Shown here: positions 1 through 64,000 of the stretch, one piece after another
How positions within the stretch are numbered: position 1 is the first letter of the stretch
Layout of the letters: every line of letters begins with the position of its first letter
Assembly (NCBI RefSeq): GCF_024707545.1
Contig: NZ_CP062229.1
Location: 372,001-436,000, forward strand
Reading direction: 5' to 3'
DNA length: 64,000 nt
Source: Mesorhizobium onobrychidis
Lineage (GTDB): Bacteria; Pseudomonadota; Alphaproteobacteria; Rhizobiales; Rhizobiaceae
The notes under the pieces: model-generated
Seen by the model: the letters and a program-made list of their open reading frames with translations, nothing else
The model's database searches: none
Told to the model about the DNA's origin: nothing
Made by a program: the position numbers and the translations under genes

Positions 1-342
1 CTGCCGGTCAGCGAGGCTGCCGACCTGGAGCGGATAAGACCCTTCGTCGGCATTGCCGACCGCTTCCTGTTCGACGCCAAGCCGCCGAAAGGTTCGGAAC
101 TGCCGGGCGGCAACGGCATTGCCTTCGACTGGCGCGTTCTGGCCGGCCTTGACGCAGGCGTCGATTACATGCTTTCCGGTGGGCTCAACGCCGCCAATAT
201 CGGCGATGCCCTTCGGCTTGCCAACCCGCCCGGATTAGACATTTCCTCAGGTGTGGAAAGCGCGCCGGGCGTCAAGGATCCGGCGCTGATCGAACAGTTT
301 TTCCGGGCCGTCAGGGCAGCGCGTGACAACCGCGCCGCCTGA
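1..342 (+). CDS. trpF: phosphoribosylanthranilate isomerase, C-terminal part (5' end outside window)
   Basis: The reading frame is open from base 1 and stops with TGA at 340-342, giving the last 113 residues of TrpF, the third step of tryptophan synthesis (isomerisation of phosphoribosylanthranilate in the cytosol). Family motifs visible are [18 protein letters not shown] (the Asp/Gly-rich loop of the barrel), the phosphate-binding [10 protein letters not shown], and the C-terminal [13 protein letters not shown] block. It is followed by trpB and trpA in the same direction, the usual rhizobial trpFBA order. The start and the N-terminal catalytic Cys lie upstream of the window. Confidence 0.95.
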
Positions 343-358
343 AGGATAGAACCCGGAG

Positions 359-401
359 CATGTCCCGGAAAAGTGGAAACCGGTTTTCCGACAAGGACAT
401 G
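359..401. repeat. dispersed intergenic palindrome, copy 1 (trpF-trpB gap)
   Basis: Outer arms catgtcc and ggacatg enclose a core containing aaaagtggaaaccggttttc. The same core occurs at 34691-34732 and, inverted, at 2538-2585. The element contains an in-frame ATG at 360 that would extend trpB, but this is probably not the true start. Confidence 0.8.
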
Positions 402-428
402 TCCAAAACAAGAAGTAGGAGATCGGCG

Positions 429-1679
429 ATGAACAAGCCGGCGATACCCAATTCCTTCCGCACCGGACCCGACGAGCAGGGCATGTTCGGCATCTTCGGA
501 GGTCGTTTCGTTGCCGAAACGTTGATGCCGTTGATCCTCGACCTGGAACGGCACTGGAACGAGGTCAAGGACGACCCGGATTTCAAGGCCGAGCTGACGG
601 ATCTCTCGACCCACTACGCCGGGCGGCCGTCGAAGCTTTATTTCGCCGAAGGACTGACCAGACATCTTCGTGAGGTTTCCTCGGCGAAGGGCCTCGGGGG
701 CGGCGCGAAGGTCTATTTCAAGCGCGAGGATTTGAACCACACCGGCTCGCACAAGATCAACAACTGTCTCGGCCAGATCCTGCTGGCCAAGCGCATGGGC
801 AAGAAGCGTATCATCGCCGAGACCGGGGCCGGCCAGCACGGCGTGGCGTCGGCAACGGTGGCGGCGCGTTTCGGCTTTCCGTGCGTTGTCTATATGGGCG
901 CTACCGACGTCGCCCGGCAAAGCCCGAACGTCTTCCGGATGAAGCTGCTCGGCGCCGAGGTGCGGCCGGTGACCGCAGGCCACGGCACGCTGAAGGACGC
1001 CATGAACGAAGCTCTTCGGGACTGGGTGACCAATGTCGAGGACACCTATTACCTGATCGGCACCGCCGCCGGCCCGCACCCCTATCCGGAGCTGGTGCGC
1101 GACTTCCAGTCGGTGATCGGCATCGAGGCGCGCGCCCAGATCCTCGAGCAGGAAGGCCGGCTGCCGGACACGATCATCGCCTGCGTCGGCGGCGGCTCGA
1201 ACGCCATCGGCCTATTCCATCCCTTCCTTGACGACAAAGACGTTCGTATCATCGGCATCGAGGCCGGCGGCCGTGGCCTCGACGGCATCGAGCATTGCGC
1301 CTCGATGAATGCCGGCGCGCCCGGCGTTCTGCACGGCAACCGCACCTATCTCCTGCAGAATGCCGACGGGCAGATCATGGACGGGCATTCGATCTCGGCC
1401 GGTCTCGACTATCCGGGCGTCGGGCCGGAGCATTCCTGGCTGCGCGACAGTGGCCGCGTCGACTATGTGCCAATCCTCGATGACGAGGCGCTCGAGGCGT
1501 TCCAGCTGACGACGCGCGTCGAAGGCATCATTCCGGCGCTCGAATCCGCCCATGCCATCGCCCATGCGGTGAAGATCGTGCCGACCATGGACAAGGACCA
1601 GATCGTCATCGTCAACCTGTCCGGCCGCGGCGACAAGGACGTGCATACGGTGGCCAATATGCTGGGCATGGAGATCTGA
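429..1679 (+). CDS. trpB: tryptophan synthase beta chain
   Basis: TrpB joins indole to L-serine in the alpha2-beta2 tryptophan synthase complex, using PLP. The 416-residue product has the PLP lysine motif HTGSHKINN (Lys109) and the phosphate-binding loop GGGSNAIG. It ends in a typical SGRGDKD region. I chose ATG 429 because a GGAG ribosome-binding site lies about 7 bases upstream and because homologues begin near the NSFRTGPDE segment. An in-frame ATG at 360 would add residues encoded by a dispersed palindrome. trpA follows after 2 bases, which suggests translational coupling. Confidence 0.97.
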
Positions 1680-1681
1680 TC

Positions 1682-2521
1682 ATGACCACCCGCATCGACC
1701 GCCGCATGGCCAAGCTGAAGGCCGAAGGCCGCCCGGCACTGGTCACCTATTTCATGAGCGGCGACCCGGACTACGACACCGCTTTGTCGATCATGAAGGC
1801 GCTGCCCAAGGCAGGCGCCGACATCATCGAAATGGGCATGCCGTTTTCCGATCCGATGGCCGACGGCCCGGCGATCCAGGCGGCCGGCCTGCGCGCGCTG
1901 AAAGGCGGCCAGACGCTGGTCAAGACGCTGAAGATGGCGTCGGAATTCCGCGCCGCCGACCAGGAAACGCCGATCGTGCTGATGGGCTACTACAATCCGA
2001 TCTACATCCACGGCGTCGACCGCTTCCTCAGGGATGCACTGGCCAGCGGCATAGACGGTCTGATCGTCGTCGACCTGCCGCCGGAAATGGATGAGGAGCT
2101 TTGCATTCCGGCGCTGAAGGCCGGCATCAATTTCATCCGGCTGGCGACGCCGACCACCGACGACAAGCGCCTGCCCAAGGTGCTGCAGAACACCTCCGGC
2201 TTCGTCTATTACGTGTCGATGACCGGCATCACCGGCTCGGCGCTTGCCGACACCGGCAAGGTGGCGGCGGCGGTCACGCGCATCAAGGGCCATACCGACC
2301 TGCCGGTCTGCGTCGGCTTCGGCGTCAAGACCGCCGAGCAGGCACGCATCATCGGGGCGTCGGCCGACGGCGTCGTCGTCGGCACCGCGATCGTCAATGC
2401 GGTCGCCAATGTTCTGGGGCCGAAGGGCGAAAAGACCGCCGACCCGGCCGAGGCGGTCGCCACGCTGGTCAGCGGGCTTTCGCAAGGCGTGCGCGCAGCC
2501 CGCCTTGCTGCCGCCGAATAG
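1682..2521 (+). CDS. trpA: tryptophan synthase alpha chain
   Basis: TrpA cleaves indole-3-glycerol phosphate and channels indole to TrpB. The 279-residue TIM-barrel protein shows both catalytic acids, Glu50 in [12 protein letters not shown] and Asp61 in MADGPAIQ, and the phosphate-binding GFGVKTAEQ segment. Length is close to the family norm of about 270. The start lies two bases after the trpB stop. A palindromic element and accD follow. Confidence 0.97.
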
Positions 2522-2537
2522 TCTTGATCTTCTGGTT

Positions 2538-2585
2538 GACCATGATCTCCAGCGAAACCGGTTTCCACTTTTCGGGATCATGGTC
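2538..2585. repeat. dispersed intergenic palindrome, copy 2 (trpA-accD gap)
   Basis: Arms gaccatgatc and gatcatggtc flank an aaccggtttccacttttc core, the reverse complement of the core in copies 1 and 10. It lies between co-directional genes, so it probably sits in the transcribed spacer as a hairpin. Confidence 0.8.
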
Positions 2586-2615
2586 TAACTCTTCGTCAGG
2601 ACAGGAGCCGAAGCG

Positions 2616-3542
2616 ATGAACTGGATCACCAACTACGTTCGCCCGAAGATCAATTCGATGCTCGGCCGGCGCACCGACATGCCTGAGAACCTCTGGATCA
2701 AGGATCCGGAGACCGGCGAGATGGTCTTCCACAAGGACCTGGAGCAGAACCAGTTCGTCATCCCGTCCTCCGGCCATCACATGAAGATCTCGGCCAAGGA
2801 GCGGCTGAGATTCTTCTTCGACGACGGCAAGTACGAGATGCTCGAAAACCCCAAGGTGGTGCAGGATCCGCTGAAATTCCGCGACGAGAAGCGCTACACC
2901 GACCGGCTGAAGGAGGCCAAGGCCAAGACCGGGCTGGAGGACGCGATCATCAATGCGCTGGGGACCGTCGAAGGCCTGCCGGTGGTGGTGACTGTGCAGG
3001 ACTTCGCCTTCATGGGCGGCTCGCTCGGCATGGCCGCCGGCGACGCCATCGTTCGTGGCTTCGAGGTCGCAGTGCAACGCAAGCGGCCTCTGATCCTGTT
3101 CGCGGCCTCCGGCGGCGCCCGCATGCAGGAAGGCATCCTGTCGCTCATGCAATTGCCGAGAACCACGATCGGCGTCGATCGGCTGAAGGAAGCCGGCCTT
3201 CCCTATATTGTCGTCTTGACCAACCCGACCACCGGCGGCGTCACCGCCTCCTACGCCATGCTGGGCGACGTGCACATCGCCGAGCCCGGCGCGTTGATCG
3301 GCTTTGCCGGGCCGCGCGTCATCGAGCAGACCATCAGGGAAAAACTGCCCGACGGCTTCCAGCGCGCCGAGTATCTGATGGAGCACGGCATGGTCGACAT
3401 GGTGGTGTCTCGGCTGGAGATGCGCCAGACGATCGCGCGGCTCCTGAAGATGCTGCTCAAGCTGCCGGAAGAAGAAAAGGCGCTGGAACCGGAAATCCTG
3501 CCGCCGGTGGCGCTCCCGGCGGAAGCACGCCCGCAAGCCTGA
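2616..3542 (+). CDS. accD: acetyl-CoA carboxylase carboxyltransferase beta subunit
   Basis: AccD forms the carboxyltransferase with AccA and makes malonyl-CoA for fatty-acid synthesis. The 308-residue protein has the crotonase-like core with [13 protein letters not shown], the oxyanion region SGGARMQEG and [15 protein letters not shown]. coli AccD carries an N-terminal four-cysteine zinc ribbon; here the equivalent stretch ([17 protein letters not shown]) keeps its flanking pattern but has no cysteine, and the whole protein contains none. A CAGGAG site precedes ATG 2616. Linkage to trpBA upstream and folC downstream is the usual rhizobial arrangement. Confidence 0.96.
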
Positions 3543-3606
3543 CGCGACATCCGTCGTCGCGAACCGCGATTGCGCGCCATCCGTGGCGCTGTAGCATGTT
3601 GATTTC

Positions 3607-3654
3607 GCGCATGATCCTTTCCGAAAATCGATTTCGATTTTCGGGGTCATGCGC
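3607..3654. repeat. dispersed intergenic palindrome, copy 3 (accD-folC gap)
   Basis: Arms gcgcatgatcc and ggtcatgcgc enclose ccgaaaatcgatttcgattttcgg-type symmetry. The bases just beyond its right end (ctagga) supply the apparent ribosome-binding site of folC. Confidence 0.8.
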
Positions 3655-3666
3655 TAGGATTCTCCC

Positions 3667-4992
3667 ATGACCACGCTTGCCGCCGACCGCGAAATCGAAA
3701 GCCTGATGTCGCTTCATCCGAAGGGCTTCGATCTTTCGCTCGACCGCATTTCGCGGCTGCTGGAGCGGCTGGGCAATCCGCAGGACCATCTGCCGCCGGT
3801 CATCCACATCGCCGGCACCAACGGCAAGGGCTCCTGCGCCGCGTTTTCGCGGGCGCTGCTCGAAGCGTCCGGCCACCACGTCCATGTCCACACATCGCCG
3901 CATCTGGTGAACTGGCATGAGCGCTACCGGCTGGCCGCTGATGGTGGCGGCAGGCTGGTCGAGGACAAGGTCTTTGCCGACGCCATCGCCCGCGTCGCCA
4001 AAGCCAATGAAGGCCAGAAGATCACCGTCTTCGAAATCCTCACCGCCGTCACCTTCCTGCTGTTTTCCGAACATCCGGCAGATGCCGTCATCATCGAGGT
4101 CGGTCTCGGCGGCCGCTTTGATGCCACCAATGTCATCAGCGACCCGGCGGTGTCGGTGATCATGCCGGTCTCGCTCGACCACGAATCCTTTCTCGGCGAC
4201 CGTGTCGAACTGATCGCAGCCGAAAAAGCCGGCATCATCAAGGGCGGTTGCCCGGTGGTTATCGGCGCGCAGGAAAGCGAAACGGCGCTGCAGGTGCTTA
4301 TCGAAACCGCCGAGCGGCTCGACTGTCCCGCCTTCGTCTATGGCCAGGATTTCCTCGCCTTCGAGGAAAACGGCCGGATGGTCTATCAGGACGAAGACGG
4401 GCTGATGGACCTGTCGCCGCCGCGCCTGCCGGGGCGCCACCAGTTCGCCAATGCGGCGGCGGCGATTGCAGCGGTCAAGGCGGCGGGCTTCGAGATCAGC
4501 CATCGCGTCGCCGACAAGGCGATGGCCAATGTCACCTGGCCGGGGCGGATGCAGAAATTGCCGCAAGGCAGACTGACGGAACTGGCGCCGAAGGGTGCCG
4601 ACATCTGGCTCGACGGCGGCCACAATCCGGGCGCCGGCGTTGTCGTCGCCGAAGCACTTGCCGAGCAGGAGGAAAAGAACCCGCGGCCGCTGTTCCTGAT
4701 TTCCGGCATGATCAACACCAAAGACCAGAGCGGCTATTTCAGCGCCTTCAAGGGGTTGGTGCGGCATGTCTACACGGTGCCGGTGAGCCTCAGCGAGGCC
4801 AGCGTGCCGAATGACGAACTGGCGATCCGCGCCGTCGAGGCGGGCCTCTCGGCCGAACCGGTGAGCTCCGTCGCCAATGCGCTGATGCTGCTGCGCGACA
4901 CATGGGACGGACCGCCACCGCGCATCCTGATCAGCGGCTCGCTCTATCTGGCCGGCGCGGTGCTGGCCGAAAACGGCACACCGCCGGTTTGA
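3667..4992 (+). CDS. folC: bifunctional folylpolyglutamate synthase / dihydrofolate synthase
   Basis: FolC ligates glutamate to dihydropteroate and then adds further glutamates to folates, using ATP. The 441-residue product carries the Mur-ligase-type P-loop GTNGKGS (residues 50-56), the VHTSPHLVNWHERY segment, EVGLGGRFDATNV and the C-terminal WLDGGHNPG motif. ATG 3667 has AGGA 8-10 bases upstream, at the edge of the preceding palindrome. It is the last gene of the trpFBA-accD-folC block. Confidence 0.96.
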   Translation: MTTLAADREIESLMSLHPKGFDLSLDRISRLLERLGNPQDHLPPVIHIAGTNGKGSCAAFSRALLEASGHHVHVHTSPHLVNWHERYRLAADGGGRLVEDKVFADAIARVAKANEGQKITVFEILTAVTFLLFSEHPADAVIIEVGLGGRFDATNVISDPAVSVIMPVSLDHESFLGDRVELIAAEKAGIIKGGCPVVIGAQESETALQVLIETAERLDCPAFVYGQDFLAFEENGRMVYQDEDGLMDLSPPRLPGRHQFANAAAAIAAVKAAGFEISHRVADKAMANVTWPGRMQKLPQGRLTELAPKGADIWLDGGHNPGAGVVVAEALAEQEEKNPRPLFLISGMINTKDQSGYFSAFKGLVRHVYTVPVSLSEASVPNDELAIRAVEAGLSAEPVSSVANALMLLRDTWDGPPPRILISGSLYLAGAVLAENGTPPV

Positions 4993-5053
4993 GGCGCGTG
5001 TTCACCAGGGCACGATGACGCGGACTTCGTCAGATCACCGCGAGGAGCCAGTC

Positions 5054-5473
5054 ATGATCAAGGTAAAGCAGCTCGCTCACGTTTGCATCTTCGCGGATGA
5101 CCTCGAAGCGACGCGAAGCTTCTATCGGGACGTCCTCGGCATGGACACCCAGTTCAACTTCCTGCGCGACGGCAAGATTTTGGGTTTCTACCTCAATTGC
5201 GGCAGCCGCAGCCACATCGAGGTGTTCCGGAAAGATGGGGCCAGCTATAGCGACTTGAACCAGATCAACCACTTCTGCCTCGAAGTGGAAAACATTGACG
5301 CCGCGATCGCCCACGTAAGGTCGAAAGGCGTTGACGTCACTTCAAAGAAACACGCGTGCGATGATACCTACCAGGCATGGATTCGCGATCCTAACGATGT
5401 GAAGATAGAACTGTTTGAATATACCGAGAAAAGTGCACAGTTCGTCGGAGGCGATCGTATCGCGGATTGGTGA
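5054..5473 (+). CDS. VOC (glyoxalase/dioxygenase superfamily) metalloprotein
   Basis: This 139-residue protein has the two beta-alpha-beta-beta-beta modules of the vicinal-oxygen-chelate fold. The four expected metal ligands are visible: His9 (LAHVCIF), Glu56 (HIEVF), His73 (INHFCLEV) and Glu119 (VKIELFEY). The substrate cannot be assigned; lactoylglutathione lyase or a related isomerase/lyase is possible. ATG 5054 is preferred over an upstream in-frame ATG at 5015 because GAGGAG sits 6-11 bases before it. Its codon use looks less GC-biased than the neighbours, and it separates folC from trxA, which are near neighbours in many rhizobia, so it may be an insertion. Confidence 0.85.
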   Translation: MIKVKQLAHVCIFADDLEATRSFYRDVLGMDTQFNFLRDGKILGFYLNCGSRSHIEVFRKDGASYSDLNQINHFCLEVENIDAAIAHVRSKGVDVTSKKHACDDTYQAWIRDPNDVKIELFEYTEKSAQFVGGDRIADW

Positions 5474-5515
5474 CCGCGGCTCCAGCCTATGGCGGGCTGA
5501 GACGGCCTTGGTGAA

Positions 5516-5797
5516 TTACTTCAGCTCGATCTCGATGAAGGCGTACTCGCCTTCATTAGCATTGATGACGTCATGCTCCACGCCCTCCTTGCGGAAATAG
5601 GGCGCCCCCTTCTTCATTTCGGCGAAGGATTCGCCGTCCTTAGTCAGGAGCTTGAGCTTGCCGTCCATCAGCGGCACGATGACATAATCGTGGCCATGAC
5701 GGTGCCAGCCGGTGTTGTCGCCTGGGGCGAAGCGGTATTCGGTGACGATGACGCGCTCATTGTCGATGAAGACGGTGGCCTTGGCGGATCCGGTCAT
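5516..5797 (-). CDS. small cupin-domain protein
   Basis: The 93-residue product is a single cupin barrel. Motif 1 is GWHRHGHDYVIVP (metal-binding His pair; the usual Glu is not obvious) and motif 2 is YFRKEGVEHDVIN (His and Asn of the G-x5-P-x-G-x2-H-x3-N pattern, with the Pro/Gly partly altered). Substrate unknown. ATG at 5797 is preferred over 5869 because CAGGAG precedes it and the longer N-terminus lacks family similarity. It converges on the VOC gene. Confidence 0.8.
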   Translation of the reverse strand: MTGSAKATVFIDNERVIVTEYRFAPGDNTGWHRHGHDYVIVPLMDGKLKLLTKDGESFAEMKKGAPYFRKEGVEHDVINANEGEYAFIEIELK

Positions 5798-5863
5798 GTC
5801 GTTCTCCTGCTTTAAGCCAGACAAGAGCATGAGGCGGCAAGTGGCGAGTGCCAGGGCGGACCA

Positions 5864-5907
5864 GCGCATGACCCAGAAAATCGGATTCGATTTTCTGGGT
5901 CATGCGC
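5864..5907. repeat. dispersed intergenic palindrome, copy 4, proximal module
   Basis: Near-perfect inverted repeat with arms gcgcatgacccagaaaatcg and cgattttctgggtcatgcgc. It is followed directly by a second hairpin module at 5918-5961, so this is a compound element. Confidence 0.85.
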
Positions 5908-5917
5908 AAATCAAGTG

Positions 5918-5961
5918 CTACAGCGTCCTTTGTGCGTCCAAGAGGACGCGCGGCGCTGTAG
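5918..5961. repeat. second hairpin module of palindrome copy 4
   Basis: Inverted repeat with arms ctacagcg and cgctgtag and an inner gcgtcc-aaga-ggacgc stem. A cognate module (gcgtcttttgcgcgtcc ... ggacgcgcgg) follows copy 5, and cgtcc-acttgg-acg material precedes copy 7, so the two modules tend to travel together. Confidence 0.75.
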
Positions 5962-5965
5962 ATGA

Positions 5966-5999
5966 CACAAAAAAGCCCGGCGCGAGGGCCGGGCTTGTC
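5966..5999 (-). terminator. rho-independent terminator of the addBA-trxA transcript
   Basis: Read on the minus strand, an 8-bp stem agcccggc/gccgggct (arms 5988-5995 and 5974-5981) with a six-base loop is followed by six T. It lies about 20 bases after the trxA stop. Confidence 0.9.
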
Positions 6000-6017
6000 T
6001 GCGGATTATCTGCCAGA

Positions 6018-6341
6018 TCAGGCGAGATTGCCGTTGATCCAGTGCGACAGCGCCGTCTTCGGCGCGGCGCCGACCTTCATGTCGGCCATTTCGCCGCCCT
6101 TGAAGATCATCAGCGTCGGGATCGAGCGCACACCGAACTGCGCGGCAAGCTCGGGATTCTCGTCGATGTTGAGCTTGGCGATCTTGACCTTGCTGCCGAG
6201 CTCGATGGCGATGTCTTCCAGCGCCGGCGCGATCATCTTGCACGGGCCGCACCATTCCGCCCAGAAATCGACCACGACCGGCTCCTTGGCATCAAGTACA
6301 TCGGTCTGGAAATTGCTCTTGTCGACCTTGACGGTGGCCAT
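6018..6341 (-). CDS. trxA: thioredoxin
   Basis: Cytosolic dithiol-disulfide oxidoreductase of 107 residues, the standard bacterial length. The active site WCGPCK has redox cysteines at 31 and 34, and the cis-proline loop is seen in [13 protein letters not shown] 6341 has a GAAAGGA site upstream; an extension to 6419 would add residues unrelated to thioredoxins. It lies 74 bases after addA and is followed by a strong terminator, so it probably ends the operon that begins near divL. Confidence 0.96.
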
Positions 6342-6415
6342 GCGAAAATCCTTTCGAGAGTTATTGTCGCACCAAAGGTGGTGGTGGTCGCGCCCTTCTT
6401 CAAGCAGCTGTTGTG

Positions 6416-9400
6416 TCACGCTCCCGTGAGTCGGGCAAGGGCGTCGTCCATGACCACCGGCGGCAGCTCGATCAGCCGCGGCGCTTCCGTGAACAGCAGC
6501 GCCGCCGAGACCTCATGCCGGGGATAAAGCGGCTGGAGCAGCGCGCGATAGAGCGCCAGCTGCAGGACATAGGCCGGTGGAACGTCCGACAGAGTTGCAG
6601 GCGCCGGCCGGTTGGTCTTGTAGTCGACGATCGACACCTTGCCTGATGTGACCGCCAGCCGGTCGATCTTGCCGGAGATCGAGCGCAGCTTGCCCTTGAC
6701 CTCCAAGCTGCCCATGACCGCGACTTCAGCGCGTGAATTCGGCGCAAACAGCTGATCGAAACGGCTGTCGGCAAGGATCGCTGTCACCGAGGCCAAGGCC
6801 TTGTCGCGCTCGCTTTCAGGCCATTGCGCCCCGGCGCGCCTGAGATAGCGTTCCGCGGCATCGCGGCGTTCGGCCTCAGCAATGCCGGGCAGCATCTGCA
6901 GCAATTTGTGCAGCGCCAGCCCCCGCATCACGGCAAAGCCAGGCTCCGCCTCGGTGTCAAGCACCGGCGAGCCGGTGTCGATCACCGCTTGCTTGGCCTC
7001 GTCGATCAGCGCCGAGGCGCCGGACGGCGACAGCGGTCGCGGCAGATCCTCGAACGGCGGCAAGGGCTGGAACAGGGTCTTCGGCAACGGCTCGAACTGT
7101 TGCGCCTGCCGCGCCTCTTCGGCGGCCGCCTGTGCGACCGGCGGCAATTTTGTCATGTGAAACCGATGCACGGTCTCGCCGGTGGCAGGGTGCTGCCGCT
7201 CCGTGCTTTCGGGGGCGCCGACCAGCGCGCGACTGACGATCGAATGCCAGGTGCCGGCGTTCGGCGCCCGCTTGCCGTGATAGCCGCAGACGATCAGCCG
7301 ATCCTCGGCGCGGGTCATGCCGACATAGAGCAGCCGGCGGTATTCGTCGTCGGCCAGTTCGCGGGCGCGGACCGATGCGGCCCGTGAAAATCCATTGGCG
7401 ACATCGCTGGCCGAACGCCAGAGATAGCCCTTGCCGCCCCAGTGTTTGCCCGAGCCATCGAACGGCATCAGTCTCGGCAGATGCTGGTCGCTGAACGGGG
7501 CGGAACCGCCATCGACCAGGAACACGACAGGCGCCTCCAGGCCCTTGGCGGCATGCACGGTCATGACGCGAACCTCGTCGCGGGTCTGGTCCATTTCGCG
7601 CTTGATCTCGGGGCCGGCATTCTCCAGCGTCGACAGGAAGGATTCCAGCCCCGGCAGGCCGGTCCGCTCCTCGGCCAGGCAGAAGCTCAGAAACTCGTCG
7701 AGGATGTCGCCGGCCTCCGGCCCGAGCCGCGCGATCATCTTATTGCGCAAGCCATCGCGGGCGAGAGCCGCGGCATAGAATTCGAACACCGGCTTGAATG
7801 CGGCTTCATCGGACCATGTGTCGAGTTGGGCAACGATTGCGGCCAAAGCGGCGCTTTCGCCGGCTTGCTGCCTGAGCGAAGCGATCAACGAGAGACCGGG
7901 CGGCCGCTCGCCCGCCAGCGCGAAAAGCGTCTCTTCCGAAACATCGAAAATCGGGCTGCGCAGCACGGCGGCAAGCGACAGATCGTCCTCAGGCTGGACA
8001 AGAAAGTGGCCGAGCGCGATCAGGTCCTTTACCGCGATATGGCCGGGCAGGCTGAGCCGGTCGGCGCCGGCGACAGGGATGTCGCGGCGCTTCAGTGCGC
8101 GCGTCAGCGCATGGACGAAGCGATCACGCTTGCGCACCAGCACCAGCACGTCGCCGGGCCGAAGCTTCTTGCCGCGGCCTTCGATGATCTCGCCGGCGCC
8201 GATCCAGCCGGCAATGGTCGCCGCCACGTTCTCGGCGACACGCACCGCCGGCGCATGGGCGTGGTCGACGGCTTGCGTCCAGTCGTCGGGCTCGTCGACG
8301 ACGTCGGCGCCGATCGACGGCCAGACCTCGACATAGCCCGGCGCATCGGTGCGGATCGCCTTGTGGTTCAGCGGGTCGGGATCGTGGCTGATGCCGCGCC
8401 GCACGACCGGGTCGGCAAAGACACGGTCCACCGCCGCAAGCACGTCGTCGGTCGAGCGAAAGGACCAGGTCAACTTGAGATCGGCGAAGGCGGCGTTGGC
8501 GTCGCGCACCCTTCCGGAAAACAGGAGCCTTGAGTCGGCGAAGGAATCGGGCGCCGCTCCTTGAAAGGAATAGATCGACTGTTTTTCGTCGCCGACGGCA
8601 AAGACCGTGCGGTGGACCGTGTCGCGCGCGCCGAGCCCGGCAAAGAATTCCTCGGCCAGCCGCTTCACCACCTCCCACTGGTCGGGACTGGTGTCCTGGG
8701 CCTCGTCGAGCAGGATATGGTCGATGCCCTGGTCGAGCTTGTATTGCACCCAAGGGCCGGCGTCGGGCCGCGCCAGAAGATTGACCGTTCGGGTGATGAG
8801 GTCATTGAAGTCGAGAAAGCCGCGGGCGCGCTTCAAGTGCTCGTAGCGGGCGATCAGCCAGCCAGCGATGGTCAGCGCGGCACGTGTGCCCTCCAGCATC
8901 CTGAACAAGGCCAACCGGTCGGAGATTTCGAGGATGGCATCGGCCGCTGAGAGATAGCGCTCGGCAAAATTCGGCAACCGGTCAAGCAACGCCTTCTTGA
9001 ACGTCTTTGCCGGCTCATAAGGCTCGCCATCCGCCCGCAGGAAGGCTTTTGCCAGCAATTGCAGTCGGCGAACCGGATCGTCCTCGGCAAAGGCAAGATG
9101 CGCGTAGGGCAGCAAATTGTTCAGCACGATGCGGGCATCGGCAGCTTCGGCAGCGCGGGCAAAGGTGATGAAATAGTCCGGCAGGAAGCCCGGCAGCGGC
9201 CAGACGGACGCCGCCAGGCCTTCGGCGGTCTGGCCGGCGCGAAACTTGAATTCGTCGAACAGCGCCCGGAAGCCATCGCCGCCGGCCGCGCTGATGAAGG
9301 CGCGCAAGCCGTCGCGCTTGCGCACGATCTCGGCCAGCAATGCGTCGAGCCCATGTTCGCCGCCGCGCTCCAGAATGGTGGCGAAAGCCTCGGCCAGCCC

Positions 9401-9928
9401 CGCATCGCCGGCCGCCGTGCCCGAGATCATGTCGCGGCGGGCGGCCGCGAAGAGCGACGCCTCCATCTGCGGATCGAGCATTTCGAAATGGGCCGGTATG
9501 TTGGCTTCCAGCGGAAACTGGTGCAGCACCGATTCGCAGAAGGCGTGAATGGTCTGGATCTTCAGCCCGCCCGGCGTCTCCAGCGCCTCGGCAAACAGCC
9601 GGCGGGCGCGGCGCATGGTTTCGCGATCGGGCTGGCGACCGTCCAGCGCCTCTATGCTTGCCGCCAGTTCGACGTCGCCAAGCGCCGTCCATTCCGACAG
9701 CGTCGAAAAAACCCGGTTCGACATGTTGGCGGCGGCAGCGCGGGTGTAGGTCAGGCACAGTATCTTCGATGGATCGGTGCCGCGCAGCAAGAGCCGGATG
9801 ACGCGCTGGGCCAGCACATGGGTCTTGCCCGATCCGGCATTGGCCGACACCCAGGCGGAATTTTGCGGGTCGGAGGCGCTTGCCTGGCTGACGGCGGTGT
9901 CGGTCGGGATGGGATAGGCCTTCTTCAT
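6416..9928 (-). CDS. addA: AddA, helicase-nuclease subunit for double-strand break repair
   Basis: AddA is the UvrD/RecB-like subunit of AddAB, which resects broken ends for RecA. The 1170-residue protein has Walker A NAGSGKT (30-36), a DEAQDTSP Walker B near 415, [13 protein letters not shown], the late helicase motif [15 protein letters not shown], and the RecB-family nuclease motif VDYKTNRP from residue 1101. The start at 9928 overlaps the addB stop in an ATGA junction, which favours it over the upstream in-frame ATG that reads through arginine-rich codons inside addB. Confidence 0.96.
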
Positions 9929-12900
9929 GCCTCCCCTCCCTCGTCGTCGGCGTCGCCGCCGGCGGACCATTCGAGCACGCGGGCGAGATGGTCGTAGTCG
10001 CCGTCGGTCTCGCCCTCGCGGAACGGCAGCGCCCGCGACAGATAGCCGGTCATCGGGTCGGCATAGTGGATCAGCAGCTTTTCGAGCCGCGCCCAGGCCT
10101 CCTCGGCAAGATCGGCGGCGGTTCGCGGCTTGCGGTTGTATTCGAGGATCGATTCCTCGAAGACCTCGCCATTCGGCTTCAGCCTGATGAAGGCCAGCTG
10201 CGACGGCTCGCGCGCGCCAAGCTCCTTGAAGGCGCCGCGCCTCAGCATCGCGCCTTCAAGCGCCAGTTGCGGCGAAAGCAACGTATGGGCCTGCGCCTTG
10301 GACGGCGAGGAGCCGGTCTTGTAGTCCAGGATGTCGGCCATGCCGCCGGCCAGGAGATCGACGCGATCGGCATAGCCGGACAGCGTCACGCCGGACTGGC
10401 CGACGCCGGTTTTCTCGGCGCGCTCCTCGGCATGCCGCATGGTCACGGCGAAGGCGCGGCCGCGCTCCCATTCGATGATGCCGGCGGCGAGCTTTTCGAA
10501 GCGCGGCCACCACACCGTCTCGACATCGGGAGGAAGGGCCGCCTCGGCAAAGCATTGGCGGCCGGCGGCGATGAGGCCGTCCAGCGCCTCCGGCACAAGC
10601 GGATCGGCCACTGTCCGCGAAAAAAGATGCAGGATGGCGTGAAACAGCGTGCCGCGTTCGGCAGCGCCCGGATCGCGGACGACCGGATCGAGCGGCTTCA
10701 GGCCGAGGATCCTCCTGGCATAGACCGCGTAAGGGTCGCGGCGCAGCGTCTCGATTTCGGTGACGGAGAAATGCTGAGGCCGCACAGCCAGCGGCGGCTT
10801 CGGCTGCGGTCGCGGCGCAAACTCTCTTCTTTCGCCGGCATCGAGCGCACGGGCCCAGGACAGGAATTCATCACCACGCCGACGAAGCACCGCCGCATGG
10901 TCCTTGCCGATGAAGGTCAGGAGGCGTTGCAGCCAGCGCGACGGCACCGCCGGTGCGTCGCCCGAGCGGGCGGAGCGCGCCAGCACCACTTTCTTCGCCC
11001 CCATCGCCATTTGGAAATCATGGGCGGCCAGGCCGATGCGCCGCTCGGGCGGCTCGAGATCGATGCCGGTCTTCATCAGCCGCGACATGAAGCGGTCGCT
11101 TTCCGGCTTGCGCGGCCACACGCCTTCGTTGAGCCCGCCGACGACCAGCGTGTCGACGTTCTGCAACCGGGCTTCCAGCGCACCCCAGATGGCGATGTTC
11201 CTATCGGTCCCTCGTGCCGGCTTGACTGTCTCGGGCGCGATCAGCGCCTCCATCACATCGGGCCATTCGTCCGCCGCGAAGGAGAACGACGCCGAGGCAG
11301 CGACAAGCCCGCGCAAGAGCTCGGCGAGCTTTTCGCCGGCATCGCCGGCATAGAGTTCGCTCAGGCTGCCATCCGCGGTGCGGCCCAGATTTTCGAGCGC
11401 GACGACGCTGGCCCGGGTCAATTCGGCAAGATCGGCCTCGGCTTGACTGCGAAAGGCGATCAGCGGCGCCAGCGCGGCGGCAAGGCGGATGAGCAATTCG
11501 CGGGCGCCCTCGATGTTTCGCACAGTCAGGCGGGAGAACCAGAAAGGCGGGCGGGTGCCGTTACCCACGCCGGTGAGACGGGCCTCGAAGAGCTCCGGCA
11601 GCGATGCGATGTCGGGGCGGCCGGTGCCGCCGCGCAGCGCCACCAGTTCGACGATCTCCGCCGCATGACGGACGCTTGTGCGTTCCAGGCCGAGGCCAAG
11701 CAGCGTGTGCTTGAGCAGCGACAGCAGGGCGACCGGGTCGCCAGGGCGGAACGCAGCCTGAAGCGCCAACCTGAGCAGGCTGGCGGCAGGCGTGTTGGCG
11801 AGCGGCGTGCCGCCCGAATCGTCGGCGACGACGCCAAAGCGCAAGAGCTCGACTGAGACGCGCCGCGCCAGGGCGCGGTCGCCGGTGACGAGTGCGGCGC
11901 GCTGGCCGGGCTGTTCGACGGCACGTTTGAGCGCGACGGCGATCGCCACCGCTTCGTCGCGTTCGCCGGCGGCTTCGAGAAGCGTCACGTCGGCGAGGGC
12001 GTTAATGATGTCACCGGCGGCGAATCCGGCGCGCGTCTCGGCCCACAGCTCAGTGGTTTCGGCAGGCCGCAGCGCCTCGCCGACAAGTGCGGCGCGCAAC
12101 GTGAGCGGCGTTTCGGCAACGGCGATCTCCTCGACATCGCCGCGCAGCACGCCGATCTTGCCGATCAGTTTTGCCAGGCCGTATTGCGGATGGCCGAGCA
12201 AGGCCGGCCGCGCGCCGGGCGCCGCAATTGCCTGGAATGACGGCTCATCCAGCATCAGGTCGAGGCCGGGCAGCACGACCGCGCCGCTGGGCAGGCCGGC
12301 TATCACCGCAAGCAGTTCGGCGGTGGCAGGAATGGACCCGGTGGAGCCGGCGGCGATCACCGGTCCGGCCGGCGGATTGCGCTTTAGCCGTGCTGCTTCC
12401 AGCCTTATCAGCGCATTGCGATGCGCGGCAGGGTTGGAGCGGTTGCGTTCTTCGAGGAGGTTCGGCCAGTTTTCGGTGACGATGCTCAGGAAGTCGAGTG
12501 TCACTTGCCACCAGCCGGCGAGGTTGCCGGTGACCAGATCGGCGAGCCTGGTCCAGTCGGTGCCTTCCGTCTCGATCTCGTCCATCAGCCGGGCCAGGTC
12601 GCGCGCCAGCCAGATGGCGTCGGCGGCCGACGCCGGCACGACGATCTCCTCGTCGAAAAGTGCCGCGACATGCGCCGGCAGGCGGCGTTTCCAAGCGCGC
12701 ACCAGCGGCGCCAGCAGCAGCAGGCGTTCGATCGCGGCGATAGGCGGAGCGAGGTCGATCGCCGCCGATGCGTCGGCCTCGAATGCAGCTTCGTCCTCGT
12801 CGAACTCGCCGAGCGGACGGATGACCGGCAGGATCGCCGAGCGGCCACCCAGCCGGTCGACGAAGAAGCCGCGCAGCGCCCGCGCGGCGCGGCGGGTCGG

Positions 12901-13047
12901 CACGTAAATGGTGGCGTCGGCCAGCGCCAGCGGGTCGCCGTCGAAGCGGAAACCGGGAACAAGCCGCCCTGACAGCAAGGCCTCGGCTAGCGTCGGCAGA
13001 AACGGCGCTCCGGGCGGGATCGAGAAAACGCGGCGGGAGCCGCTCAT
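9925..13047 (-). CDS. addB: AddB, nuclease subunit of AddAB (alphaproteobacterial type)
   Basis: Partner of AddA, 1040 residues. The C-terminal PD-(D/E)XK nuclease is visible as HAILHLFSR and LDYKTGSSPSK (Asp at about 908). The N-terminus reads FSIPPGAPFLPTLAEAL where Bacillus AddB has a P-loop, so no functional Walker A is seen. Only isolated cysteines occur, so the four-cysteine iron-sulfur motif of Bacillus AddB is missing as well. This matches the alphaproteobacterial AddB family. Its start overlaps the murU-like stop by four bases (ATGA). Confidence 0.94.
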   Translation of the reverse strand: MSGSRRVFSIPPGAPFLPTLAEALLSGRLVPGFRFDGDPLALADATIYVPTRRAARALRGFFVDRLGGRSAILPVIRPLGEFDEDEAAFEADASAAIDLAPPIAAIERLLLLAPLVRAWKRRLPAHVAALFDEEIVVPASAADAIWLARDLARLMDEIETEGTDWTRLADLVTGNLAGWWQVTLDFLSIVTENWPNLLEERNRSNPAAHRNALIRLEAARLKRNPPAGPVIAAGSTGSIPATAELLAVIAGLPSGAVVLPGLDLMLDEPSFQAIAAPGARPALLGHPQYGLAKLIGKIGVLRGDVEEIAVAETPLTLRAALVGEALRPAETTELWAETRAGFAAGDIINALADVTLLEAAGERDEAVAIAVALKRAVEQPGQRAALVTGDRALARRVSVELLRFGVVADDSGGTPLANTPAASLLRLALQAAFRPGDPVALLSLLKHTLLGLGLERTSVRHAAEIVELVALRGGTGRPDIASLPELFEARLTGVGNGTRPPFWFSRLTVRNIEGARELLIRLAAALAPLIAFRSQAEADLAELTRASVVALENLGRTADGSLSELYAGDAGEKLAELLRGLVAASASFSFAADEWPDVMEALIAPETVKPARGTDRNIAIWGALEARLQNVDTLVVGGLNEGVWPRKPESDRFMSRLMKTGIDLEPPERRIGLAAHDFQMAMGAKKVVLARSARSGDAPAVPSRWLQRLLTFIGKDHAAVLRRRGDEFLSWARALDAGERREFAPRPQPKPPLAVRPQHFSVTEIETLRRDPYAVYARRILGLKPLDPVVRDPGAAERGTLFHAILHLFSRTVADPLVPEALDGLIAAGRQCFAEAALPPDVETVWWPRFEKLAAGIIEWERGRAFAVTMRHAEERAEKTGVGQSGVTLSGYADRVDLLAGGMADILDYKTGSSPSKAQAHTLLSPQLALEGAMLRRGAFKELGAREPSQLAFIRLKPNGEVFEESILEYNRKPRTAADLAEEAWARLEKLLIHYADPMTGYLSRALPFREGETDGDYDHLARVLEWSAGGDADDEGGEA

Positions 13048-13814
13048 TTCAACTCGGTGAAGGCGCTGGTCAACTCGGTAAAAGCGCTGGGCGACTCAGC
13101 AAGAGCAGCGGCAACCGCCGCTTCCGCAAGCGGAATGGCGTCGGGCGTGCCGACGGTGATCCAATGGCCGTGCATTACCGTACCGAACAGGCGACCGACA
13201 GCGATGGCCGCATCGAAATAGGCGTTGAGCGAATGCGGCCCGGCCGGCGCATCCTTGAAAAGCCTGGGATGGACGATCGCCGCGCCGGCATAGATCAGGC
13301 CTGTCGGGTCGCCTTTCGAACGCCGCAATGCGCCGGCCGGCGACATCAGGAAATCCGTGCCGCCGCTATGTCCGGTTGCTGACTGGGGTTCCGCGAGCAT
13401 CAGCAGAATATCCATTTTCGCCGCGTCCCATGCAAGGGCGAGGCGGGCAAGGTTGGGCACGCCGCTGTCGATCCAGAAGGTGTCGGCGTTGACGATGTAA
13501 AAGGGAGCCCCTCCCAGTTCCGGCAAAGCATGGACGATACCGCCGGCGGAATCGAGCAGTCTTTCGCTTTCGTCGGAAATGACGACCCGCGGGGCGCGGC
13601 GCGCGGCGACATGGGCGACGATCTGTTCGGGAAAATAATGGACGTTGACCAAGGCCTTGTTGACACCGGCCTGGGCCAGGCTGTCCAGGCTCCAGTCGAG
13701 CAGTGTCTTGCCTGATATCTTGACCAGCGGTTTTGGCATTGTGTCGGTGATTGGCCGCATGCGCTTTCCCAGCCCGGCGGCAAGCACCATTGCGATCTTG
13801 GGGCGCGTCGTCAC
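13044..13814 (-). CDS. murU: MurU-like sugar-1-phosphate nucleotidyltransferase
   Basis: The 256-residue protein is a nucleotidyltransferase with the N-terminal signature VLAAGLGKRMRPITDTMPKPLVKI (quoted in part: AGLGKRMRP and MPKPLV), an NADTFW metal-binding Asp, and IYAGAAIV. The linked upstream kinase domain resembles AmgK, so the best guess is N-acetylmuramate-1-phosphate uridylyltransferase of the peptidoglycan-recycling pathway. Annotation as a generic mannose-1-phosphate guanylyltransferase is possible. It starts with GTG at 13814 inside the end of the preceding gene (GTGA overlap) and overlaps addB by four bases. Confidence 0.85.
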   Translation of the reverse strand: MTTRPKIAMVLAAGLGKRMRPITDTMPKPLVKISGKTLLDWSLDSLAQAGVNKALVNVHYFPEQIVAHVAARRAPRVVISDESERLLDSAGGIVHALPELGGAPFYIVNADTFWIDSGVPNLARLALAWDAAKMDILLMLAEPQSATGHSGGTDFLMSPAGALRRSKGDPTGLIYAGAAIVHPRLFKDAPAGPHSLNAYFDAAIAVGRLFGTVMHGHWITVGTPDAIPLAEAAVAAALAESPSAFTELTSAFTELK

Positions 13815-15322
13815 AGCGATCGTTCCTCCAACAGGCCGTGGGCGGTATAGAAATCCCGCAGGCTGGCCAGCCCGGGATGCGCCAGCGCTCGCCGGAGATA
13901 ATCGCGAATGCGCGGCAGGTGTTTTAGGTAATAGGGTTTGCCGTCGCGCTTTTCGAGCCGGACGAAAATGCCGAGAATCTTCGAATTGCGCTGCGCCGCC
14001 ATCATCGCATAGGTCTCGACGAATTCGTCTTCGTTAAAAACGCCGGCCTTATGGCGTGCAGCGATGTAGGCATCGAGCGTCCGCCGCTCGATCTCAGGCG
14101 AGATTGTAACGCGGGCATCCATGGCGAGCGAGGCGAGATCGTAAGCGGACAGGCCGATCAGCGCGTCCTGGACATCGACGATGCCGAGGCGATCGTGACC
14201 GGTACGTTCGCCGCGCCAGATGATGTTGGGCGAATGAAAGTCGCGCAGCATGAGCGTGTATTCGCGCCCCTCCAACCGGTCGAGAACCGCATTCCATTCC
14301 CTGTTATAGCCGGCGCGCAAGGCATCGCTTGCCGGGCCGCCTGTTATCGCCGGCACATACCAGTCGAGCAGCAATTCGGCTTCGATCATCATGGCGTCGC
14401 GGTCGAAAGGCGGCACGTCGTGAAAGACACCGGGCGCGGCCTCGATGCGATCGGGCCATGCCTTGCCGTGCATCATGGCAAGCAGTTCGGCTGCGGCCGC
14501 GTAGCGCTCCGCCACCGGCTGACCGTGCTGGCCGAGAAATCCCTCCGAGCCAAGATGCTCGAGCAGAAGTAAGCCCTGGTCCAGGTCCTGCGCGTGGATC
14601 TCCGGGGCGCTGACGCCAACGGCCCGCAACGCCCGGTCGATGGCGACGAAGGCCGAGACCGATTGCGCAGTGTTGGCGATCACCGCATAGGGCTTGCCGT
14701 CACGGACCGGCGGCCCGAGCACCAGCCGCGGCGAGTTCATCAGCACGCGCGGCGGCAGGCCGGCCAGCGAGACGATCTCATAGGAGCGGGCCGAGGCGTC
14801 GCCGATAAAATAGCGTCTTTGCGCTTCACCCCAGCCAGCTCTTTCGAGAAACTCGCGCATGGCCAGCGATCGCGCCGCTCGCTCGACCGCAGCGCCTTGT
14901 CCCGACAATCTCGCCAGGCGTCCGTCGTTCTGATGGATCAGTTCGATCAGAACCGAAGTCTTTGGCAAATAGGCCTCTGCCCGTTCCGGCCATTCGACCA
15001 GGGCAGCGCCTTGCGCCAGCGCCTCGTCGAAACCCAGTTCGTCCAGTTCGGACGCCGAGGACAGGCGATAGAGGTCGAAATGATGGACGGGAACACGCGC
15101 CTCATAGCTCTGGACGAGCGTGAAGGTCGGGCTCGGCACGTCGAGACCGGCATCGTCGGTCATTGCCTTGATCAGCGCCCGCGCCAAACTCGACTTGCCG
15201 GCGCCGAGATCGCCTTTGAGCGCCAGCACGTCGCCGGGGCGCAGCGACATGGCCAGATCCTCGCCCAGCCTTGCGGTCGCAGCCTCGTCGGCGAGAAAAC
15301 GCTCCAGCACCACGCCTGCCAT
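13811..15322 (-). CDS. TsaE-AmgK fusion: tRNA t6A ATPase domain plus aminoglycoside-phosphotransferase-like sugar kinase
   Basis: This 503-residue protein joins two domains. Residues about 5-150 are TsaE, the ATPase needed for N6-threonylcarbamoyladenosine on tRNA, with P-loop GDLGAGKS (37-44), PSPTFTLVQ, HHFDLYRL and LVEWPERA. Residues about 165-500 are an APH/choline-kinase-like fold with a catalytic block LRDFHSPNIIW and a metal-binding GIVDVQDAL, resembling the MurNAc/GlcNAc-1-kinase AmgK. The murU-like gene follows immediately. ATG 15322 is nine bases past the divL stop; an upstream start at 15379 would overlap divL more deeply. Confidence 0.88.
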   Translation of the reverse strand: MAGVVLERFLADEAATARLGEDLAMSLRPGDVLALKGDLGAGKSSLARALIKAMTDDAGLDVPSPTFTLVQSYEARVPVHHFDLYRLSSASELDELGFDEALAQGAALVEWPERAEAYLPKTSVLIELIHQNDGRLARLSGQGAAVERAARSLAMREFLERAGWGEAQRRYFIGDASARSYEIVSLAGLPPRVLMNSPRLVLGPPVRDGKPYAVIANTAQSVSAFVAIDRALRAVGVSAPEIHAQDLDQGLLLLEHLGSEGFLGQHGQPVAERYAAAAELLAMMHGKAWPDRIEAAPGVFHDVPPFDRDAMMIEAELLLDWYVPAITGGPASDALRAGYNREWNAVLDRLEGREYTLMLRDFHSPNIIWRGERTGHDRLGIVDVQDALIGLSAYDLASLAMDARVTISPEIERRTLDAYIAARHKAGVFNEDEFVETYAMMAAQRNSKILGIFVRLEKRDGKPYYLKHLPRIRDYLRRALAHPGLASLRDFYTAHGLLEERSL

Positions 15323-15330
15323 CGAGCGCG

Positions 15331-17895
15331 CTACTCGGCCGCCGCGCGGATACCGGACGGCGTATCCGGAAAGGCACAAATGACGGTGGTGCCCTTGTCC
15401 TTGCCGGTCTCAATGCGGACGCTGCCGCCATGCAGCTCGACAAAGCTCTTGACGATCGACAGACCGAGGCCTGCGCCGCGCCGGCGGCCGCCATTGGTGC
15501 GCGGTTCGAAACGCCGGAACACCGAATCGAGCAGGTCCGGCGGCATGCCGGGACCATCGTCGTGAACGGAGAATTCCACGCCTTCGGCAAGCGAGCGACA
15601 GGCGAGCGTGATGGTGCTCGCCTCCGGAGCGTAGTTCGCGGCATTGCTCAGCAGATTGTAGAGGATCTGGCGGATGCGGATTTCATCGCCGTGGAACGTC
15701 TTTGGCGCGGTGGCCGCGTCGATCTTGAGCCTGATCGCATGCTCCTCCAGCCGGTCGGCAACAAGCTCGGCGGCGGCGGCGATGGTCCGGTCGACGTGAA
15801 CTTCGGAGATGTCGAGTTCCATGATGCCGGCATCCACGGTTGCCAGGTCGAGGATGTCGTTGACGATGGTGAGCAGGACCGCGGAAGACGAGCCGACATG
15901 CTCGACATATTCGCGCTGCTTCTGGCTCAATGGCCCGGTCGACGGCAGCGAAAGAAGCTCGGTGAAGCCGATGATGTTGGTCAGCGGCGAGCGCAATTCG
16001 TAGGAGACGTGCTGCACAAACTCGTTCTTGAGCTGGTCGGATTTTTCCAGCGCCTCGTTCTTGTCCTTCAGCGCCCGCTCGACATTGACGCTGTCGGTGA
16101 CGTCGACGAAGGTCATCATCACCTGCCCGTTGGGCAGCGGGATCATCGCGTAGCGCAGCACGGTGCCGTTGTTCAGCTCGGTCTGGCCGTGGCGGTCGCG
16201 GCGCTCGTCGTCGAAACCGGTGATGGCGGCAACGAACCCGCGCCAGGGACTGTCGGCGGCGCGCCGGTCGCACAGATCGCGGATCGTGGAGACGTGAACG
16301 TTGGGCCTGGCGGCGTCAGCGTCCAGCCCCCAAAGTGCTGCGAATGCCGGGTTCGACAATCTGAGCCTGCCGTCCGGGCCGAACACGGCCACGCCTTCGG
16401 CAAGATTGTCGAGCGTCTCGCCCTGGACCCGCACCGCGGTCTGATAGCGGCTTTCAAGGTCCATCTTCTCGGTCAGGTTCTCGAATACCCAGGTCACGCC
16501 GCCCTTGGGCTGCGGATTGGCGACGACGCGGATGGTCTTGCCGTCCGGCAGATGCCACCAATCTTCCTGCGACTCGACCGCGCGATAGGCGCCAAGCAGG
16601 CTTTCCTTCCAGCGCCGCCATTCGGGCTGCTCGGCGATCTTGCCCTCGCTGCGCAGCCGGTCGAGCAACAAGGCGTTGTCGGGAGCGCTGTGCAGGAAGC
16701 CGCTGTCGAGACCCCATAGTTTCTGGAACGCCTGGTTGAAAAACCGCAGCTTTTCGTCGGTATCGAAAATCGCCACGGCGGTGTTGAGCTGATCGAGCGT
16801 GTCGGCGTGGCTCCGCACGGTCCGCTCATATTCGTTACGGATGGTTTCGATGGCGCTGGTGTCGCAGGCAAGACCCGCCGAGCCGTCGGCGCCGGCGAAG
16901 TTGGTCACGGCGAACATGCGGCGGTCGCCTTCGATCACGGTGGAAAGCGCCTGCTCGAAAACGGGATGCGACCTGTGCTGCGCAGCGATCGCATCGCGCG
17001 CCTGGCCACCCAGGAATTCCTTCGCGTCGCGAACCGCAGCTTCGGCGTTTTCCGCCTCGACCGCCTTGGCATAGGCGCGGTTGACCCATTTCAGCCGCCC
17101 GTTCGCCGTGCGCAGCCATGCTGGCATGCTGAGTGCGTTGAGAAGGCCGAGCATGGTGTCATAGTCGGCGGCGAGACGCTGGTTCTCGATTTTCAGCCTG
17201 GCCTCGCTTCGCTGCGTTTCTGAAAGCGAGACGAAGCGGACGACCACGTGTGCTGCGCTCTTGCGCCCGTGCACTTCGAGCGGCGCACCGGCCTGCGATT
17301 CGATGACGAGATCGAACGGCTTCGCCTTTTCCCGCAGTCCCGCCACGGCATTTTCAAGCGCTGCCGCCGAGCGCGGCATCAGCCAACGGCCGAAGGCGAG
17401 GAAGGCGGCACGGTCTTCCGGAGCGCCGCTTTCAACCGGCAATGTCCCGACGAGCTCGGGCTTTTTGTTTTCCGAGGCCCATACGACGACACGCTGGCCG
17501 CGCAGGTTGAGCAGCGCCTCGGAGCGCTGCAGCGCAGCGTTGACGTCGGCCAGGCGGGCTCTGAGTTCGACATTCTGCGCCGAGGTGCGCGCCCGTTCGC
17601 GGATCAGGAAAATGGCCGAGACAAGTGCGGCGCCCATGACGCCGACAAACATCGCGAGTTGCATGACCTCGACTGTGCTGACCGACAGCCCGGCTTTGGA
17701 CGCAGCAGCGGGTCCAGCATGTGCCGAACGGCCAAGCAGCGGACCGACGAGCGCCGAAGAAGCAAGCAATTTTCCGACGCGGCTGCCAGCGCGCCATAAG
17801 AGGCTTCCGCCTCTGGCAGCGGAACCCATGGTCACCGAATCGTTGTGGCCGCCGGAAACGGCCTGTCCCGCGCAAGGCGGGTAATCCCCCGGCAT
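15331..17895 (-). CDS. divL: DivL-type PAS sensor kinase with Tyr at the phospho-acceptor position
   Basis: The protein (854 residues from ATG 17895) has one membrane segment near residue 80-100 (VMQLAMFVGVMGAALVSAIF), several PAS-like regions between about 240 and 610, a dimerisation/H-box region and an HATPase domain (NLLSNAANYAP, DDGPGMP, GAGLGLSIVK). In the H-box the phospho-acceptor His is replaced: FVQHVSYELRSPL has Tyr at about residue 632 (codon TAC at 16000-16002). This substitution characterises DivL, which in Caulobacter binds DivK and modulates CckA in cell-cycle control. ATG 17895 has AGGACC/AGGAC upstream; ATG 17925 is an alternative. ahcY lies upstream, as in other rhizobia. 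Confidence 0.88.
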   Translation of the reverse strand: MPGDYPPCAGQAVSGGHNDSVTMGSAARGGSLLWRAGSRVGKLLASSALVGPLLGRSAHAGPAAASKAGLSVSTVEVMQLAMFVGVMGAALVSAIFLIRERARTSAQNVELRARLADVNAALQRSEALLNLRGQRVVVWASENKKPELVGTLPVESGAPEDRAAFLAFGRWLMPRSAAALENAVAGLREKAKPFDLVIESQAGAPLEVHGRKSAAHVVVRFVSLSETQRSEARLKIENQRLAADYDTMLGLLNALSMPAWLRTANGRLKWVNRAYAKAVEAENAEAAVRDAKEFLGGQARDAIAAQHRSHPVFEQALSTVIEGDRRMFAVTNFAGADGSAGLACDTSAIETIRNEYERTVRSHADTLDQLNTAVAIFDTDEKLRFFNQAFQKLWGLDSGFLHSAPDNALLLDRLRSEGKIAEQPEWRRWKESLLGAYRAVESQEDWWHLPDGKTIRVVANPQPKGGVTWVFENLTEKMDLESRYQTAVRVQGETLDNLAEGVAVFGPDGRLRLSNPAFAALWGLDADAARPNVHVSTIRDLCDRRAADSPWRGFVAAITGFDDERRDRHGQTELNNGTVLRYAMIPLPNGQVMMTFVDVTDSVNVERALKDKNEALEKSDQLKNEFVQHVSYELRSPLTNIIGFTELLSLPSTGPLSQKQREYVEHVGSSSAVLLTIVNDILDLATVDAGIMELDISEVHVDRTIAAAAELVADRLEEHAIRLKIDAATAPKTFHGDEIRIRQILYNLLSNAANYAPEASTITLACRSLAEGVEFSVHDDGPGMPPDLLDSVFRRFEPRTNGGRRRGAGLGLSIVKSFVELHGGSVRIETGKDKGTTVICAFPDTPSGIRAAAE

Positions 17896-18027
17896 GTCCT
17901 GGTCCTCTTCGCCGCCTGAATGCAAGACCGCCCTGATGCGGGTGTCGGCCCTCGTCCCCGGACCCGCGAATCAGCACCATAGCGCTTGCGCGAATCGGCG
18001 TGAAGAATCAATCAGCGCAAAAATAAA

Positions 18028-18053
18028 GCCGGGCGAAAAGTCAATCGCCCGGC
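18028..18053 (-). terminator. rho-independent terminator of ahcY
   Basis: On the minus strand a 9-bp stem gccgggcga/tcgcccggc with an eight-base loop is followed by a T-rich tract (tttatttt), about 30 bases past the ahcY stop. Confidence 0.85.
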
Positions 18054-18083
18054 ATCAATATCTAGTGGTAATTTCCGCTGTGG

Positions 18084-19484
18084 TTAATAGCGGTAGTGTT
18101 CCGGCTTGAACGGTCCCTGCGGGGTCACGCCGATATAGGCGGCCTGTTCGCCGGACAGTTCGGTAAGCCGGGCGCCGAGCTTGTCGAGATGCAGGCGCGC
18201 GACCTTTTCATCGAGATGCTTCGGCAGCACATAGACCTGGTTCTGATACTGGCCGGGCTTGGTGTACAGCTCGATCTGGGCCAGCACCTGATTGGTGAAG
18301 GACGCCGACATGACGAAGCTCGGGTGGCCGGTAGCGTTGCCGAGATTGAGCAGGCGACCTTCGGACAAAAGGATCATCCGCTTGCCGTCCGGGAAGGTGA
18401 TCATGTCGACCTGCGGCTTGATGTTGGTCCACTTCAGGTTGCGCAGCGACGCCACCTGGATCTCGTTATCGAAGTGGCCGATATTGCCGACGATCACCAT
18501 GTCCTTCATCGCCCGCATGTGGTCGATGGTGACGACATCCTTGTTGCCGGTGGTGGTGATGATGATGTCGGCGGTCGGGGCGGCATCTTCGAGCGTGACG
18601 ACTTCGAAGCCGTCCATCGCCGCCTGCAATGCGCAAATCGGATCGACCTCGGTGACCTTGACGCGGGCGCCTGCGCCCTTGAGCGATGCCGAAGAGCCTT
18701 TGCCGACGTCGCCATAGCCACAGACGACCGCAATTTTGCCGGCCATCATCGTGTCGGTGCCGCGGCGAATGCCGTCGACCAGCGATTCCTTGCAGCCATA
18801 TTTGTTGTCGAATTTCGACTTGGTCACGCTATCGTTGACGTTGATCGCCGGGAACGGCAGCAGGCCCTTCTTCTGCAACTGATAGAGCCGGTTGACGCCG
18901 GTGGTGGTCTCTTCGGTGACGCCGCGGATCGCTTCCTTCTGCTTGGTGAAGAAACCGGGCGATGCCGCCATCCGCTTCTTGATCTGGGCAAACAGGATTT
19001 CTTCCTCCTCGCTGCCCGGATTGGAGAGCACATCCTCGCCGGCTTCGGCACGCGCGCCGATCAGGATGTACATGGTGGCGTCGCCGCCATCGTCGAGGAT
19101 CATGTTGGAGGTGCCGCCATCCGCCCACTGGAAGATCTTGTCGGTGTAGACCCAGTAGTCCTCGAGCGTCTCGCCCTTGACGGCGAAGACCGGAATGCCG
19201 GCCTCGGCGATGGCCGCGGCCGCATGGTCCTGGGTGGAGAAGATGTTGCAGGAGGCCCAGCGGATATCGGCGCCGAGCGCCTTCAGCGTTTCGATCAGAA
19301 CCGCCGTTTGGATGGTCATGTGCAGCGAACCGGTGATGCGCGCGCCCTTGAGCGGCTGCGCCTTGCCGAATTCTTCGCGGCAGGCCATCAGGCCCGGCAT
19401 TTCGGTCTCAGCGATCTCGATCTCCTTGCGGCCCCAGCCGGCAAGCGAGATGTCGGCGACCACATAGTCATTGCTACCCGTCAT
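18084..19484 (-). CDS. ahcY: adenosylhomocysteinase (SAH hydrolase)
   Basis: AhcY hydrolyses S-adenosylhomocysteine to adenosine and homocysteine, recycling the product of SAM-dependent methylation. The 466-residue protein has the bound-NAD Rossmann motif [12 protein letters not shown], the signature [15 protein letters not shown], and the C-terminal KPEHYRY tail that reaches the neighbouring subunit. A GGAG site precedes ATG 19484. It has its own terminator and a palindromic operator candidate about 110 bases upstream. Confidence 0.97.
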
Positions 19485-19596
19485 GGCAGTGCTCCGATCA
19501 AGAATTGTCTTCGGGATGCGCCCGCGCCGGAAGGCGTGTCGAAGGGCGCGAGTTGCCGGCCTGACTAGCAGATCGTCGGTCGGACGACAATGGGAT

Positions 19597-19612
19597 ATAA
19601 AGAAATCTTTAT
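19597..19612. promoter_or_regulatory. palindromic operator candidate upstream of ahcY
   Basis: Perfect inverted repeat ATAAAGA-AA-TCTTTAT, 113-128 bases before the ahcY start, in an otherwise GC-rich spacer. SAM/SAH-responsive repressors of the ArsR family (SahR type) are known to control ahcY in proteobacteria; assigning this site to one is inference. I saw no convincing SAH or SAM riboswitch fold. Confidence 0.5.
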
Positions 19613-19616
19613 CCGT

Positions 19617-19730
19617 GCATGTCTTCGGAGGCGGACCGGCGCGAAACCGGAATCGATTTTCGGAAGCATGATGCGCAAATTCAAAGTGCTAGATGTGAGC
19701 GTCTTTTGCGCGTCCAACGGACGCGCGGCT
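19617..19730. repeat. dispersed intergenic palindrome, copy 5 (compound form, ahcY-ptsH gap)
   Basis: It contains the gcgaaaccggaatcgattttcgg core, the tail gcatgatgcgcaaattcaaagtgcta, and a second hairpin module gcgcgtcc-aac-ggacgcgc. The tail is nearly the same as that of copy 4 (catgcgcaaatcaagtgcta). Confidence 0.75.
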
Positions 19731-19739
19731 CTCCAGGCG

Positions 19740-20036
19740 TCAGGACTCCTCGCCGAAGCGGGAGGCGACCAGTTGCTCCAGCGCGTCGATCACCCGCTCG
19801 GCCTCCGGGCCGCTGGCGGTGACTCGGATCGAATAGCCGGGGCTCGCCGCCAGCATCATCAGGCCCATAATCGAGGTGCCGCCAACCGTGACGCCGTCCT
19901 TCTCGACCTGAACGGAGGCGTCGAAGCCGCTGGCGACCTGAACGAACTTCGCCGAGGCGCGGGCATGCAGGCCACGCTGGTTGACGATTGGAAACTCCCG
20001 GACGATGTCACCCTTCTTGGCCGACAGCGCGTTCAT
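19740..20036 (-). CDS. ptsH: HPr phosphocarrier protein
   Basis: 98-residue HPr of the rhizobial incomplete PTS. The EI-phosphorylated histidine lies in QRGLHARASAKF (His24), and the HprK target serine in GGTSIMGLMML (Ser55). It has a short N-terminal extension compared with E. coli HPr. Its ATG overlaps the manX stop by four bases. No sugar-transporting EIIBC is nearby, so a regulatory role is likely (family knowledge). Confidence 0.95.
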   Translation of the reverse strand: MNALSAKKGDIVREFPIVNQRGLHARASAKFVQVASGFDASVQVEKDGVTVGGTSIMGLMMLAASPGYSIRVTASGPEAERVIDALEQLVASRFGEES

Positions 20037-20434
20037 TTGCTGCTCAGAAGCTGGCTGGCGACATTGATGTATTTGCGGCCGGCCGCCTGCGCCTCGTCCA
20101 GCGCTGCGCTCATGTTGTCGCCCTTGCGAATGCTGGACAGCTTGATCAGCATCGGCAGGTTCATGCCGGCAATGACTTCGGTGCGACCGGATTCCATCAC
20201 CGAAATGGCGAGATTGGAAGGCGTGCCGCCGAACATATCGGTCAAAACGATGACGCCCGCCCCCGTGTCGACACGGGCAACGGCGTCGACGATGTCGCTG
20301 CGGCGCTGCTCCATATCGTCGTCGGCGCCGATCGCCACGGTCTCGAAATTGTCTTGTGGCCCGACGACATGTTCCACGGCATGGCGGAACTCGGCGGCCA
20401 GTTGACCGTGCGTTACAAGCACGAGTCCGATCAT
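20033..20434 (-). CDS. manX: PTS EIIA component, mannose type
   Basis: 133-residue EIIA-Man domain with the phospho-histidine early in the chain (LVLVTHGQLA, His9) and the DMFGGTPSN loop typical of the family. It stands alone without EIIB, C or D partners. It lies between hprK and ptsH in the chvI-chvG-hprK-manX-ptsH cluster, where it probably relays the HPr phosphorylation state. Confidence 0.93.
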   Translation of the reverse strand: MIGLVLVTHGQLAAEFRHAVEHVVGPQDNFETVAIGADDDMEQRRSDIVDAVARVDTGAGVIVLTDMFGGTPSNLAISVMESGRTEVIAGMNLPMLIKLSSIRKGDNMSAALDEAQAAGRKYINVASQLLSSK

Positions 20435-20598
20435 TCTTTGGTGGCTCCCGTCATCGCCGCTTCACAGCCGCATTTTATGCTCGCCGGCCATTCCAGGCGG
20501 CGGGAGCGCTATCTTGTCGACGCGAGACGCGTTGACAAGCCCAAAATTGCACAGGCCCAGGCCATTTTGACGCATTGCAGCAAAAAACCGGAACCGGA

Positions 20599-21045
20599 TC
20601 ATAAAAAGGGCGCGATCGACAGCCGCGCCATCACCGCCGGCAAGGCCGTGGCGGCGTTGCGCTCGGCAAGGTCGATACGCGGCACCGGACAGCCTGCCAC
20701 CGGCTCGCTGATTTCCTCCTGGAAACGGGCCATTTCTGCCTTCGGCACCAGCCGGACATGCAGGTCGATCACTCCACCCGGCTCGAACGGCAGCGGGCGC
20801 GGCATGAACCCAGGCACTTCGGCGAGACCGGCGATGGTCGCCGGCACGCGACAGACCAGCCGCCCGGCGTGGGCCGCGGCGAGCAGCCTGTCGTCGCCGA
20901 TAAGCCGCGAAAACAGCCCGCGCGCGCGGCAATGATCCAGGAGTGTCAGCGCCAGCGTCGTCTTGCCGGCGCCGGACGGTCCGGTGATGAGGACGCCGCG
21001 CTCGCCGATCAGCAGCGCCGTTCCATGAATGTTTTCAGCGCGCAC
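20599..21045 (-). CDS. hprK: HPr kinase/phosphorylase, short alphaproteobacterial form
   Basis: 148 residues, about half the length of Gram-positive HprK. It keeps only the C-terminal catalytic domain with P-loop GPSGAGKT (22-29), the IGDDRL segment and the family motif near RGLFSRL. It would phosphorylate HPr on Ser55. The start is GTG at 21045, three bases after the chvG stop, with GAAGG upstream inside chvG. A 164-base spacer without recognised features separates it from manX. Confidence 0.92.
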   Translation of the reverse strand: MRAENIHGTALLIGERGVLITGPSGAGKTTLALTLLDHCRARGLFSRLIGDDRLLAAAHAGRLVCRVPATIAGLAEVPGFMPRPLPFEPGGVIDLHVRLVPKAEMARFQEEISEPVAGCPVPRIDLAERNAATALPAVMARLSIAPFL

Positions 21046-21048
21046 AGA

Positions 21049-22830
21049 TCAGCCTTCGGCCGGCAGCGTGACGACGAAGCGGGCGCCCTTGATCTCGCCG
21101 GGTTTGGTGCCCGGGATGTTCTCGGCGGTCAGCGTGCCGCCATGGGCTTCGACGATCTGCCTGCTGATCGACAGGCCGAGGCCTGAATTCTGGCCGAACG
21201 CCTCGCCGGCCGGCCGGTCGGTGTAGAAGCGTTCGAAGATGCGGTCGATGTTGTCGGCCCTTATACCGGGACCATTGTCGTCGACGGTGATGATGTTGAC
21301 CTTGCCGGCGCGCGCCAGAGATATGGCAATGTGGCCGCGCTCTTCAGGAACGAAGGAACGGGCATTCTCGATCAGATTGGTGATGACCTGGCCGATCCTC
21401 AGATCATGACCGGCGACGAAGTAGCCTTTGACGCCCTGCGGCAGTTTGGCGACCTTGAACTCGATCTCGACCGTCTTCTTGTTGCGCGTCGCCGTGCGCG
21501 AAACGTCGACCAGATCCGTGATGAATTTCTTGAGATCCACGGTTCCTGCGTCTTCCCGCGCGAGCTCGGCGTCAAGACGGGAGGCGTCGGAAATGTCGGT
21601 GATGAGACGGTCCAGCCGCCTGACGTCGTGCTGGATGATCTCCATCAGCCGGCCGCGCGACGTGTCGTTCTTGGCCAGCGGCAGGGTTTCCACCGCGCTG
21701 CGCAGCGACGTCAGCGGGTTCTTCAATTCGTGCGAGACATCAGCCGCGAAACTTTCGATCGCCTCGATGCGGGCGTAGAGCGCATTGGTCATGTCGCGCA
21801 CGGCGATCGACAGATTGCCGATCTCGTCCTGCCGGTCGGAGAAGTCCGGGATTTCCTCGCGATTCTTGACGCCGCGCCGCACCCTGACCGCCGCCGCCGA
21901 CAGCCGGCGCAGCGGGTTGGCGATGGTCGAGGCGAGCAGCATCGACAGGATGGCGGTGACAAGGGCGGCGATGCCGAAGACGCGCAGGATCGCCTTGCGC
22001 TCGGCCGCAACGATCTTGTCGATGTCGCCGCCTTCCGTCGACAGCATCAGCACGCCGAGGACGGCGCGGAAGCGCTGGATCGGCACGGCGACCGAAACAA
22101 TCTGCTCGCCCTGTTCGGAGATCCGCACGATGGTCGACGGGCTGCCGGTAAGCGCCTTGACCACCTCCGGAAATGCAGCGCCATTGCCGCCCGGCTGTTC
22201 ATGGTAGACCGGCAGCGCGGTGTTGCGGAAGAAGTCGAAGACGAATTTCTGGATACGTTCCACAAGGTCGGGTTCTTCCGCGTCGACCGGCGGCAGGTCG
22301 TAGCGAAGGATCTGGCCGCGCGAATAGAGATGGCGCGAATCGAGCAGCAGATTGGCGTCGCGGTCATAGATGCGGGCGCGCGTCCGCGTCGGCGAAATCA
22401 ACCGCCTGAGCACCGGCGCAACGCGCTCCGGATTGATCGGGAAATCCAGATTGTCGAGCTGATCGGAGCCGGGGCCCAGGCTTTCGCCGGCCTGCAGTTC
22501 AAGCAGCTTTTCCGGATCGATGCTGATCGAATCGGTCTCGACCGTCGCCGATGCCGCGATCGCGCCGGCGATGATCTCGCCCTGGGTCATCAGGCTCTCG
22601 ACGCGGGCATCGATCAGCCCGTCGCGAAACGTGTTGAGGTAGAGGATGCCGGTGACCAGGACGGCCAGGCCGGCGAGGTTGAGGAAGAGAATGCGCCGCG
22701 TCAGGCTGGAAAAGATATGGTGGCCGAGGAAACGGCGCATCGGCACCGTGATTCTCGACAGGAATGCGGGCAGAATCCGCGACGGGCGCCGGGCGCCCGT
22801 CCGTCTCACTCGCTCTACGTCCACTGCCAT
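21049..22830 (-). CDS. chvG: ChvG/ExoS sensor histidine kinase
   Basis: 593-residue membrane kinase of the ChvG-ChvI system that controls envelope, exopolysaccharide and symbiosis/virulence genes in rhizobia. Two membrane segments (about 47-65 and 285-305) flank a periplasmic sensor domain. A HAMP region follows, then the H-box AADVSHELKNPL, N-box NLIENARSFVP, and G-boxes DDNGPGI and GLGLSISRQIV. It is linked to chvI upstream and hprK downstream as in Sinorhizobium, Agrobacterium and Brucella. Confidence 0.95.
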   Translation of the reverse strand: MAVDVERVRRTGARRPSRILPAFLSRITVPMRRFLGHHIFSSLTRRILFLNLAGLAVLVTGILYLNTFRDGLIDARVESLMTQGEIIAGAIAASATVETDSISIDPEKLLELQAGESLGPGSDQLDNLDFPINPERVAPVLRRLISPTRTRARIYDRDANLLLDSRHLYSRGQILRYDLPPVDAEEPDLVERIQKFVFDFFRNTALPVYHEQPGGNGAAFPEVVKALTGSPSTIVRISEQGEQIVSVAVPIQRFRAVLGVLMLSTEGGDIDKIVAAERKAILRVFGIAALVTAILSMLLASTIANPLRRLSAAAVRVRRGVKNREEIPDFSDRQDEIGNLSIAVRDMTNALYARIEAIESFAADVSHELKNPLTSLRSAVETLPLAKNDTSRGRLMEIIQHDVRRLDRLITDISDASRLDAELAREDAGTVDLKKFITDLVDVSRTATRNKKTVEIEFKVAKLPQGVKGYFVAGHDLRIGQVITNLIENARSFVPEERGHIAISLARAGKVNIITVDDNGPGIRADNIDRIFERFYTDRPAGEAFGQNSGLGLSISRQIVEAHGGTLTAENIPGTKPGEIKGARFVVTLPAEG

Positions 22831-22864
22831 CGAATAGCAGCCCCCGCTCAGTCTTTAGTTTTGA

Positions 22865-22908
22865 GCATGTCGTTGTCCCAAAACCGGGACCACTTTTGGG
22901 CGACATGC
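22865..22908. repeat. dispersed intergenic palindrome, copy 6 (chvI-chvG gap)
   Basis: Arms gcatgtcg and cgacatgc enclose tcccaaaaccgggaccacttttggg. It sits between two co-transcribed genes, six bases from the chvI stop. Confidence 0.75.
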
Positions 22909-22914
22909 ATCAAT

Positions 22915-23616
22915 TCATGCTTCGCGGAACCGATATCCGACTCCGTAAAGGGTTTCGATCATCTCGAAGTCATCATCGACGGCCTTGAACTTCTTGCGAA
23001 GCCGCTTGATGTGACTGTCGATGGTGCGGTCATCGACATAGACCTGCTCATCATAGGCCGAATCCATCAGCGCATCACGGCTTTTTACCACACCGGGACG
23101 TTGGGCCAGAGAATGCAGGATCAGGAATTCGGTGACCGTAAGCGTCACCGGCTCGCCCTTCCAGGTGCAGGTGTGGCGCTCCTGGTCCATGACAAGCTGG
23201 CCGCGCTCAAGCGATCGGGCCTGCTGGTTGGGCGTCTTGGCCGACGCCTCGCGGGCGCTGGCACGGCGCAGCACGGCGCGAACCCGCTCGACCAGAAGAC
23301 GCTGCGAGAAGGGTTTGCGGATAAAGTCGTCGGCGCCCATCTTGAGGCCGAAAAGCTCATCGATCTCGTCGTCCTTGGACGTCAGGAAGATCACCGGCAG
23401 GTCGGATTTCTGGCGCATCCGGCGCAGAAGCTCCATGCCGTCCATGCGCGGCATCTTGATGTCGAGGATGGCGAGATTCGGCGGGCGCGCCGCCAGACCT
23501 TCCAGCGCCGACGCCCCATCCGTATAGGTTTCGACGCGATACCCCTCCGATTCGAGGGCGATCGACACCGAAGTCAGAATGTTGCGGTCGTCGTCGACAA
23601 GCGCGATTGTTGCCAT
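22915..23616 (-). CDS. chvI: ChvI response regulator
   Basis: 233-residue OmpR-family regulator. The receiver has the acidic pair LVDDDRN, phospho-Asp in [13 protein letters not shown] and the conserved Lys in FIRKPFS. The C-terminal winged helix ends in [13 protein letters not shown] 23616 begins the conserved [10 protein letters not shown]-terminus; longer in-frame starts (23634, 23688) are less likely. It is divergent from pckA. Confidence 0.95.
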
Positions 23617-23816
23617 TTCAAGTGGCTCCCTCATGAGCTGTCCCTTCTTTGGTCGAGAAGGGGCTTTTGCAGGACAAATTAGGTACAAAATGTGGCACAG
23701 GCTTCGTCCGCTGTCACGAGCGGCATGCCGGCGGCCACAATCTCACCTCAACATGGATTGGACCGATAAAGACCGCCAATCCTTTGGGCAACCGCCTGAT
23801 TTTTCGCACATATAAA

Positions 23817-23848
23817 CGATTTAAACAACTTTCAAAATATTTAAATCG
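23817..23848. promoter_or_regulatory. inverted repeat in the chvI-pckA intergenic region
   Basis: Perfect 9-base arms CGATTTAAA and TTTAAATCG, 14 bases apart, in the AT-rich spacer about 110 bases before pckA. The right side overlaps TAAATCGATTAA, a near-palindrome centred on CG as in LacI-family operators. In S. meliloti the LacI-type regulator PckR controls pckA; a link to this site is inference. The rest of 23617-23958 holds no gene. Confidence 0.5.
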
Positions 23849-23958
23849 ATTAATTATTTGATATCATTTGGCTTTTCTGGTTCTGACCGTTACAGTCTCC
23901 GTCGTGGGGGCTCCGGAAGTTCGCCGGCCAGGATGCTGCAATCGAAGAAGGAACCCTC

Positions 23959-25569
23959 ATGTCGGAAGCCGGCAAACGCAATCCCGCATGGGCGATCGAC
24001 CGGATCGGCCTGAAAACCACCGGCGCGGTGCGCTATAATTTCGGCGAGGCCGTCCTTTACGAGGAAGCGATCCGCCGCGGCGAGGCCCGGCTTACCGCGC
24101 ATGGCGCGCTCGTCGCCGAGACCGGGCAGCACACCGGCCGCTCGCCCAAGGACAAATTCGTCGTGCGCGACGAGACCACCGGGCCGCATGTATGGTGGGA
24201 CAACAACAAGGCGATTTCGCCGGCCCAGTTCGACACGCTGCTCGCCGATTTTCGCGCCCATGCGGCGGACAAGGATCTTTATGTGCAGGACCTGGTCGGC
24301 GGCGCCGATGAGGACTTGAAGCTGACGACCAGGGTCGTCACGGAGCTTGCCTGGCACTCGTTGTTCATCCGCAATCTGCTCATTCGTCCGGAAGCCGCCG
24401 AGCTCGAGCATTTCGTGCCCGACTTGACGATTATTGACCTGCCGTCGTTCCGCGCCGATCCGGTTCGCCACGGCACCCGCACCGAAACGGTGATCGCCGT
24501 CGATCTCTCGCGCATGATCGTGCTGATCGGCGGCACCTCCTATGCCGGCGAAATGAAGAAGTCGGTGTTCACCGTGCTCAACTATCTGTTGCCGGCGAAG
24601 GGCGTGATGCCGATGCATTGCTCGGCCAATGAAGGCGCCGGCGGAGATGCGGCCATCTTCTTCGGCCTCTCGGGAACCGGCAAGACGACGCTGTCGGCCG
24701 ATCCATCGCGCACGCTGGTCGGCGACGACGAGCACGGCTGGGGTCCGCATGGTATCTTCAATTTCGAAGGCGGCTGCTATGCCAAGACGATAAAGCTTTC
24801 GGCCGACGCCGAGCCGGAGATCTTCGCCACCACCCAACGCTTCGGCACGGTGCTGGAGAATGTAGTGCTCGACGCGGGCCGCGTGCCGGATTTTGACGAC
24901 GGCAATCTCACTGAAAACACGCGCTGCGCCTATCCGCTCCACTTCATCCCCAACGCCAGCAGAACAGGCCGCGCCGGTCACCCGAAAAACATCATCATGC
25001 TGACCGCCGACGCATTCGGCGTGATGCCGCCAATCGCCCGGCTGACCCCGGCGCAGGCGATGTATCATTTCCTCTCCGGCTACACCGCCAAGGTGGCAGG
25101 GACCGAAAAAGGCGTCACCGAACCCGAAGCGACGTTTTCGACCTGTTTCGGCGCACCGTTCATGCCGCGGCATCCGTCGGAATATGGCAATCTGCTGCGC
25201 GAGCTGATCGCCCATCACGGCGTCGATTGCTGGCTGGTCAATACCGGCTGGACCGGCGGCGCCTACGGCACCGGCAAGCGGATGCCGATCAAGGCGACGC
25301 GGGCGCTGCTTGCCGCGGCGCTCGACGGCTCGCTGAAAGGGGCCGATTACCGGACCGACGCCAATTTTGGTTTCGAGGTGCCGGTGGCGGTCGCGGGCGT
25401 CGACCGTGCCATTCTCGATCCAAGATCGACCTGGGCCGATACCTCAGCCTATGACTTGCAGGCGGCGAGGCTGGTCGGCATGTTCGCCGTCAATTTCGAA
25501 AAATTCGAACCTCATGTCGACGCCATCGTGCTCGGCGCCGCCCCGCGCATGCGCGAAGCCGCGGAATAG
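23959..25569 (+). CDS. pckA: phosphoenolpyruvate carboxykinase (ATP)
   Basis: PckA converts oxaloacetate to PEP at the entry to gluconeogenesis, essential for growth on dicarboxylates in rhizobia. The 536-residue protein has the kinase P-loop [14 protein letters not shown] from about residue 236, the metal-binding GDDEHGW, and the PEPCK signature around FFGLSG. ATG 23959 follows a GGAACCCTC stretch. The divergent chvI-pckA arrangement is standard in Rhizobiales. Confidence 0.97.
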
Positions 25570-25615
25570 TCGCTGGCTGGGTACCCTGCGCCTCAAGGCC
25601 CGGACCGGGACCGGG

Positions 25616-25650
25616 AAGGCCCGACCCGGGATCGGGCCTTTTCTTTTTTC
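25616..25650 (+). terminator. rho-independent terminator of pckA
   Basis: Nine-base stem aaggcccga/tcgggcctt followed by ttttctttttt, about 50 bases after the pckA stop and before arfB. Confidence 0.9.
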
Positions 25651-25673
25651 GTCCGCCGCGCCATGACTGCGGC

Positions 25674-26111
25674 ATGAACGCCGACGACAAGATCATCATT
25701 GCCGACGATGCGGTGATCCATCCGGATGACCTGCACGAGGATTTCATCCGCTCGTCCGGCCCTGGCGGCCAGAATGTCAACAAGGTGGCGACGGCGGTGC
25801 AATTGCGCTTCGATGCGGCGAATGCGCCGGGCCTGTCGGAGCGCGTGCGCGAGCGAACCATAAAGCTGGCCGGCCAACGCGCCACCAAGGACGGCGTCAT
25901 CGTCATCGAGGCCGGACGCTTCCGCACGCAAGAGCAGAACCGGGCGGACGCCCGGGCGCGGCTTGCCGAACTGGTCGCCAAGGCCGCCGAACCGCCGCCG
26001 CCGCCGCGCAAGAAGACGAGGCCGTCGAAAGGCGCGGTCGAAAGGCGACTGAAGACCAAGGCTGGACGCGGCACAATCAAGAAACTCCGCGGCCGGGTGG
26101 AGAACGATTAG
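25674..26111 (+). CDS. arfB: ArfB (YaeJ) peptidyl-tRNA hydrolase, ribosome rescue factor
   Basis: 145-residue release-factor-like protein that hydrolyses peptidyl-tRNA on stalled ribosomes. The GGQ catalytic loop is visible in SSGPGGQNVNKV (GGQ 31-33). The C-terminal tail is highly basic (RKKTRPSKGAVERR ... KKLRGR), as needed to enter the empty mRNA channel. ATG 25674 is the only sensible start. It stands alone downstream of a terminator. Confidence 0.93.
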   Translation: MNADDKIIIADDAVIHPDDLHEDFIRSSGPGGQNVNKVATAVQLRFDAANAPGLSERVRERTIKLAGQRATKDGVIVIEAGRFRTQEQNRADARARLAELVAKAAEPPPPPRKKTRPSKGAVERRLKTKAGRGTIKKLRGRVEND

Positions 26112-26120
26112 GGCGACGTG

Positions 26121-26207
26121 CGTCCACTTGGACGCACAAGGTGTGCTCTAGCATTTGTATCTACGTATGGTGCTTTCAGAAAATCGGTCCCCGTTTTCGG
26201 GCCGATG
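26121..26207. repeat. dispersed intergenic palindrome, copy 7 (arfB-lysM gap)
   Basis: A cgtccacttggacg hairpin and a gtgctctagcat linker are followed by a tcagaaaatcggtccccgttttcgggccgatg core, so hairpin and core modules occur in reversed order relative to copies 4 and 5. The match is looser than in other copies. Confidence 0.6.
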
Positions 26208-26302
26208 CGATCGGCGCGACATCGATCGCGCGGTCGAGACGGCTTCCAATTCAAGGTTGCAGGTGGCAAGTTCGCTATTCGCCACAGCAAGGGAGACCAC
26301 AG

Positions 26303-26782
26303 ATGGGCATGTTTGATTTCGTCAAGGGCGTCGGCAAGAAGCTCGGCTTCGGCGACGACGAGCCGGAGCCGACCGCCGATACGCTCAAGAAGGAACTCGA
26401 TTCGCACGCGCTCGGCACCGACAATGTGGAAGTCGTCGTCGAAGGCGATAAGGCTGTCCTGAAAGGCGTGGTCAAGGATCAGTCGATCTTCGAAAAGGCG
26501 GTTATCGCCGTCGGCAACACGCTCGGCGTGTCCAAGGTGCAGGCGGATGAGTTGCAGGTCGCCGCCCCCGAATCCGGCACACCCGCTGCCCCGGCCAAGG
26601 AACCGACCTTCTACACGGTCAAGAAAGGCGACAATCTCTGGAAGATCGCCGAAAAGAGCTACGGCAAGGGCAAGGGTGCGAAGAACACGATCATTTTCGA
26701 GGCCAACAAGCCGATGCTGACCCACCCGGACAAGATCTATCCGGGGCAGGTCCTGCGCATACCGGATCTCGATCAGGCCTGA
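26303..26782 (+). CDS. lysM: BON-LysM domain protein (YgaU/Kbp-like)
   Basis: 159-residue cytosolic-type protein without signal peptide. An N-terminal BON domain (about 25-85) is followed by an Ala/Pro linker and a LysM domain (about 105-155: YTVKKGDNLWKIAEKSYG ... YPGQVLRIP). This is the layout of E. coli YgaU/Kbp, a potassium-binding protein; the function here is inferred. ATG 26303 has GGGAG upstream, and the longer in-frame extension lies within the palindrome, so it was discarded. Confidence 0.9.
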   Translation: MGMFDFVKGVGKKLGFGDDEPEPTADTLKKELDSHALGTDNVEVVVEGDKAVLKGVVKDQSIFEKAVIAVGNTLGVSKVQADELQVAAPESGTPAAPAKEPTFYTVKKGDNLWKIAEKSYGKGKGAKNTIIFEANKPMLTHPDKIYPGQVLRIPDLDQA

Positions 26783-26806
26783 CCAGACCGGCGACAGCCA
26801 ATCGAC

Positions 26807-26836
26807 AACGGCGGCTTTCGGGTCGCCGTTTTCATT
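26807..26836 (+). terminator. probable terminator after the BON-LysM gene
   Basis: Seven-base stem aacggcg/cgccgtt with a ten-base loop, followed by ttcattt. The T-tract is interrupted, so this is of moderate strength. Confidence 0.6.
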
Positions 26837-26881
26837 TGATGGTGGCATTCTGGTTCTTCCAGACCAACGGATCAAGCGACC

Positions 26882-27499
26882 ATGCTCGTTCTGCCCAAAG
26901 GCGTCCGCCACATGCCCGGCTATCTGTCCCGCGCAGTGCAGGAAGCGCTGGTCGAGGATGTGAGACGGGTCGTGCAGGAGGCTCCGCTGTTCGTGCCGGC
27001 CATGCCCCGTACCGGCAAGGAGATGAGCGTGCGCATGACCAATTGCGGTTCGCTCGGCTGGGTCACCGACAAGGAGCGCGGCTATCGCTACCAGCCGACG
27101 CACCCGGTGACCGGAGCGCCCTGGCCGCCGATCCCCGACGTGCTGCTGCAGCTGTGGCGGGACGTGTCCGCCTATCCGCATCCGCCGGAGGCTTGCCTGG
27201 TCAATTTCTATTCGCCGGACGCGAAGATGGGCCTTCATCAGGACCGCGACGAGATCGATTTCTCCGCGCCGGTCGTCTCCGTTTCATTGGGCGACGATTG
27301 CCTGTTCAGGGTCGGCCAGAGCACGCGCGAAGGCGGCACCAAATCGTTCAGGCTGAAAAGCGGCGACGTCGTCGTGCTTGGCGGCGAAGGCCGCCTATGT
27401 TTTCACGGCGTCGACCGCATCTATCCTTCGACCTCGGCGTTGCTCAGGAATGGCGGGCGGATCAATCTGACGCTGCGGCGCGTAACCTATCCTGGCTAG
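26882..27499 (+). CDS. alkB: AlkB, Fe(II)/2-oxoglutarate-dependent alkylated-DNA demethylase
   Basis: 205-residue repair dioxygenase removing 1-methyladenine and 3-methylcytosine lesions. The iron-binding triad is present: His119 and Asp121 in LHQDRDE and His175 in CFHGVDRI. The 2-oxoglutarate-binding arginines lie in RINLTLRR near the C-terminus. The substrate-loop segment VNFYSPDAKMGLHQ is typical. No ada gene is nearby. Confidence 0.93.
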   Translation: MLVLPKGVRHMPGYLSRAVQEALVEDVRRVVQEAPLFVPAMPRTGKEMSVRMTNCGSLGWVTDKERGYRYQPTHPVTGAPWPPIPDVLLQLWRDVSAYPHPPEACLVNFYSPDAKMGLHQDRDEIDFSAPVVSVSLGDDCLFRVGQSTREGGTKSFRLKSGDVVVLGGEGRLCFHGVDRIYPSTSALLRNGGRINLTLRRVTYPG

Positions 27500-27520
27500 A
27501 GCCGTATCGTCATCTATCTC

Positions 27521-27586
27521 TTTGTTTAAGCATCGGATTTTTTTGTTTAAGCACCGGATTTTTGCAAAAACCGGCACCCGCTCTGG
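27521..27586. repeat. dispersed palindrome, copy 8, with a short tandem duplication (alkB/gtrA gap)
   Basis: tttgtttaagcatcggattt is followed by a second copy, ttttgtttaagcaccggatt, and then an inverted partner aaaaaccggcacc. The same ttgtttaagcat lead-in precedes copy 9. It lies between converging genes and could act as a bidirectional terminator. Confidence 0.65.
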
Positions 27587-27587
27587 G

Positions 27588-28040
27588 TCACGGCCCAGGC
27601 CTGACGCTGCCGGAAAAGATCCAGCGTTCGAGAACGACAAAGTTGACTACGGGAATGAGAATGCAAGTGAGCAGTATCGGAACTGCGACCGGCAGGCCGA
27701 ACTGCCCGACGAGGAGCAGCGGAAGAAGATAGGCGATGGCAAGGCCGAATCCGGTCAGCACGGCGAAACGCGGCGCTTCGAATTGATGCGAGCCGGCCGA
27801 CATGAATGTGAAGAACTTGTGGCCGAGATAGGAGAATATTGCCGCGACCGCATAGGCGGCGACGGAGGCTGTGGCCGGCGGCAGGTATGTTGACCCGGTA
27901 CTGGTGAAGAGGGCGGCACAAAGCGCGTAGAGCACTGTGGCCGCAAGCCCCACCGAGGCGAATTTGAGAAGCCGGCGCGGAGCAAGTGTTCCGCGCCAGG
28001 CGGAAATGTCAGGCCGGCGCAATGCAGGCATATTGATCAC
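27588..28040 (-). CDS. GtrA-like four-helix membrane protein
   Basis: 150-residue integral membrane protein with four hydrophobic segments (about 25-47, 53-75, 88-108, 113-138) and the family features KFASVGLAATVLYAL and NFVVLERWIF. GtrA proteins help flip undecaprenyl-linked sugars for surface polysaccharide modification. No partner glycosyltransferase is adjacent, so its substrate is unknown. GTG at 28040 has GGGAG seven bases upstream; ATG 28031 is the alternative. Confidence 0.82.
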   Translation of the reverse strand: MINMPALRRPDISAWRGTLAPRRLLKFASVGLAATVLYALCAALFTSTGSTYLPPATASVAAYAVAAIFSYLGHKFFTFMSAGSHQFEAPRFAVLTGFGLAIAYLLPLLLVGQFGLPVAVPILLTCILIPVVNFVVLERWIFSGSVRPGP

Positions 28041-28118
28041 CGGCTGCTCCCGACAAATGCTCTGGAATTGGCAATCGAACGATAGCGGGCACTGCCTAAA
28101 GCGCCGTTAACCGCTTCG

Positions 28119-29078
28119 TTACAGCTTCCTGAGCGCCACTTCCTCGACCAGATGATTGGCGCCCTTGCGCAGGATGAGATCGGCGCGGGCTCGCGTCGGC
28201 AGGATGTTCTCGCGCAAATTCTTCAGATTGATGTTGGTCCAAAGGCCCTCGGCGATGGCCCGGGCCGCTGCTTGCGAAAGTTGCGAATAGCGGTGGAAGA
28301 AGGAGTCCGGATTGCGGAAGGCGGTCTCGCGCAGCCGCATGAAGCGGGCGATGTACCATTGATGGATCAGCTCCTCTTCGGCATCGATATAGATGGCGAA
28401 GTCGAAGAAATCCGACAGGAAAGGCACGATCTTGCCGTCCTTCGGCAGCTTGCCCGGCTGCAGCACGTTGATGCCTTCGAAGATCAATATGTCCGGCCGG
28501 TCGATAGTCTGGAACTCGCCGGGAACGACGTCGTAGGTCAGGTGCGAATAAACAGGCGCGCGGACATTGCGCTGCGCCGATTTGATGCCCGACAGGAAAC
28601 GCAGCAATGCGCCGACATCGTAGCTGTCGGGAAAGCCCTTGCGCTCCATCAGATTGTTGCGGCGCAGGATTTCGTTGGGAAGCAGGAAGCCGTCAGTGGT
28701 GATCAGATCGACCTTGGGGCTCGACGGCCAGCGCGCCAGCAATTCCTTGAGCACGCGAGCCGTGGTCGATTTGCCGACCGCGACAGAGCCGGCAATGCCG
28801 ATGATGAAGGGCGTTTTGACGACATCCATCGCGTTGAAGAAGGCCTGGCGCTGCCTGAACAGAAGCTGGCTCGCCTCGACATGGGCCGACAAAAGCCGCG
28901 ACAGCGAAAGATAGATGCGCTTGACCTCCTCGAGGTCGACCGGGTCGTTGAGCGAACGCAGGCGACGGACCTCGTCCTCGCCGAGCGTCATCGGCGTGTC
29001 GGCGCGGAACTGCGACCATTGCTCCGCCGAGAAAAAACGAAAGGGCGAATATTTCTCGGTGGGGGCGAGCTGGTCCAT
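28119..29078 (-). CDS. coaA: pantothenate kinase, type I
   Basis: First enzyme of coenzyme A synthesis from pantothenate. The 319-residue protein has the P-loop GSVAVGKS (97-104), the [12 protein letters not shown] segment and FEGINVLQ, all standard for CoaA. It follows hisE by about 25 bases, the hisE-coaA linkage being common in rhizobia. Confidence 0.96.
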
Positions 29079-29102
29079 CGAGTTTCCTACCCTCCGCAGC
29101 GA

Positions 29103-29429
29103 TCAGCCCCGGTCCTGCCGAGACGCCTTTTCGGCGATGCCCGAACGACCGGTGCGGCGTTCGAGTTCGGTCAGGACATCGGCAAGCGGAATGCCGGCGA
29201 CGCCCAGAACGACAAGCCAATGATAGATGAGATCGGCGCTTTCCGAAACGAGGGCTTGTCTGTCACCGCCAACGGCCGCGATCACCGTTTCGACCGCCTC
29301 TTCGCCGAGCTTCTGTGCCGCCTTGCCCTGGCCGCCCGCAAACAGCTTTGCCGTCCATGAATCCGGATCGCCGGAATGCGCGCGTTCCCTGATGATTGTC
29401 TCCAGGTCGGAGAGCGAAAACTCAGCCAT
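29103..29429 (-). CDS. hisE: phosphoribosyl-ATP pyrophosphatase
   Basis: 108-residue MazG-like enzyme of the second histidine step. Metal-binding acidic helices are visible in [13 protein letters not shown] and [12 protein letters not shown]. Here hisE is a separate gene (hisI is not in the window). It lies behind a palindromic element that separates it from hisF. Confidence 0.94.
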
Positions 29430-29451
29430 GGTGCCATCTATCTGCTTGTTT

Positions 29452-29499
29452 AAGCATGATCTTTCCCGAAAACCGGCTCCCGTTTTTGGGATGATGCTT
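29452..29499. repeat. dispersed intergenic palindrome, copy 9 (hisF-hisE gap)
   Basis: Arms aagcat(gat) and (atg)atgctt flank cccgaaaaccggctcccgtttttggg. Its outer edge overlaps the TAA stop codon of hisF, so the element abuts the coding sequence inside the operon. Confidence 0.8.
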
Positions 29500-30290
29500 T
29501 AGAGCCGATCCGCTGGGGAGTCCAGTCGCATCGGCAGGCCGGCGCGGGCCATATGCGCCTTGGCTTCGGCAATGCTGTAAGTGCCGAAATGGAAGATCGA
29601 TGCCGCCAGCACCGCGCCGGCATGGCCATCGCGAATGCCCTCAACCATGTGATCGAGCGTGCCGACGCCGCCGGATGCGATGACTGGCGCACGCACGGCG
29701 TCGGCTACCGCGCGGGTGAGCGCGATGTCGTAACCGGCCTTGGTGCCGTCGCGGTCCATCGACGTCAGCAGGATCTCGCCGGCGCCGCGATCGACCACCT
29801 GCTGAGCGAATTCGACCGCGTCGATGCCGGTCTTCTCGCGGCCGCCATGGGTGAAAATCTCCCAGCGGGCGGCCTCGCCTTCGCCCGACACTTTCTTGGC
29901 GTCGATGGCGACGACGATGCACTGGTTGCCGAATTTGTCAGCCGCCTCGGCGACGAAATCGGGATTCTTCACCGCCGCCGTGTTGATCGACACCTTGTCG
30001 GCGCCGGCCAAGAGCAGCTTTCTTATGTCGGCGACCTGGCGCACGCCGCCGCCGACGGTCAGCGGCATAAAACATTGTTCGGCGGTGCGGGCGACGATGT
30101 CGAAGATGGTCTCGCGATTTTCGGACGAAGCGGTGATGTCGAGGAAACAGAGTTCGTCGGCGCCGGCGGCGTCATAGGCCTTGGCCGCCTCGACCGGATC
30201 GCCGGCATCGACCAGGTCGACGAAGTTGACGCCCTTGACGACGCGGCCGTTCTTGACGTCGAGACAGGGGATGACACGGGCTTTCAGCAT
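29499..30290 (-). CDS. hisF: imidazole glycerol phosphate synthase, cyclase subunit
   Basis: HisF uses ammonia from HisH to form imidazole glycerol phosphate and AICAR. The 263-residue TIM barrel starts [16 protein letters not shown], carrying the catalytic Asp, and has the second half-barrel [14 protein letters not shown] with the other catalytic Asp. Its ATG shares a base with the stop of the arginase-like gene (TGATG). It ends within a palindromic repeat. Confidence 0.97.
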
Positions 30291-31126
30291 CAGATCCTCC
30301 CAAGCGCGGCAAGAAAATCGCCAAGCAATTGCCCGACGACAGGCGGAACCTCGCCCTTGGCGTCAAAGGCAGGATCGTAGGCAGACAGGGTGACGCCGAC
30401 TATCGGGATCGACTTGGCCAGCCCGCAAACCAGTTGCCGCAGTTCCTCCGGATTTGGACCTCCCGGCCGTGCATAGCGGTTCACCTGCAGCACATCCGGA
30501 TCGTGAACGTCCAGATCCAGATGCAAATGTACTTGGGCCGCGCCGGCCGCCTTGAGCTTTCCGACATTGTCGAGTGCATCGGCCCATTGGGCGCGAATGA
30601 TCGGCAACGTCTCTAGAAGCCGCCTTTCATCGGGATCGAGGTCGCGCGCATCGACCAGCATGCACCGCGACGGGTCGATCGCCTGGAAGCCGGCAATCGC
30701 TGACGTCATCGGGCGCCAGCAGAGCCCCAGCGTCGTCGCCAGCGCCATGCCGTCGAGAAAGCCGTAGGCGGACGTCTCTGGCGTATTGAGGTCACCGTGC
30801 TGATCGATCCAGATGATCGAATCTGCGGTATCGCCAGCCACCGCACCGGCGGCGGTCAGGCAATTTCCGGTGAGCACAATGGGAAAACGCTCATCGTCGC
30901 GCGCCATGTCGACCTTGGTGGCGACTGCCCGACAAACCGCGAAACCTGTCGCGATTTCGCGTCTCTGGGCATCGCCGACCTCGCCGATGTCCTCGACGAT
31001 GACATCATGGCCGCGCAAGGCAAGTTCATCGACAAGCCCGCCGGCGAGGATAGCGTCGGGGCCCTGGCCAAAGCCGGCGTGGTAATGGCCGCTGTCATAG
31101 GGTGCGAGGATGATCGAGAGTTTCAT
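30290..31126 (-). CDS. arginase/ureohydrolase-fold protein embedded in the his operon
   Basis: 278-residue protein with the ureohydrolase metal-site pattern [11 protein letters not shown] (Asp108, His110, Asp112) and [13 protein letters not shown] (Asp204, Asp206). The usual first metal ligand, the His of a GGDH-type motif, is Cys89 here ([10 protein letters not shown]; codon TGC at 30860-30862). It is coupled on both sides: ATGA overlap with hisA and TGATG with hisF. The activity is unknown; arginase, agmatinase or formiminoglutamase-like reactions are possible. It is not a recognised histidine-biosynthesis enzyme. Confidence 0.8.
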
Positions 31127-31872
31127 CGCGCCCTCGCCTTCTCCGATCCTGCCGCCAGGATGGCCAGTGCCTCGGCCGGATCGATACGCCCGTCATATAG
31201 TGCGCGGCCGGAGATGGCGCCTTCGAGTTTTTGCGCATCGGGCATGGTCATGCGCACGATGTCGGCGATCGAGGCGAGCCCCCCGGAGGCTATGACCGGG
31301 ATCGAAACCGCTTCGGCGAGATCGATGGTGGCATCCCAGTTTATGCCGGTCAGCACACCGTCGCGGTCGATGTCGGTGTAGATGATGGCGGCGACGCCGG
31401 CGCCCTCGAACTTCCTCGCCAGTTCGATGACGCCGAGGCTCGAGGCCTCGGCCCAGCCCTCGACCGCTACCTTGCCGCCCTTGGCGTCGATGCCGACGGC
31501 GATCCTGCCCGGGAACGCCTTGCAGGCCTGCCTGACCAGATCCGGATCGCGCACCGCCACCGTGCCGAGAATGATGCGGGCCAGCCCGCGATCGAGCCAG
31601 TCCTCGACCTGCGCCAGGGTGCGGATGCCGCCGCCGAGCTGCACCGGGTTTTTTGTCGCTTTGAGGATGGCGCCGACCGCCGCGCTGTTGACACTCTGGC
31701 CCTTGAAGGCGCCGTTGAGGTCGACGACATGCAGCCATTCAAAGCCCTGTTGCTCGAAGGCCCTGGCCTGCGCGCCCGGGTCGTCATTGTAGATCGTCGC
31801 GGTCGCCATGTCGCCGTGCTTCAGGCGCACGCACTTGCCGTCCTTGAGGTCGATGGCCGGGAACAGGATCAC
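31123..31872 (-). CDS. hisA: ProFAR isomerase (phosphoribosylformimino-AICAR-P isomerase)
   Basis: 249-residue TIM barrel homologous to HisF, opening [14 protein letters not shown] with the catalytic Asp and containing [12 protein letters not shown] in the second half. The start is GTG at 31872, three bases past the DUF1330 stop, with GAAGG upstream. It overlaps the arginase-like gene by four bases. Confidence 0.96.
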
Positions 31873-31875
31873 CGT

Positions 31876-32166
31876 TCAGGCGCCTTCAACAATGACGAAG
31901 TGACCGGTCGAGGCGGCAAGCCTGTACTTCAATGCCTCCCGGTATTCAGGCGATTCGTAGCATTCTATCGCCCTGTCGTAGGACTCGAACTCCACCAGGA
32001 CGTGGCGGTTGCCTGTCGGCCCTTCCGGGTTCGCGTAACGCCCCGCACGCACGGGAAACTTCGCACCATATTTCGCAAACGCCGCCGCGTTCGCCTCGAT
32101 ATATTGCTTGTAGCCCTCGGGATCGCGGACATCGACCATCGCCATCCAGTAGCCTTTCTTGCTCAT
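31876..32166 (-). CDS. DUF1330 family protein
   Basis: 96-residue dimeric alpha-beta-barrel-type protein (DUF1330) recognised from the pattern YWMAMVDVRDPEGYKQYI, followed by GRHVLVEF-like and CYESPEYREALKYR segments (here NRHVLVEFESYDRAIECY). Function unknown. It lies between hisH and hisA with a four-base gap to hisH, so it is transcribed with the histidine operon. Confidence 0.88.
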   Translation of the reverse strand: MSKKGYWMAMVDVRDPEGYKQYIEANAAAFAKYGAKFPVRAGRYANPEGPTGNRHVLVEFESYDRAIECYESPEYREALKYRLAASTGHFVIVEGA

Positions 32167-32170
32167 TATC

Positions 32171-32821
32171 CTAGGGCCTCCAGCGCAGGAAATTGGTGAT
32201 CAGCGCCAGGCCAAGCGCCTGGCTCTTTTCGGGATGGAACTGCGTGCCGGCGAGATTGTCGCTGACAACAGTGGCCGTCACCGGACCGCCATAATCGGCA
32301 ATCGCCAGCACGTCGTCGGCTTTCCTGGCGTCGAGATGATAGGAATGGACGAAATAGGCGTGCAATCCCTTGGTGCCGGTCGGAATGCCGGAAAACAGCG
32401 GATGCTTGCGCGTGAGCTCGATCGTGTTCCAGCCGATCTGCGGGATCTTCAGCGCAGGATCGGCCGGGGTGATCTCCTTGACGTCCCCGGCGATCCAGCC
32501 AAAACCTTTTGTAACGGTCTTTTCCAGGCCCCGCTCCGACATCAGCTGCATGCCGACGCAGATGCCGAGGAACGGCCGCCCCTTGACGATCGCCACCTCC
32601 TCGACCGCTTCCCACATGCCGGCCACAGCGCGCAGCCCGGCCGCGCAATCGGCATAGGCGCCGACGCCGGGCAGGACGATGCGGTCGGCGGTTCTGACAC
32701 GCTCGGCATCGGCGGTCAGGTCGATCGCGGCGGCGATTCCGGCTTCATGCGCGGCGCGCTCGAAGGCCTTGGTGGCCGAGCGCAGGTTGCCCGAGCCGTA
32801 GTCGATGATCGCGACCCGCAT
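32171..32821 (-). CDS. hisH: imidazole glycerol phosphate synthase, glutaminase subunit
   Basis: 216-residue class I glutamine amidotransferase supplying ammonia to HisF. The nucleophile elbow [11 protein letters not shown] carries the catalytic Cys, and the C-terminal triad His/Glu is in FHPEKSQ. Standard length. It lies between DUF2628 and DUF1330 genes of the his operon. Confidence 0.96.
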
Positions 32822-32822
32822 G

Positions 32823-33299
32823 TCAGGGTCTTCCCGGAGTGTGGTTCAACCCTAGCGCGATGCCCATATGCGCTGGCCGGGCATGGGCAGCATCCGGGAC
32901 GATGCGTTGCGCGGGCGCTTGCTCATCCGAATGCGCTTCGGCTTCCAGCACATAGCGCGTATCGGCATCGTCGATCCTGCCGGCCGCGACGACGCCCCAT
33001 TCATGCCAGCCACGACGGCGCAACGCGGCAATCCGCAAGGCCTGACCTTCCAGACCGACATAGAGCGATACAAGCAGCGACAGCAGCGGGCCGGCGAGCC
33101 CAAGGCTCATTCCTTCGGCAAGCATCGAAAGGAGAGCCATGGCGACAAACGCCAGCGCTGCCTCGATCCACAACCGGTGCCAGAGCAGCCACAGCGGCGG
33201 CACGAGGAAGCCGAGCCAAGAAAACCCATCACGGACAAAGGCCGTTGTGTCAGGCTTTTCGCCGCGGCCCGGCGGTTCCATCACGACATAGATCGCCAT
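32823..33299 (-). CDS. DUF2628 family membrane protein
   Basis: 158-residue protein with a hydrophilic N-terminus ([10 protein letters not shown], then [13 protein letters not shown] FVRDGFSW) followed by three hydrophobic segments around residues 27-50, 53-70 and 71-95. It matches the DUF2628 family, commonly found between hisB and hisH in rhizobia. Function unknown. Confidence 0.87.
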
Positions 33300-33302
33300 C
33301 GC

Positions 33303-33902
33303 CTATCCCTTCAGAGATCCCTTGGTGGAAGGAACCGCGTCCGGCTGGCGCGGGTCGCTTTCAAGCGCGATGCGCAGCGCACGCGCCACCGCCTTGAAGC
33401 AGGTCTCGGCGATGTGGTGATTGTTGGCGCCGTAGTGGTTGGTGACATGCAGCGTGATGCCGGCATTCTGCGCCAGGGCCTGGAAGAATTCGCGTACCAG
33501 TTCGGTGTCGAACGTGCCGATCTTCGGCGACGAGAACGCAACGTTCCAGACAAGGAAAGGACGGCCGGAGACGTCGATCGCCGCGCGCGTCAGCGTCTCG
33601 TCCATGGCGAGATCGACCGAGGCATAGCGCATGATACCGCGCCGCTCGCCCAACGCCTTGGCAAGCGCCTGGCCGAGCGCGATGCCGGTGTCCTCGACCG
33701 TGTGGTGGTCGTCTATGTGCAGATCGCCCTTGGCCTTGACCGTCATGTCAATCAGCGAATGGCGCGACAGCTGGTCCAGCATGTGGTCGAAGAAGCCGAC
33801 GCCTGTCGAAATATCGGATTTTCCCGAGCCGTCGACCTGGACCGATACGGAGATGTCGGTTTCCCCAGTCTTGCGGCTGGCGTTGGCGGAACGGGGCAGC
33901 AT
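33303..33902 (-). CDS. hisB: imidazoleglycerol-phosphate dehydratase
   Basis: 199-residue monofunctional HisB (no phosphatase domain). The manganese-binding histidine motifs [21 protein letters not shown] and [10 protein letters not shown] are present. First gene of the minus-strand his operon, divergent from hslV across a 222-base spacer (33903-34124) that must hold both promoters; I could not identify them with confidence. Confidence 0.96.
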
Positions 33903-34124
33903 GACCTCATCCTTGTCCAGAGTTCAGGCGTTCCAAGCGTCCACATGCTTGAAAACGAGAGCCTTCTAGCAGCATGATCCGGCGATTGCCAGTTGCCATG
34001 CCAGGGGATATCGAGCCTGGCGGATGGCCGGTTGGCAATCATCGGACCTATGCATACATATGGTCGATCAAGTCACGTAACGCGCCAATCGCCTTGTCGG
34101 GACCGGTGCTGATCGGAGCAGAAG

Positions 34125-34676
34125 ATGTCGAATGAACTGACCATGCACGCCACGACGATTCTGACCGTGCGCAGGGGCGGCAAGGTGGTGATCGCCGGTG
34201 ACGGCCAGGTCAGCCTTGGCCAGACGATCATGAAAGGCAACGCCAAGAAGGTGCGCCGCATTGGCAAAAGCGGCAATGTCATTGCCGGTTTCGCCGGTGC
34301 CACCGCTGATGCCTTCACGCTTCTGGAGCGGCTCGAGGCCAAGCTCGAACAATATCCGGAGCAATTGACGCGGGCCTGCGTCGAACTCGCCAAGGACTGG
34401 CGCACCGACCGCTATCTGCGCCGGCTGGAAGCGATGATGCTGGTTGCCGACAAGTCGGTCTCACTGGCGCTGACCGGCACCGGCGACGTGCTCGAACCCG
34501 AACATGGCGTCATGGCCATCGGTTCGGGCGGCAACTACGCGCTGGCCGCGGCGCGCGCGCTGATGGACTCCGACAAGGATGCCGAAGAAATCGCCCGCAA
34601 GGCGATGCAGATCGCATCCGACATTTGCGTCTACACCAACAACAACTTTGTCATCGAAACCCTCGATGCCGGCTGA
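34125..34676 (+). CDS. hslV: HslV, proteolytic subunit of HslUV
   Basis: ATP-dependent protease subunit, proteasome-like. The mature N-terminal threonine motif [19 protein letters not shown] begins at Thr10 after a short propeptide [23 protein letters not shown] is also typical. 183 residues before processing. hslU follows after two inserted genes, a common rhizobial arrangement. Confidence 0.97.
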
Positions 34677-34690
34677 GCCGGCCGCTGGCT

Positions 34691-34732
34691 ATGATCCCGA
34701 AAAGTGGAAACCGGTTTTCGGAGGAGATCATG
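34691..34732. repeat. dispersed intergenic palindrome, copy 10 (hslV-GNAT gap), overlapping a start codon
   Basis: Core aaaagtggaaaccggttttc is the same 20 bases as in copy 1. The right arm ggagatcatg carries both the ribosome-binding site (GAGGAG) and the ATG of the following acetyltransferase gene. Confidence 0.85.
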
Positions 34733-35245
34733 GCCAAACAAGAAAATACCTATGATTTTCGGCCGGTGACCGAGGCGGACCTGCCGATGATCGCGGCATG
34801 GCTGGCCGAGCCGCATGTCGCGGAGTGGTGGGACGATCCCGAGACGGAGATCGCCCAGATCCGCGAACACATCGACAGCATTTCCGTTGAGCCGCTGATC
34901 ATCGAGCTCGACGGCTCGCCGATCGGGTACATGCAGAGCTACGACCCGCATCTGGAGGACGGCCATCCCTACAGCGACCAGCCGTTCGGCACGCTCGGCA
35001 TCGATCTGTCGATCGGCAGGCCTGAGCTTGTCGGACGCGGCCACGGCTCGGCAATTGTCCGGCAGTTCGTGGAACAGCTGTTCGAGGAAGGGGTGCCGCG
35101 TGTCATCATCGACCCGGATCCATCCAACGGACCAGCGATCCGCGCCTATGAAAAGGCCGGTTTCAGAGCTATCGATCGAAGGCAATCGGAATATGGCGAC
35201 GCCGTGCTGATGGCAATCGACGCAGAAGAAGGTGACGCCGAATAG
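34730..35245 (+). CDS. GNAT-family N-acetyltransferase (AAC(6')-like)
   Basis: 171-residue GNAT protein resembling aminoglycoside 6'-N-acetyltransferases of the AacA type: [16 protein letters not shown] at the start, the WWDDPE segment, the acetyl-CoA loop [14 protein letters not shown] and the C-terminal [13 protein letters not shown]. The physiological substrate is unknown; an antibiotic role cannot be inferred from sequence. ATG 34730 has GAGGAG upstream, both supplied by a palindromic repeat. Confidence 0.88.
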
Positions 35246-35273
35246 GGCGACGCCGAAGAGGGGCAGTAACAAC

Positions 35274-35873
35274 ATGAGCACAACCGGCGCCGACAAGACC
35301 GTCTCGGCCTATGAAGACAGTTGGCGGATAGGACTTCTGCTCGTCCTCGGCCTGATCATATTCCAGGCCGGAGCCCTTTACGGCATGGGCCGAACGCCGA
35401 TCTGCACATGCGGCTATGTCAAGCTGTGGCACGGCATCGTGCAGAGCTCGGAGAATTCCCAGCATATTTCCGACTGGTACACATTCTCGCACCTCATCCA
35501 CGGCTTCCTGTTCTATGCGCTGGCGTGGTTTCTGTTCCCGCGCTCGCCGATCGGGCTCAGGCTGGCATTTGCGGTGGTCATAGAGGGCGGCTGGGAACTT
35601 CTCGAGAACAGCCCTTTGATCATCGAGCGCTACCGGGCCGGCACGATCTCGCTCGACTATTACGGCGACAGCATCATCAATTCGGTGGCGGACACGCTGG
35701 CCATGGTGCTGGGATTTGTGATGGCGCGCAGGCTTCCTATATGGGTGATCGTGACCCTGGCCGTCATCTTCGAATTCGGTGTCGGCTACATCATCCGGGA
35801 CAATCTGACACTCAACGTGATCATGCTGCTGCATCCGTTCGAGTCCATCCGGCAGTGGCAAAGTGGAATTTAG
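35274..35873 (+). CDS. DUF2585 (UPF0314) membrane protein
   Basis: 199-residue protein with about four hydrophobic segments (20-40, 78-95, 100-115, 145-180) and conserved blocks [30 protein letters not shown] and [11 protein letters not shown]. This pattern fits UPF0314/DUF2585, typical of the hslV-hslU interval in Rhizobiales. Function unknown. The stop overlaps the ribosome-binding region of hslU. Confidence 0.9.
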
Positions 35874-35877
35874 GAAT

Positions 35878-37191
35878 ATGAGCACATTTTCGCCCCGCGA
35901 GATCGTTTCGGAACTCGATCGCTTCATCATCGGCCAGAAGGACGCCAAGCGCGCCGTGGCCATCGCCTTGCGCAACCGCTGGCGCCGCCAACAGCTCGAA
36001 GGCCAGATGCGTGAAGAGGTGATGCCGAAGAACATCCTGATGATCGGCCCAACCGGCGTCGGCAAGACCGAGATCTCGCGCCGCCTGGCACGCCTTGCCG
36101 GTGCGCCGTTCGTCAAGGTCGAGGCGACCAAATTCACCGAGGTCGGCTATGTCGGCCGCGACGTCGAGCAGATCATCCGCGACCTGGTCGAGATCGCTAT
36201 CGGGTTGGTGCGCGAGAAAATGCGCGAGGATGTCAAGGCGCGCGCCCATATCAATGCCGAGGAACGTGTGCTGGAAGCGCTCGTCGGCAAGACGGCGAGC
36301 CCGGCCACGCGCGACAGTTTCCGCAAGAAGCTGCGCGACGGCGAACTCGACGACAAGGAGATCGAGATCGAGGTGAGCGATACCGGCACTGGCGGCATGC
36401 CCGGCTTCGAGATCCCCGGCATGCCGGGCGCCAATATCGGCGTGTTGAACATCAACGACATGCTGTCGAAAGCCATGGGCGGCCAGAAGACCAAGACGCG
36501 CAAGACGACGGTGAAGGAATCCTACGCGGTGCTGGTCGGCGACGAGTCCGACAAGCTGCTCGACCAGGATGAGGTGGTGCGCAGGGCGCTCGAATCGACC
36601 GAAAACGACGGCATCGTCTTCCTCGACGAGATCGACAAGATCGCCTCGCGCGAGGGCGGCATGGGCGCCGGTGTTTCCCGCGAAGGCGTCCAGCGCGACC
36701 TGCTGCCGCTTGTCGAAGGCACCACGGTCGCGACCAAATACGGACCGGTGAAGACGGACCACATCCTGTTTATCGCATCGGGTGCGTTCCACGTTGCCAA
36801 GCCGTCCGACCTGTTGCCAGAATTGCAGGGTCGTCTGCCGATCCGCGTCGAGCTGCGTGCACTGGAGAAGGACGATTTCGTCCGCATCCTCACCGAGACC
36901 GAGGCCAGCCTGATCAAGCAGTACGTCGCATTGATGAAGACCGAGGGCGTCGATCTCGTCTTCACAGACGACGCCATCGATTCGCTGGCCGGCATCGCCG
37001 TCGATCTCAACGCCAGCGTCGAGAACATCGGCGCCAGACGGCTGCAGACGGTGATGGAACGGGTGCTGGACGAGATCTCCTATGATGCGCCGGACCGCCA
37101 CGGCACGGCGGTGACCATCGACGCCGCTTATGTGCAAAAGCATGTCGGCGATCTGTCCAGAAACACGGATTTGTCGCGATTTATCCTGTAG
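35878..37191 (+). CDS. hslU: HslU, ATPase subunit of HslUV
   Basis: 437-residue AAA+ unfoldase that feeds substrates to HslV. Walker [10 protein letters not shown] (from residue 57), Walker [12 protein letters not shown], the sensor region around [12 protein letters not shown], and the C-terminal tail NTDLSRFIL that activates HslV are all visible. ATG 35878 follows TAGGAA, which is part of the upstream stop. A 256-base spacer containing a palindrome follows. Confidence 0.97.
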
Positions 37192-37390
37192 CAGGCGATC
37201 CATTCTACAAGAGATGGGGCCGGGCGACCCGGCAAGTTCCGAGACGTGTGGCCAAATGGAAGCATCTGGCCAGCTTTTGTCTTGCCGGTTGCAGGGGCTC
37301 TCGACTCCCCTTCCAGCTTTACCTAGTTTGCCGGCAACACCAGCGCCGCGCAGCTTTTGGATGTGCAAAGGGCGCTGTACAGTTGGTTCT

Positions 37391-37429
37391 GCGCATGACC
37401 CCCGAAAATCGATTCCGAGGGTCATGCGC
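37391..37429. repeat. dispersed intergenic palindrome, copy 11 (hslU-DUF1402 gap)
   Basis: Arms gcgcatgaccc and gggtcatgcgc around ccgaaaatcgattccg. It lies just before the DUF1402 gene. The rest of the 256-base spacer shows no gene. Confidence 0.8.
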
Positions 37430-37447
37430 TGTTGCAGGCGGCGGCGC

Positions 37448-38407
37448 ATGAAAAAAACGATCCTCGTCACTCTCGGGCTGACGCTGGCGACAGCCATGTT
37501 CGCCGCCGAAGCGGCGACGATGGTGCCGCCGGGCAACAGTCATGCCGAACAGCCCAACATACCGGGCGCCTCAAGCCGGCGCACCCAGGCCACCAACACC
37601 ACCTTCCAGGCAAAATACAGCAAGGTCTATGCGCTGCTGCAGCACGACGCCGATCTTCGCGGCAAGATCAGCCAAGCGGCGGCGACCTATGGCATCGACC
37701 CGATGCATATCGTCGGCGCCATCGTCGGCGAGCACACCTACAATGTCGACGCCTATGACCGGCTGCAGACCTACTACGTCAAAGCGATCTCCTATCTGTC
37801 GAGCAAGCTGTCCTTCGCCTATGAAGGCGAGGACATCACCGATTTCGTGCAGCGGCCGCAATTCCAGGAATGCGCCGGCAAAACGGACAGTTACGCGCTC
37901 TGGGAATGCCGCGAGCAGGTGTGGAACCAGTCCTTTCGCGGCAAGACTGTCGGCGGCGAGAGCTTCCCCGACGACCGCTTCGGCGCCACCTTCTTCCAGC
38001 CCTATTATGCCGGCCAGACCTTCGGCCTTGGTCAGCTCAATCCGCTGACCGCGTTGCAGATGAGCGATCTCGTGCACCAGGTGTCCGGCCTGCCGAAGCT
38101 CGACGTCGGCGATCCGAACGCGGTCTACAAGACCATCATGGATCCGGACCTGACATTGGATTATGTCGCGGCGACGATCCGGAAATCGATCGATGCCTAC
38201 CAGAGCATTGCCGGCTTCGACATATCGGGCAATCCCGGCATCACATCGACGCTCTACAATGTCGGCAATCCGGAACAGCGCGCCCATGCGCTGAAGGCCG
38301 AGAACGACAGGCGCCGCGACGCGGGCGAACCGGAGAAGCTGCCCGAGGAAAATTACTATGGCTGGCTGGTCAACGACAAATTGCCGGAGCTGAAGGCGCT
38401 GTTTTAG
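37448..38407 (+). CDS. exported DUF1402 family protein, lysozyme-like motif
   Basis: 319-residue protein with a Sec signal peptide (MKKTILVTLGLTLATAMFAAEA, cleavage near 20-23; quoted in full only to residue 20: MKKTILVTLGLTLATAMFAA). It matches the DUF1402 family, usually found downstream of hslU in rhizobia. A Glu-containing GAIVGEHTYNVDAYD (Glu95) and a later FGLGQLNPLTA (193-202) resemble the catalytic Glu and GLMQ-type loops of lytic transglycosylases; a peptidoglycan-cleaving role is inference. ATG 37448 is the only start that gives a signal peptide. Confidence 0.85.
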   Translation: MKKTILVTLGLTLATAMFAAEAATMVPPGNSHAEQPNIPGASSRRTQATNTTFQAKYSKVYALLQHDADLRGKISQAAATYGIDPMHIVGAIVGEHTYNVDAYDRLQTYYVKAISYLSSKLSFAYEGEDITDFVQRPQFQECAGKTDSYALWECREQVWNQSFRGKTVGGESFPDDRFGATFFQPYYAGQTFGLGQLNPLTALQMSDLVHQVSGLPKLDVGDPNAVYKTIMDPDLTLDYVAATIRKSIDAYQSIAGFDISGNPGITSTLYNVGNPEQRAHALKAENDRRRDAGEPEKLPEENYYGWLVNDKLPELKALF

Positions 38408-38444
38408 AACGTGTTGAGATTCGGACTTTGAGCCGGATCGAAGT

Positions 38445-38462
38445 CGCCCTTTCGGGCGTTTG
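38445..38462. terminator. short bidirectional hairpin between DUF1402 and mocF
   Basis: Stem cgccc/gggcg with a short loop followed by ttt, located between converging genes. Weak. Confidence 0.45.
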
Positions 38463-38471
38463 CGCGCCGGT

Positions 38472-39701
38472 TCACGCCGCCAGCAGCGACTTCAGCTTGA
38501 TCGTCTGCGAGCCGAGCGCTTCCGGCGCCGGTTTTGCCCGCCTGGCGATTAGCATCTCGGCCAGCCTTATGTCGCGGGCGACCGTGTTGCCCGGGCCGAT
38601 GCCGCTCGCTGCGACGAGCCTGCCGTCTTCGGCCAGATGAAACAGGATGAAGGCGCCATCGTCGAGGTCGCGGCGCACGACCTTGCTGCCCTCGTCCGAC
38701 AGCCCTGATATCTGCAAGGTCAGGCCGTACTGATCCGACCAGAACCATGGCACCGCCGCGTGGGCCTCACCGGTGCCAAGCATGTTCCTGGCCGCAAGCG
38801 CGCCCTGCTCCTGCGCGTTGCGCCAGGCTTCCAGCCGCACGCGCCGGCCGCCATAGACGGCAAGCGGAAACGAGCAGCAATCGCCGGCGGCGAAGATGTC
38901 CGGATCGCTGGTGCGAAGCTCGGCATCGACAGCTATGCCGTTGTCGATCGTCAGCCCCGCTTCCGCGGCAAGTCCGGTCACCGGCACGGCGCCGATGCCG
39001 ATCACCGCCAGATCGGCGACGATGTCCTGCCCGCCGGCAAGCGCGATGCGCACCTGGGCGCCGTCGTCGACGATCGCGGCGATGCCGTCGCCGCACAGGA
39101 TTTTGACCCCTTCGGCTTCATGCGCCTCGTGGATGGTTTTGGCGATCTCGGCCGGCACGCCGCGCATCAGGATTCGCGGCTGCGCCTCGATGACGGTAAC
39201 CGTTGCCCCCAGCCTGCGCGCCGCGGCGGCAAGCTCGAGGCCGATGAAGCCGCCGCCAACGATGGCAATGCGGTTTCCGGCGCTGAGATGGGCGCGAATG
39301 GCCAACGCGTCGTTGAAGGTCCGGAGATAGACACAGCGCGCGCCGAGGCCGGGCATCGGCAGCTTGCGCGGTAAGGAACCAGTCGCCAGCAAGAGCTTGT
39401 CGTATGGCAGGACCGAGCCGTCCGACAGGCGCACGACGTGCACCGCGCGGTCGATCGCCACCGCCTGAACCGAATGGATATGCCGGATCGACCTCTCGGC
39501 CAGGATCTCATCGCTGGCGATCGCCTTGATCATGGGAGCATCGCCGACCATCGCGTCTTTCGACAGCGGCGGCCGCTCGTAGGGCAGATGCGGCTCGTCG
39601 CCGACCAGCGTCACCGGGCCGTCATAGAAGAGATCGCGCAGCGCCAAGGCAGCCCGCCCGCCGCATTCGCCGGCACCGATGATTACCATCCCTTTCGTCA
39701 T
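38472..39701 (-). CDS. mocF: MocF-type ferredoxin reductase (FAD/NADH oxidoreductase)
   Basis: 409-residue FAD-dependent reductase of the rubredoxin/ferredoxin reductase family. N-terminal dinucleotide motif VIIGAGECGGRAALAL, ERPPLSKD, a second NAD-binding motif IAIVGGGFIGLELA, and the FAD motif DIFAAGDCCSFP. It would pass electrons from NAD(P)H to the adjacent Rieske ferredoxin. ATG 39701 lies six bases past the mocE stop; a longer in-frame start would run into mocE. The moc naming rests on the D-E-F gene set. Confidence 0.87.
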   Translation of the reverse strand: MTKGMVIIGAGECGGRAALALRDLFYDGPVTLVGDEPHLPYERPPLSKDAMVGDAPMIKAIASDEILAERSIRHIHSVQAVAIDRAVHVVRLSDGSVLPYDKLLLATGSLPRKLPMPGLGARCVYLRTFNDALAIRAHLSAGNRIAIVGGGFIGLELAAAARRLGATVTVIEAQPRILMRGVPAEIAKTIHEAHEAEGVKILCGDGIAAIVDDGAQVRIALAGGQDIVADLAVIGIGAVPVTGLAAEAGLTIDNGIAVDAELRTSDPDIFAAGDCCSFPLAVYGGRRVRLEAWRNAQEQGALAARNMLGTGEAHAAVPWFWSDQYGLTLQISGLSDEGSKVVRRDLDDGAFILFHLAEDGRLVAASGIGPGNTVARDIRLAEMLIARRAKPAPEALGSQTIKLKSLLAA

Positions 39702-39706
39702 CACAG

Positions 39707-40021
39707 TCACCCGATCTGAATGAGGACTTTGCCGGCATCGACCTTGACCGGATAAGTCCTGAGATTGACGCAGACCGGCGCGCCCCTTGCAGCACCGGTC
39801 TTGTAGTTGAAGCGGCCATTGTGCTTCGGGCATTCGATGATGTCGTCCATCACCAGCCCGTCGGCCAGATGCACCTTCTCATGCGTGCAAAGACCGTCCG
39901 TCGCGAAATATTCGTCGTCGGGGCTGCGATAGATGGCGAAGGTGCGGCCGCCATGGTCGAACCGCATCACGTCCTCTTCGTCGATGTCTTCGGAATCACA
40001 GGCCTCGACCCAGTCGCTCAT
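39707..40021 (-). CDS. mocE: MocE-family Rieske [2Fe-2S] ferredoxin
   Basis: 104-residue Rieske protein. The cluster ligands are Cys45/His47 in LCTHEKVHLADG and Cys64/His67 in ECPKHNGRFN. It is a soluble electron carrier, between its reductase (mocF) and the membrane oxygenase (mocD), all on one strand with short spacing. Confidence 0.9.
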   Translation of the reverse strand: MSDWVEACDSEDIDEEDVMRFDHGGRTFAIYRSPDDEYFATDGLCTHEKVHLADGLVMDDIIECPKHNGRFNYKTGAARGAPVCVNLRTYPVKVDAGKVLIQIG

Positions 40022-40073
40022 TAGTCCTCCCGGCAGAATTTTGCTTGGTCAACTTGCCCGGCACGGGCGCATG

Positions 40074-41183
40074 TCATTCCGCTGCTGCCGCGACAGCATC
40101 GTTATCGTTGTGGAATTCCTCGCGATAGGGCTTCGCGGTCGGCGGCAGTTCGCGCTTGAGGAAATAGTCCTCATTGCGCAGCTGGCGCACGAAGGCAGGC
40201 ACCATCTCGCGATAGCCGGCCAGGATCGACGGCGTCGGCGTCGGCAGGTCGTGCTTGATCAGTTCGTGCAGCCTCGGCAGCGCGTGATAAGGCACCATCG
40301 GGAACATGTGATGCTCAACATGATAGTTCATGTTCCAGTAGATGAAGCGGCTGATCGGGTTCATGTAGACGGTGCGGCTGTTGAGGCGATGGTCGATGAC
40401 ATTTTCGGCCAGGCCGCCATGCTGCAGGAGGCCGGTCATGACGTGATGCCAGGCGCCGTAAAGCCTGGGCAGACCGACCAGCATCAAGGGCAGGAACGAG
40501 CCGCTATAAAGCGCCAGCGCGATGGTCGCGGCATAGATCGCGGTCCAGATGCGGGCAATGCGGATCGCCTTTGGCTGCTCCTGCTCCGGAATGAAGGTCT
40601 TTTCCCCCGGGCTGATGTTACCGGCCGCATTGCGAACCATGTCGCTCATAGCATGCCAGGCATCGACAATGCCGAAGAAATTGAGCACGACGCGCACCAG
40701 GTCCGGTGGGCGCATCACCGCGATTTCCGGATCGCGGCCGACGATGATCGTATCGGTGTGATGCCGCGTATGGCTCCAGCGCCAGGTCACCGGATTGCGC
40801 ATGATCATGAAGCAGGCGATCTGATAGATCGCATCATTCATCCACTGCGTCCTGAACGCGGTGCCGTGACCGCATTCGTGCCAGCGTGAATCGGTGGAAG
40901 AGCCGTAGAGGACGCCATAGACGAAGAAGAACGGCACGCACCACCATGTGCCCCAGAACCAGGCACCGCCCGCTCCGCTCAGGATCAGGGCGCCGAGCCA
41001 GATGGTGGTGTCGCGAATCGCCGGCCCATCGGAGCGCTGCATCAGCTCCCTCATCCGCTTGCGGGGCACGTCGGTATGATACCATTCAGCCGCTGCCAGC
41101 CCGGTCTCGACGGCGAGCTTCGCGTCGCGGCCGAGCAGGCTGTAGTCTCGCCGGGACGGCATTGCGGATAGTGTCGCTTCCAT
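40074..41183 (-). CDS. mocD: MocD-like membrane diiron oxygenase (fatty-acid desaturase fold)
   Basis: 369-residue membrane protein with the three histidine boxes of the desaturase/alkane-hydroxylase superfamily: HECGH (102-106), HTRHH (138-142) and HVEHH near 300, plus several hydrophobic segments. In S. meliloti MocD, E and F are required for rhizopine use and are thought to demethylate 3-O-methyl-scyllo-inosamine. Placement beside inositol transport and catabolic genes supports an O-demethylase role here, but lipid desaturation cannot be excluded. ATG 41183 has GGAGG eight bases upstream; ATG 41204 is the alternative. Confidence 0.85.
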   Translation of the reverse strand: MEATLSAMPSRRDYSLLGRDAKLAVETGLAAAEWYHTDVPRKRMRELMQRSDGPAIRDTTIWLGALILSGAGGAWFWGTWWCVPFFFVYGVLYGSSTDSRWHECGHGTAFRTQWMNDAIYQIACFMIMRNPVTWRWSHTRHHTDTIIVGRDPEIAVMRPPDLVRVVLNFFGIVDAWHAMSDMVRNAAGNISPGEKTFIPEQEQPKAIRIARIWTAIYAATIALALYSGSFLPLMLVGLPRLYGAWHHVMTGLLQHGGLAENVIDHRLNSRTVYMNPISRFIYWNMNYHVEHHMFPMVPYHALPRLHELIKHDLPTPTPSILAGYREMVPAFVRQLRNEDYFLKRELPPTAKPYREEFHNDNDAVAAAAE

Positions 41184-41262
41184 TGAGGCTGCCTCCGTCG
41201 GCATCCATCAGAACGGGTGCCTCTGCCACAGGTGGTTTTGTCGCAAAATAACGCCAAGCCAT

Positions 41263-41323
41263 GATAGGCTCAATATCACGAAGATTGTTTCTATCATTTC
41301 CCATCAGAATGATATAAGCCTAT
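41263..41323. promoter_or_regulatory. operator candidates between mocD and the LacI regulator gene
   Basis: Two nested inverted repeats occupy the divergent promoter region. The inner one is a perfect TATCATT-N9-AATGATA (41292-41314). The outer one pairs GATAGGCTCAATATC (41263-41277) with GATATAAGCCTAT (41311-41323), allowing a mismatch. Autoregulation and control of mocDEF by the adjacent LacI-family protein is the natural inference. Confidence 0.5.
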
Positions 41324-41364
41324 GCCAGACAATGAGGCAGGAAGGGCAATCAGGCAGGAAGCTC

Positions 41365-42396
41365 ATGGCAAAACGGCCGACCATCACCGATCTGGCGCGC
41401 GCCTCCGGCGTCAGCGTCGCCACCGTCGACCGGGTGCTAAACAATCGCCTGCCGGTGCGCAAGGAAACCGCGCGCCGCGTCTATGAGGCCGCCACCAGCA
41501 TCGGCTACCACGCCGCCGGACTGATCAAGCAGCGGATGCGCCAGGAACTGCCCGAATACCGGCTCGGCTTTCTGCTGCTGAGGGGCAATGATGTTTTCTA
41601 CAGCGATTTCGCGCGGGAGCTCGAACTGGCGGTGTCGCAATCGCAGCGCTTCCGCGGCGTCGCAACCATCGACTTCGCCAGTTCGCTGGCCCCCGACGAG
41701 ATCGCCGCCCATATGCGCAAGCTGGCGGCGAAATCCAGGGCCGTCGCCCTTGTCGGTCCGGACCATCCGACGCTGACGGCAGCCGTCGAGACCCTGAAGG
41801 CAAGGGGGCAACCCGTCTTCTCCCTGCTATCCGACTTTGCCGCCGGCATCCGCGAGGGCTATGTCGGCCTCGACAACCGCAAGGTCGGCCGCACCGCGGC
41901 CTGGATGATCGCCAGGGCGGCGAGGAAACCCGGCAAGGTCGCCCTTTTTGTCGGCAGCCATCGCTTCCATGGCCATGAGCTACGCGAGATCGGCTTCAGA
42001 TCATTCTTCCGCGAGCATGCGCCGGAATTCACGGTGCTGGAGACGCTGGTCAATCTGGAGGCCAACCAGGTGACCCATGATGCGATGATCGATCTTCTGG
42101 CGCGGTACCCGGATCTTGCCGGCTGCTACGTCGCCGGCGGCGGCATGGAAGGCGCGGTCTCGGCGCTCAGGGCAGCGAGGCCCATAAATATGCCGGTGGT
42201 CGTCTGCAACGAGATCAACGCCGAGTCGCGCGCGGCGCTCGCCGACAACATCCTGACCATGGTGATTTCGACGCCGCTGGCAGCACTATGTCGCGAGCTT
42301 GTCGGGCTGATGGCGCATGCCATCGAGGCAGGCGCTGCCAATGCGCCGGGCCAGACCTTCCTGCCCTTCGATATCTATCTACCGGAAAACATCTAG
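41365..42396 (+). CDS. LacI-family transcriptional regulator of the moc/inositol transport region
   Basis: 343-residue repressor. The LacI HTH and hinge occupy residues about 4-60 (TITDLARASGVSVATVDRVL), followed by a periplasmic-binding-protein-like sugar domain. It ends in LPFDIYLPENI. Divergent to mocDEF and upstream of a sugar ABC operon, it probably senses an inositol derivative. ATG 41365 has AGGAAG upstream; ATG 41332 is less likely. Confidence 0.9.
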   Translation: MAKRPTITDLARASGVSVATVDRVLNNRLPVRKETARRVYEAATSIGYHAAGLIKQRMRQELPEYRLGFLLLRGNDVFYSDFARELELAVSQSQRFRGVATIDFASSLAPDEIAAHMRKLAAKSRAVALVGPDHPTLTAAVETLKARGQPVFSLLSDFAAGIREGYVGLDNRKVGRTAAWMIARAARKPGKVALFVGSHRFHGHELREIGFRSFFREHAPEFTVLETLVNLEANQVTHDAMIDLLARYPDLAGCYVAGGGMEGAVSALRAARPINMPVVVCNEINAESRAALADNILTMVISTPLAALCRELVGLMAHAIEAGAANAPGQTFLPFDIYLPENI

Positions 42397-42774
42397 GTTC
42401 GGGTAAAACGTCTGGGCTCAGCCAGGGATCCAGGTTCAGATCGGGCACCACGATGCGTCGGCAATGATGTGAACCATCAAGTTGATGGATTCTTGCAGAA
42501 GATTTGCCGGCCCTCAGCCGCGTTATCCGAAAATCCGTCATCCGATTTCGGAATCTCCTTGACGCCCGCCCGCAGAATGGAATAAATATTTCACCAACTA
42601 GGTATTTTGGTTCTTTCGTTCCGGAACATCTGTTTCAACGGAGGGCTTGGTGTTCAAGACAACGCGGAAATCGCCATCGGGAACGGAGTGGCAATCGGGA
42701 GAGATTCCCTGGGAGATCGGGGATTCCGGGTAGATCGGTGCAGCCGGACACCAATTCTGTGGAGGAGAGATAAA
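42397..42774 (+). promoter_or_regulatory. non-coding leader before the sugar ABC operon
   Basis: No gene is seen in this 378-base gap. It holds a small inverted repeat tccgaaaatc/gatttcgga (42527-42552), a near match GGAA-TAAATA-TTTC (42579-42592) to the GGAA-N6-TTCC pattern proposed for rhizobial IolR, and a GTTCCGGAAC palindrome (42619-42628). A GGAGGAGAG ribosome-binding site at its end precedes the binding-protein gene. Confidence 0.5.
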
Positions 42775-43716
42775 ATGAAGAAACTGATTTTGGGCGCCGC
42801 ATTTTTGGCGCTGATGAGCTCGTCCGCCCTCGCTGCCAAGATCGGCGTGTCGATGGCGCTGTTCGACGACAATTTTCTCACCGTGCTGCGCAACGGCATG
42901 ATCGAGCAGGCCAAGGGCATGGAGGGCGTGGAACTGCAGGTCGAGGACGCGCAGAACGACGTCGCCAAACAGCTCGACCAGATCAAGAACTTCGTCGCCT
43001 CGGGCGTCGACGCGATCATCGTCAATCCGGTCGACACCTCGGCCACCCAGGCGATGTCGGACGCAGCGGCTGCGGCCAAGGTTCCGTTGGTCTACGTCAA
43101 CCGCGAGCCGGTCAATGTCGACACGCTGCCGGACAACCAGGCTTTCGTCGCCTCGAACGAGGTCGAATCCGGCACTCTCGAGACCCAGGAGGTCTGCCGC
43201 CTGTTCAAAGAGGCCGGTAAGACCGAGGCCAATGTCTACGTGATCATGGGCGAGCTGTCGAACCAGGCCGCGGTGCAGCGCACCAAGGACATTGACGATG
43301 TGATCGCCACTCCGGAATGCAGCTTCATCAAGATCATCGACAAGCAGACGTCGAACTGGAAACGCGAGGAAGCGCAGAACCTCATGACGAACTGGCTGTC
43401 GACCGGCACGCCGTTCGATGGCGTGATCGCCAACAATGACGAAAGCGCCATCGGTGCCATCCAGGCCATGAAGGCTGCCAACATCGACATGAAGTCGGTT
43501 GTCGTCGGCGGCGTGGACGCCACTCAGGACGCGCTTTCCGCGATGCAGGCGGGCGATCTCGACGTGACCGTGTTCCAGGATGCGGCCGGCCAGGGCGCCG
43601 GGGCGCTGGACGCGGCGCTCAAGCTTTCCAAGGGCGAGGCGGTTGAACAGAAGGTCTACATCCCCTTCCAGCTGGTCACGCCGGCAAACATCGACAAGTT
43701 CCTGCAGAAGAACTGA
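42775..43716 (+). CDS. periplasmic sugar-binding protein, MocB/rhizopine-inositol type
   Basis: 313-residue solute-binding protein with a signal peptide (MKKLILGAAFLALMSSSALA, cleavage after ALA) and the ribose-binding-protein fold: IGVSMALFDDNFLTVLRNG, then DAIIVNPVDTSA and GVIANNDESAIGA. It is the extracellular receptor for the permease and ATPase encoded downstream. Neighbouring moc and iol genes point to inositol, a methyl-inositol or rhizopine as ligand (inference). ATG 42775 follows GGAGGAGAG. Confidence 0.9.
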   Translation: MKKLILGAAFLALMSSSALAAKIGVSMALFDDNFLTVLRNGMIEQAKGMEGVELQVEDAQNDVAKQLDQIKNFVASGVDAIIVNPVDTSATQAMSDAAAAAKVPLVYVNREPVNVDTLPDNQAFVASNEVESGTLETQEVCRLFKEAGKTEANVYVIMGELSNQAAVQRTKDIDDVIATPECSFIKIIDKQTSNWKREEAQNLMTNWLSTGTPFDGVIANNDESAIGAIQAMKAANIDMKSVVVGGVDATQDALSAMQAGDLDVTVFQDAAGQGAGALDAALKLSKGEAVEQKVYIPFQLVTPANIDKFLQKN

Positions 43717-43868
43717 GGCAGAGGACCGTTTTTCGATGGGAGCGGCGGCAGAGCATCGGACCGTTTTGAGAATCCGATGTTGGAAAAACAAAAAAACGCC
43801 GCTCCTCTTCCCCTCGTCGCCGAAACAGGCGGCGGGAGGGCGACTACGGCTGACGGAGGAAGCAAGAT

Positions 43869-44945
43869 TTGGCACAGACAACCCATGGCGTCGGCGGACT
43901 CAGCTATGATGCGAAGAAGCGCACATGGCCTGCCGAATTCAACGTTTTCCTGGCGCTCATCATCCTTGTCGGCGCCTTCGAGCTGATAGGCCGGGTCTTT
44001 CTTGGCGACAGCTTCCTGTTCAACACCCGCGCCAATGTCGATACGATCTTCAACGAGGCGCGCCTGCAGATCATCATCCTGCAGGTGTCGATCGTCGGCA
44101 TCATCGCCATCGGCGTGACGCAGGTGATCATTTCCGGCGGCATCGACCTTTCCTCTGGTTCGATCGTCGGCGCCACGGCGATGATCGCCATGAGTTTCGC
44201 CCAGGTGGCGACGGTCAACGGCAACCCTAATCCCAAGGCGGTGTTCCTCGCGCAAGGCTGGACCGACCTGCCGGTGATCGTGCCGGTGCTGGTCGCGATC
44301 GGCTGCGGCCTGCTGGCGGGCCTGGTCAACGGCTCGTTGATCGCCTACACGCGCATTCCGCCGTTCATCGCCACGCTCGGCATGATGGTCACCGCGCGCG
44401 GCATCGCCAAATGGTGGTCCAAGGGGCAGCCGATCTCGTTTCCCACCGAAAGTTTCGCCGCCATCGGCAAGGGGCTGATGCCGGTCATCATCTTCATATC
44501 GCTGGCGATTCTGTTCCAGCTGATCCTGTCATACACCAGGTACGGCAAGCACTGTTATGCCATCGGCTCCAACGAGGACGCCGCCCGCATGTCCGGCATA
44601 AATGTCCAGAACCACAAGATCCTCGTCTTCGTCATTGCCGGTATCCTCGCCTCGCTTGCCGCCGTGGTGCTGAGCTCCAAGAATCTCACCGCTCAGGCCG
44701 GCATGGGCGTAATGTACGAACTGGACGCGATCGCCATGGCGGTCATCGGCGGCGTCTCGCTGTCGGGCGGCCGCGGCTCGATCATCGGAACGGTGATCGG
44801 TGCGCTGATCTTCGGCGTCATCATCTCCGGCTTCACCTTCCTGCGCCTCGACGCCTACTACCAGGAGATGGTCAAGGGCGTGATCATCATCGGCGCAGTC
44901 GTTCTCGACCAGTGGCGCCAGCGCCTGCGGGCAATGAGGGCTTGA
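43869..44945 (+). CDS. sugar ABC transporter permease (ribose/inositol type)
   Basis: 358-residue inner-membrane permease of the RbsC family with about ten hydrophobic segments; typical blocks are GVTQVIISGGIDLSSGSIVG and the C-terminal GGVSLSGGRGSIIGTVIGA. The start is a TTG at 43869 preceded by CGGAGGAAG. The 152-base gap after the binding-protein gene contains no feature that I recognise. It is coupled to the ATPase gene by a two-base gap. Confidence 0.93.
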   Translation: MAQTTHGVGGLSYDAKKRTWPAEFNVFLALIILVGAFELIGRVFLGDSFLFNTRANVDTIFNEARLQIIILQVSIVGIIAIGVTQVIISGGIDLSSGSIVGATAMIAMSFAQVATVNGNPNPKAVFLAQGWTDLPVIVPVLVAIGCGLLAGLVNGSLIAYTRIPPFIATLGMMVTARGIAKWWSKGQPISFPTESFAAIGKGLMPVIIFISLAILFQLILSYTRYGKHCYAIGSNEDAARMSGINVQNHKILVFVIAGILASLAAVVLSSKNLTAQAGMGVMYELDAIAMAVIGGVSLSGGRGSIIGTVIGALIFGVIISGFTFLRLDAYYQEMVKGVIIIGAVVLDQWRQRLRAMRA

Positions 44946-44947
44946 TC

Positions 44948-45715
44948 ATGTCAGACATCGTCCTGAAGACCGAAAACCTGACCAAATACTATGGCGGCGT
45001 GCATGCGCTGGAAAGCGCGAACTTCGAACTGCGCAAAGGCGAGCATGTCGCCATCATGGGTGACAATGGCGCCGGCAAATCGACCTTCGTGCGCCAGATC
45101 ACCGCCGTCGAGCAGCGCACCAGCGGCAAGGTCTGGTTCGACGGCAAGGAAGTGAACTTCGCCGGCCCGATCGCGGCGCGCGAGGCGGGCATCGAAACGG
45201 TGTTCCAGAACCTGGCGCTTGCCGACGATCTCGACGTGCCGTCGAACCTGTTTCTCGGCCGCGAAAAGGTGCTTTTCAATCTCGGGCCTTTCTCGATCCT
45301 CGATCGCAAGTTCATGCGCAAGGCGACCGAGGCAGCGCTGATCCGCACGGCGGTCAAGATTCCCAACCTTTCCAACACCATCCGCCACATGTCAGGTGGC
45401 CAGCGCCAGTGCGTGGCAATCGCCAGAACCGCGACTTTCGCGTCCAAGCTCATTATCATGGACGAGCCGACGGCAGCACTTGGTGTGCAGGAGACGATGC
45501 AGGTCGAAAACATCATCCGCACGCTGAAAGCCAATGGCGAGCCGCTGATCCTGATCAGTCACAACATGCGCCAGGTGTTCGATCTGGTCGACCGCATCGT
45601 CGTGTTCCGGCGCGGCCGCATCGTCGCCAATCTGCGCAAGCAGGACACCGACGGCAATGATGTCGTCTCATACATCACCGGCGCCAAGACCGGGGAGGCC
45701 GAACTTGCCGCCTAG
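44948..45715 (+). CDS. sugar ABC transporter ATP-binding protein (single domain)
   Basis: 255-residue ATPase with Walker A GDNGAGKST (38-46), signature MSGGQRQ and Walker B LIIMDEPTAAL. Unlike RbsA-type ATPases (about 500 residues) it has one nucleotide-binding domain, so it should work as a homodimer with the permease. Longer in-frame starts overlap the permease and were rejected. Confidence 0.93.
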   Translation: MSDIVLKTENLTKYYGGVHALESANFELRKGEHVAIMGDNGAGKSTFVRQITAVEQRTSGKVWFDGKEVNFAGPIAAREAGIETVFQNLALADDLDVPSNLFLGREKVLFNLGPFSILDRKFMRKATEAALIRTAVKIPNLSNTIRHMSGGQRQCVAIARTATFASKLIIMDEPTAALGVQETMQVENIIRTLKANGEPLILISHNMRQVFDLVDRIVVFRRGRIVANLRKQDTDGNDVVSYITGAKTGEAELAA

Positions 45716-45844
45716 GACGGATGCCGGCGCGGCGGGTCATCGGCCCGTCGCCGAGCAGCCGCAATAAGAAAATCTACTGCGCCTTGCCCTGAACGGTGCA
45801 GTAAAGACGCACTTCCATTTCGAACAATCTTCAAAGGAAATCCC

Positions 45845-46846
45845 ATGTCTCTCCGCTTCGCTCTTCTCGGTGCCGGCCGCATCGGCAAGGTCCACGCCCG
45901 TGCCGTCGGTTCCAATCCGCAGGCCAGGCTGGTCGCAGTTGCCGATGCCTTCGAGAAGGCGGCGACGGAGCTGGCGTCGGCCTATGGCGCGGAAGTACGC
46001 ACTATCGAGGCCATCGAAAAAGCCGGGGATATCGATGCGGTCATCATCTGCACGCCGACCGACACCCATGCCGATCTGATTGAGCGGTTCGCCAAGGCCG
46101 GTAAGGCGATCTTCTGCGAGAAGCCGATCGACCTGGACGCCGGCAGAGTGGAAGAATGCCTGGCCGTGGTCGACAAGGCCGGCGCCACTTTGATGGTCGG
46201 CTTCAACCGCCGCTTCGATCCGCATTTCGCCGCCGTGCGCAAGGCGATCGACGACGGCGCCATCGGCACCGTCGAGATGGTGACCATCACGTCGCGCGAT
46301 CCCGGCCCGCCGCCGCTTGACTATATCGGCCGCTCGGGCGGTATCTTCCGCGACATGACCATCCATGATTTCGACATGGCGCGCTTCCTGCTCGGCGAGG
46401 AGCCGGTGGCGGTCAGCGCCCATGCCTCGGTGCTGGTCGACAGACAAATCGGCGAGGCCGGCGATTTCGACAGCGTCAGCGTCATCCTCGAAACCGCCTC
46501 CGGCAAGCAGTGCATCATCTCCAATTCGCGGCGCGCCACTTATGGCTACGACCAGCGGATTGAGGTGCATGGCTCGAAAGGCATGGTTGCGGCCGAGAAC
46601 CAGCGGCCGGTGTCGATCGAACTGGCCAATGAGAAGGGCTATACGCGCCCGCCGCTGCACGACTTCTTCATGACCCGCTATCTCGACGCCTATGCCAACG
46701 AGATCGCTGCCTTCATCGCGGCGGCGACGTCAGGCAAGAAGGCGGCGCCGAGCGGCAAGGACGGACTCGTCGCGCTGAGGCTGGCGGACGCGGCGCTGAA
46801 ATCGGCTAGCGAAGGCAAGACCGTTCGCCTCGACAAGACAGTCTGA
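45845..46846 (+). CDS. iolG: inositol 2-dehydrogenase, Gfo/Idh/MocA family
   Basis: 333-residue NAD(P)-dependent dehydrogenase. Rossmann motif FALLGAGRIGKVHAR, the lysine-containing CEKPIDLD (catalytic Lys) and the substrate block FRDMTIHDFDMARFLLGEEP are visible. It would oxidise myo-inositol (or a relative) to the 2-keto compound that feeds IolE. AAAGGAAA precedes ATG 45845. Located right after the ABC genes and before an SDR gene. Confidence 0.9.
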   Translation: MSLRFALLGAGRIGKVHARAVGSNPQARLVAVADAFEKAATELASAYGAEVRTIEAIEKAGDIDAVIICTPTDTHADLIERFAKAGKAIFCEKPIDLDAGRVEECLAVVDKAGATLMVGFNRRFDPHFAAVRKAIDDGAIGTVEMVTITSRDPGPPPLDYIGRSGGIFRDMTIHDFDMARFLLGEEPVAVSAHASVLVDRQIGEAGDFDSVSVILETASGKQCIISNSRRATYGYDQRIEVHGSKGMVAAENQRPVSIELANEKGYTRPPLHDFFMTRYLDAYANEIAAFIAAATSGKKAAPSGKDGLVALRLADAALKSASEGKTVRLDKTV

Positions 46847-46869
46847 CTATCAAGCACAGGAGCAAGGCG

Positions 46870-47664
46870 ATGAACGGTTCCGCCGGTCGCAATTCAGAAA
46901 CACGCGCCATCGTCACCGGCGGCGCGCAAGGCATCGGCTACGCCGTGGCCGAGACGCTGGCCGACGAGGGCTGCCGCGCCCTGGCGCTGGTCGGCCGTTC
47001 CAGGGAGAAGGGCGACAGGGCGGTCGCCGCACTTGCGAAAAACGGCGTCGACGCCATCTTCATCAGCGCCGATGTCTCAGAGGTGGCCGATTGCAAGCGG
47101 GCCGTCGAAACGGCGATCAGCCATTTCGGCACTATCAATGCGCTGGTCAATGCTGCCGCCACCTCGGCGCGTGGTTCGCTGGTCGAGACCTCCGAGGAAA
47201 CATTCGACCAGATCTTCCAGACCAACGTGCGCGGCCCCTTCTTCCTGATGCAAGGCGTGGTGGCACAGCTGCTCGCCCGCAAGGCGCCTGGCTCGATCGT
47301 CAATGTGCTGTCGATGTCGGCGCATTGCGGCCAGTCGTTCCTGGCGCCCTATTCGTCAAGCAAGGGCGCGCTGGCGACGCTGACCAAGAATGTCGCCAAT
47401 GCCTACCGCAGCAATCGCATCCGCTGCAACGCGGTGCTGCCCGGCTGGATGGATACCGAGGGCGAGGCAATCGTGCAGAAGAAATGGCACGACGCGCCTG
47501 ATAACTGGCTGGAAAAGGCCGAGGCCGCGCAGCCGATGGGCCAATTGGTGAAGCCGGATCAGCTTGCCCGGTTGATCAGCTATATGATCAGCCCGCAGTC
47601 GGGCGTCATGACCGGGTCACTGGTCGACTATGACCAGAACATCGCCGGATCGTCGCCGGAGTAG
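46870..47664 (+). CDS. SDR-family oxidoreductase
   Basis: 264-residue classical short-chain dehydrogenase. The NAD motif TGGAQGIG, NAAAT-like NALVNAAATS, and catalytic Tyr161 and Lys165 (YSSSK) are present. The cluster suggests it acts on an inositol isomer or amino-inositol derivative, but the substrate is unproven. AGGAG lies upstream of ATG 46870. Confidence 0.9.
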   Translation: MNGSAGRNSETRAIVTGGAQGIGYAVAETLADEGCRALALVGRSREKGDRAVAALAKNGVDAIFISADVSEVADCKRAVETAISHFGTINALVNAAATSARGSLVETSEETFDQIFQTNVRGPFFLMQGVVAQLLARKAPGSIVNVLSMSAHCGQSFLAPYSSSKGALATLTKNVANAYRSNRIRCNAVLPGWMDTEGEAIVQKKWHDAPDNWLEKAEAAQPMGQLVKPDQLARLISYMISPQSGVMTGSLVDYDQNIAGSSPE

Positions 47665-47694
47665 CGCCGGCGAGTCCAGCGGAACGCCCATCAC

Positions 47695-47870
47695 TTCGTC
47701 ATCCACGGGCGGAGCAAGGAGCGTAGCGACGTGGCGCAGACCCGAGGATCCATGCCGTGACTTCTAGGCGCCGCTACAATGCAGAACTCTGCTCCGCTGC
47801 ACTCCTTGGCCAAGGTAACGGCATGGATCCCAGGGTCTCCGCGACGGAGCTTCGCCCTGGGATGACGAAC
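47695..47870. repeat. long intergenic inverted repeat (family C)
   Basis: Arms beginning cgtcatcc and ending gatgacg pair across about 60 bases per side, including aggatccatgccgt versus acggcatggatcc. No open frame or transposase is present. It lies between the SDR gene and the aro leader, and resembles a genomic repeat unit or MITE-like sequence. Confidence 0.6.
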
Positions 47871-47895
47871 TCGGCGCTTCGGCCTCACCGGACGC

Positions 47896-47924
47896 GTGAC
47901 AAGCGCCTCGGCTTCGATTATATG
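47896..47924 (+). promoter_or_regulatory. probable promoter of the aro leader
   Basis: GTGACA, 17-base spacer, TATATG. The predicted transcription start would fall at about 47931, exactly on the second ATG of the leader peptide, giving a leaderless mRNA as known for rhizobial trpL. Confidence 0.45.
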
Positions 47925-47930
47925 AGCCTC

Positions 47931-48002
47931 ATGATCAACCTGACCGCCACGTATTGGTACTTTAGCAGCTCGCTGGCGGCGGGAGGATTGCGCTCGATCT
48001 GA
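47931..48002 (+). CDS. leader peptide with Tyr-Trp-Tyr-Phe, attenuator of the DAHP synthase gene
   Basis: A 23-codon frame (ATG 47931; an in-frame ATG at 47922 would add three residues) contains the consecutive aromatic codons tat tgg tac ttt at 47952-47963 and stops at TGA 48000-48002, 24 bases before a terminator hairpin. The peptide reads MINLTATYWYFSSSLAAGG-. It is followed by the DAHP synthase gene, the first enzyme of aromatic amino-acid synthesis, so ribosome stalling on Tyr, Trp and Phe codons is the expected control. Confidence 0.75.
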   Translation: MINLTATYWYFSSSLAAGGLRSI

Positions 48003-48026
48003 AGATTGCAGCATCAAAATCCGAAC

Positions 48027-48051
48027 AGCCGCCAGACCTGGCGGCTTTTTT
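48027..48051 (+). terminator. attenuator terminator before the DAHP synthase gene
   Basis: Eight-base stem agccgcca/tggcggct with a gacc loop and six T. Its left arm can alternatively pair with ctggcggc at 47973-47980 inside the leader (antiterminator), and that segment can pair with ccgcca at 47944-47949 upstream of the Tyr-Trp-Tyr-Phe codons. Confidence 0.8.
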
Positions 48052-48091
48052 GTTTCAAGCCGGCAGGTCTCCCAACCAGGAGCAGAAAGCC

Positions 48092-49183
48092 GTGTTGACC
48101 ACCACAGATGATCTTCGGGTCAAGGAAATAAGGGAACTGAGTACGCCGGACCAGGTGATGCGGGAGATACCGCGCACGCTGACGGCGACGCGGACCGTTG
48201 CCGCGTCACGCAACGCTATCCACGCCGTTCTGACCGGCGCCGATGACCGGCTGGTCGTCGTCGTCGGCCCCTGTTCGATCCACGACCCGGCCGCTGCCGT
48301 AGACTACGCCAGCCGACTGGCGGGGCTGCGTGAGAGCCTGTCGGACCGGCTGGAGATCGTGATGCGGGTGTATTTCGAGAAGCCGCGCACGACGGTCGGC
48401 TGGAAGGGCCTGATCAACGATCCCGACCTGGACGGCAGCTTCAACATCGACAAAGGACTGAGGCTGGCCCGCAACGTGCTCTCCGCCGTCAACAATCTCG
48501 GCCTTCCGGCGGCGACCGAATTCCTCGACATGGCCACCCCGCAATACATTGCCGACCTCGTCGCCTGGGGCGCGATCGGCGCGCGCACGACAGAGAGCCA
48601 GATCCATCGCGAACTCGCATCCGGCCTGTCCTGCCCGGTCGGCTTCAAGAATGGCACCGACGGCAGCCTGCGGATCGCCGCCGAGGCGGTGAAGTCCGCC
48701 GCCCAGCCGCATCATTTCATGGCGGTGACGAAAGGCGGACGCAGCGCCATCGCGACGACCACCGGCAACGAGAACTGCCACGTCATCCTGCGCGGCGGCA
48801 TTGTGCCGAACTATGACGCAACGAGCATAGCTGCCGCCTGCGCGGAACTCGGCCGGGTCGGCATCTCGCCACGGCTGATGATCGATGTCAGCCACGCCAA
48901 CAGCAACAAGAAGCCGGAGAACCAGCCGATGGTGGTGGCTGACGTGGCGGGCCAGGTCGCGGCAGGCGACGAGCGCATCATCGGCGTTATGATCGAGAGC
49001 AACCTCGTCGCCGGCCGGCAGGAGGTCATGCCCGGCAAGCCGCTCGTCTACGGCCAGAGCATCACCGATGGCTGCATCGACTGGGCAACCACCGAGACGG
49101 TGCTGCACGGCCTTGCCGACGCCGTCGAGCGGCGCCGGTCAGCGCGACGCGCCATGATCGCCAGCCGTCCGGGAGCCGCCTGA
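48092..49183 (+). CDS. aroG: 3-deoxy-7-phosphoheptulonate (DAHP) synthase, class I
   Basis: 363-residue enzyme joining PEP and erythrose 4-phosphate at the entry of the shikimate pathway. Motifs: VVVGPCSIHDP, MRVYFEKPRTTVGWKGLINDP, GARTTESQIHRE and LMIDVSHANSNK, all standard for AroF/G/H-type synthases. The likely start is GTG 48092 with AGGAG nine bases upstream; an ATG at 48050 lies on the terminator. Whether it is the Phe-, Tyr- or Trp-sensitive type cannot be told; aroF would be an equally valid name. Confidence 0.93.
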   Translation: MLTTTDDLRVKEIRELSTPDQVMREIPRTLTATRTVAASRNAIHAVLTGADDRLVVVVGPCSIHDPAAAVDYASRLAGLRESLSDRLEIVMRVYFEKPRTTVGWKGLINDPDLDGSFNIDKGLRLARNVLSAVNNLGLPAATEFLDMATPQYIADLVAWGAIGARTTESQIHRELASGLSCPVGFKNGTDGSLRIAAEAVKSAAQPHHFMAVTKGGRSAIATTTGNENCHVILRGGIVPNYDATSIAAACAELGRVGISPRLMIDVSHANSNKKPENQPMVVADVAGQVAAGDERIIGVMIESNLVAGRQEVMPGKPLVYGQSITDGCIDWATTETVLHGLADAVERRRSARRAMIASRPGAA

Positions 49184-49190
49184 AGCCTTT

Positions 49191-49380
49191 CACCTTCTCC
49201 CCTTGTGGGAGAAGGTGGATCGGCGCGTAGCGCCGAGCCGGATGAGGGGTGCTGGAAGAAACGGTGCGCTAAAATTTCAAATGAATTGAAGCCCTTACGA
49301 CTTCAAGTCGCGATCCGTCCAACACCCCTCATCCGACCGAGCTTCGCTCGGCCACCTTCTCCCACAAGGGGAGAAGGGGA
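49191..49380. repeat. GC-rich inverted repeat pair between converging genes (family B, copy 1)
   Basis: Left arm accttctccccttgtgggag (itself a hairpin) plus gccggatgaggggtg; right arm cacccctcatccg plus ccttctcccacaaggggaga. It fills the gap between the converging DAHP synthase and dehydrogenase genes, so it may terminate transcription both ways. Confidence 0.7.
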
Positions 49381-49393
49381 GCCAACGCCGGCG

Positions 49394-50503
49394 TTACCTT
49401 ACATCCACCCAACGTTTTTCCTCGAACGAGCGCGCCATGGCATGGACGGTGCGTTCGATTTCGAGTCCTTCGTCGAAATCGATGATCCGCGCCGGCTTGC
49501 CGGCCAGCCGCGCCAAAAGTTCCCGGCATTCGATGATCTTGAGGTCGTTGAAGCCGAGACCGTGGCCGGGTGCCGGCAGGAAGGCGTCGTAGGGCTTGTG
49601 ATGCGGCGCCACCAGGATGGTGCGATAGCCTTGCTCGGTCGGCCGGTCGGCGGTGAGATAGAGCTGGAACTCGTTCATCCGCTCCTGATCGTACAGGATC
49701 GAGCCCTTCGAGCCGAAGATCTGGATGGCGATCCGGCCCTTGCGGCCCCAGGCCGAACGATTGACCAGCAGCGTGCCGGCAATGCCGTTTTCGAGATGCA
49801 TCAGCACGCTGGCGATGTCGTAGGTCTCGACCGCCCGGCGCCCGCCGGACGCGACGCGGCGATCGGCATAGGGTTTTGCCATATCGCACATCACGCGGGC
49901 GACGCGGCCGAACAGCACGGCGACCAGCGACAGCGGATGCACGGCGAAATCGTCGAGCGCGCCGTAACCGGACGCCGCCTCGTGCTTCCAGAAGAACAGC
50001 GCCTCCGGGTCGGCCATGAAATCCTCATCCATCTCGACGCGCAGATGGTTGACCTCGCCGATGATTTTCTCGTCGAGCAGCGCACCGATATGGCGGATGG
50101 CCGGGTTCTGGATGTAGTTGTAGCCGAGCGCGGCCACCTTGCCGGACTTTTGCGCCGCCACCGCCATGGCTTGCGCCTCGGCAAAACTCGGCGCCATCGG
50201 TTTTTCGCACCATAGGTGCTTGCCGGCTTCGAGGATGGCGATAGCCATCTCCGGGTGGAACTGGTTCGGCGTGGTCAGCGAGACGATATCGACATCCGGA
50301 TCATCGACGACGGCGCGCCAGTCGCCGGAGCCCTTGGCGAAGCCGAATTCGGTGGCACGACGCTTGGCAAGCTCCTCGTCGACCTCACCGAGATGGACCA
50401 GCCTTGGCTTGGCCACGTCGGGAAAGACGGTGCAGACTGCGTTCCAGGCGATGGCGTGACACTTGCCCATGAAGCCTGTGCCGATAAGACCGACTCCGAC
50501 CAT
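49394..50503 (-). CDS. Gfo/Idh/MocA family dehydrogenase, divergent from iolR
   Basis: 369-residue NAD(P)-dependent oxidoreductase: VGLIGTGFMGKCHA at the start, catalytic LWCEKPMAPS, and DDFAVHPLSLVAVLFG in the substrate domain. It probably acts on an inositol isomer or a sugar acid. Its position back-to-back with iolR supports a place in inositol metabolism, perhaps as a scyllo-inositol dehydrogenase. ATG 50503 has AAGGAA upstream; a longer in-frame N-terminus was rejected. Confidence 0.88.
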   Translation of the reverse strand: MVGVGLIGTGFMGKCHAIAWNAVCTVFPDVAKPRLVHLGEVDEELAKRRATEFGFAKGSGDWRAVVDDPDVDIVSLTTPNQFHPEMAIAILEAGKHLWCEKPMAPSFAEAQAMAVAAQKSGKVAALGYNYIQNPAIRHIGALLDEKIIGEVNHLRVEMDEDFMADPEALFFWKHEAASGYGALDDFAVHPLSLVAVLFGRVARVMCDMAKPYADRRVASGGRRAVETYDIASVLMHLENGIAGTLLVNRSAWGRKGRIAIQIFGSKGSILYDQERMNEFQLYLTADRPTEQGYRTILVAPHHKPYDAFLPAPGHGLGFNDLKIIECRELLARLAGKPARIIDFDEGLEIERTVHAMARSFEEKRWVDVR

Positions 50504-50656
50504 TTCCTTGTCTCCGTCGCCAGAAAGATTGTGTGGATGAATTAGTCCATTTTTTCCGGAAATGGAACGCATGCCTCATTTTTTATGGCCTTCTTGCACA
50601 GGCTCGCTATGATGGGGCACACACGGCATTGACTGATGGGCCTAGGCGGAGCGACG

Positions 50657-51502
50657 ATGGACGAACGGGTGCCCCGCGATTTCGAGACGCTGCGTACGAC
50701 GATCCTGGAACGGCGCCATAGCCTGCCCAAGCGCATCGCGCAGATCGCCGCCTATGCGCTCGACAATCCCGACGATATTGCCTTTGGCACCGCCGCCAGC
50801 ATTGCCGCCTCCGCCGGCGTCCAGCCTTCGACCTTGATCCGCTTCGCCCAGCAGCTCGGCTTCGACGGCTTCACCAGCCTGCAGCTGGTGTTTCGCGAGC
50901 GGCTGCGTGAGCGCAATTCGTCCTATGACGAAAGGCTGGCGGCATTGCGCGCCAAGGCAGAGGAAGGCGCCGGTCACCGGGCGATTTTCGACGGCTTCGT
51001 CGCCGCGGCCAGCACCTCGCTCAACGATATTTCAGGCAGGTTGAACGAAGACCATTTCGAAGATGCGATCGCCCTGCTGGCGAAGGCGGAGACCATCTAT
51101 GTGCTGGCCAAGCGCCGCTCCTATCCGGTCGCCTCCTACGTCGCCTATGCGCTGGGCAAGCTCAAGATCCGCAACCAGCTGATCGAATCGGCCGCCGGCC
51201 TCAACGCCGAGATGATCAGCTTTGCCTCGCCCAGGGATGCCGTCATCGCCATCAGTTTCTCACCCTATGCCCCGGCGGCCATCGAGGAGGCGCGCGTCAT
51301 TTCCGAGCAAGGCGTGCCGATCGTGGCGATCACCGACAGTTCGTTTTCGCCGCTCGCCCAGTTCGCCAAAGTCTGGTTCGAGGTCGCCGAGGCCGACTTC
51401 GCCGGCTTCCGCTCGCTGTCGGCAACGATGGCGCTGGCCATGGCGCTGACCGTCGCGGTTGGCGAAAAGCGGCGCGATGCGGGCAGGAAGCGCAAGGCCT
51501 AG
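50657..51502 (+). CDS. iolR: RpiR-family regulator of inositol catabolism
   Basis: 281-residue regulator with an N-terminal RpiR HTH (about 1-80: LPKRIAQIAAYALDNPDDIAFGT, containing SAGVQPSTLIRFAQQLGF) and a C-terminal SIS sugar-isomerase domain (about 125-265). In rhizobia the IolR repressor of the iol genes belongs to this family. The preferred start is ATG 50657 with GGAG upstream. It is divergent from the dehydrogenase gene and upstream of iolC. Confidence 0.87.
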   Translation: MDERVPRDFETLRTTILERRHSLPKRIAQIAAYALDNPDDIAFGTAASIAASAGVQPSTLIRFAQQLGFDGFTSLQLVFRERLRERNSSYDERLAALRAKAEEGAGHRAIFDGFVAAASTSLNDISGRLNEDHFEDAIALLAKAETIYVLAKRRSYPVASYVAYALGKLKIRNQLIESAAGLNAEMISFASPRDAVIAISFSPYAPAAIEEARVISEQGVPIVAITDSSFSPLAQFAKVWFEVAEADFAGFRSLSATMALAMALTVAVGEKRRDAGRKRKA

Positions 51503-51520
51503 ACAACTTTTCTCTTGTTT

Positions 51521-51589
51521 GACCATGATCTTTTCCGAAAACCGGGCGCCACTTTTTGCTTCGCTGACCTTCGGTTCGGGATCATGGTC
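51521..51589. repeat. dispersed intergenic palindrome, copy 12 (iolR-iolC gap)
   Basis: Arms gaccatgatc and gatcatggtc as in copy 2, but the interior is longer: after ccgaaaaccgggcgccac comes tttttgcttcgctgaccttcggttcggg. The lead-in cttgttt matches that of copies 8 and 9. Confidence 0.75.
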
Positions 51590-51606
51590 TAGCACTTTTC
51601 AGAAAA

Positions 51607-51650
51607 GGAACGCTCGTTCCATATTGACTACGGATTGGAATTAATATTTC
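51607..51650 (+). promoter_or_regulatory. two IolR-type operator candidates upstream of iolC
   Basis: GGAA-CGCTCG-TTCC at 51607-51620 is an exact match to the GGAA-N6-TTCC pattern described for rhizobial IolR. GGAA-TTAATA-TTTC at 51637-51650 differs at one base. They lie 84-127 bases before the iolC start; the same near-match form occurs upstream of the sugar ABC operon at 42579. Confidence 0.55.
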
Positions 51651-51733
51651 ATATTGCTGGCGCCACGCTGCCGCTCGCGCGTGTTACCCAAAACAACGTG
51701 TTGCCAAGACAACAAGGCCGACGGGAGGTACGA

Positions 51734-53668
51734 ATGGGCGAAGCCGTGGACGCGAAACATGCGCCGCTCGACATTATCACCATCGGCCGCGCCTCGGTCG
51801 ACCTCTATGGCCAGCAGATCGGCTCGCGCCTGGAGGACATCACCTCCTTTGCCAAGTCGGTCGGCGGCTGTCCGGCCAACATTTCGGTCGGAACGGCGCG
51901 GCTCGGCCTGCGCTCGGCGCTGCTCACCCGAGTCGGCGACGAGCAGATGGGCCGCTTCATCCGCGAGCAGCTGAAGCGCGAAGGCGTTTGTGTCGACGGC
52001 CTGAAGACCGATCCCGACCGGCTGACCGCGCTGGTGCTGTTGTCGGTCGAGGAGGAAGGCGTCTCGCCGATGATCTTCTACCGCTCCGACTGCGCCGACA
52101 TGGCGCTTTCGGAAGACGATATCGACGAAGCGTTCATCGCTTCGGCACGCGCCATCGTCGTCACCGGTACGCATTTTTCGCGGCCCAACAGCGACGCAGC
52201 GCAGCGCAAGGCGATCCGCGCCATCAAGGCCAAAGGCGGTAAGGTGGTATTCGACATCGACTACCGCCCTAATCTCTGGGGTCTCGCCGGCCATGCCGAA
52301 GGCTTCGAGCGCTACGTGAAATCCGACCGGGTCTCCGCCCAGCTGAAGACAGTGCTGCCCGACTGCGACCTGATCGTCGGCACCGAAGAAGAGATCATGA
52401 TCGCCTCCGGTGCGGATGATTGCCTGAGCGCGTTGAAGACCATCCGCTCGCTGTCCAAGGCCACGATCGTCTTGAAGCGCGGCGCCATGGGCTGCATCGT
52501 CTATGACGGGCCGATCAGCGATGATCTCGAAGACGGCATCGTCGGCAAGGGCTTTCCGATCGAGGTCTACAATGTGCTCGGTGCCGGCGATGCCTTCATG
52601 TCGGGCTTCCTGCGCGGCTGGCTTGGCGAGGAAAGCCTGGAGACGGCGGCGACCTGGGCCAATGCCTGCGGCGCCTTCGCCGTGTCGCGGCTGCTCTGCG
52701 CGCCGGAATACCCGACCTTCGAGGAATTGCAGTTCTTCCTCAAAAACGGCAGCAGGCATCTGGCGTTGCGCAAGGACGAGGCGATCAACCATATCCATTG
52801 GGCGACGACGCGCCGGCGCGATATTCCCTCGCTGATGGCGCTGGCGTGCGACCATCGTATACAGCTTGACGATGTCGCTGCGAAAGCCGGTGCCGACCCG
52901 TCGCGCATCCATGAATTCAAGGTGCTGACGGTCAAGGCGGCCGCAAAGGTTGCCGGCGGCCGTGCCGGCTACGGCATGCTGCTCGACGAGAAATATGGCC
53001 GCGAGGCGATGTTCGAATTTGCCCGCCATTCCTTCGCCTGGCTTGGCCGGCCGGTCGAGCTGCCGGGATCTCGCCCGCTTCGTTTCGAATTCTCGCAGGA
53101 CATCGGTTCGCAGTTGATCGAGTGGCCGGTCGACCATTGCATCAAGTGCCTGTGCTTCTATCACCCCGACGACCCGGAGGCGCTGAAGACCGAGCAGCAG
53201 CAGAAGCTCAAAAGCCTGTTCGAGGCCGCGCGGAAAATGGGGAGAGAACTCCTCATCGAAATCATCGCCGGCAAGCACGGCAAGCTCGACGATACAACGA
53301 TCCCGCTGGCACTGGAGGAACTCTATGCGCTTGATATCAAGCCCGATTGGTGGAAACTCGAACCGCAGGCTTCAGCCGGGGCTTGGGCAAAAATCGAAGC
53401 GGTGATCCTGAAGAACGATCCGTGGTGCCGCGGGATTGTGCTGCTCGGCCTGGAAGCGCCGCAGGACGAGTTGGAAGCGGCCTTCGCCGCCACCGCCAAG
53501 GCGCCCATCGTCAAGGGCTTCGCCGTCGGTCGCACCATCTTCATCAACGCGGCCGAACAATGGCTTGCCGGCAAGATGTCGGACGACGAGGCAGTTTCCG
53601 ACATGGCTTCGCGCTTCGAGAGACTGACCGAGGCATGGCTTGCCGCGCGCGGCCGCAAAGCAGCATAA
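51734..53668 (+). CDS. iolC: IolC-DUF2090 fusion: 5-dehydro-2-deoxygluconokinase plus aldolase-like domain
   Basis: 644-residue bifunctional protein. Residues about 14-330 are a PfkB kinase (DIITIGRASVDLYGQQ, GGCPANISVGTARLG, and the catalytic NVLGAGDAFMSGF). Residues about 340-640 are DUF2090, a TIM-barrel domain thought to cleave the phosphorylated product as IolJ does. This fusion is known in proteobacteria. ATG 51734 has GGGAGGT upstream. First gene of the iolCDE-B run. Confidence 0.93.
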   Translation: MGEAVDAKHAPLDIITIGRASVDLYGQQIGSRLEDITSFAKSVGGCPANISVGTARLGLRSALLTRVGDEQMGRFIREQLKREGVCVDGLKTDPDRLTALVLLSVEEEGVSPMIFYRSDCADMALSEDDIDEAFIASARAIVVTGTHFSRPNSDAAQRKAIRAIKAKGGKVVFDIDYRPNLWGLAGHAEGFERYVKSDRVSAQLKTVLPDCDLIVGTEEEIMIASGADDCLSALKTIRSLSKATIVLKRGAMGCIVYDGPISDDLEDGIVGKGFPIEVYNVLGAGDAFMSGFLRGWLGEESLETAATWANACGAFAVSRLLCAPEYPTFEELQFFLKNGSRHLALRKDEAINHIHWATTRRRDIPSLMALACDHRIQLDDVAAKAGADPSRIHEFKVLTVKAAAKVAGGRAGYGMLLDEKYGREAMFEFARHSFAWLGRPVELPGSRPLRFEFSQDIGSQLIEWPVDHCIKCLCFYHPDDPEALKTEQQQKLKSLFEAARKMGRELLIEIIAGKHGKLDDTTIPLALEELYALDIKPDWWKLEPQASAGAWAKIEAVILKNDPWCRGIVLLGLEAPQDELEAAFAATAKAPIVKGFAVGRTIFINAAEQWLAGKMSDDEAVSDMASRFERLTEAWLAARGRKAA

Positions 53669-53703
53669 GAAGGCGCGGCATAAGGTCTGCGGAGGAAAAC
53701 AAC

Positions 53704-55548
53704 ATGACCAAGACAATCCGCCTGACGATGGCGCAGGCGCTGACCCGCTTTCTTGCCCGCCAGATGGCCGAGATCGACGGCAAAAAAATGCCGATCTTCG
53801 GCGGCGTCTGGGCGATCTTCGGCCATGGCAATGTCGCCGGCGTCGGCGAGGCGCTCTATCAGGTGCGCGACGAATTGCCGACCTTCCGCGCTCACAACGA
53901 ACAGGCGATGGCGCATGCGGCGATCGCCTACGCCAAGGCCAATTTCCGTCGCCGGTTCATGGCGGCGACGAGTTCGATCGGCCCCGGCGCGCTCAACATG
54001 GTGACGGCGGCAGCACTTGCGCATGTAAACAGGTTGCCTGTCCTGTTTCTGCCTGGCGACGTCTTCGCCAATCGCATCCCCGACCCTGTCCTGCAGCAGG
54101 CCGAGGATTTCTCCGACGGCACGGCGACGGTCAATGACTGCTTCCGCCCGGTGTCGCGCTATTTCGACCGCATCACCCGGCCCGAGCAGATCATCCCAGC
54201 GCTGAACCGTGCGATGCAGGTGCTGACCGATCCGGCCGAATGCGGACCGGTGACGCTGGCGCTCTGCCAGGACGTGCAGGCCGAGGCCTATGATTACCCC
54301 GAGAGCTTCTTTGCCGAACGGGTCTGGACCCAGCGCCGACCGCGTCCGGACCGCCAGGAGCTGGCGGCCGCGGTGGCAGCACTCAAGGGCGCGAAGAAGC
54401 CATTGGTGATTGCCGGCGGCGGCGTGCTTTATTCGCAGGCTTCCGGTGAATTGGCGAAGCTGGTGCAAGGCGCCGGCATTCCGGTCTGCGAGACGCAAGG
54501 CGGCAAATCCTCGCTTCCGGACGATCATCCGCTCAACATGGCGGCGGTCGGCGTCACCGGCACTTCGGCTGCCAACCGGCTGGCTGAAGAAGCCGATGTC
54601 GTGCTTGCCGTCGGCACCAGATTGCAGGATTTCACGACCGGCTCGTGGGCGCTGTTCAAGAATTCCGGCCGCACCATCATCGGTCTCAACAGCCAGGTCT
54701 TCGACGCTGGCAAGCACTGGGCGCTGCCGCTGGTCGCCGACGCGGCCGAAGGGCTCTCCGAGCTCGGCGCGGCGCTGAAGGGCTGGAAGGCGCCTGTCGC
54801 CTGGACCGACAATGCGGTGAAGGGCAAGACGGCATGGCAGGCCGAGGCCGGCAAGGTGACGGCCTCGACCAATGCCGCCTATCCTTCGGACGCGCAGGTG
54901 ATCGGCGCCGTGCAGCGCGCCATGGGTTCAGGCGTAACCTTGCTGCATGCCGCCGGTGGCCTGCCCGGAGAATTGCACAAGCTGTGGCAGGCGGGCACGC
55001 CCGGCTCCTACCATGCCGAGTACGGCTTCTCGACCATGGGCTACGAAATAGCCGGCGGGCTCGGCGTCAAGATGGCCAAGCCCGACGAGGAGGTCGTCGT
55101 CATGATCGGCGACGGCTCCTATTTGATGCTCAATTCCGAGATCGCGACGTCGGTGATGCTTGGTCTCAAGCTGACCATCGTGCTGCTCGACAACAGGGGC
55201 TATGGCTGCATCAACCGGCTGCAGATGGCGACCGGCGGCGCCAACTTCAACAATCTGCTGAAGGACGCCCGCCACGAGGTTATGCCCGACATCGACTTCG
55301 CCGCGCATGCGGCAAGCCTCGGCGCGATTGCCGAAAAAGTATCGTCGATCGCCGGGCTGGAAACGGCGCTGGCAAAGGCAAAAGACAACAGCAAGACGAC
55401 GATGCTGGTCATTGACACCGACCCATTGGTATCGACCGATGCCGGCGGCCATTGGTGGGATGTCGCCGTGCCGGAAGTCTCGGTGCGGCCGCAAGTAAAC
55501 GCCGCGCGCAAGAAATATGAGGAGGCCGTGGGCAGCCGGCAGGGCTGA
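53704..55548 (+). CDS. iolD: 3D-(3,5/4)-trihydroxycyclohexane-1,2-dione hydrolase
   Basis: 614-residue thiamine-diphosphate enzyme that opens the inositol ring, giving 5-deoxy-glucuronate. It has the N-terminal pyrimidine-binding domain (FGGVWAIFGHGNVAGVGEAL, AHNEQAMAHAAIAYAK) and the ThDP motif GDGSYLMLNSEI ... LDNRGYGCIN. The start 53704 follows GCGGAGGAAAAC. The usual length is about 610-640. Confidence 0.95.
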   Translation: MTKTIRLTMAQALTRFLARQMAEIDGKKMPIFGGVWAIFGHGNVAGVGEALYQVRDELPTFRAHNEQAMAHAAIAYAKANFRRRFMAATSSIGPGALNMVTAAALAHVNRLPVLFLPGDVFANRIPDPVLQQAEDFSDGTATVNDCFRPVSRYFDRITRPEQIIPALNRAMQVLTDPAECGPVTLALCQDVQAEAYDYPESFFAERVWTQRRPRPDRQELAAAVAALKGAKKPLVIAGGGVLYSQASGELAKLVQGAGIPVCETQGGKSSLPDDHPLNMAAVGVTGTSAANRLAEEADVVLAVGTRLQDFTTGSWALFKNSGRTIIGLNSQVFDAGKHWALPLVADAAEGLSELGAALKGWKAPVAWTDNAVKGKTAWQAEAGKVTASTNAAYPSDAQVIGAVQRAMGSGVTLLHAAGGLPGELHKLWQAGTPGSYHAEYGFSTMGYEIAGGLGVKMAKPDEEVVVMIGDGSYLMLNSEIATSVMLGLKLTIVLLDNRGYGCINRLQMATGGANFNNLLKDARHEVMPDIDFAAHAASLGAIAEKVSSIAGLETALAKAKDNSKTTMLVIDTDPLVSTDAGGHWWDVAVPEVSVRPQVNAARKKYEEAVGSRQG

Positions 55549-55590
55549 ATCCGGCATCGCCTCGCAACGATCTGATAGTGGAGTGACGAC

Positions 55591-56508
55591 TTGAAAGCCA
55601 AACTGGGCATGTCCCCCATCGCGTGGTGGAACGACGATCTCGTGGAACTGAGCGATGACGTGTCGCTGGAGCAGTGTCTGCGCCAATCGCGCTCGGCGGG
55701 CTTCACCGGCATGGAAATGGGCCGCCGCTTCCCCAATGATCCCAAGGTGATGCTGCCGATCCTGAAGGAGGCCGACGTGACGCTCTGCGGCGGCTGGTTC
55801 TCCGGTACGCTGGTCGACGAAGACACGGCGAAGAACAAGGATCGCATCCAGCCGATGATCGATCTGTTCAAGGCGGTGAACGCGCCTTGCATCGTTTACG
55901 GCGAGGTCAGCCGCTCCATCCAGGGCGACCGCTCGAGGCCGCTCGCCACCAAGCCAAGGCTTTCGGATGACGAGATGAAAGCCTATGCGAGGCGCCTCAC
56001 GCAGTTCGGCGAATGGTGCGCCGAGCAGGGCATGCCGCTCTCGTATCACCATCATATGGCGGCGGTCGTCGAGACCGAGCCGGAGCTCGATGCCTTCATG
56101 CGCTACTCGGGTGAAGGCATTCCCTTGCTGCTCGATGTCGGTCACCTGGCCTTTGCCGGCGGTGACGTGCTGCGCGCCATCGACAACCATCACCAGCGCA
56201 TCAACCACGTGCATGTGAAGGATGTGCGCATGGGGGTGATTGAAAAACTGGATCGCCAGAAGCAATCCTTTCTCGATGCCGTGGCGCTTGGCGCCTTCAC
56301 GGTGCCGGGAGATGGTTCGCTGGATTTCGGTGCCATTGTGGAAAGGCTGGCGAACTACGGCTATGAAGGCTGGTTCGTGGTCGAAGCCGAGCAGGACCCG
56401 AAGAAGAATCCGCCGCTCAAGATGGCGCAAGTCGGCTACAAGGAGTTGATGCGGGTGATGACGGCCGCCGGCTACACGGTTGCAACACAGGGCTTCCCCA
56501 ATGCTTGA
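55591..56508 (+). CDS. iolE: myo-inosose-2 dehydratase
   Basis: 305-residue TIM-barrel enzyme of the AP-endonuclease/xylose-isomerase family, converting 2-keto-myo-inositol to the trihydroxycyclohexanedione used by IolD. Characteristic blocks: MSPIAWWNDDL, GFTGMEMGRRFP, SYHHHMAAVVE and LLLDVGHLAFAGG with metal-binding His/Asp. The start is TTG at 55591, with GTGGAG upstream. MocC is a relative of this family. Confidence 0.94.
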   Translation: MKAKLGMSPIAWWNDDLVELSDDVSLEQCLRQSRSAGFTGMEMGRRFPNDPKVMLPILKEADVTLCGGWFSGTLVDEDTAKNKDRIQPMIDLFKAVNAPCIVYGEVSRSIQGDRSRPLATKPRLSDDEMKAYARRLTQFGEWCAEQGMPLSYHHHMAAVVETEPELDAFMRYSGEGIPLLLDVGHLAFAGGDVLRAIDNHHQRINHVHVKDVRMGVIEKLDRQKQSFLDAVALGAFTVPGDGSLDFGAIVERLANYGYEGWFVVEAEQDPKKNPPLKMAQVGYKELMRVMTAAGYTVATQGFPNA

Positions 56509-56555
56509 ATGCAGTATTCCCGGCGAAGGGCTGATCCGATGCGGGCGTTGATCCG

Positions 56556-56774
56556 ATGAAGGACTCTGAGCATCCGTTCTTCCGGCCTTTGTGGCGGCGC
56601 GTTGCCATCGTCGCGGTCTGCCTGGGCTGGGCCGTGGTCGAGTTTGCCACCGGCGCGCCGTTCTGGGGCACGATCGCGCTCGGCTTCGCCGGCTATGCCG
56701 TCTGGCAGTTCTTCTATCTCTACAAGCCGGCCGACGGCGGCAAGGATCCGGCCGATACCGAACCAAAGGAATGA
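56556..56774 (+). CDS. small two-helix membrane protein (DUF3329-like)
   Basis: 72-residue protein with a charged N-terminus (MKDSEHPFFRPLWRR), two hydrophobic segments (about 16-34 and 37-56) and an acidic tail. It fits short inner-membrane proteins annotated as DUF3329 in rhizobia, though I assign this with only moderate confidence. It lies between iolE and iolB with gaps of 47 and 6 bases, so it is probably cotranscribed. Function unknown. Confidence 0.7.
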   Translation: MKDSEHPFFRPLWRRVAIVAVCLGWAVVEFATGAPFWGTIALGFAGYAVWQFFYLYKPADGGKDPADTEPKE

Positions 56775-56780
56775 AGCGCG

Positions 56781-57593
56781 ATGTCGAAACTGCTGGTCAA
56801 AGCCGATAAGGGCCATGGCCGCGTCGCCCATGTGACGCCGCAAAACGCCGGCTGGACCTATGTCGGTTTCGATCTGCATCGGCTGCGGCCAGGCGAAACA
56901 GCCTCCGGACAAACCGCGAACCGTGAAGTCTGCCTGGTGTTCGTCACCGGCAAGGGCAAGGCCAAGGCTGGCGGCAAGGATCTCGGCCTGCTCGGCGAAC
57001 GCATGTCGCCCTTCGAAGGCAAGCCGTGGTCGGTCTACGTACCGCAGGGCTCTGACTGGTCGGTGACCGCCGACACCGACCTCGAAGTCGCGGTCTGCTC
57101 GGCGCCGGGGCTTGGCGGCGGCCTGCCGGTCCGCGTCATTGCGCCGAAGGATCTCGGCCAGGAGGTTCGCGGCAAGGGCACCAACACGCGCTATGTCACC
57201 AACATCCTGCCGGAAGGCAAGCGGGCCGATTCATTGCTGGTGGTCGAGGTCATTACGCCTGGCGGCCATACATCGAGCTATCCGCCGCATAAGCATGACC
57301 AGGACAATCTGCCGGCCGAATCCTATCTTGAGGAGACGTATTACCACCGCCTCAATCCGCCGCAGGGCTTTGCCTTTCAGCGCGTCTACACCGATGCCGA
57401 CAAGGATGGCGCCCGCGCGCTCGACGAGGCGATGGCAATCGAGGACGGCGACGTCGTGCTGGTGCCAAAGGGCTATCACCCTTGTGCCGCCTGCCATGGC
57501 TACGACCTCTACTACCTCAACGTCATGGCCGGGCCGAAGCGGACGTGGAAATTCCACAACGCGCCCGAGCACGAATGGCTGATGAAGGCCTGA
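56781..57593 (+). CDS. iolB: 5-deoxy-glucuronate isomerase
   Basis: 270-residue double-cupin protein that isomerises 5-deoxy-glucuronate to 2-deoxy-5-ke-gluconate (the IolC substrate). Metal-binding motifs SSYPPHKHDQDNLPAESYLEE (histidines and Glu; quote shortened: PPHKHDQ and EETYYHR) and VPKGYHPCAACHGYDLYYLNVM support this. It ends the iol run. The 153-base gap downstream shows no feature. Confidence 0.94.
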   Translation: MSKLLVKADKGHGRVAHVTPQNAGWTYVGFDLHRLRPGETASGQTANREVCLVFVTGKGKAKAGGKDLGLLGERMSPFEGKPWSVYVPQGSDWSVTADTDLEVAVCSAPGLGGGLPVRVIAPKDLGQEVRGKGTNTRYVTNILPEGKRADSLLVVEVITPGGHTSSYPPHKHDQDNLPAESYLEETYYHRLNPPQGFAFQRVYTDADKDGARALDEAMAIEDGDVVLVPKGYHPCAACHGYDLYYLNVMAGPKRTWKFHNAPEHEWLMKA

Positions 57594-57746
57594 GGCGCTG
57601 CCCGTCCGGGTCGGCAAACTGGCCCAAGGCGAAAAAATCGTCGGCTAATGACCCGCCTGAACAACTTTGTTATCAGGAGCGATCATCAGCTTCGTCATTT
57701 CGTCATGCAAATCGCCTATGGCAGCGGGAGTTGACGAGGACTTTCG

Positions 57747-58454
57747 ATGCGCTACGCTATCTATTTCACACCCCGGCAGGACGAACCGCTGGCGCGGATC
57801 GCCGCCAATTGGCTCGGCCGCGACCCGTTCGGCGCTGCCACGAGGCCGGTCGAGGCCGTGGGCGAACTGTCGGCGGCTGAAGTCGCCTTCCACACCGCTT
57901 CGGCACGCCGCTACGGCTTTCATGCGACACTGAAGGCGCCCTTCCGGCTCGCTTCGAACGAAACGGAAGGCGCGCTTCGCGCGGCACTGGACGATTTCGC
58001 CGAGACGACGCCGGTGGTGACGATCCCACGGCTGGTCGTCAGCCAGATCGACGGCTTCTTCGCGCTGGTGCCGGAAGGACCGCTGCCGGCGCTCAACCGC
58101 TTCGCCGACGACGTTGTGCGCGACTTCGACCGTTTTCGCGCGCCGCTGAGCGAGGCTGAGATCGAACGGCGCAGCCCTGACTCGCTGAAGCCGGCTGAAT
58201 TCCGCAATCTCTGCCAGTGGGGCTACCCCTATGTCTTCGGCACCTTCCGGTTCCATATGACGCTGTCCGGCCGTGTCTCGTCACAGGAAAGCCCTCGTCT
58301 TCGCGCAGCAATCGACAGCCTGTTTGCGCAGGTCCTGCAACGGCCGGTGCCGGTGGACGCACTGACCCTGTTTGTCGAAACCGAACCTGGCGCCCCGTTC
58401 ATGGTGCTTTCCCATCACGCGCTTGGGCGCCGCCCGGCCAGAAAAACTGCCTGA
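57747..58454 (+). CDS. DUF1045 family 2H-phosphoesterase-like protein (phosphonate-associated)
   Basis: 235-residue protein with two H-x-T motifs, FHATL (His59, Thr61) and FHMTL (His170, Thr172), the hallmark of the 2H phosphoesterase fold. DUF1045 proteins occur with C-P lyase genes. The position before phnM and phnN supports a role in processing a ribosyl phosphodiester intermediate (inference). ATG 57747 is the only plausible start. Confidence 0.87.
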   Translation: MRYAIYFTPRQDEPLARIAANWLGRDPFGAATRPVEAVGELSAAEVAFHTASARRYGFHATLKAPFRLASNETEGALRAALDDFAETTPVVTIPRLVVSQIDGFFALVPEGPLPALNRFADDVVRDFDRFRAPLSEAEIERRSPDSLKPAEFRNLCQWGYPYVFGTFRFHMTLSGRVSSQESPRLRAAIDSLFAQVLQRPVPVDALTLFVETEPGAPFMVLSHHALGRRPARKTA

Positions 58455-58547
58455 AATGGCTATTTGTTTTAACCGCATTTATGCGACGCCAATTCACCCA
58501 ATCGGTGATTTCCAATTGGCTGCAAAATGCTCCAAGGACTGCCTGAA

Positions 58548-59687
58548 ATGACCGCCGAGACCGTTCTCAACAATGCCCGCGTCGTGCTTGCCGACGAGAT
58601 CGTCGAAGGGTCGATCGTGCTGCGCGACGGCTTGATCGCCGGGATCGATGCCGGTGCCGGCCGGAGCGGCGAGGACATGGGCGGCGATTTCATCATTCCC
58701 GGGCTGGTCGAGCTTCACACCGACCACCTCGAAGGCCATTACGCGCCGCGGCCGAAAGTGCGCTGGAACCCGATCGCCGCGGTGCTCGCTCACGACGCGC
58801 AGGTGGCGACCGCCGGCATCACCACCGTGCTCGACGCCTTGCGCGTCGGCATGGACGACGATGCCGACATGAATTCGGCCGACATGCGCAAGCTGGCCGA
58901 TGCGATCGAGGACAGCGTCCAGCAGGACCGGCTGCGGGCCGACCATTTCATCCATCTGCGCTGTGAGGTTTCGGCGCCGGATTGTCTCTCCGCCTTCGCG
59001 CATTTCGACGGCGATGACAGGATCAAGCTGGCGTCGCTGATGGACCATGCGCCGGGACAGCGCCAGTTCGTCGATTTGGAAACCTATGCCTATTACTACC
59101 AGCGCAAGCTGAAGCTGACGGATCGCGAATTCCAGCAATTCTGTGAGAAGCGGATGGCGGAGTCGGCGACGAATTCTGGGCCGAACCGCGCCTTCATCGC
59201 TGCTGCCTGCCATCAGCGCGGCATCGTGCTGGCCAGCCATGACGACGCCACGACCGGCCATGTCGACGAGGCGATCGAACAAGGCGTCCGCGTCGCCGAA
59301 TTCCCGACCACCAAAGAGGCCGCAAAAGCTTCGAAGGCGGCAGGGCTCGGGGTGCTGATGGGCGCCCCGAACGTCATGCGCGGCGCCTCGCATTCGGGCA
59401 ATGTTTCGGCCCGCACGCTCGCCGGCGAAGGCCTGCTCGACATATTGTCGTCCGATTACATTCCCTTCAGCCTGATCCAGTCGGCGTTTTTCCTCGGCGA
59501 CGTGGTCGACGGCATTTCCCTGCCTCAGGCGGTCGCCATGGTCTCGAAGAACCCGGCCGAGGCAGTCGGCCTCTCCGACCGCGGCGTCATCGAACAGGGC
59601 CGGCGCGCCGATGTGGTTCGCGTCCGTCTCGACGACCATGTCCCGGTTGTCCGCACCGTCTGGCGGCAGGGACGCCGGGTCGCATGA
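58548..59687 (+). CDS. phnM: alpha-D-ribose 1-methylphosphonate 5-triphosphate diphosphatase
   Basis: 379-residue amidohydrolase-superfamily enzyme of the C-P lyase pathway that releases pyrophosphate from RPnTP. Motifs: DFIIPGLVELHTDHLEGHY with metal-binding histidines, GITTVLDAL, and LASHDDATTGHVDEA. The start at 58548 has AAGGA upstream; ATG 58527 in frame is an alternative. It overlaps phnN by four bases (ATGA). No phnG-L genes are in the window. Confidence 0.94.
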   Translation: MTAETVLNNARVVLADEIVEGSIVLRDGLIAGIDAGAGRSGEDMGGDFIIPGLVELHTDHLEGHYAPRPKVRWNPIAAVLAHDAQVATAGITTVLDALRVGMDDDADMNSADMRKLADAIEDSVQQDRLRADHFIHLRCEVSAPDCLSAFAHFDGDDRIKLASLMDHAPGQRQFVDLETYAYYYQRKLKLTDREFQQFCEKRMAESATNSGPNRAFIAAACHQRGIVLASHDDATTGHVDEAIEQGVRVAEFPTTKEAAKASKAAGLGVLMGAPNVMRGASHSGNVSARTLAGEGLLDILSSDYIPFSLIQSAFFLGDVVDGISLPQAVAMVSKNPAEAVGLSDRGVIEQGRRADVVRVRLDDHVPVVRTVWRQGRRVA

Positions 59688-60304
59688 TGGCGTCGGCGTC
59701 GATCGAGCGTGAATTGTCGGCCGCGGCGTTTCCGATCCGCGACGGCGTCTTCGTCGCCGTCGTCGGCCCGAGCGGCGCCGGCAAGGACACGGTGATCGGC
59801 TATGCCCGGTCGCTATTTGCCGACAAGACGCGGCTGGAGTTCGTCCGCCGGGTCATCACCCGGCCGAGCGACACGGCAAGCGAGGATCACGACACGCTTG
59901 CCGATGCGGCCTTTGTCGAGGCGGAAGCGGATGGCGCCTTCGCCATCTCCTGGGAGGCGCATGGCTTGCGCTACGGCATCCCGGCTGAAGTCGACCGGTC
60001 GGTCGCCAACGGCCGCGTCGCCGTCGCCAATGTCTCCCGCGCCATCATCCCGGCGCTGCGCGAGCGCTACGCCAATCTGGCTGTCGTCGAGATCACCGCT
60101 TCGCCGCAAATCCTGGCCGAGCGACTGGCGATGCGCGGCCGCGAGTCGCGCGGCGAAGTGCTGGCGCGACTGGCGCGCAGCGCCAATGTGGCGTTGTCCG
60201 GGCCAGGCGTCACCTCGATCGACAATAGCGGCCCGCGCGAAGCGGCCGGCGAGCGTTTTGTCGATGTGCTGCGCAAGGCGATGGCGTTTTCGGACCGACC
60301 CTGA
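59684..60304 (+). CDS. phnN: ribose 1,5-bisphosphate phosphokinase
   Basis: 206-residue P-loop kinase that converts ribose 1,5-bisphosphate to PRPP, the last step of C-P lyase phosphonate use. It is guanylate-kinase-like: VVGPSGAGKDTVIGYAR, FVRRVITRP and SWEAHGLRYGIP. It begins with two consecutive ATG codons in the phnM overlap. It converges with the permease gene across a GC-rich inverted repeat. Confidence 0.94.
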   Translation: MMASASIERELSAAAFPIRDGVFVAVVGPSGAGKDTVIGYARSLFADKTRLEFVRRVITRPSDTASEDHDTLADAAFVEAEADGAFAISWEAHGLRYGIPAEVDRSVANGRVAVANVSRAIIPALRERYANLAVVEITASPQILAERLAMRGRESRGEVLARLARSANVALSGPGVTSIDNSGPREAAGERFVDVLRKAMAFSDRP

Positions 60305-60357
60305 CATCGATCGAAGAATGCAGCGGGGCAGAAACTAATCTGTAGCGATCCTTCGCG

Positions 60358-60510
60358 CCCCCCTCTGTCCTGCCGGACATCTCCCCCACTTGGGGGGAGA
60401 TTGGATGTCGCATCGGCTTTCGCCAATCTCCAACGCTGAAGAAAAGGCGCCGTCGGGCAGAACTGCCAATCTCCCCCCTTGTGGGGGGATGTCCGGCAGG
60501 ACAGAGGGGG
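60358..60510. repeat. GC-rich inverted repeat pair between converging genes (family B, copy 2)
   Basis: Arms of about 27 bases pair across the gap: ccccctctgtcctgccggac with gtccggcaggacagaggggg, followed inward by atctcccccacttgggggga and its partner. It lies between phnN and the converging permease gene, so it is a likely bidirectional terminator. Confidence 0.75.
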
Positions 60511-60542
60511 CTGTCCCGCCGACTCAAAGGTTCGTGAAGCGG

Positions 60543-61538
60543 CTACTCCGCGGCCGCACCAGCCGCGCCCTTGCGGGTTGCCTCCAGCATCAGCCGCCGC
60601 TCCCGGTACACGCCCCATTGCTGGTCGACCAGCACGCCAATGAGGATCACGCCGCCCATCACTGCGAAATTGAGCGAGGAGGGGATGCCGAGCAGGTTGA
60701 CGAGGTTCTGCAGCTCCTGCAGCAGGACCGTGCCTAAGATCACGCCGATCAGCGAGCCTTCGCCGCCGCGCAGAGAAAAGCCGCCGAGCACCGCCGCCGC
60801 AATGGCATAGAGTTCATAGAACTGGCCGTGGCTCGCCGGCGAGATCGAGCGCGTGTACATGGCGAAGTAGATCGCCGACAGCGCCGTCAGCACACCGCAG
60901 ATGACATAGGCCGCCATGACGACGCGGCCGGTGCGGATGCCGGAATATTTCGCCGCCTCCTCGTTCTTGCCGATGGCGTAGAGGTAGCGGCCGAACACCG
61001 AACGGTGCAGCACCACCCACATCACGATGGCGATGACGATCAGCGCGATGAAGCTGTTTGGCACGCCATAGGATCGCCCGGCGGTCAGGAACTCGAGTTC
61101 CGGAAAGTTCTGTCCGAAGGCAAAGCCCGCCGTGCCGTCGGCAGTGTAGAACCGCGCGACGCCGCGGTAGATCAAGAGGCCGCACAGCGTCACCACGAAA
61201 GGCTGCAATTTGAGCCGCGTGATCAGCCAGCCATGTGCCAGCCCGATGATGCCGCCGAGCACGAGGATCAGCGGCAGCGCGACCGGCCATGCCATGCCGC
61301 GCGTGGCGATGAAATCGACGAACAGGACGCCGAGCAGCGCGACCACCGAGCCGACCGACAATTCGATGCCGCCGGTGATGATGACGAAAGCTTGGCCGAT
61401 CGCCAGTATGCCGAACAGCCCAATCAGGTTCGAGGTGTTGGCGAGGTTGATCGGCAGCAGGAAGCGCGGATTGATGATCGCCACCACCGCTCCCACCACG
61501 AGGATCAGGATCAGCAGGCCGAGATCTTTCTTGCTCAT
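60543..61538 (-). CDS. ribose-type sugar ABC transporter permease
   Basis: 331-residue RbsC-family permease with about nine membrane segments; typical blocks are AFVIITGGIELSVGSVVAL and the C-terminal GGFSLRGGEGSLIGVILGT. It is the last gene of a binding protein-ATPase-permease operon whose sugar is unknown. Start ATG 61538 lies 25 bases past the ATPase stop. It ends near residues KGAAGAAAE. Confidence 0.93.
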   Translation of the reverse strand: MSKKDLGLLILILVVGAVVAIINPRFLLPINLANTSNLIGLFGILAIGQAFVIITGGIELSVGSVVALLGVLFVDFIATRGMAWPVALPLILVLGGIIGLAHGWLITRLKLQPFVVTLCGLLIYRGVARFYTADGTAGFAFGQNFPELEFLTAGRSYGVPNSFIALIVIAIVMWVVLHRSVFGRYLYAIGKNEEAAKYSGIRTGRVVMAAYVICGVLTALSAIYFAMYTRSISPASHGQFYELYAIAAAVLGGFSLRGGEGSLIGVILGTVLLQELQNLVNLLGIPSSLNFAVMGGVILIGVLVDQQWGVYRERRLMLEATRKGAAGAAAE

Positions 61539-61562
61539 CGTCTTCTCCCCAATGCCCGCGAA

Positions 61563-63107
<1,545 letters not shown>

Positions 63108-63194
63108 TCACGCCTGACAGCAGTTGGCGGGGTCGGCCTCCCCGCAGATTGACGAGCCTGATCAAGCCCGTCAATAACAAGCGGAGCCAGTCAC

Positions 63195-63330
63195 GCCAGC
63201 GTCGCGCTGCCCCTCACCCTTACGCTCTCCCCGTCAAGAACGCGGAGAAGGATCGCCAGCGTTGCAACCACTGCCCTTCTCCCCGCTCTTCACGGGGAGA
63301 AGGTGCCGGCAGGCGGATGAGGGGCAGCGC
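63195..63330. repeat. GC-rich inverted repeat (family B, copy 3)
   Basis: Outer arms gctgcccctca and tgaggggcagc enclose a ccttctccccg-ctcttca-cggggagaagg hairpin (63276-63303). It sits between the binding-protein and ATPase genes on the minus strand, where it could lower expression of the downstream genes relative to the binding protein. Confidence 0.65.
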
Positions 63331-63339
63331 CGACGACGC

Positions 63340-64000
63340 TCAGTTTCCAGACATCGCCTTCAGATTGGCGGCATAGGCGTCGACATCGTCCTTGCCGATG
63401 ATCTTGGTCGGCACGATGATCAATCCGTCGGCGGGAACACCCGACTTGTCGCCCTTGAGATAGGCGGCCATCAGCTTCATGCCTTGATAGGCCCACTCGA
63501 AGGGCTGCTGGACCACCGTGGCGGCAACGGTGCCTTCCTTGACGCCGCCCAGCGTGATCGGATCGTCGTCGAAGCCGACGACCGTGATCTGACCGAGCTT
63601 GCCGGCGTCGCGCAGCGCTTCATAGATACGCGGCGTGTTGTAGGAATAGAAGCCGACCATGCAGGTGACGTCGGGGCTGGCGACCAGCGCGTCCTCGACG
63701 TTCTTCTTGGCGCGGGCCTGGTCGATGTCGTCGCCACGCACGTCGATCAGCTCGATCTTGGTGCCGGCGAGCCCTTCCTTCATGCCCTCGATGCGCTCCT
63801 TGGCATTATCGGCGCCGAGCAGGCCGACGAAGCCGAGGCATTTGCCGCCGTCGGGCATCGCCTTCTTGGCGATCTCGGCCGCCTGCTTGCCGGCATCGAT
63901 GTTGGACGAGCCGATATAGGCGACCCGCTTGGTCTGCGGCGCGTCGCTGTCGGTGGTGAACAGCGCCGTCTCCGAGGCGATCTTGTTGAGCCCGTCGGTA
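63340..64000 (-). CDS. periplasmic sugar-binding protein, partial (N-terminus outside window)
   Basis: The frame is open to base 64000, giving the last 219 residues of a ribose-binding-type protein. Blocks: RVAYIGSSNIDAGKQAAEIA, KCLGFVGLLGADNAKERIEG, DVTCMVGFYSYNTPRIYEAL and VVGFDDDPITLGGVKEGT. The signal peptide is beyond the window. It is the receptor of the ABC system encoded by the two genes downstream; the sugar is unknown. Confidence 0.92.
   Translation of the reverse strand, partial: TDGLNKIASETALFTTDSDAPQTKRVAYIGSSNIDAGKQAAEIAKKAMPDGGKCLGFVGLLGADNAKERIEGMKEGLAGTKIELIDVRGDDIDQARAKKNVEDALVASPDVTCMVGFYSYNTPRIYEALRDAGKLGQITVVGFDDDPITLGGVKEGTVAATVVQQPFEWAYQGMKLMAAYLKGDKSGVPADGLIIVPTKIIGKDDVDAYAANLKAMSGN

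Follow-up and report, generated by a model that had tools for sequence, protein, structure and literature searches.

The aroG locus

The stretch of 64,000 nucleotides of the Mesorhizobium onobrychidis contig NZ_CP062229.1 analysed here ("the window") carries an aroG gene at 48092..49183, on the forward (+) strand like the promoter, leader, segments and Shine-Dalgarno sequence described below; it begins with a GTG start codon and encodes a type I (AroFGH) DAHP synthase of 363 amino acids. The earlier sequence-only reading of this DNA had named the gene as one for DAHP synthase, and its product indeed scores 524.1 bits against TIGR00034 (cut-off 173.2, E 1.2e-157); the best-scoring solved chains for AroG include Phe-regulated DAHP synthases. 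Of the 61 genomes searched, 60 encode a type II DAHP synthase, so AroG is the second enzyme here, and in this genus it looks, beside the type II enzyme, like a reserve enzyme that is turned on by shortage.

Upstream of aroG lies a putative promoter with a −35 box GTGACA (47896..47901) and, after a 17-nt spacer, a −10 box TATATG (47919..47924), the end of which is 6 nt 5' of the ATG (47931) of a leader frame of 23 codons, MINLTATYWYFSSSLAAGGLRSI (47931..48002, stop codon at 48000-48002). This frame has no Shine-Dalgarno sequence and is predicted to be leaderless. Within it are CCGCCA (segment 1, the putative protector, 47944..47949), the consecutive putative regulatory codons TAT TGG TAC TTT for Tyr-Trp-Tyr-Phe (47952..47963), and CTGGCGGC (segment 2, the 5' arm of the putative antiterminator, 47973..47980). 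Beyond the frame, segment 3 (48027..48035) serves both as the 5' arm of the terminator and as the 3' arm of the antiterminator, and segment 4 with its U run (48038..48051) consists of the 3' arm of the terminator (48038-48046) and five T residues (48047-48051), the stem having a stability of −15.0 kcal/mol. The Shine-Dalgarno sequence of aroG, AGGAG (48078..48082), lies 3' of the terminator. On re-reading of the sequence the promoter, leader, CCGCCA, Tyr-Trp-Tyr-Phe codons, segment 2 and terminator all stand exactly where the sequence-only reading had placed them.

Two terminator-like sites, this terminator among them, occur in 47600-48400, where shuffled sequences give 0.5 ± 0.8. Over all its six frames the window contains three runs of four aromatic codons, and the remaining two are found one in a 298-codon frame and one in a frame without a start codon. 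The leader frame has another ATG upstream, at 47922, which shares bases with the −10 box and is absent from some relatives, so 47931 is the likelier start of the leader. We note that aroG and its leader are flanked by two dispersed repeats: an imperfect inverted repeat with arms of 41 and 21 nt at 47690-47872, directly 5' of the promoter, gives 52 match rows in its own genome and is thus a dispersed palindromic repeat, and a second palindromic repeat at 49186-49382, directly 3' of aroG, gives 123 (self and both strands counted in both cases).

Conservation and coding constraint of the leader peptide

The leader is present in all 36 of the aroG-bearing genomes among the 61 searched (own genome included; 30 same-genus loci and six more), one of which holds only the first part of the gene. 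A conserved YWYF-type leader with its terminator does stand ahead of aroG in related genomes. Residues 8-11 of the leader are YWYF in 19 and FWYF in 14 of the 33 loci of the genus; the variants of the run in the genus are YWYF, FWYF, FWYFSYG, FWYFYYD and similar ones, and the differences in length are of whole codons.

Two alignments were used. A2 comprises 47 leaders out of a less redundant set of 64, and A1 comprises 26 of them; the leaders come from a source set that includes the best 80 of 591 loci; "alpha" leaders, here and below, are those sorted as such by record titles and kinship labels. In the 26 alpha leaders of A1 the four aligned aromatic codons, taken by alignment position and not by residues, have a pS of 0.826 and a pN of 0.192 (ratio 0.23), indicating mostly synonymous change, and the same codons give a ratio of 2.80 when shifted by one base (26 rows) and of 0.90 when shifted by two (7 usable rows). 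The wider alignment agrees, with a pN/pS of 0.30 in frame (46 of the 47 rows) and of 2.74 (46 rows) and 0.62 (24 rows) when shifted. Values of pS 0.704 and pN 0.047 from blocks picked as [FY]WYF were set aside, as pN is low there by construction. Selection at the peptide level on the C-terminal tail G-x-R-S-I was considered and found no clear support (pN/pS 0.74 in frame vs 0.83 and 0.97 out of frame).

Promoter and predicted start of the leader transcript

A promoter with a 17-nt spacer is likewise the best one in 51 of 51 alpha leaders, a set that includes loci from the best 80 of 591 and in which 33 leaders (L001-L033) come from one genus. The distance from the end of the −10 box to the ATG is 6, 7, 8 and 10 nt in 37, 11, 2 and 1 of them, respectively, and a distance of 5-8 nt occurs in 38 of 1020 shuffles. 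The best promoter thus predicts a transcription start on the ATG or 1-2 nt 5' of it in 50 of the 51, and not 3' of the hairpin, in agreement with the start on the leader ATG that had been proposed earlier. A Shine-Dalgarno-like 4-mer stands ahead of none of the 51 alpha leaders and ahead of aroG at 47 of the 51 alpha loci. Judging from this promoter geometry and the lack of a Shine-Dalgarno sequence, the leader mRNA is probably leaderless in the window's locus and in its alpha relatives. A strict sigma-70 scan of 47600-48400 listed no promoter; it misses this one because TATATG lacks the final T that the scan demands.

Of the 42 non-alpha leaders, 40 could be scored for a promoter, and in 13 of these the end of the best promoter lies 5-9 nt 5' of the ATG; a Shine-Dalgarno-like motif is found in one of the 42. 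Most xanthomonad-like leaders would fit a leaderless start, and the Massilia- and Burkholderia-like leaders would rather have a short 5' untranslated region of about 20-40 nt.

Predicted alternative pairings in the leader RNA

The terminator helix, 3:4, is paired in 98.7% of the cells of the 47-leader alignment, 27 of which are changed on both sides, and the antiterminator helix, 2:3, in 87.8%, with 15 changed on both sides; none of 500 shuffles is as high for either helix, and the pairing of both falls strongly when the partner is slid along. Counted by base pair, a two-sided change is seen in two pairs of helix 3:4 and three of helix 2:3, numbers that 92 and 4 of the 500 shuffles also reach; the further pair types are equalled by 218 and 90 of 500, these covariation shuffles being ones that ignore kinship. 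The outermost pair of 2:3 is unpaired in 26 of the 47 leaders. The protector helix, 1:2, is supported in the window's leader (codon-shuffle p 0.02), as it is in eight Burkholderia-like leaders; in a set that includes the best 80 of 591 loci, 8 of 31 distinct alpha rows and 8 of 37 other rows (16 of 68) reach a codon-shuffle p of 0.05 or less. The leader frame as a whole is more stable in its folding than codon shuffles, with a mean z of −1.34 in 36 alpha rows and −0.66 in 40 other rows.

The free leader is predicted to fold into 1:2 (P 1.00) and 3:4 (P 0.97). A ribosome was represented by a mask of the general size of a ribosome footprint, reaching 16 nt upstream and 12 nt downstream of the first base of the A-site codon. 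With this mask placed on each of the four aromatic codons in turn and segment 4 not yet made, P(2:3) is 1.00, 1.00, 1.00 and 0.98; with the mask on the stop codon P(1:2) is 0.82, and the full leader then gives 1:2 at 1.00 and 3:4 at 0.97. When the full leader is folded with the mask on the four codons in turn, P(2:3) is 0.96, 0.35, 0.60 and 0.31. Since P(3:4) at equilibrium is still 0.63 and 0.66 with the ribosome on the Trp or the Phe codon, the switch must depend on the order of synthesis. The attenuator proposed in the sequence-only reading is thus supported by comparison with relatives, and the alternative pairings that it would use are reproduced in these predicted folds.

The distance from the start of the last aromatic codon to segment 2 is 13.9 ± 2.7 nt in 76 distinct rows (from a set that includes the best 80 of 591 loci), and it is 12, 13 or 14 nt in 48 of these 76 leaders; several Massilia-like, Devosia-like and other leaders have a spacing of 17-20 nt. 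The distance from the first aromatic codon is 32.4 ± 7.7 nt in the same number of rows and varies widely. Because the last distance is tight and the first variable, inserted aromatic codons appear mostly to keep the last codon in register with segment 2. The distance from the A site to the leading edge of the ribosome is about the same, as a stall-driven switch needs.

Which amino acids the leader answers to can be considered from the peptides and from the masked folds. All 66 distinct leader peptides (the set includes the best 80 of 591) contain Phe and Tyr and 45 contain Trp, and a review states, in the part that treats aroR of Corynebacterium glutamicum, that it answers to Phe limitation and not to Tyr availability (PMC11802643). 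An attenuator that answers to one or two amino acids (e.g., Phe and Tyr), with Trp minor, would be compatible with ribosome-mediated attenuation here and is a refinement that we regard as possible, if somewhat doubtful, since all three aromatic residues are present in 24 of 28 distinct alpha peptides and each of the four codons frees segment 2 under the mask in the window's leader.

The terminator might also be ruled by another sensor, a protein or a metabolite-binding RNA, with the short frame as a by-product. There is room for such a sensor in that neither the window nor any of nine relatives has a match to an Rfam family at its gathering cut-off; at E values up to 5 the leader stretch matches only RNAI, Phe_leader and BjrC1505, each under its cut-off, with Phe_leader (RF01859) at 19.5 bits versus a gathering cut-off of 55 (E 0.46). 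However, the 47-leader alignment has few conserved columns outside the frame, segment 2 and the terminator, and the aromatic block of the frame varies mostly synonymously, so we consider another sensor very unlikely.

Distribution and specificity of the leader

The aroG upstream regions assembled here number 115 (L001-L030, L031-L110, which are the best 80 of 591 confirmed, L111 and L113-L116), and 112 are of full length. A detector was set to ask for a terminator, for 5 nt complementary to the 5' arm of that terminator, and for a short frame in which eight codons include three or more aromatic residues. It finds this arrangement in 91 of the 112, which were picked by AroG similarity alone and of which 33 are from the window's genus and so not independent (the best 80 of 591 are included). 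On controls it responds once among the 112 reverse complements, once among 1016 stretches taken from elsewhere in these loci, and never among 336 shuffles. By a looser test, 95 of the 115 regions (again including the best 80 of 591) have a terminator and a leader, of which L073 and L089 are doubtful, and 20 have no terminator or no leader, two of them ending at contig edges. In L073 (Candidatus Burkholderia humilis) the leader frame continues through the terminator and the leader may be decaying, and in L089 the hairpin is of another kind; both were left out of the spacing, codon-shuffle, non-alpha promoter and peptide counts.

Outside the genus, the same layout is found ahead of aroG at loci with, by record title, the names Bradyrhizobium, Devosia, Phenylobacterium, Massilia, Rugamonas, Janthinobacterium, Burkholderia, Caballeronia, Bordetella, Xanthomonas, Stenotrophomonas, Rhodanobacter and Dyella. 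It was not found at the aroG of, for example, Thauera, Azoarcus, Methylotenera, Erwinia, Pantoea, Citrobacter and Pectobacterium loci. L081, L168 and L172 form a Rhizobium-type branch of aroG, at about 65% identity, with the divergent leaders ASRFYSYRCSQ and ASRFYWYRCSQ and the terminator arms CCGCTAG/CTGGCGG.

A covariance model built from the 47 leaders (R1), six of which are from the 36 aroG-bearing genomes, scores 82-109 bits in these 36 genomes. Of the 25 genomes that lack aroG, four have matches, none of which exceeds 32 bits. In 299 genomes of the phylum there are 37 full-length R1 matches of at least 36 bits, 35 of them directly 5' of aroG (30 read by tblastn and five placed by coordinates) and two directly 5' of pheS. 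Of the 30 loci read, 29 show the aromatic leader frame where it would be expected (at L167 the script chose another frame) and 29 have the terminator pattern (all but L170). The pheS genes were recognised by TIGR00468 at about 400 bits, and the leader ahead of them we take to be pheM. Downstream of nine weaker full-length matches no aromatic gene was recognised by eye. Within the window's class, all 18 genomes of this sample that are above the TIGR00034 cut-off have an R1 match, and in the whole phylum sample 35 of 172 aroG-bearing genomes have one, a count from which the filters may have lost weak matches.

Partial R1 matches of about 25-36 bits are numerous and cover mainly the 3' part of the model, which indicates that similar terminators are common, and the hairpin itself is a sound intrinsic terminator. 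The hairpin could therefore be a plain terminator, of an upstream gene or of a stray promoter, with the aromatic run there by chance. Such a reading leaves unexplained the mostly synonymous change of the aromatic codons, the conserved segment 2 and the detector counts of 91 of 112 versus 1 of 1016, and we regard it as extremely improbable; these counts and the pS and pN of the aromatic codons led us to reject a chance terminator beside a chance aromatic run.

In a sample of the window's class, from which 12 loci under the TIGR00034 cut-off were left out, aroG is found in 6 of 190 genomes; five of these, the window's own included, have the leader, and the sequence of the sixth ends at a contig edge before the leader would be reached. 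The patchy occurrence of aroG together with the constancy of its leader suggests joint transfer. A more speculative extension, which seems to us unlikely, is that this is an undescribed attenuator family that moves with type I aroG across several proteobacterial classes as a portable, self-regulated cassette and acts as a Phe/Tyr/Trp OR gate, and that the terminated leaderless RNA, about 121 nt long, would in addition act in trans together with the leader peptide, as is reported for rnTrpL and peTrpL.

A putative attenuator of DAHP synthase

We interpret the region between the promoter and aroG as a ribosome-mediated transcription attenuator (probability about 0.93) by which the type I DAHP synthase would be inducible by low levels of charged tRNA-Tyr, tRNA-Trp or tRNA-Phe. 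From the parts of the leader, their conservation, the coding constraint, the covariation of the helices, the codon spacing and the promoter geometry, which are seen in the sequence and its comparison with relatives, we infer the transcription start, the stalling, the read-through and the relevant amino acids as follows. RNA polymerase would start on the leader AUG, so that translation of the leader would take place on a leaderless mRNA. With ample aromatic aminoacyl-tRNA, the ribosome would reach the stop codon, segments 1 and 2 would re-pair behind it, helix 3:4 would form, and transcription would end after about 121 nt. A ribosome waiting on one of the four aromatic codons would cover segment 1, with its front edge at or just short of segment 2, and segments 2 and 3 would then pair before segment 4 is synthesized, so that the terminator would not form; aroG would then be transcribed, and translated from its own Shine-Dalgarno sequence.

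DAHP synthase is the entry step of the shikimate pathway, and one leader that reads the aromatic supply would be a simple answer to its control, covering rhizobial, Burkholderia-like and xanthomonad-like proteobacteria. A single covariance model suffices to annotate the leader family, which is open to direct tests in model rhizobia.

Related systems

Attenuators of this kind are already known (trpL, pheL and C. glutamicum aroR), and what is particular here is the probable leaderless start together with codons for three aromatic amino acids. We found no report of a proteobacterial aroG leader family in the open-licence literature, which is no proof of its absence. The names aroG, aroF and DAHP are absent from the main text of a broad survey of premature terminators (PMC2965389), and nothing was found on an aroG leader in the portions of main text seen from the transcription-start maps of Bradyrhizobium (PMC4842269) and B. 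cenocepacia (PMC4603805).

An E. coli aroF attenuation had been hypothesized earlier, according to a section of PMC8632094, and the same section gives the uORFC-13-1 motif, computed ahead of Acholeplasma aroF. That motif resembles the aroG leader as a computed attenuator-like element ahead of a DAHP synthase gene, but it includes a ribosome-binding site and is described there only from environmental sequences and from Acholeplasma. For Shewanella, a proteobacterium, an excerpt of PMC2659441 lists a predicted RNA 5' of aroF as an "attenuator sensing tyr-tRNA"; by description only, this is likewise an attenuator-like prediction at a DAHP synthase gene.

The window's leader has in common with the aroR attenuator an aromatic leader peptide ahead of a DAHP synthase gene; the two differ in that C. 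glutamicum is an Actinobacterium and that the regulatory run of aroR as described has no Trp, a comparison made by description only. The aroR attenuator was reportedly described by Neshat et al. in 2014. As summarised in parts of two papers, C. glutamicum aroF, for DAHP synthase, is controlled by ribosome-mediated attenuation through the leader aroR with Phe-Tyr-Phe (PMC4046766, PMC11802643), and read-through occurs under Phe limitation (the latter). The enterobacterial systems resemble the aroG leader in their aromatic-rich leaders, and pheS leaders are the only full-length R1 matches of at least 36 bits that are not at aroG, but the genes are others and, as noted above, the Rfam Phe_leader scores far under its gathering cut-off here. 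These attenuators bear the names pheL/pheA and pheM/pheST. Attenuation of pheA and pheST is covered in a portion of PMC11802643.

The rhizobial trpL (rnTrpL/peTrpL) of S. meliloti has a leader mRNA that is reported as leaderless in parts of PMC7298713 and PMC10117765. It is like the aroG leader in its leaderless mRNA, its consecutive regulatory codons and its terminator, a likeness by description and not by alignment, and differs in its Trp-only run and in the gene that it precedes.

A similar leader was sought at the type II DAHP synthase gene of the window's own genome and rejected, as the short frame there, MEPRSPYWGRNGGR, has no evident terminator; no counterpart of this frame was seen in three relatives of the order. 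We note that MEPRSPYWGRNGGR, at L135 5' of that gene, holds Tyr-Trp, and that a GCACCC/GGGTGC hairpin is seen by eye ahead of the gene. The own genome also has a leader with three consecutive Trp residues (WWW), MNMRSIKTVWWWAR, ahead of trpE (L129), with TATTGG seven nt 5' of its ATG; this leaderless-looking trpL is followed by a hairpin with a T-rich tail, as judged by eye.
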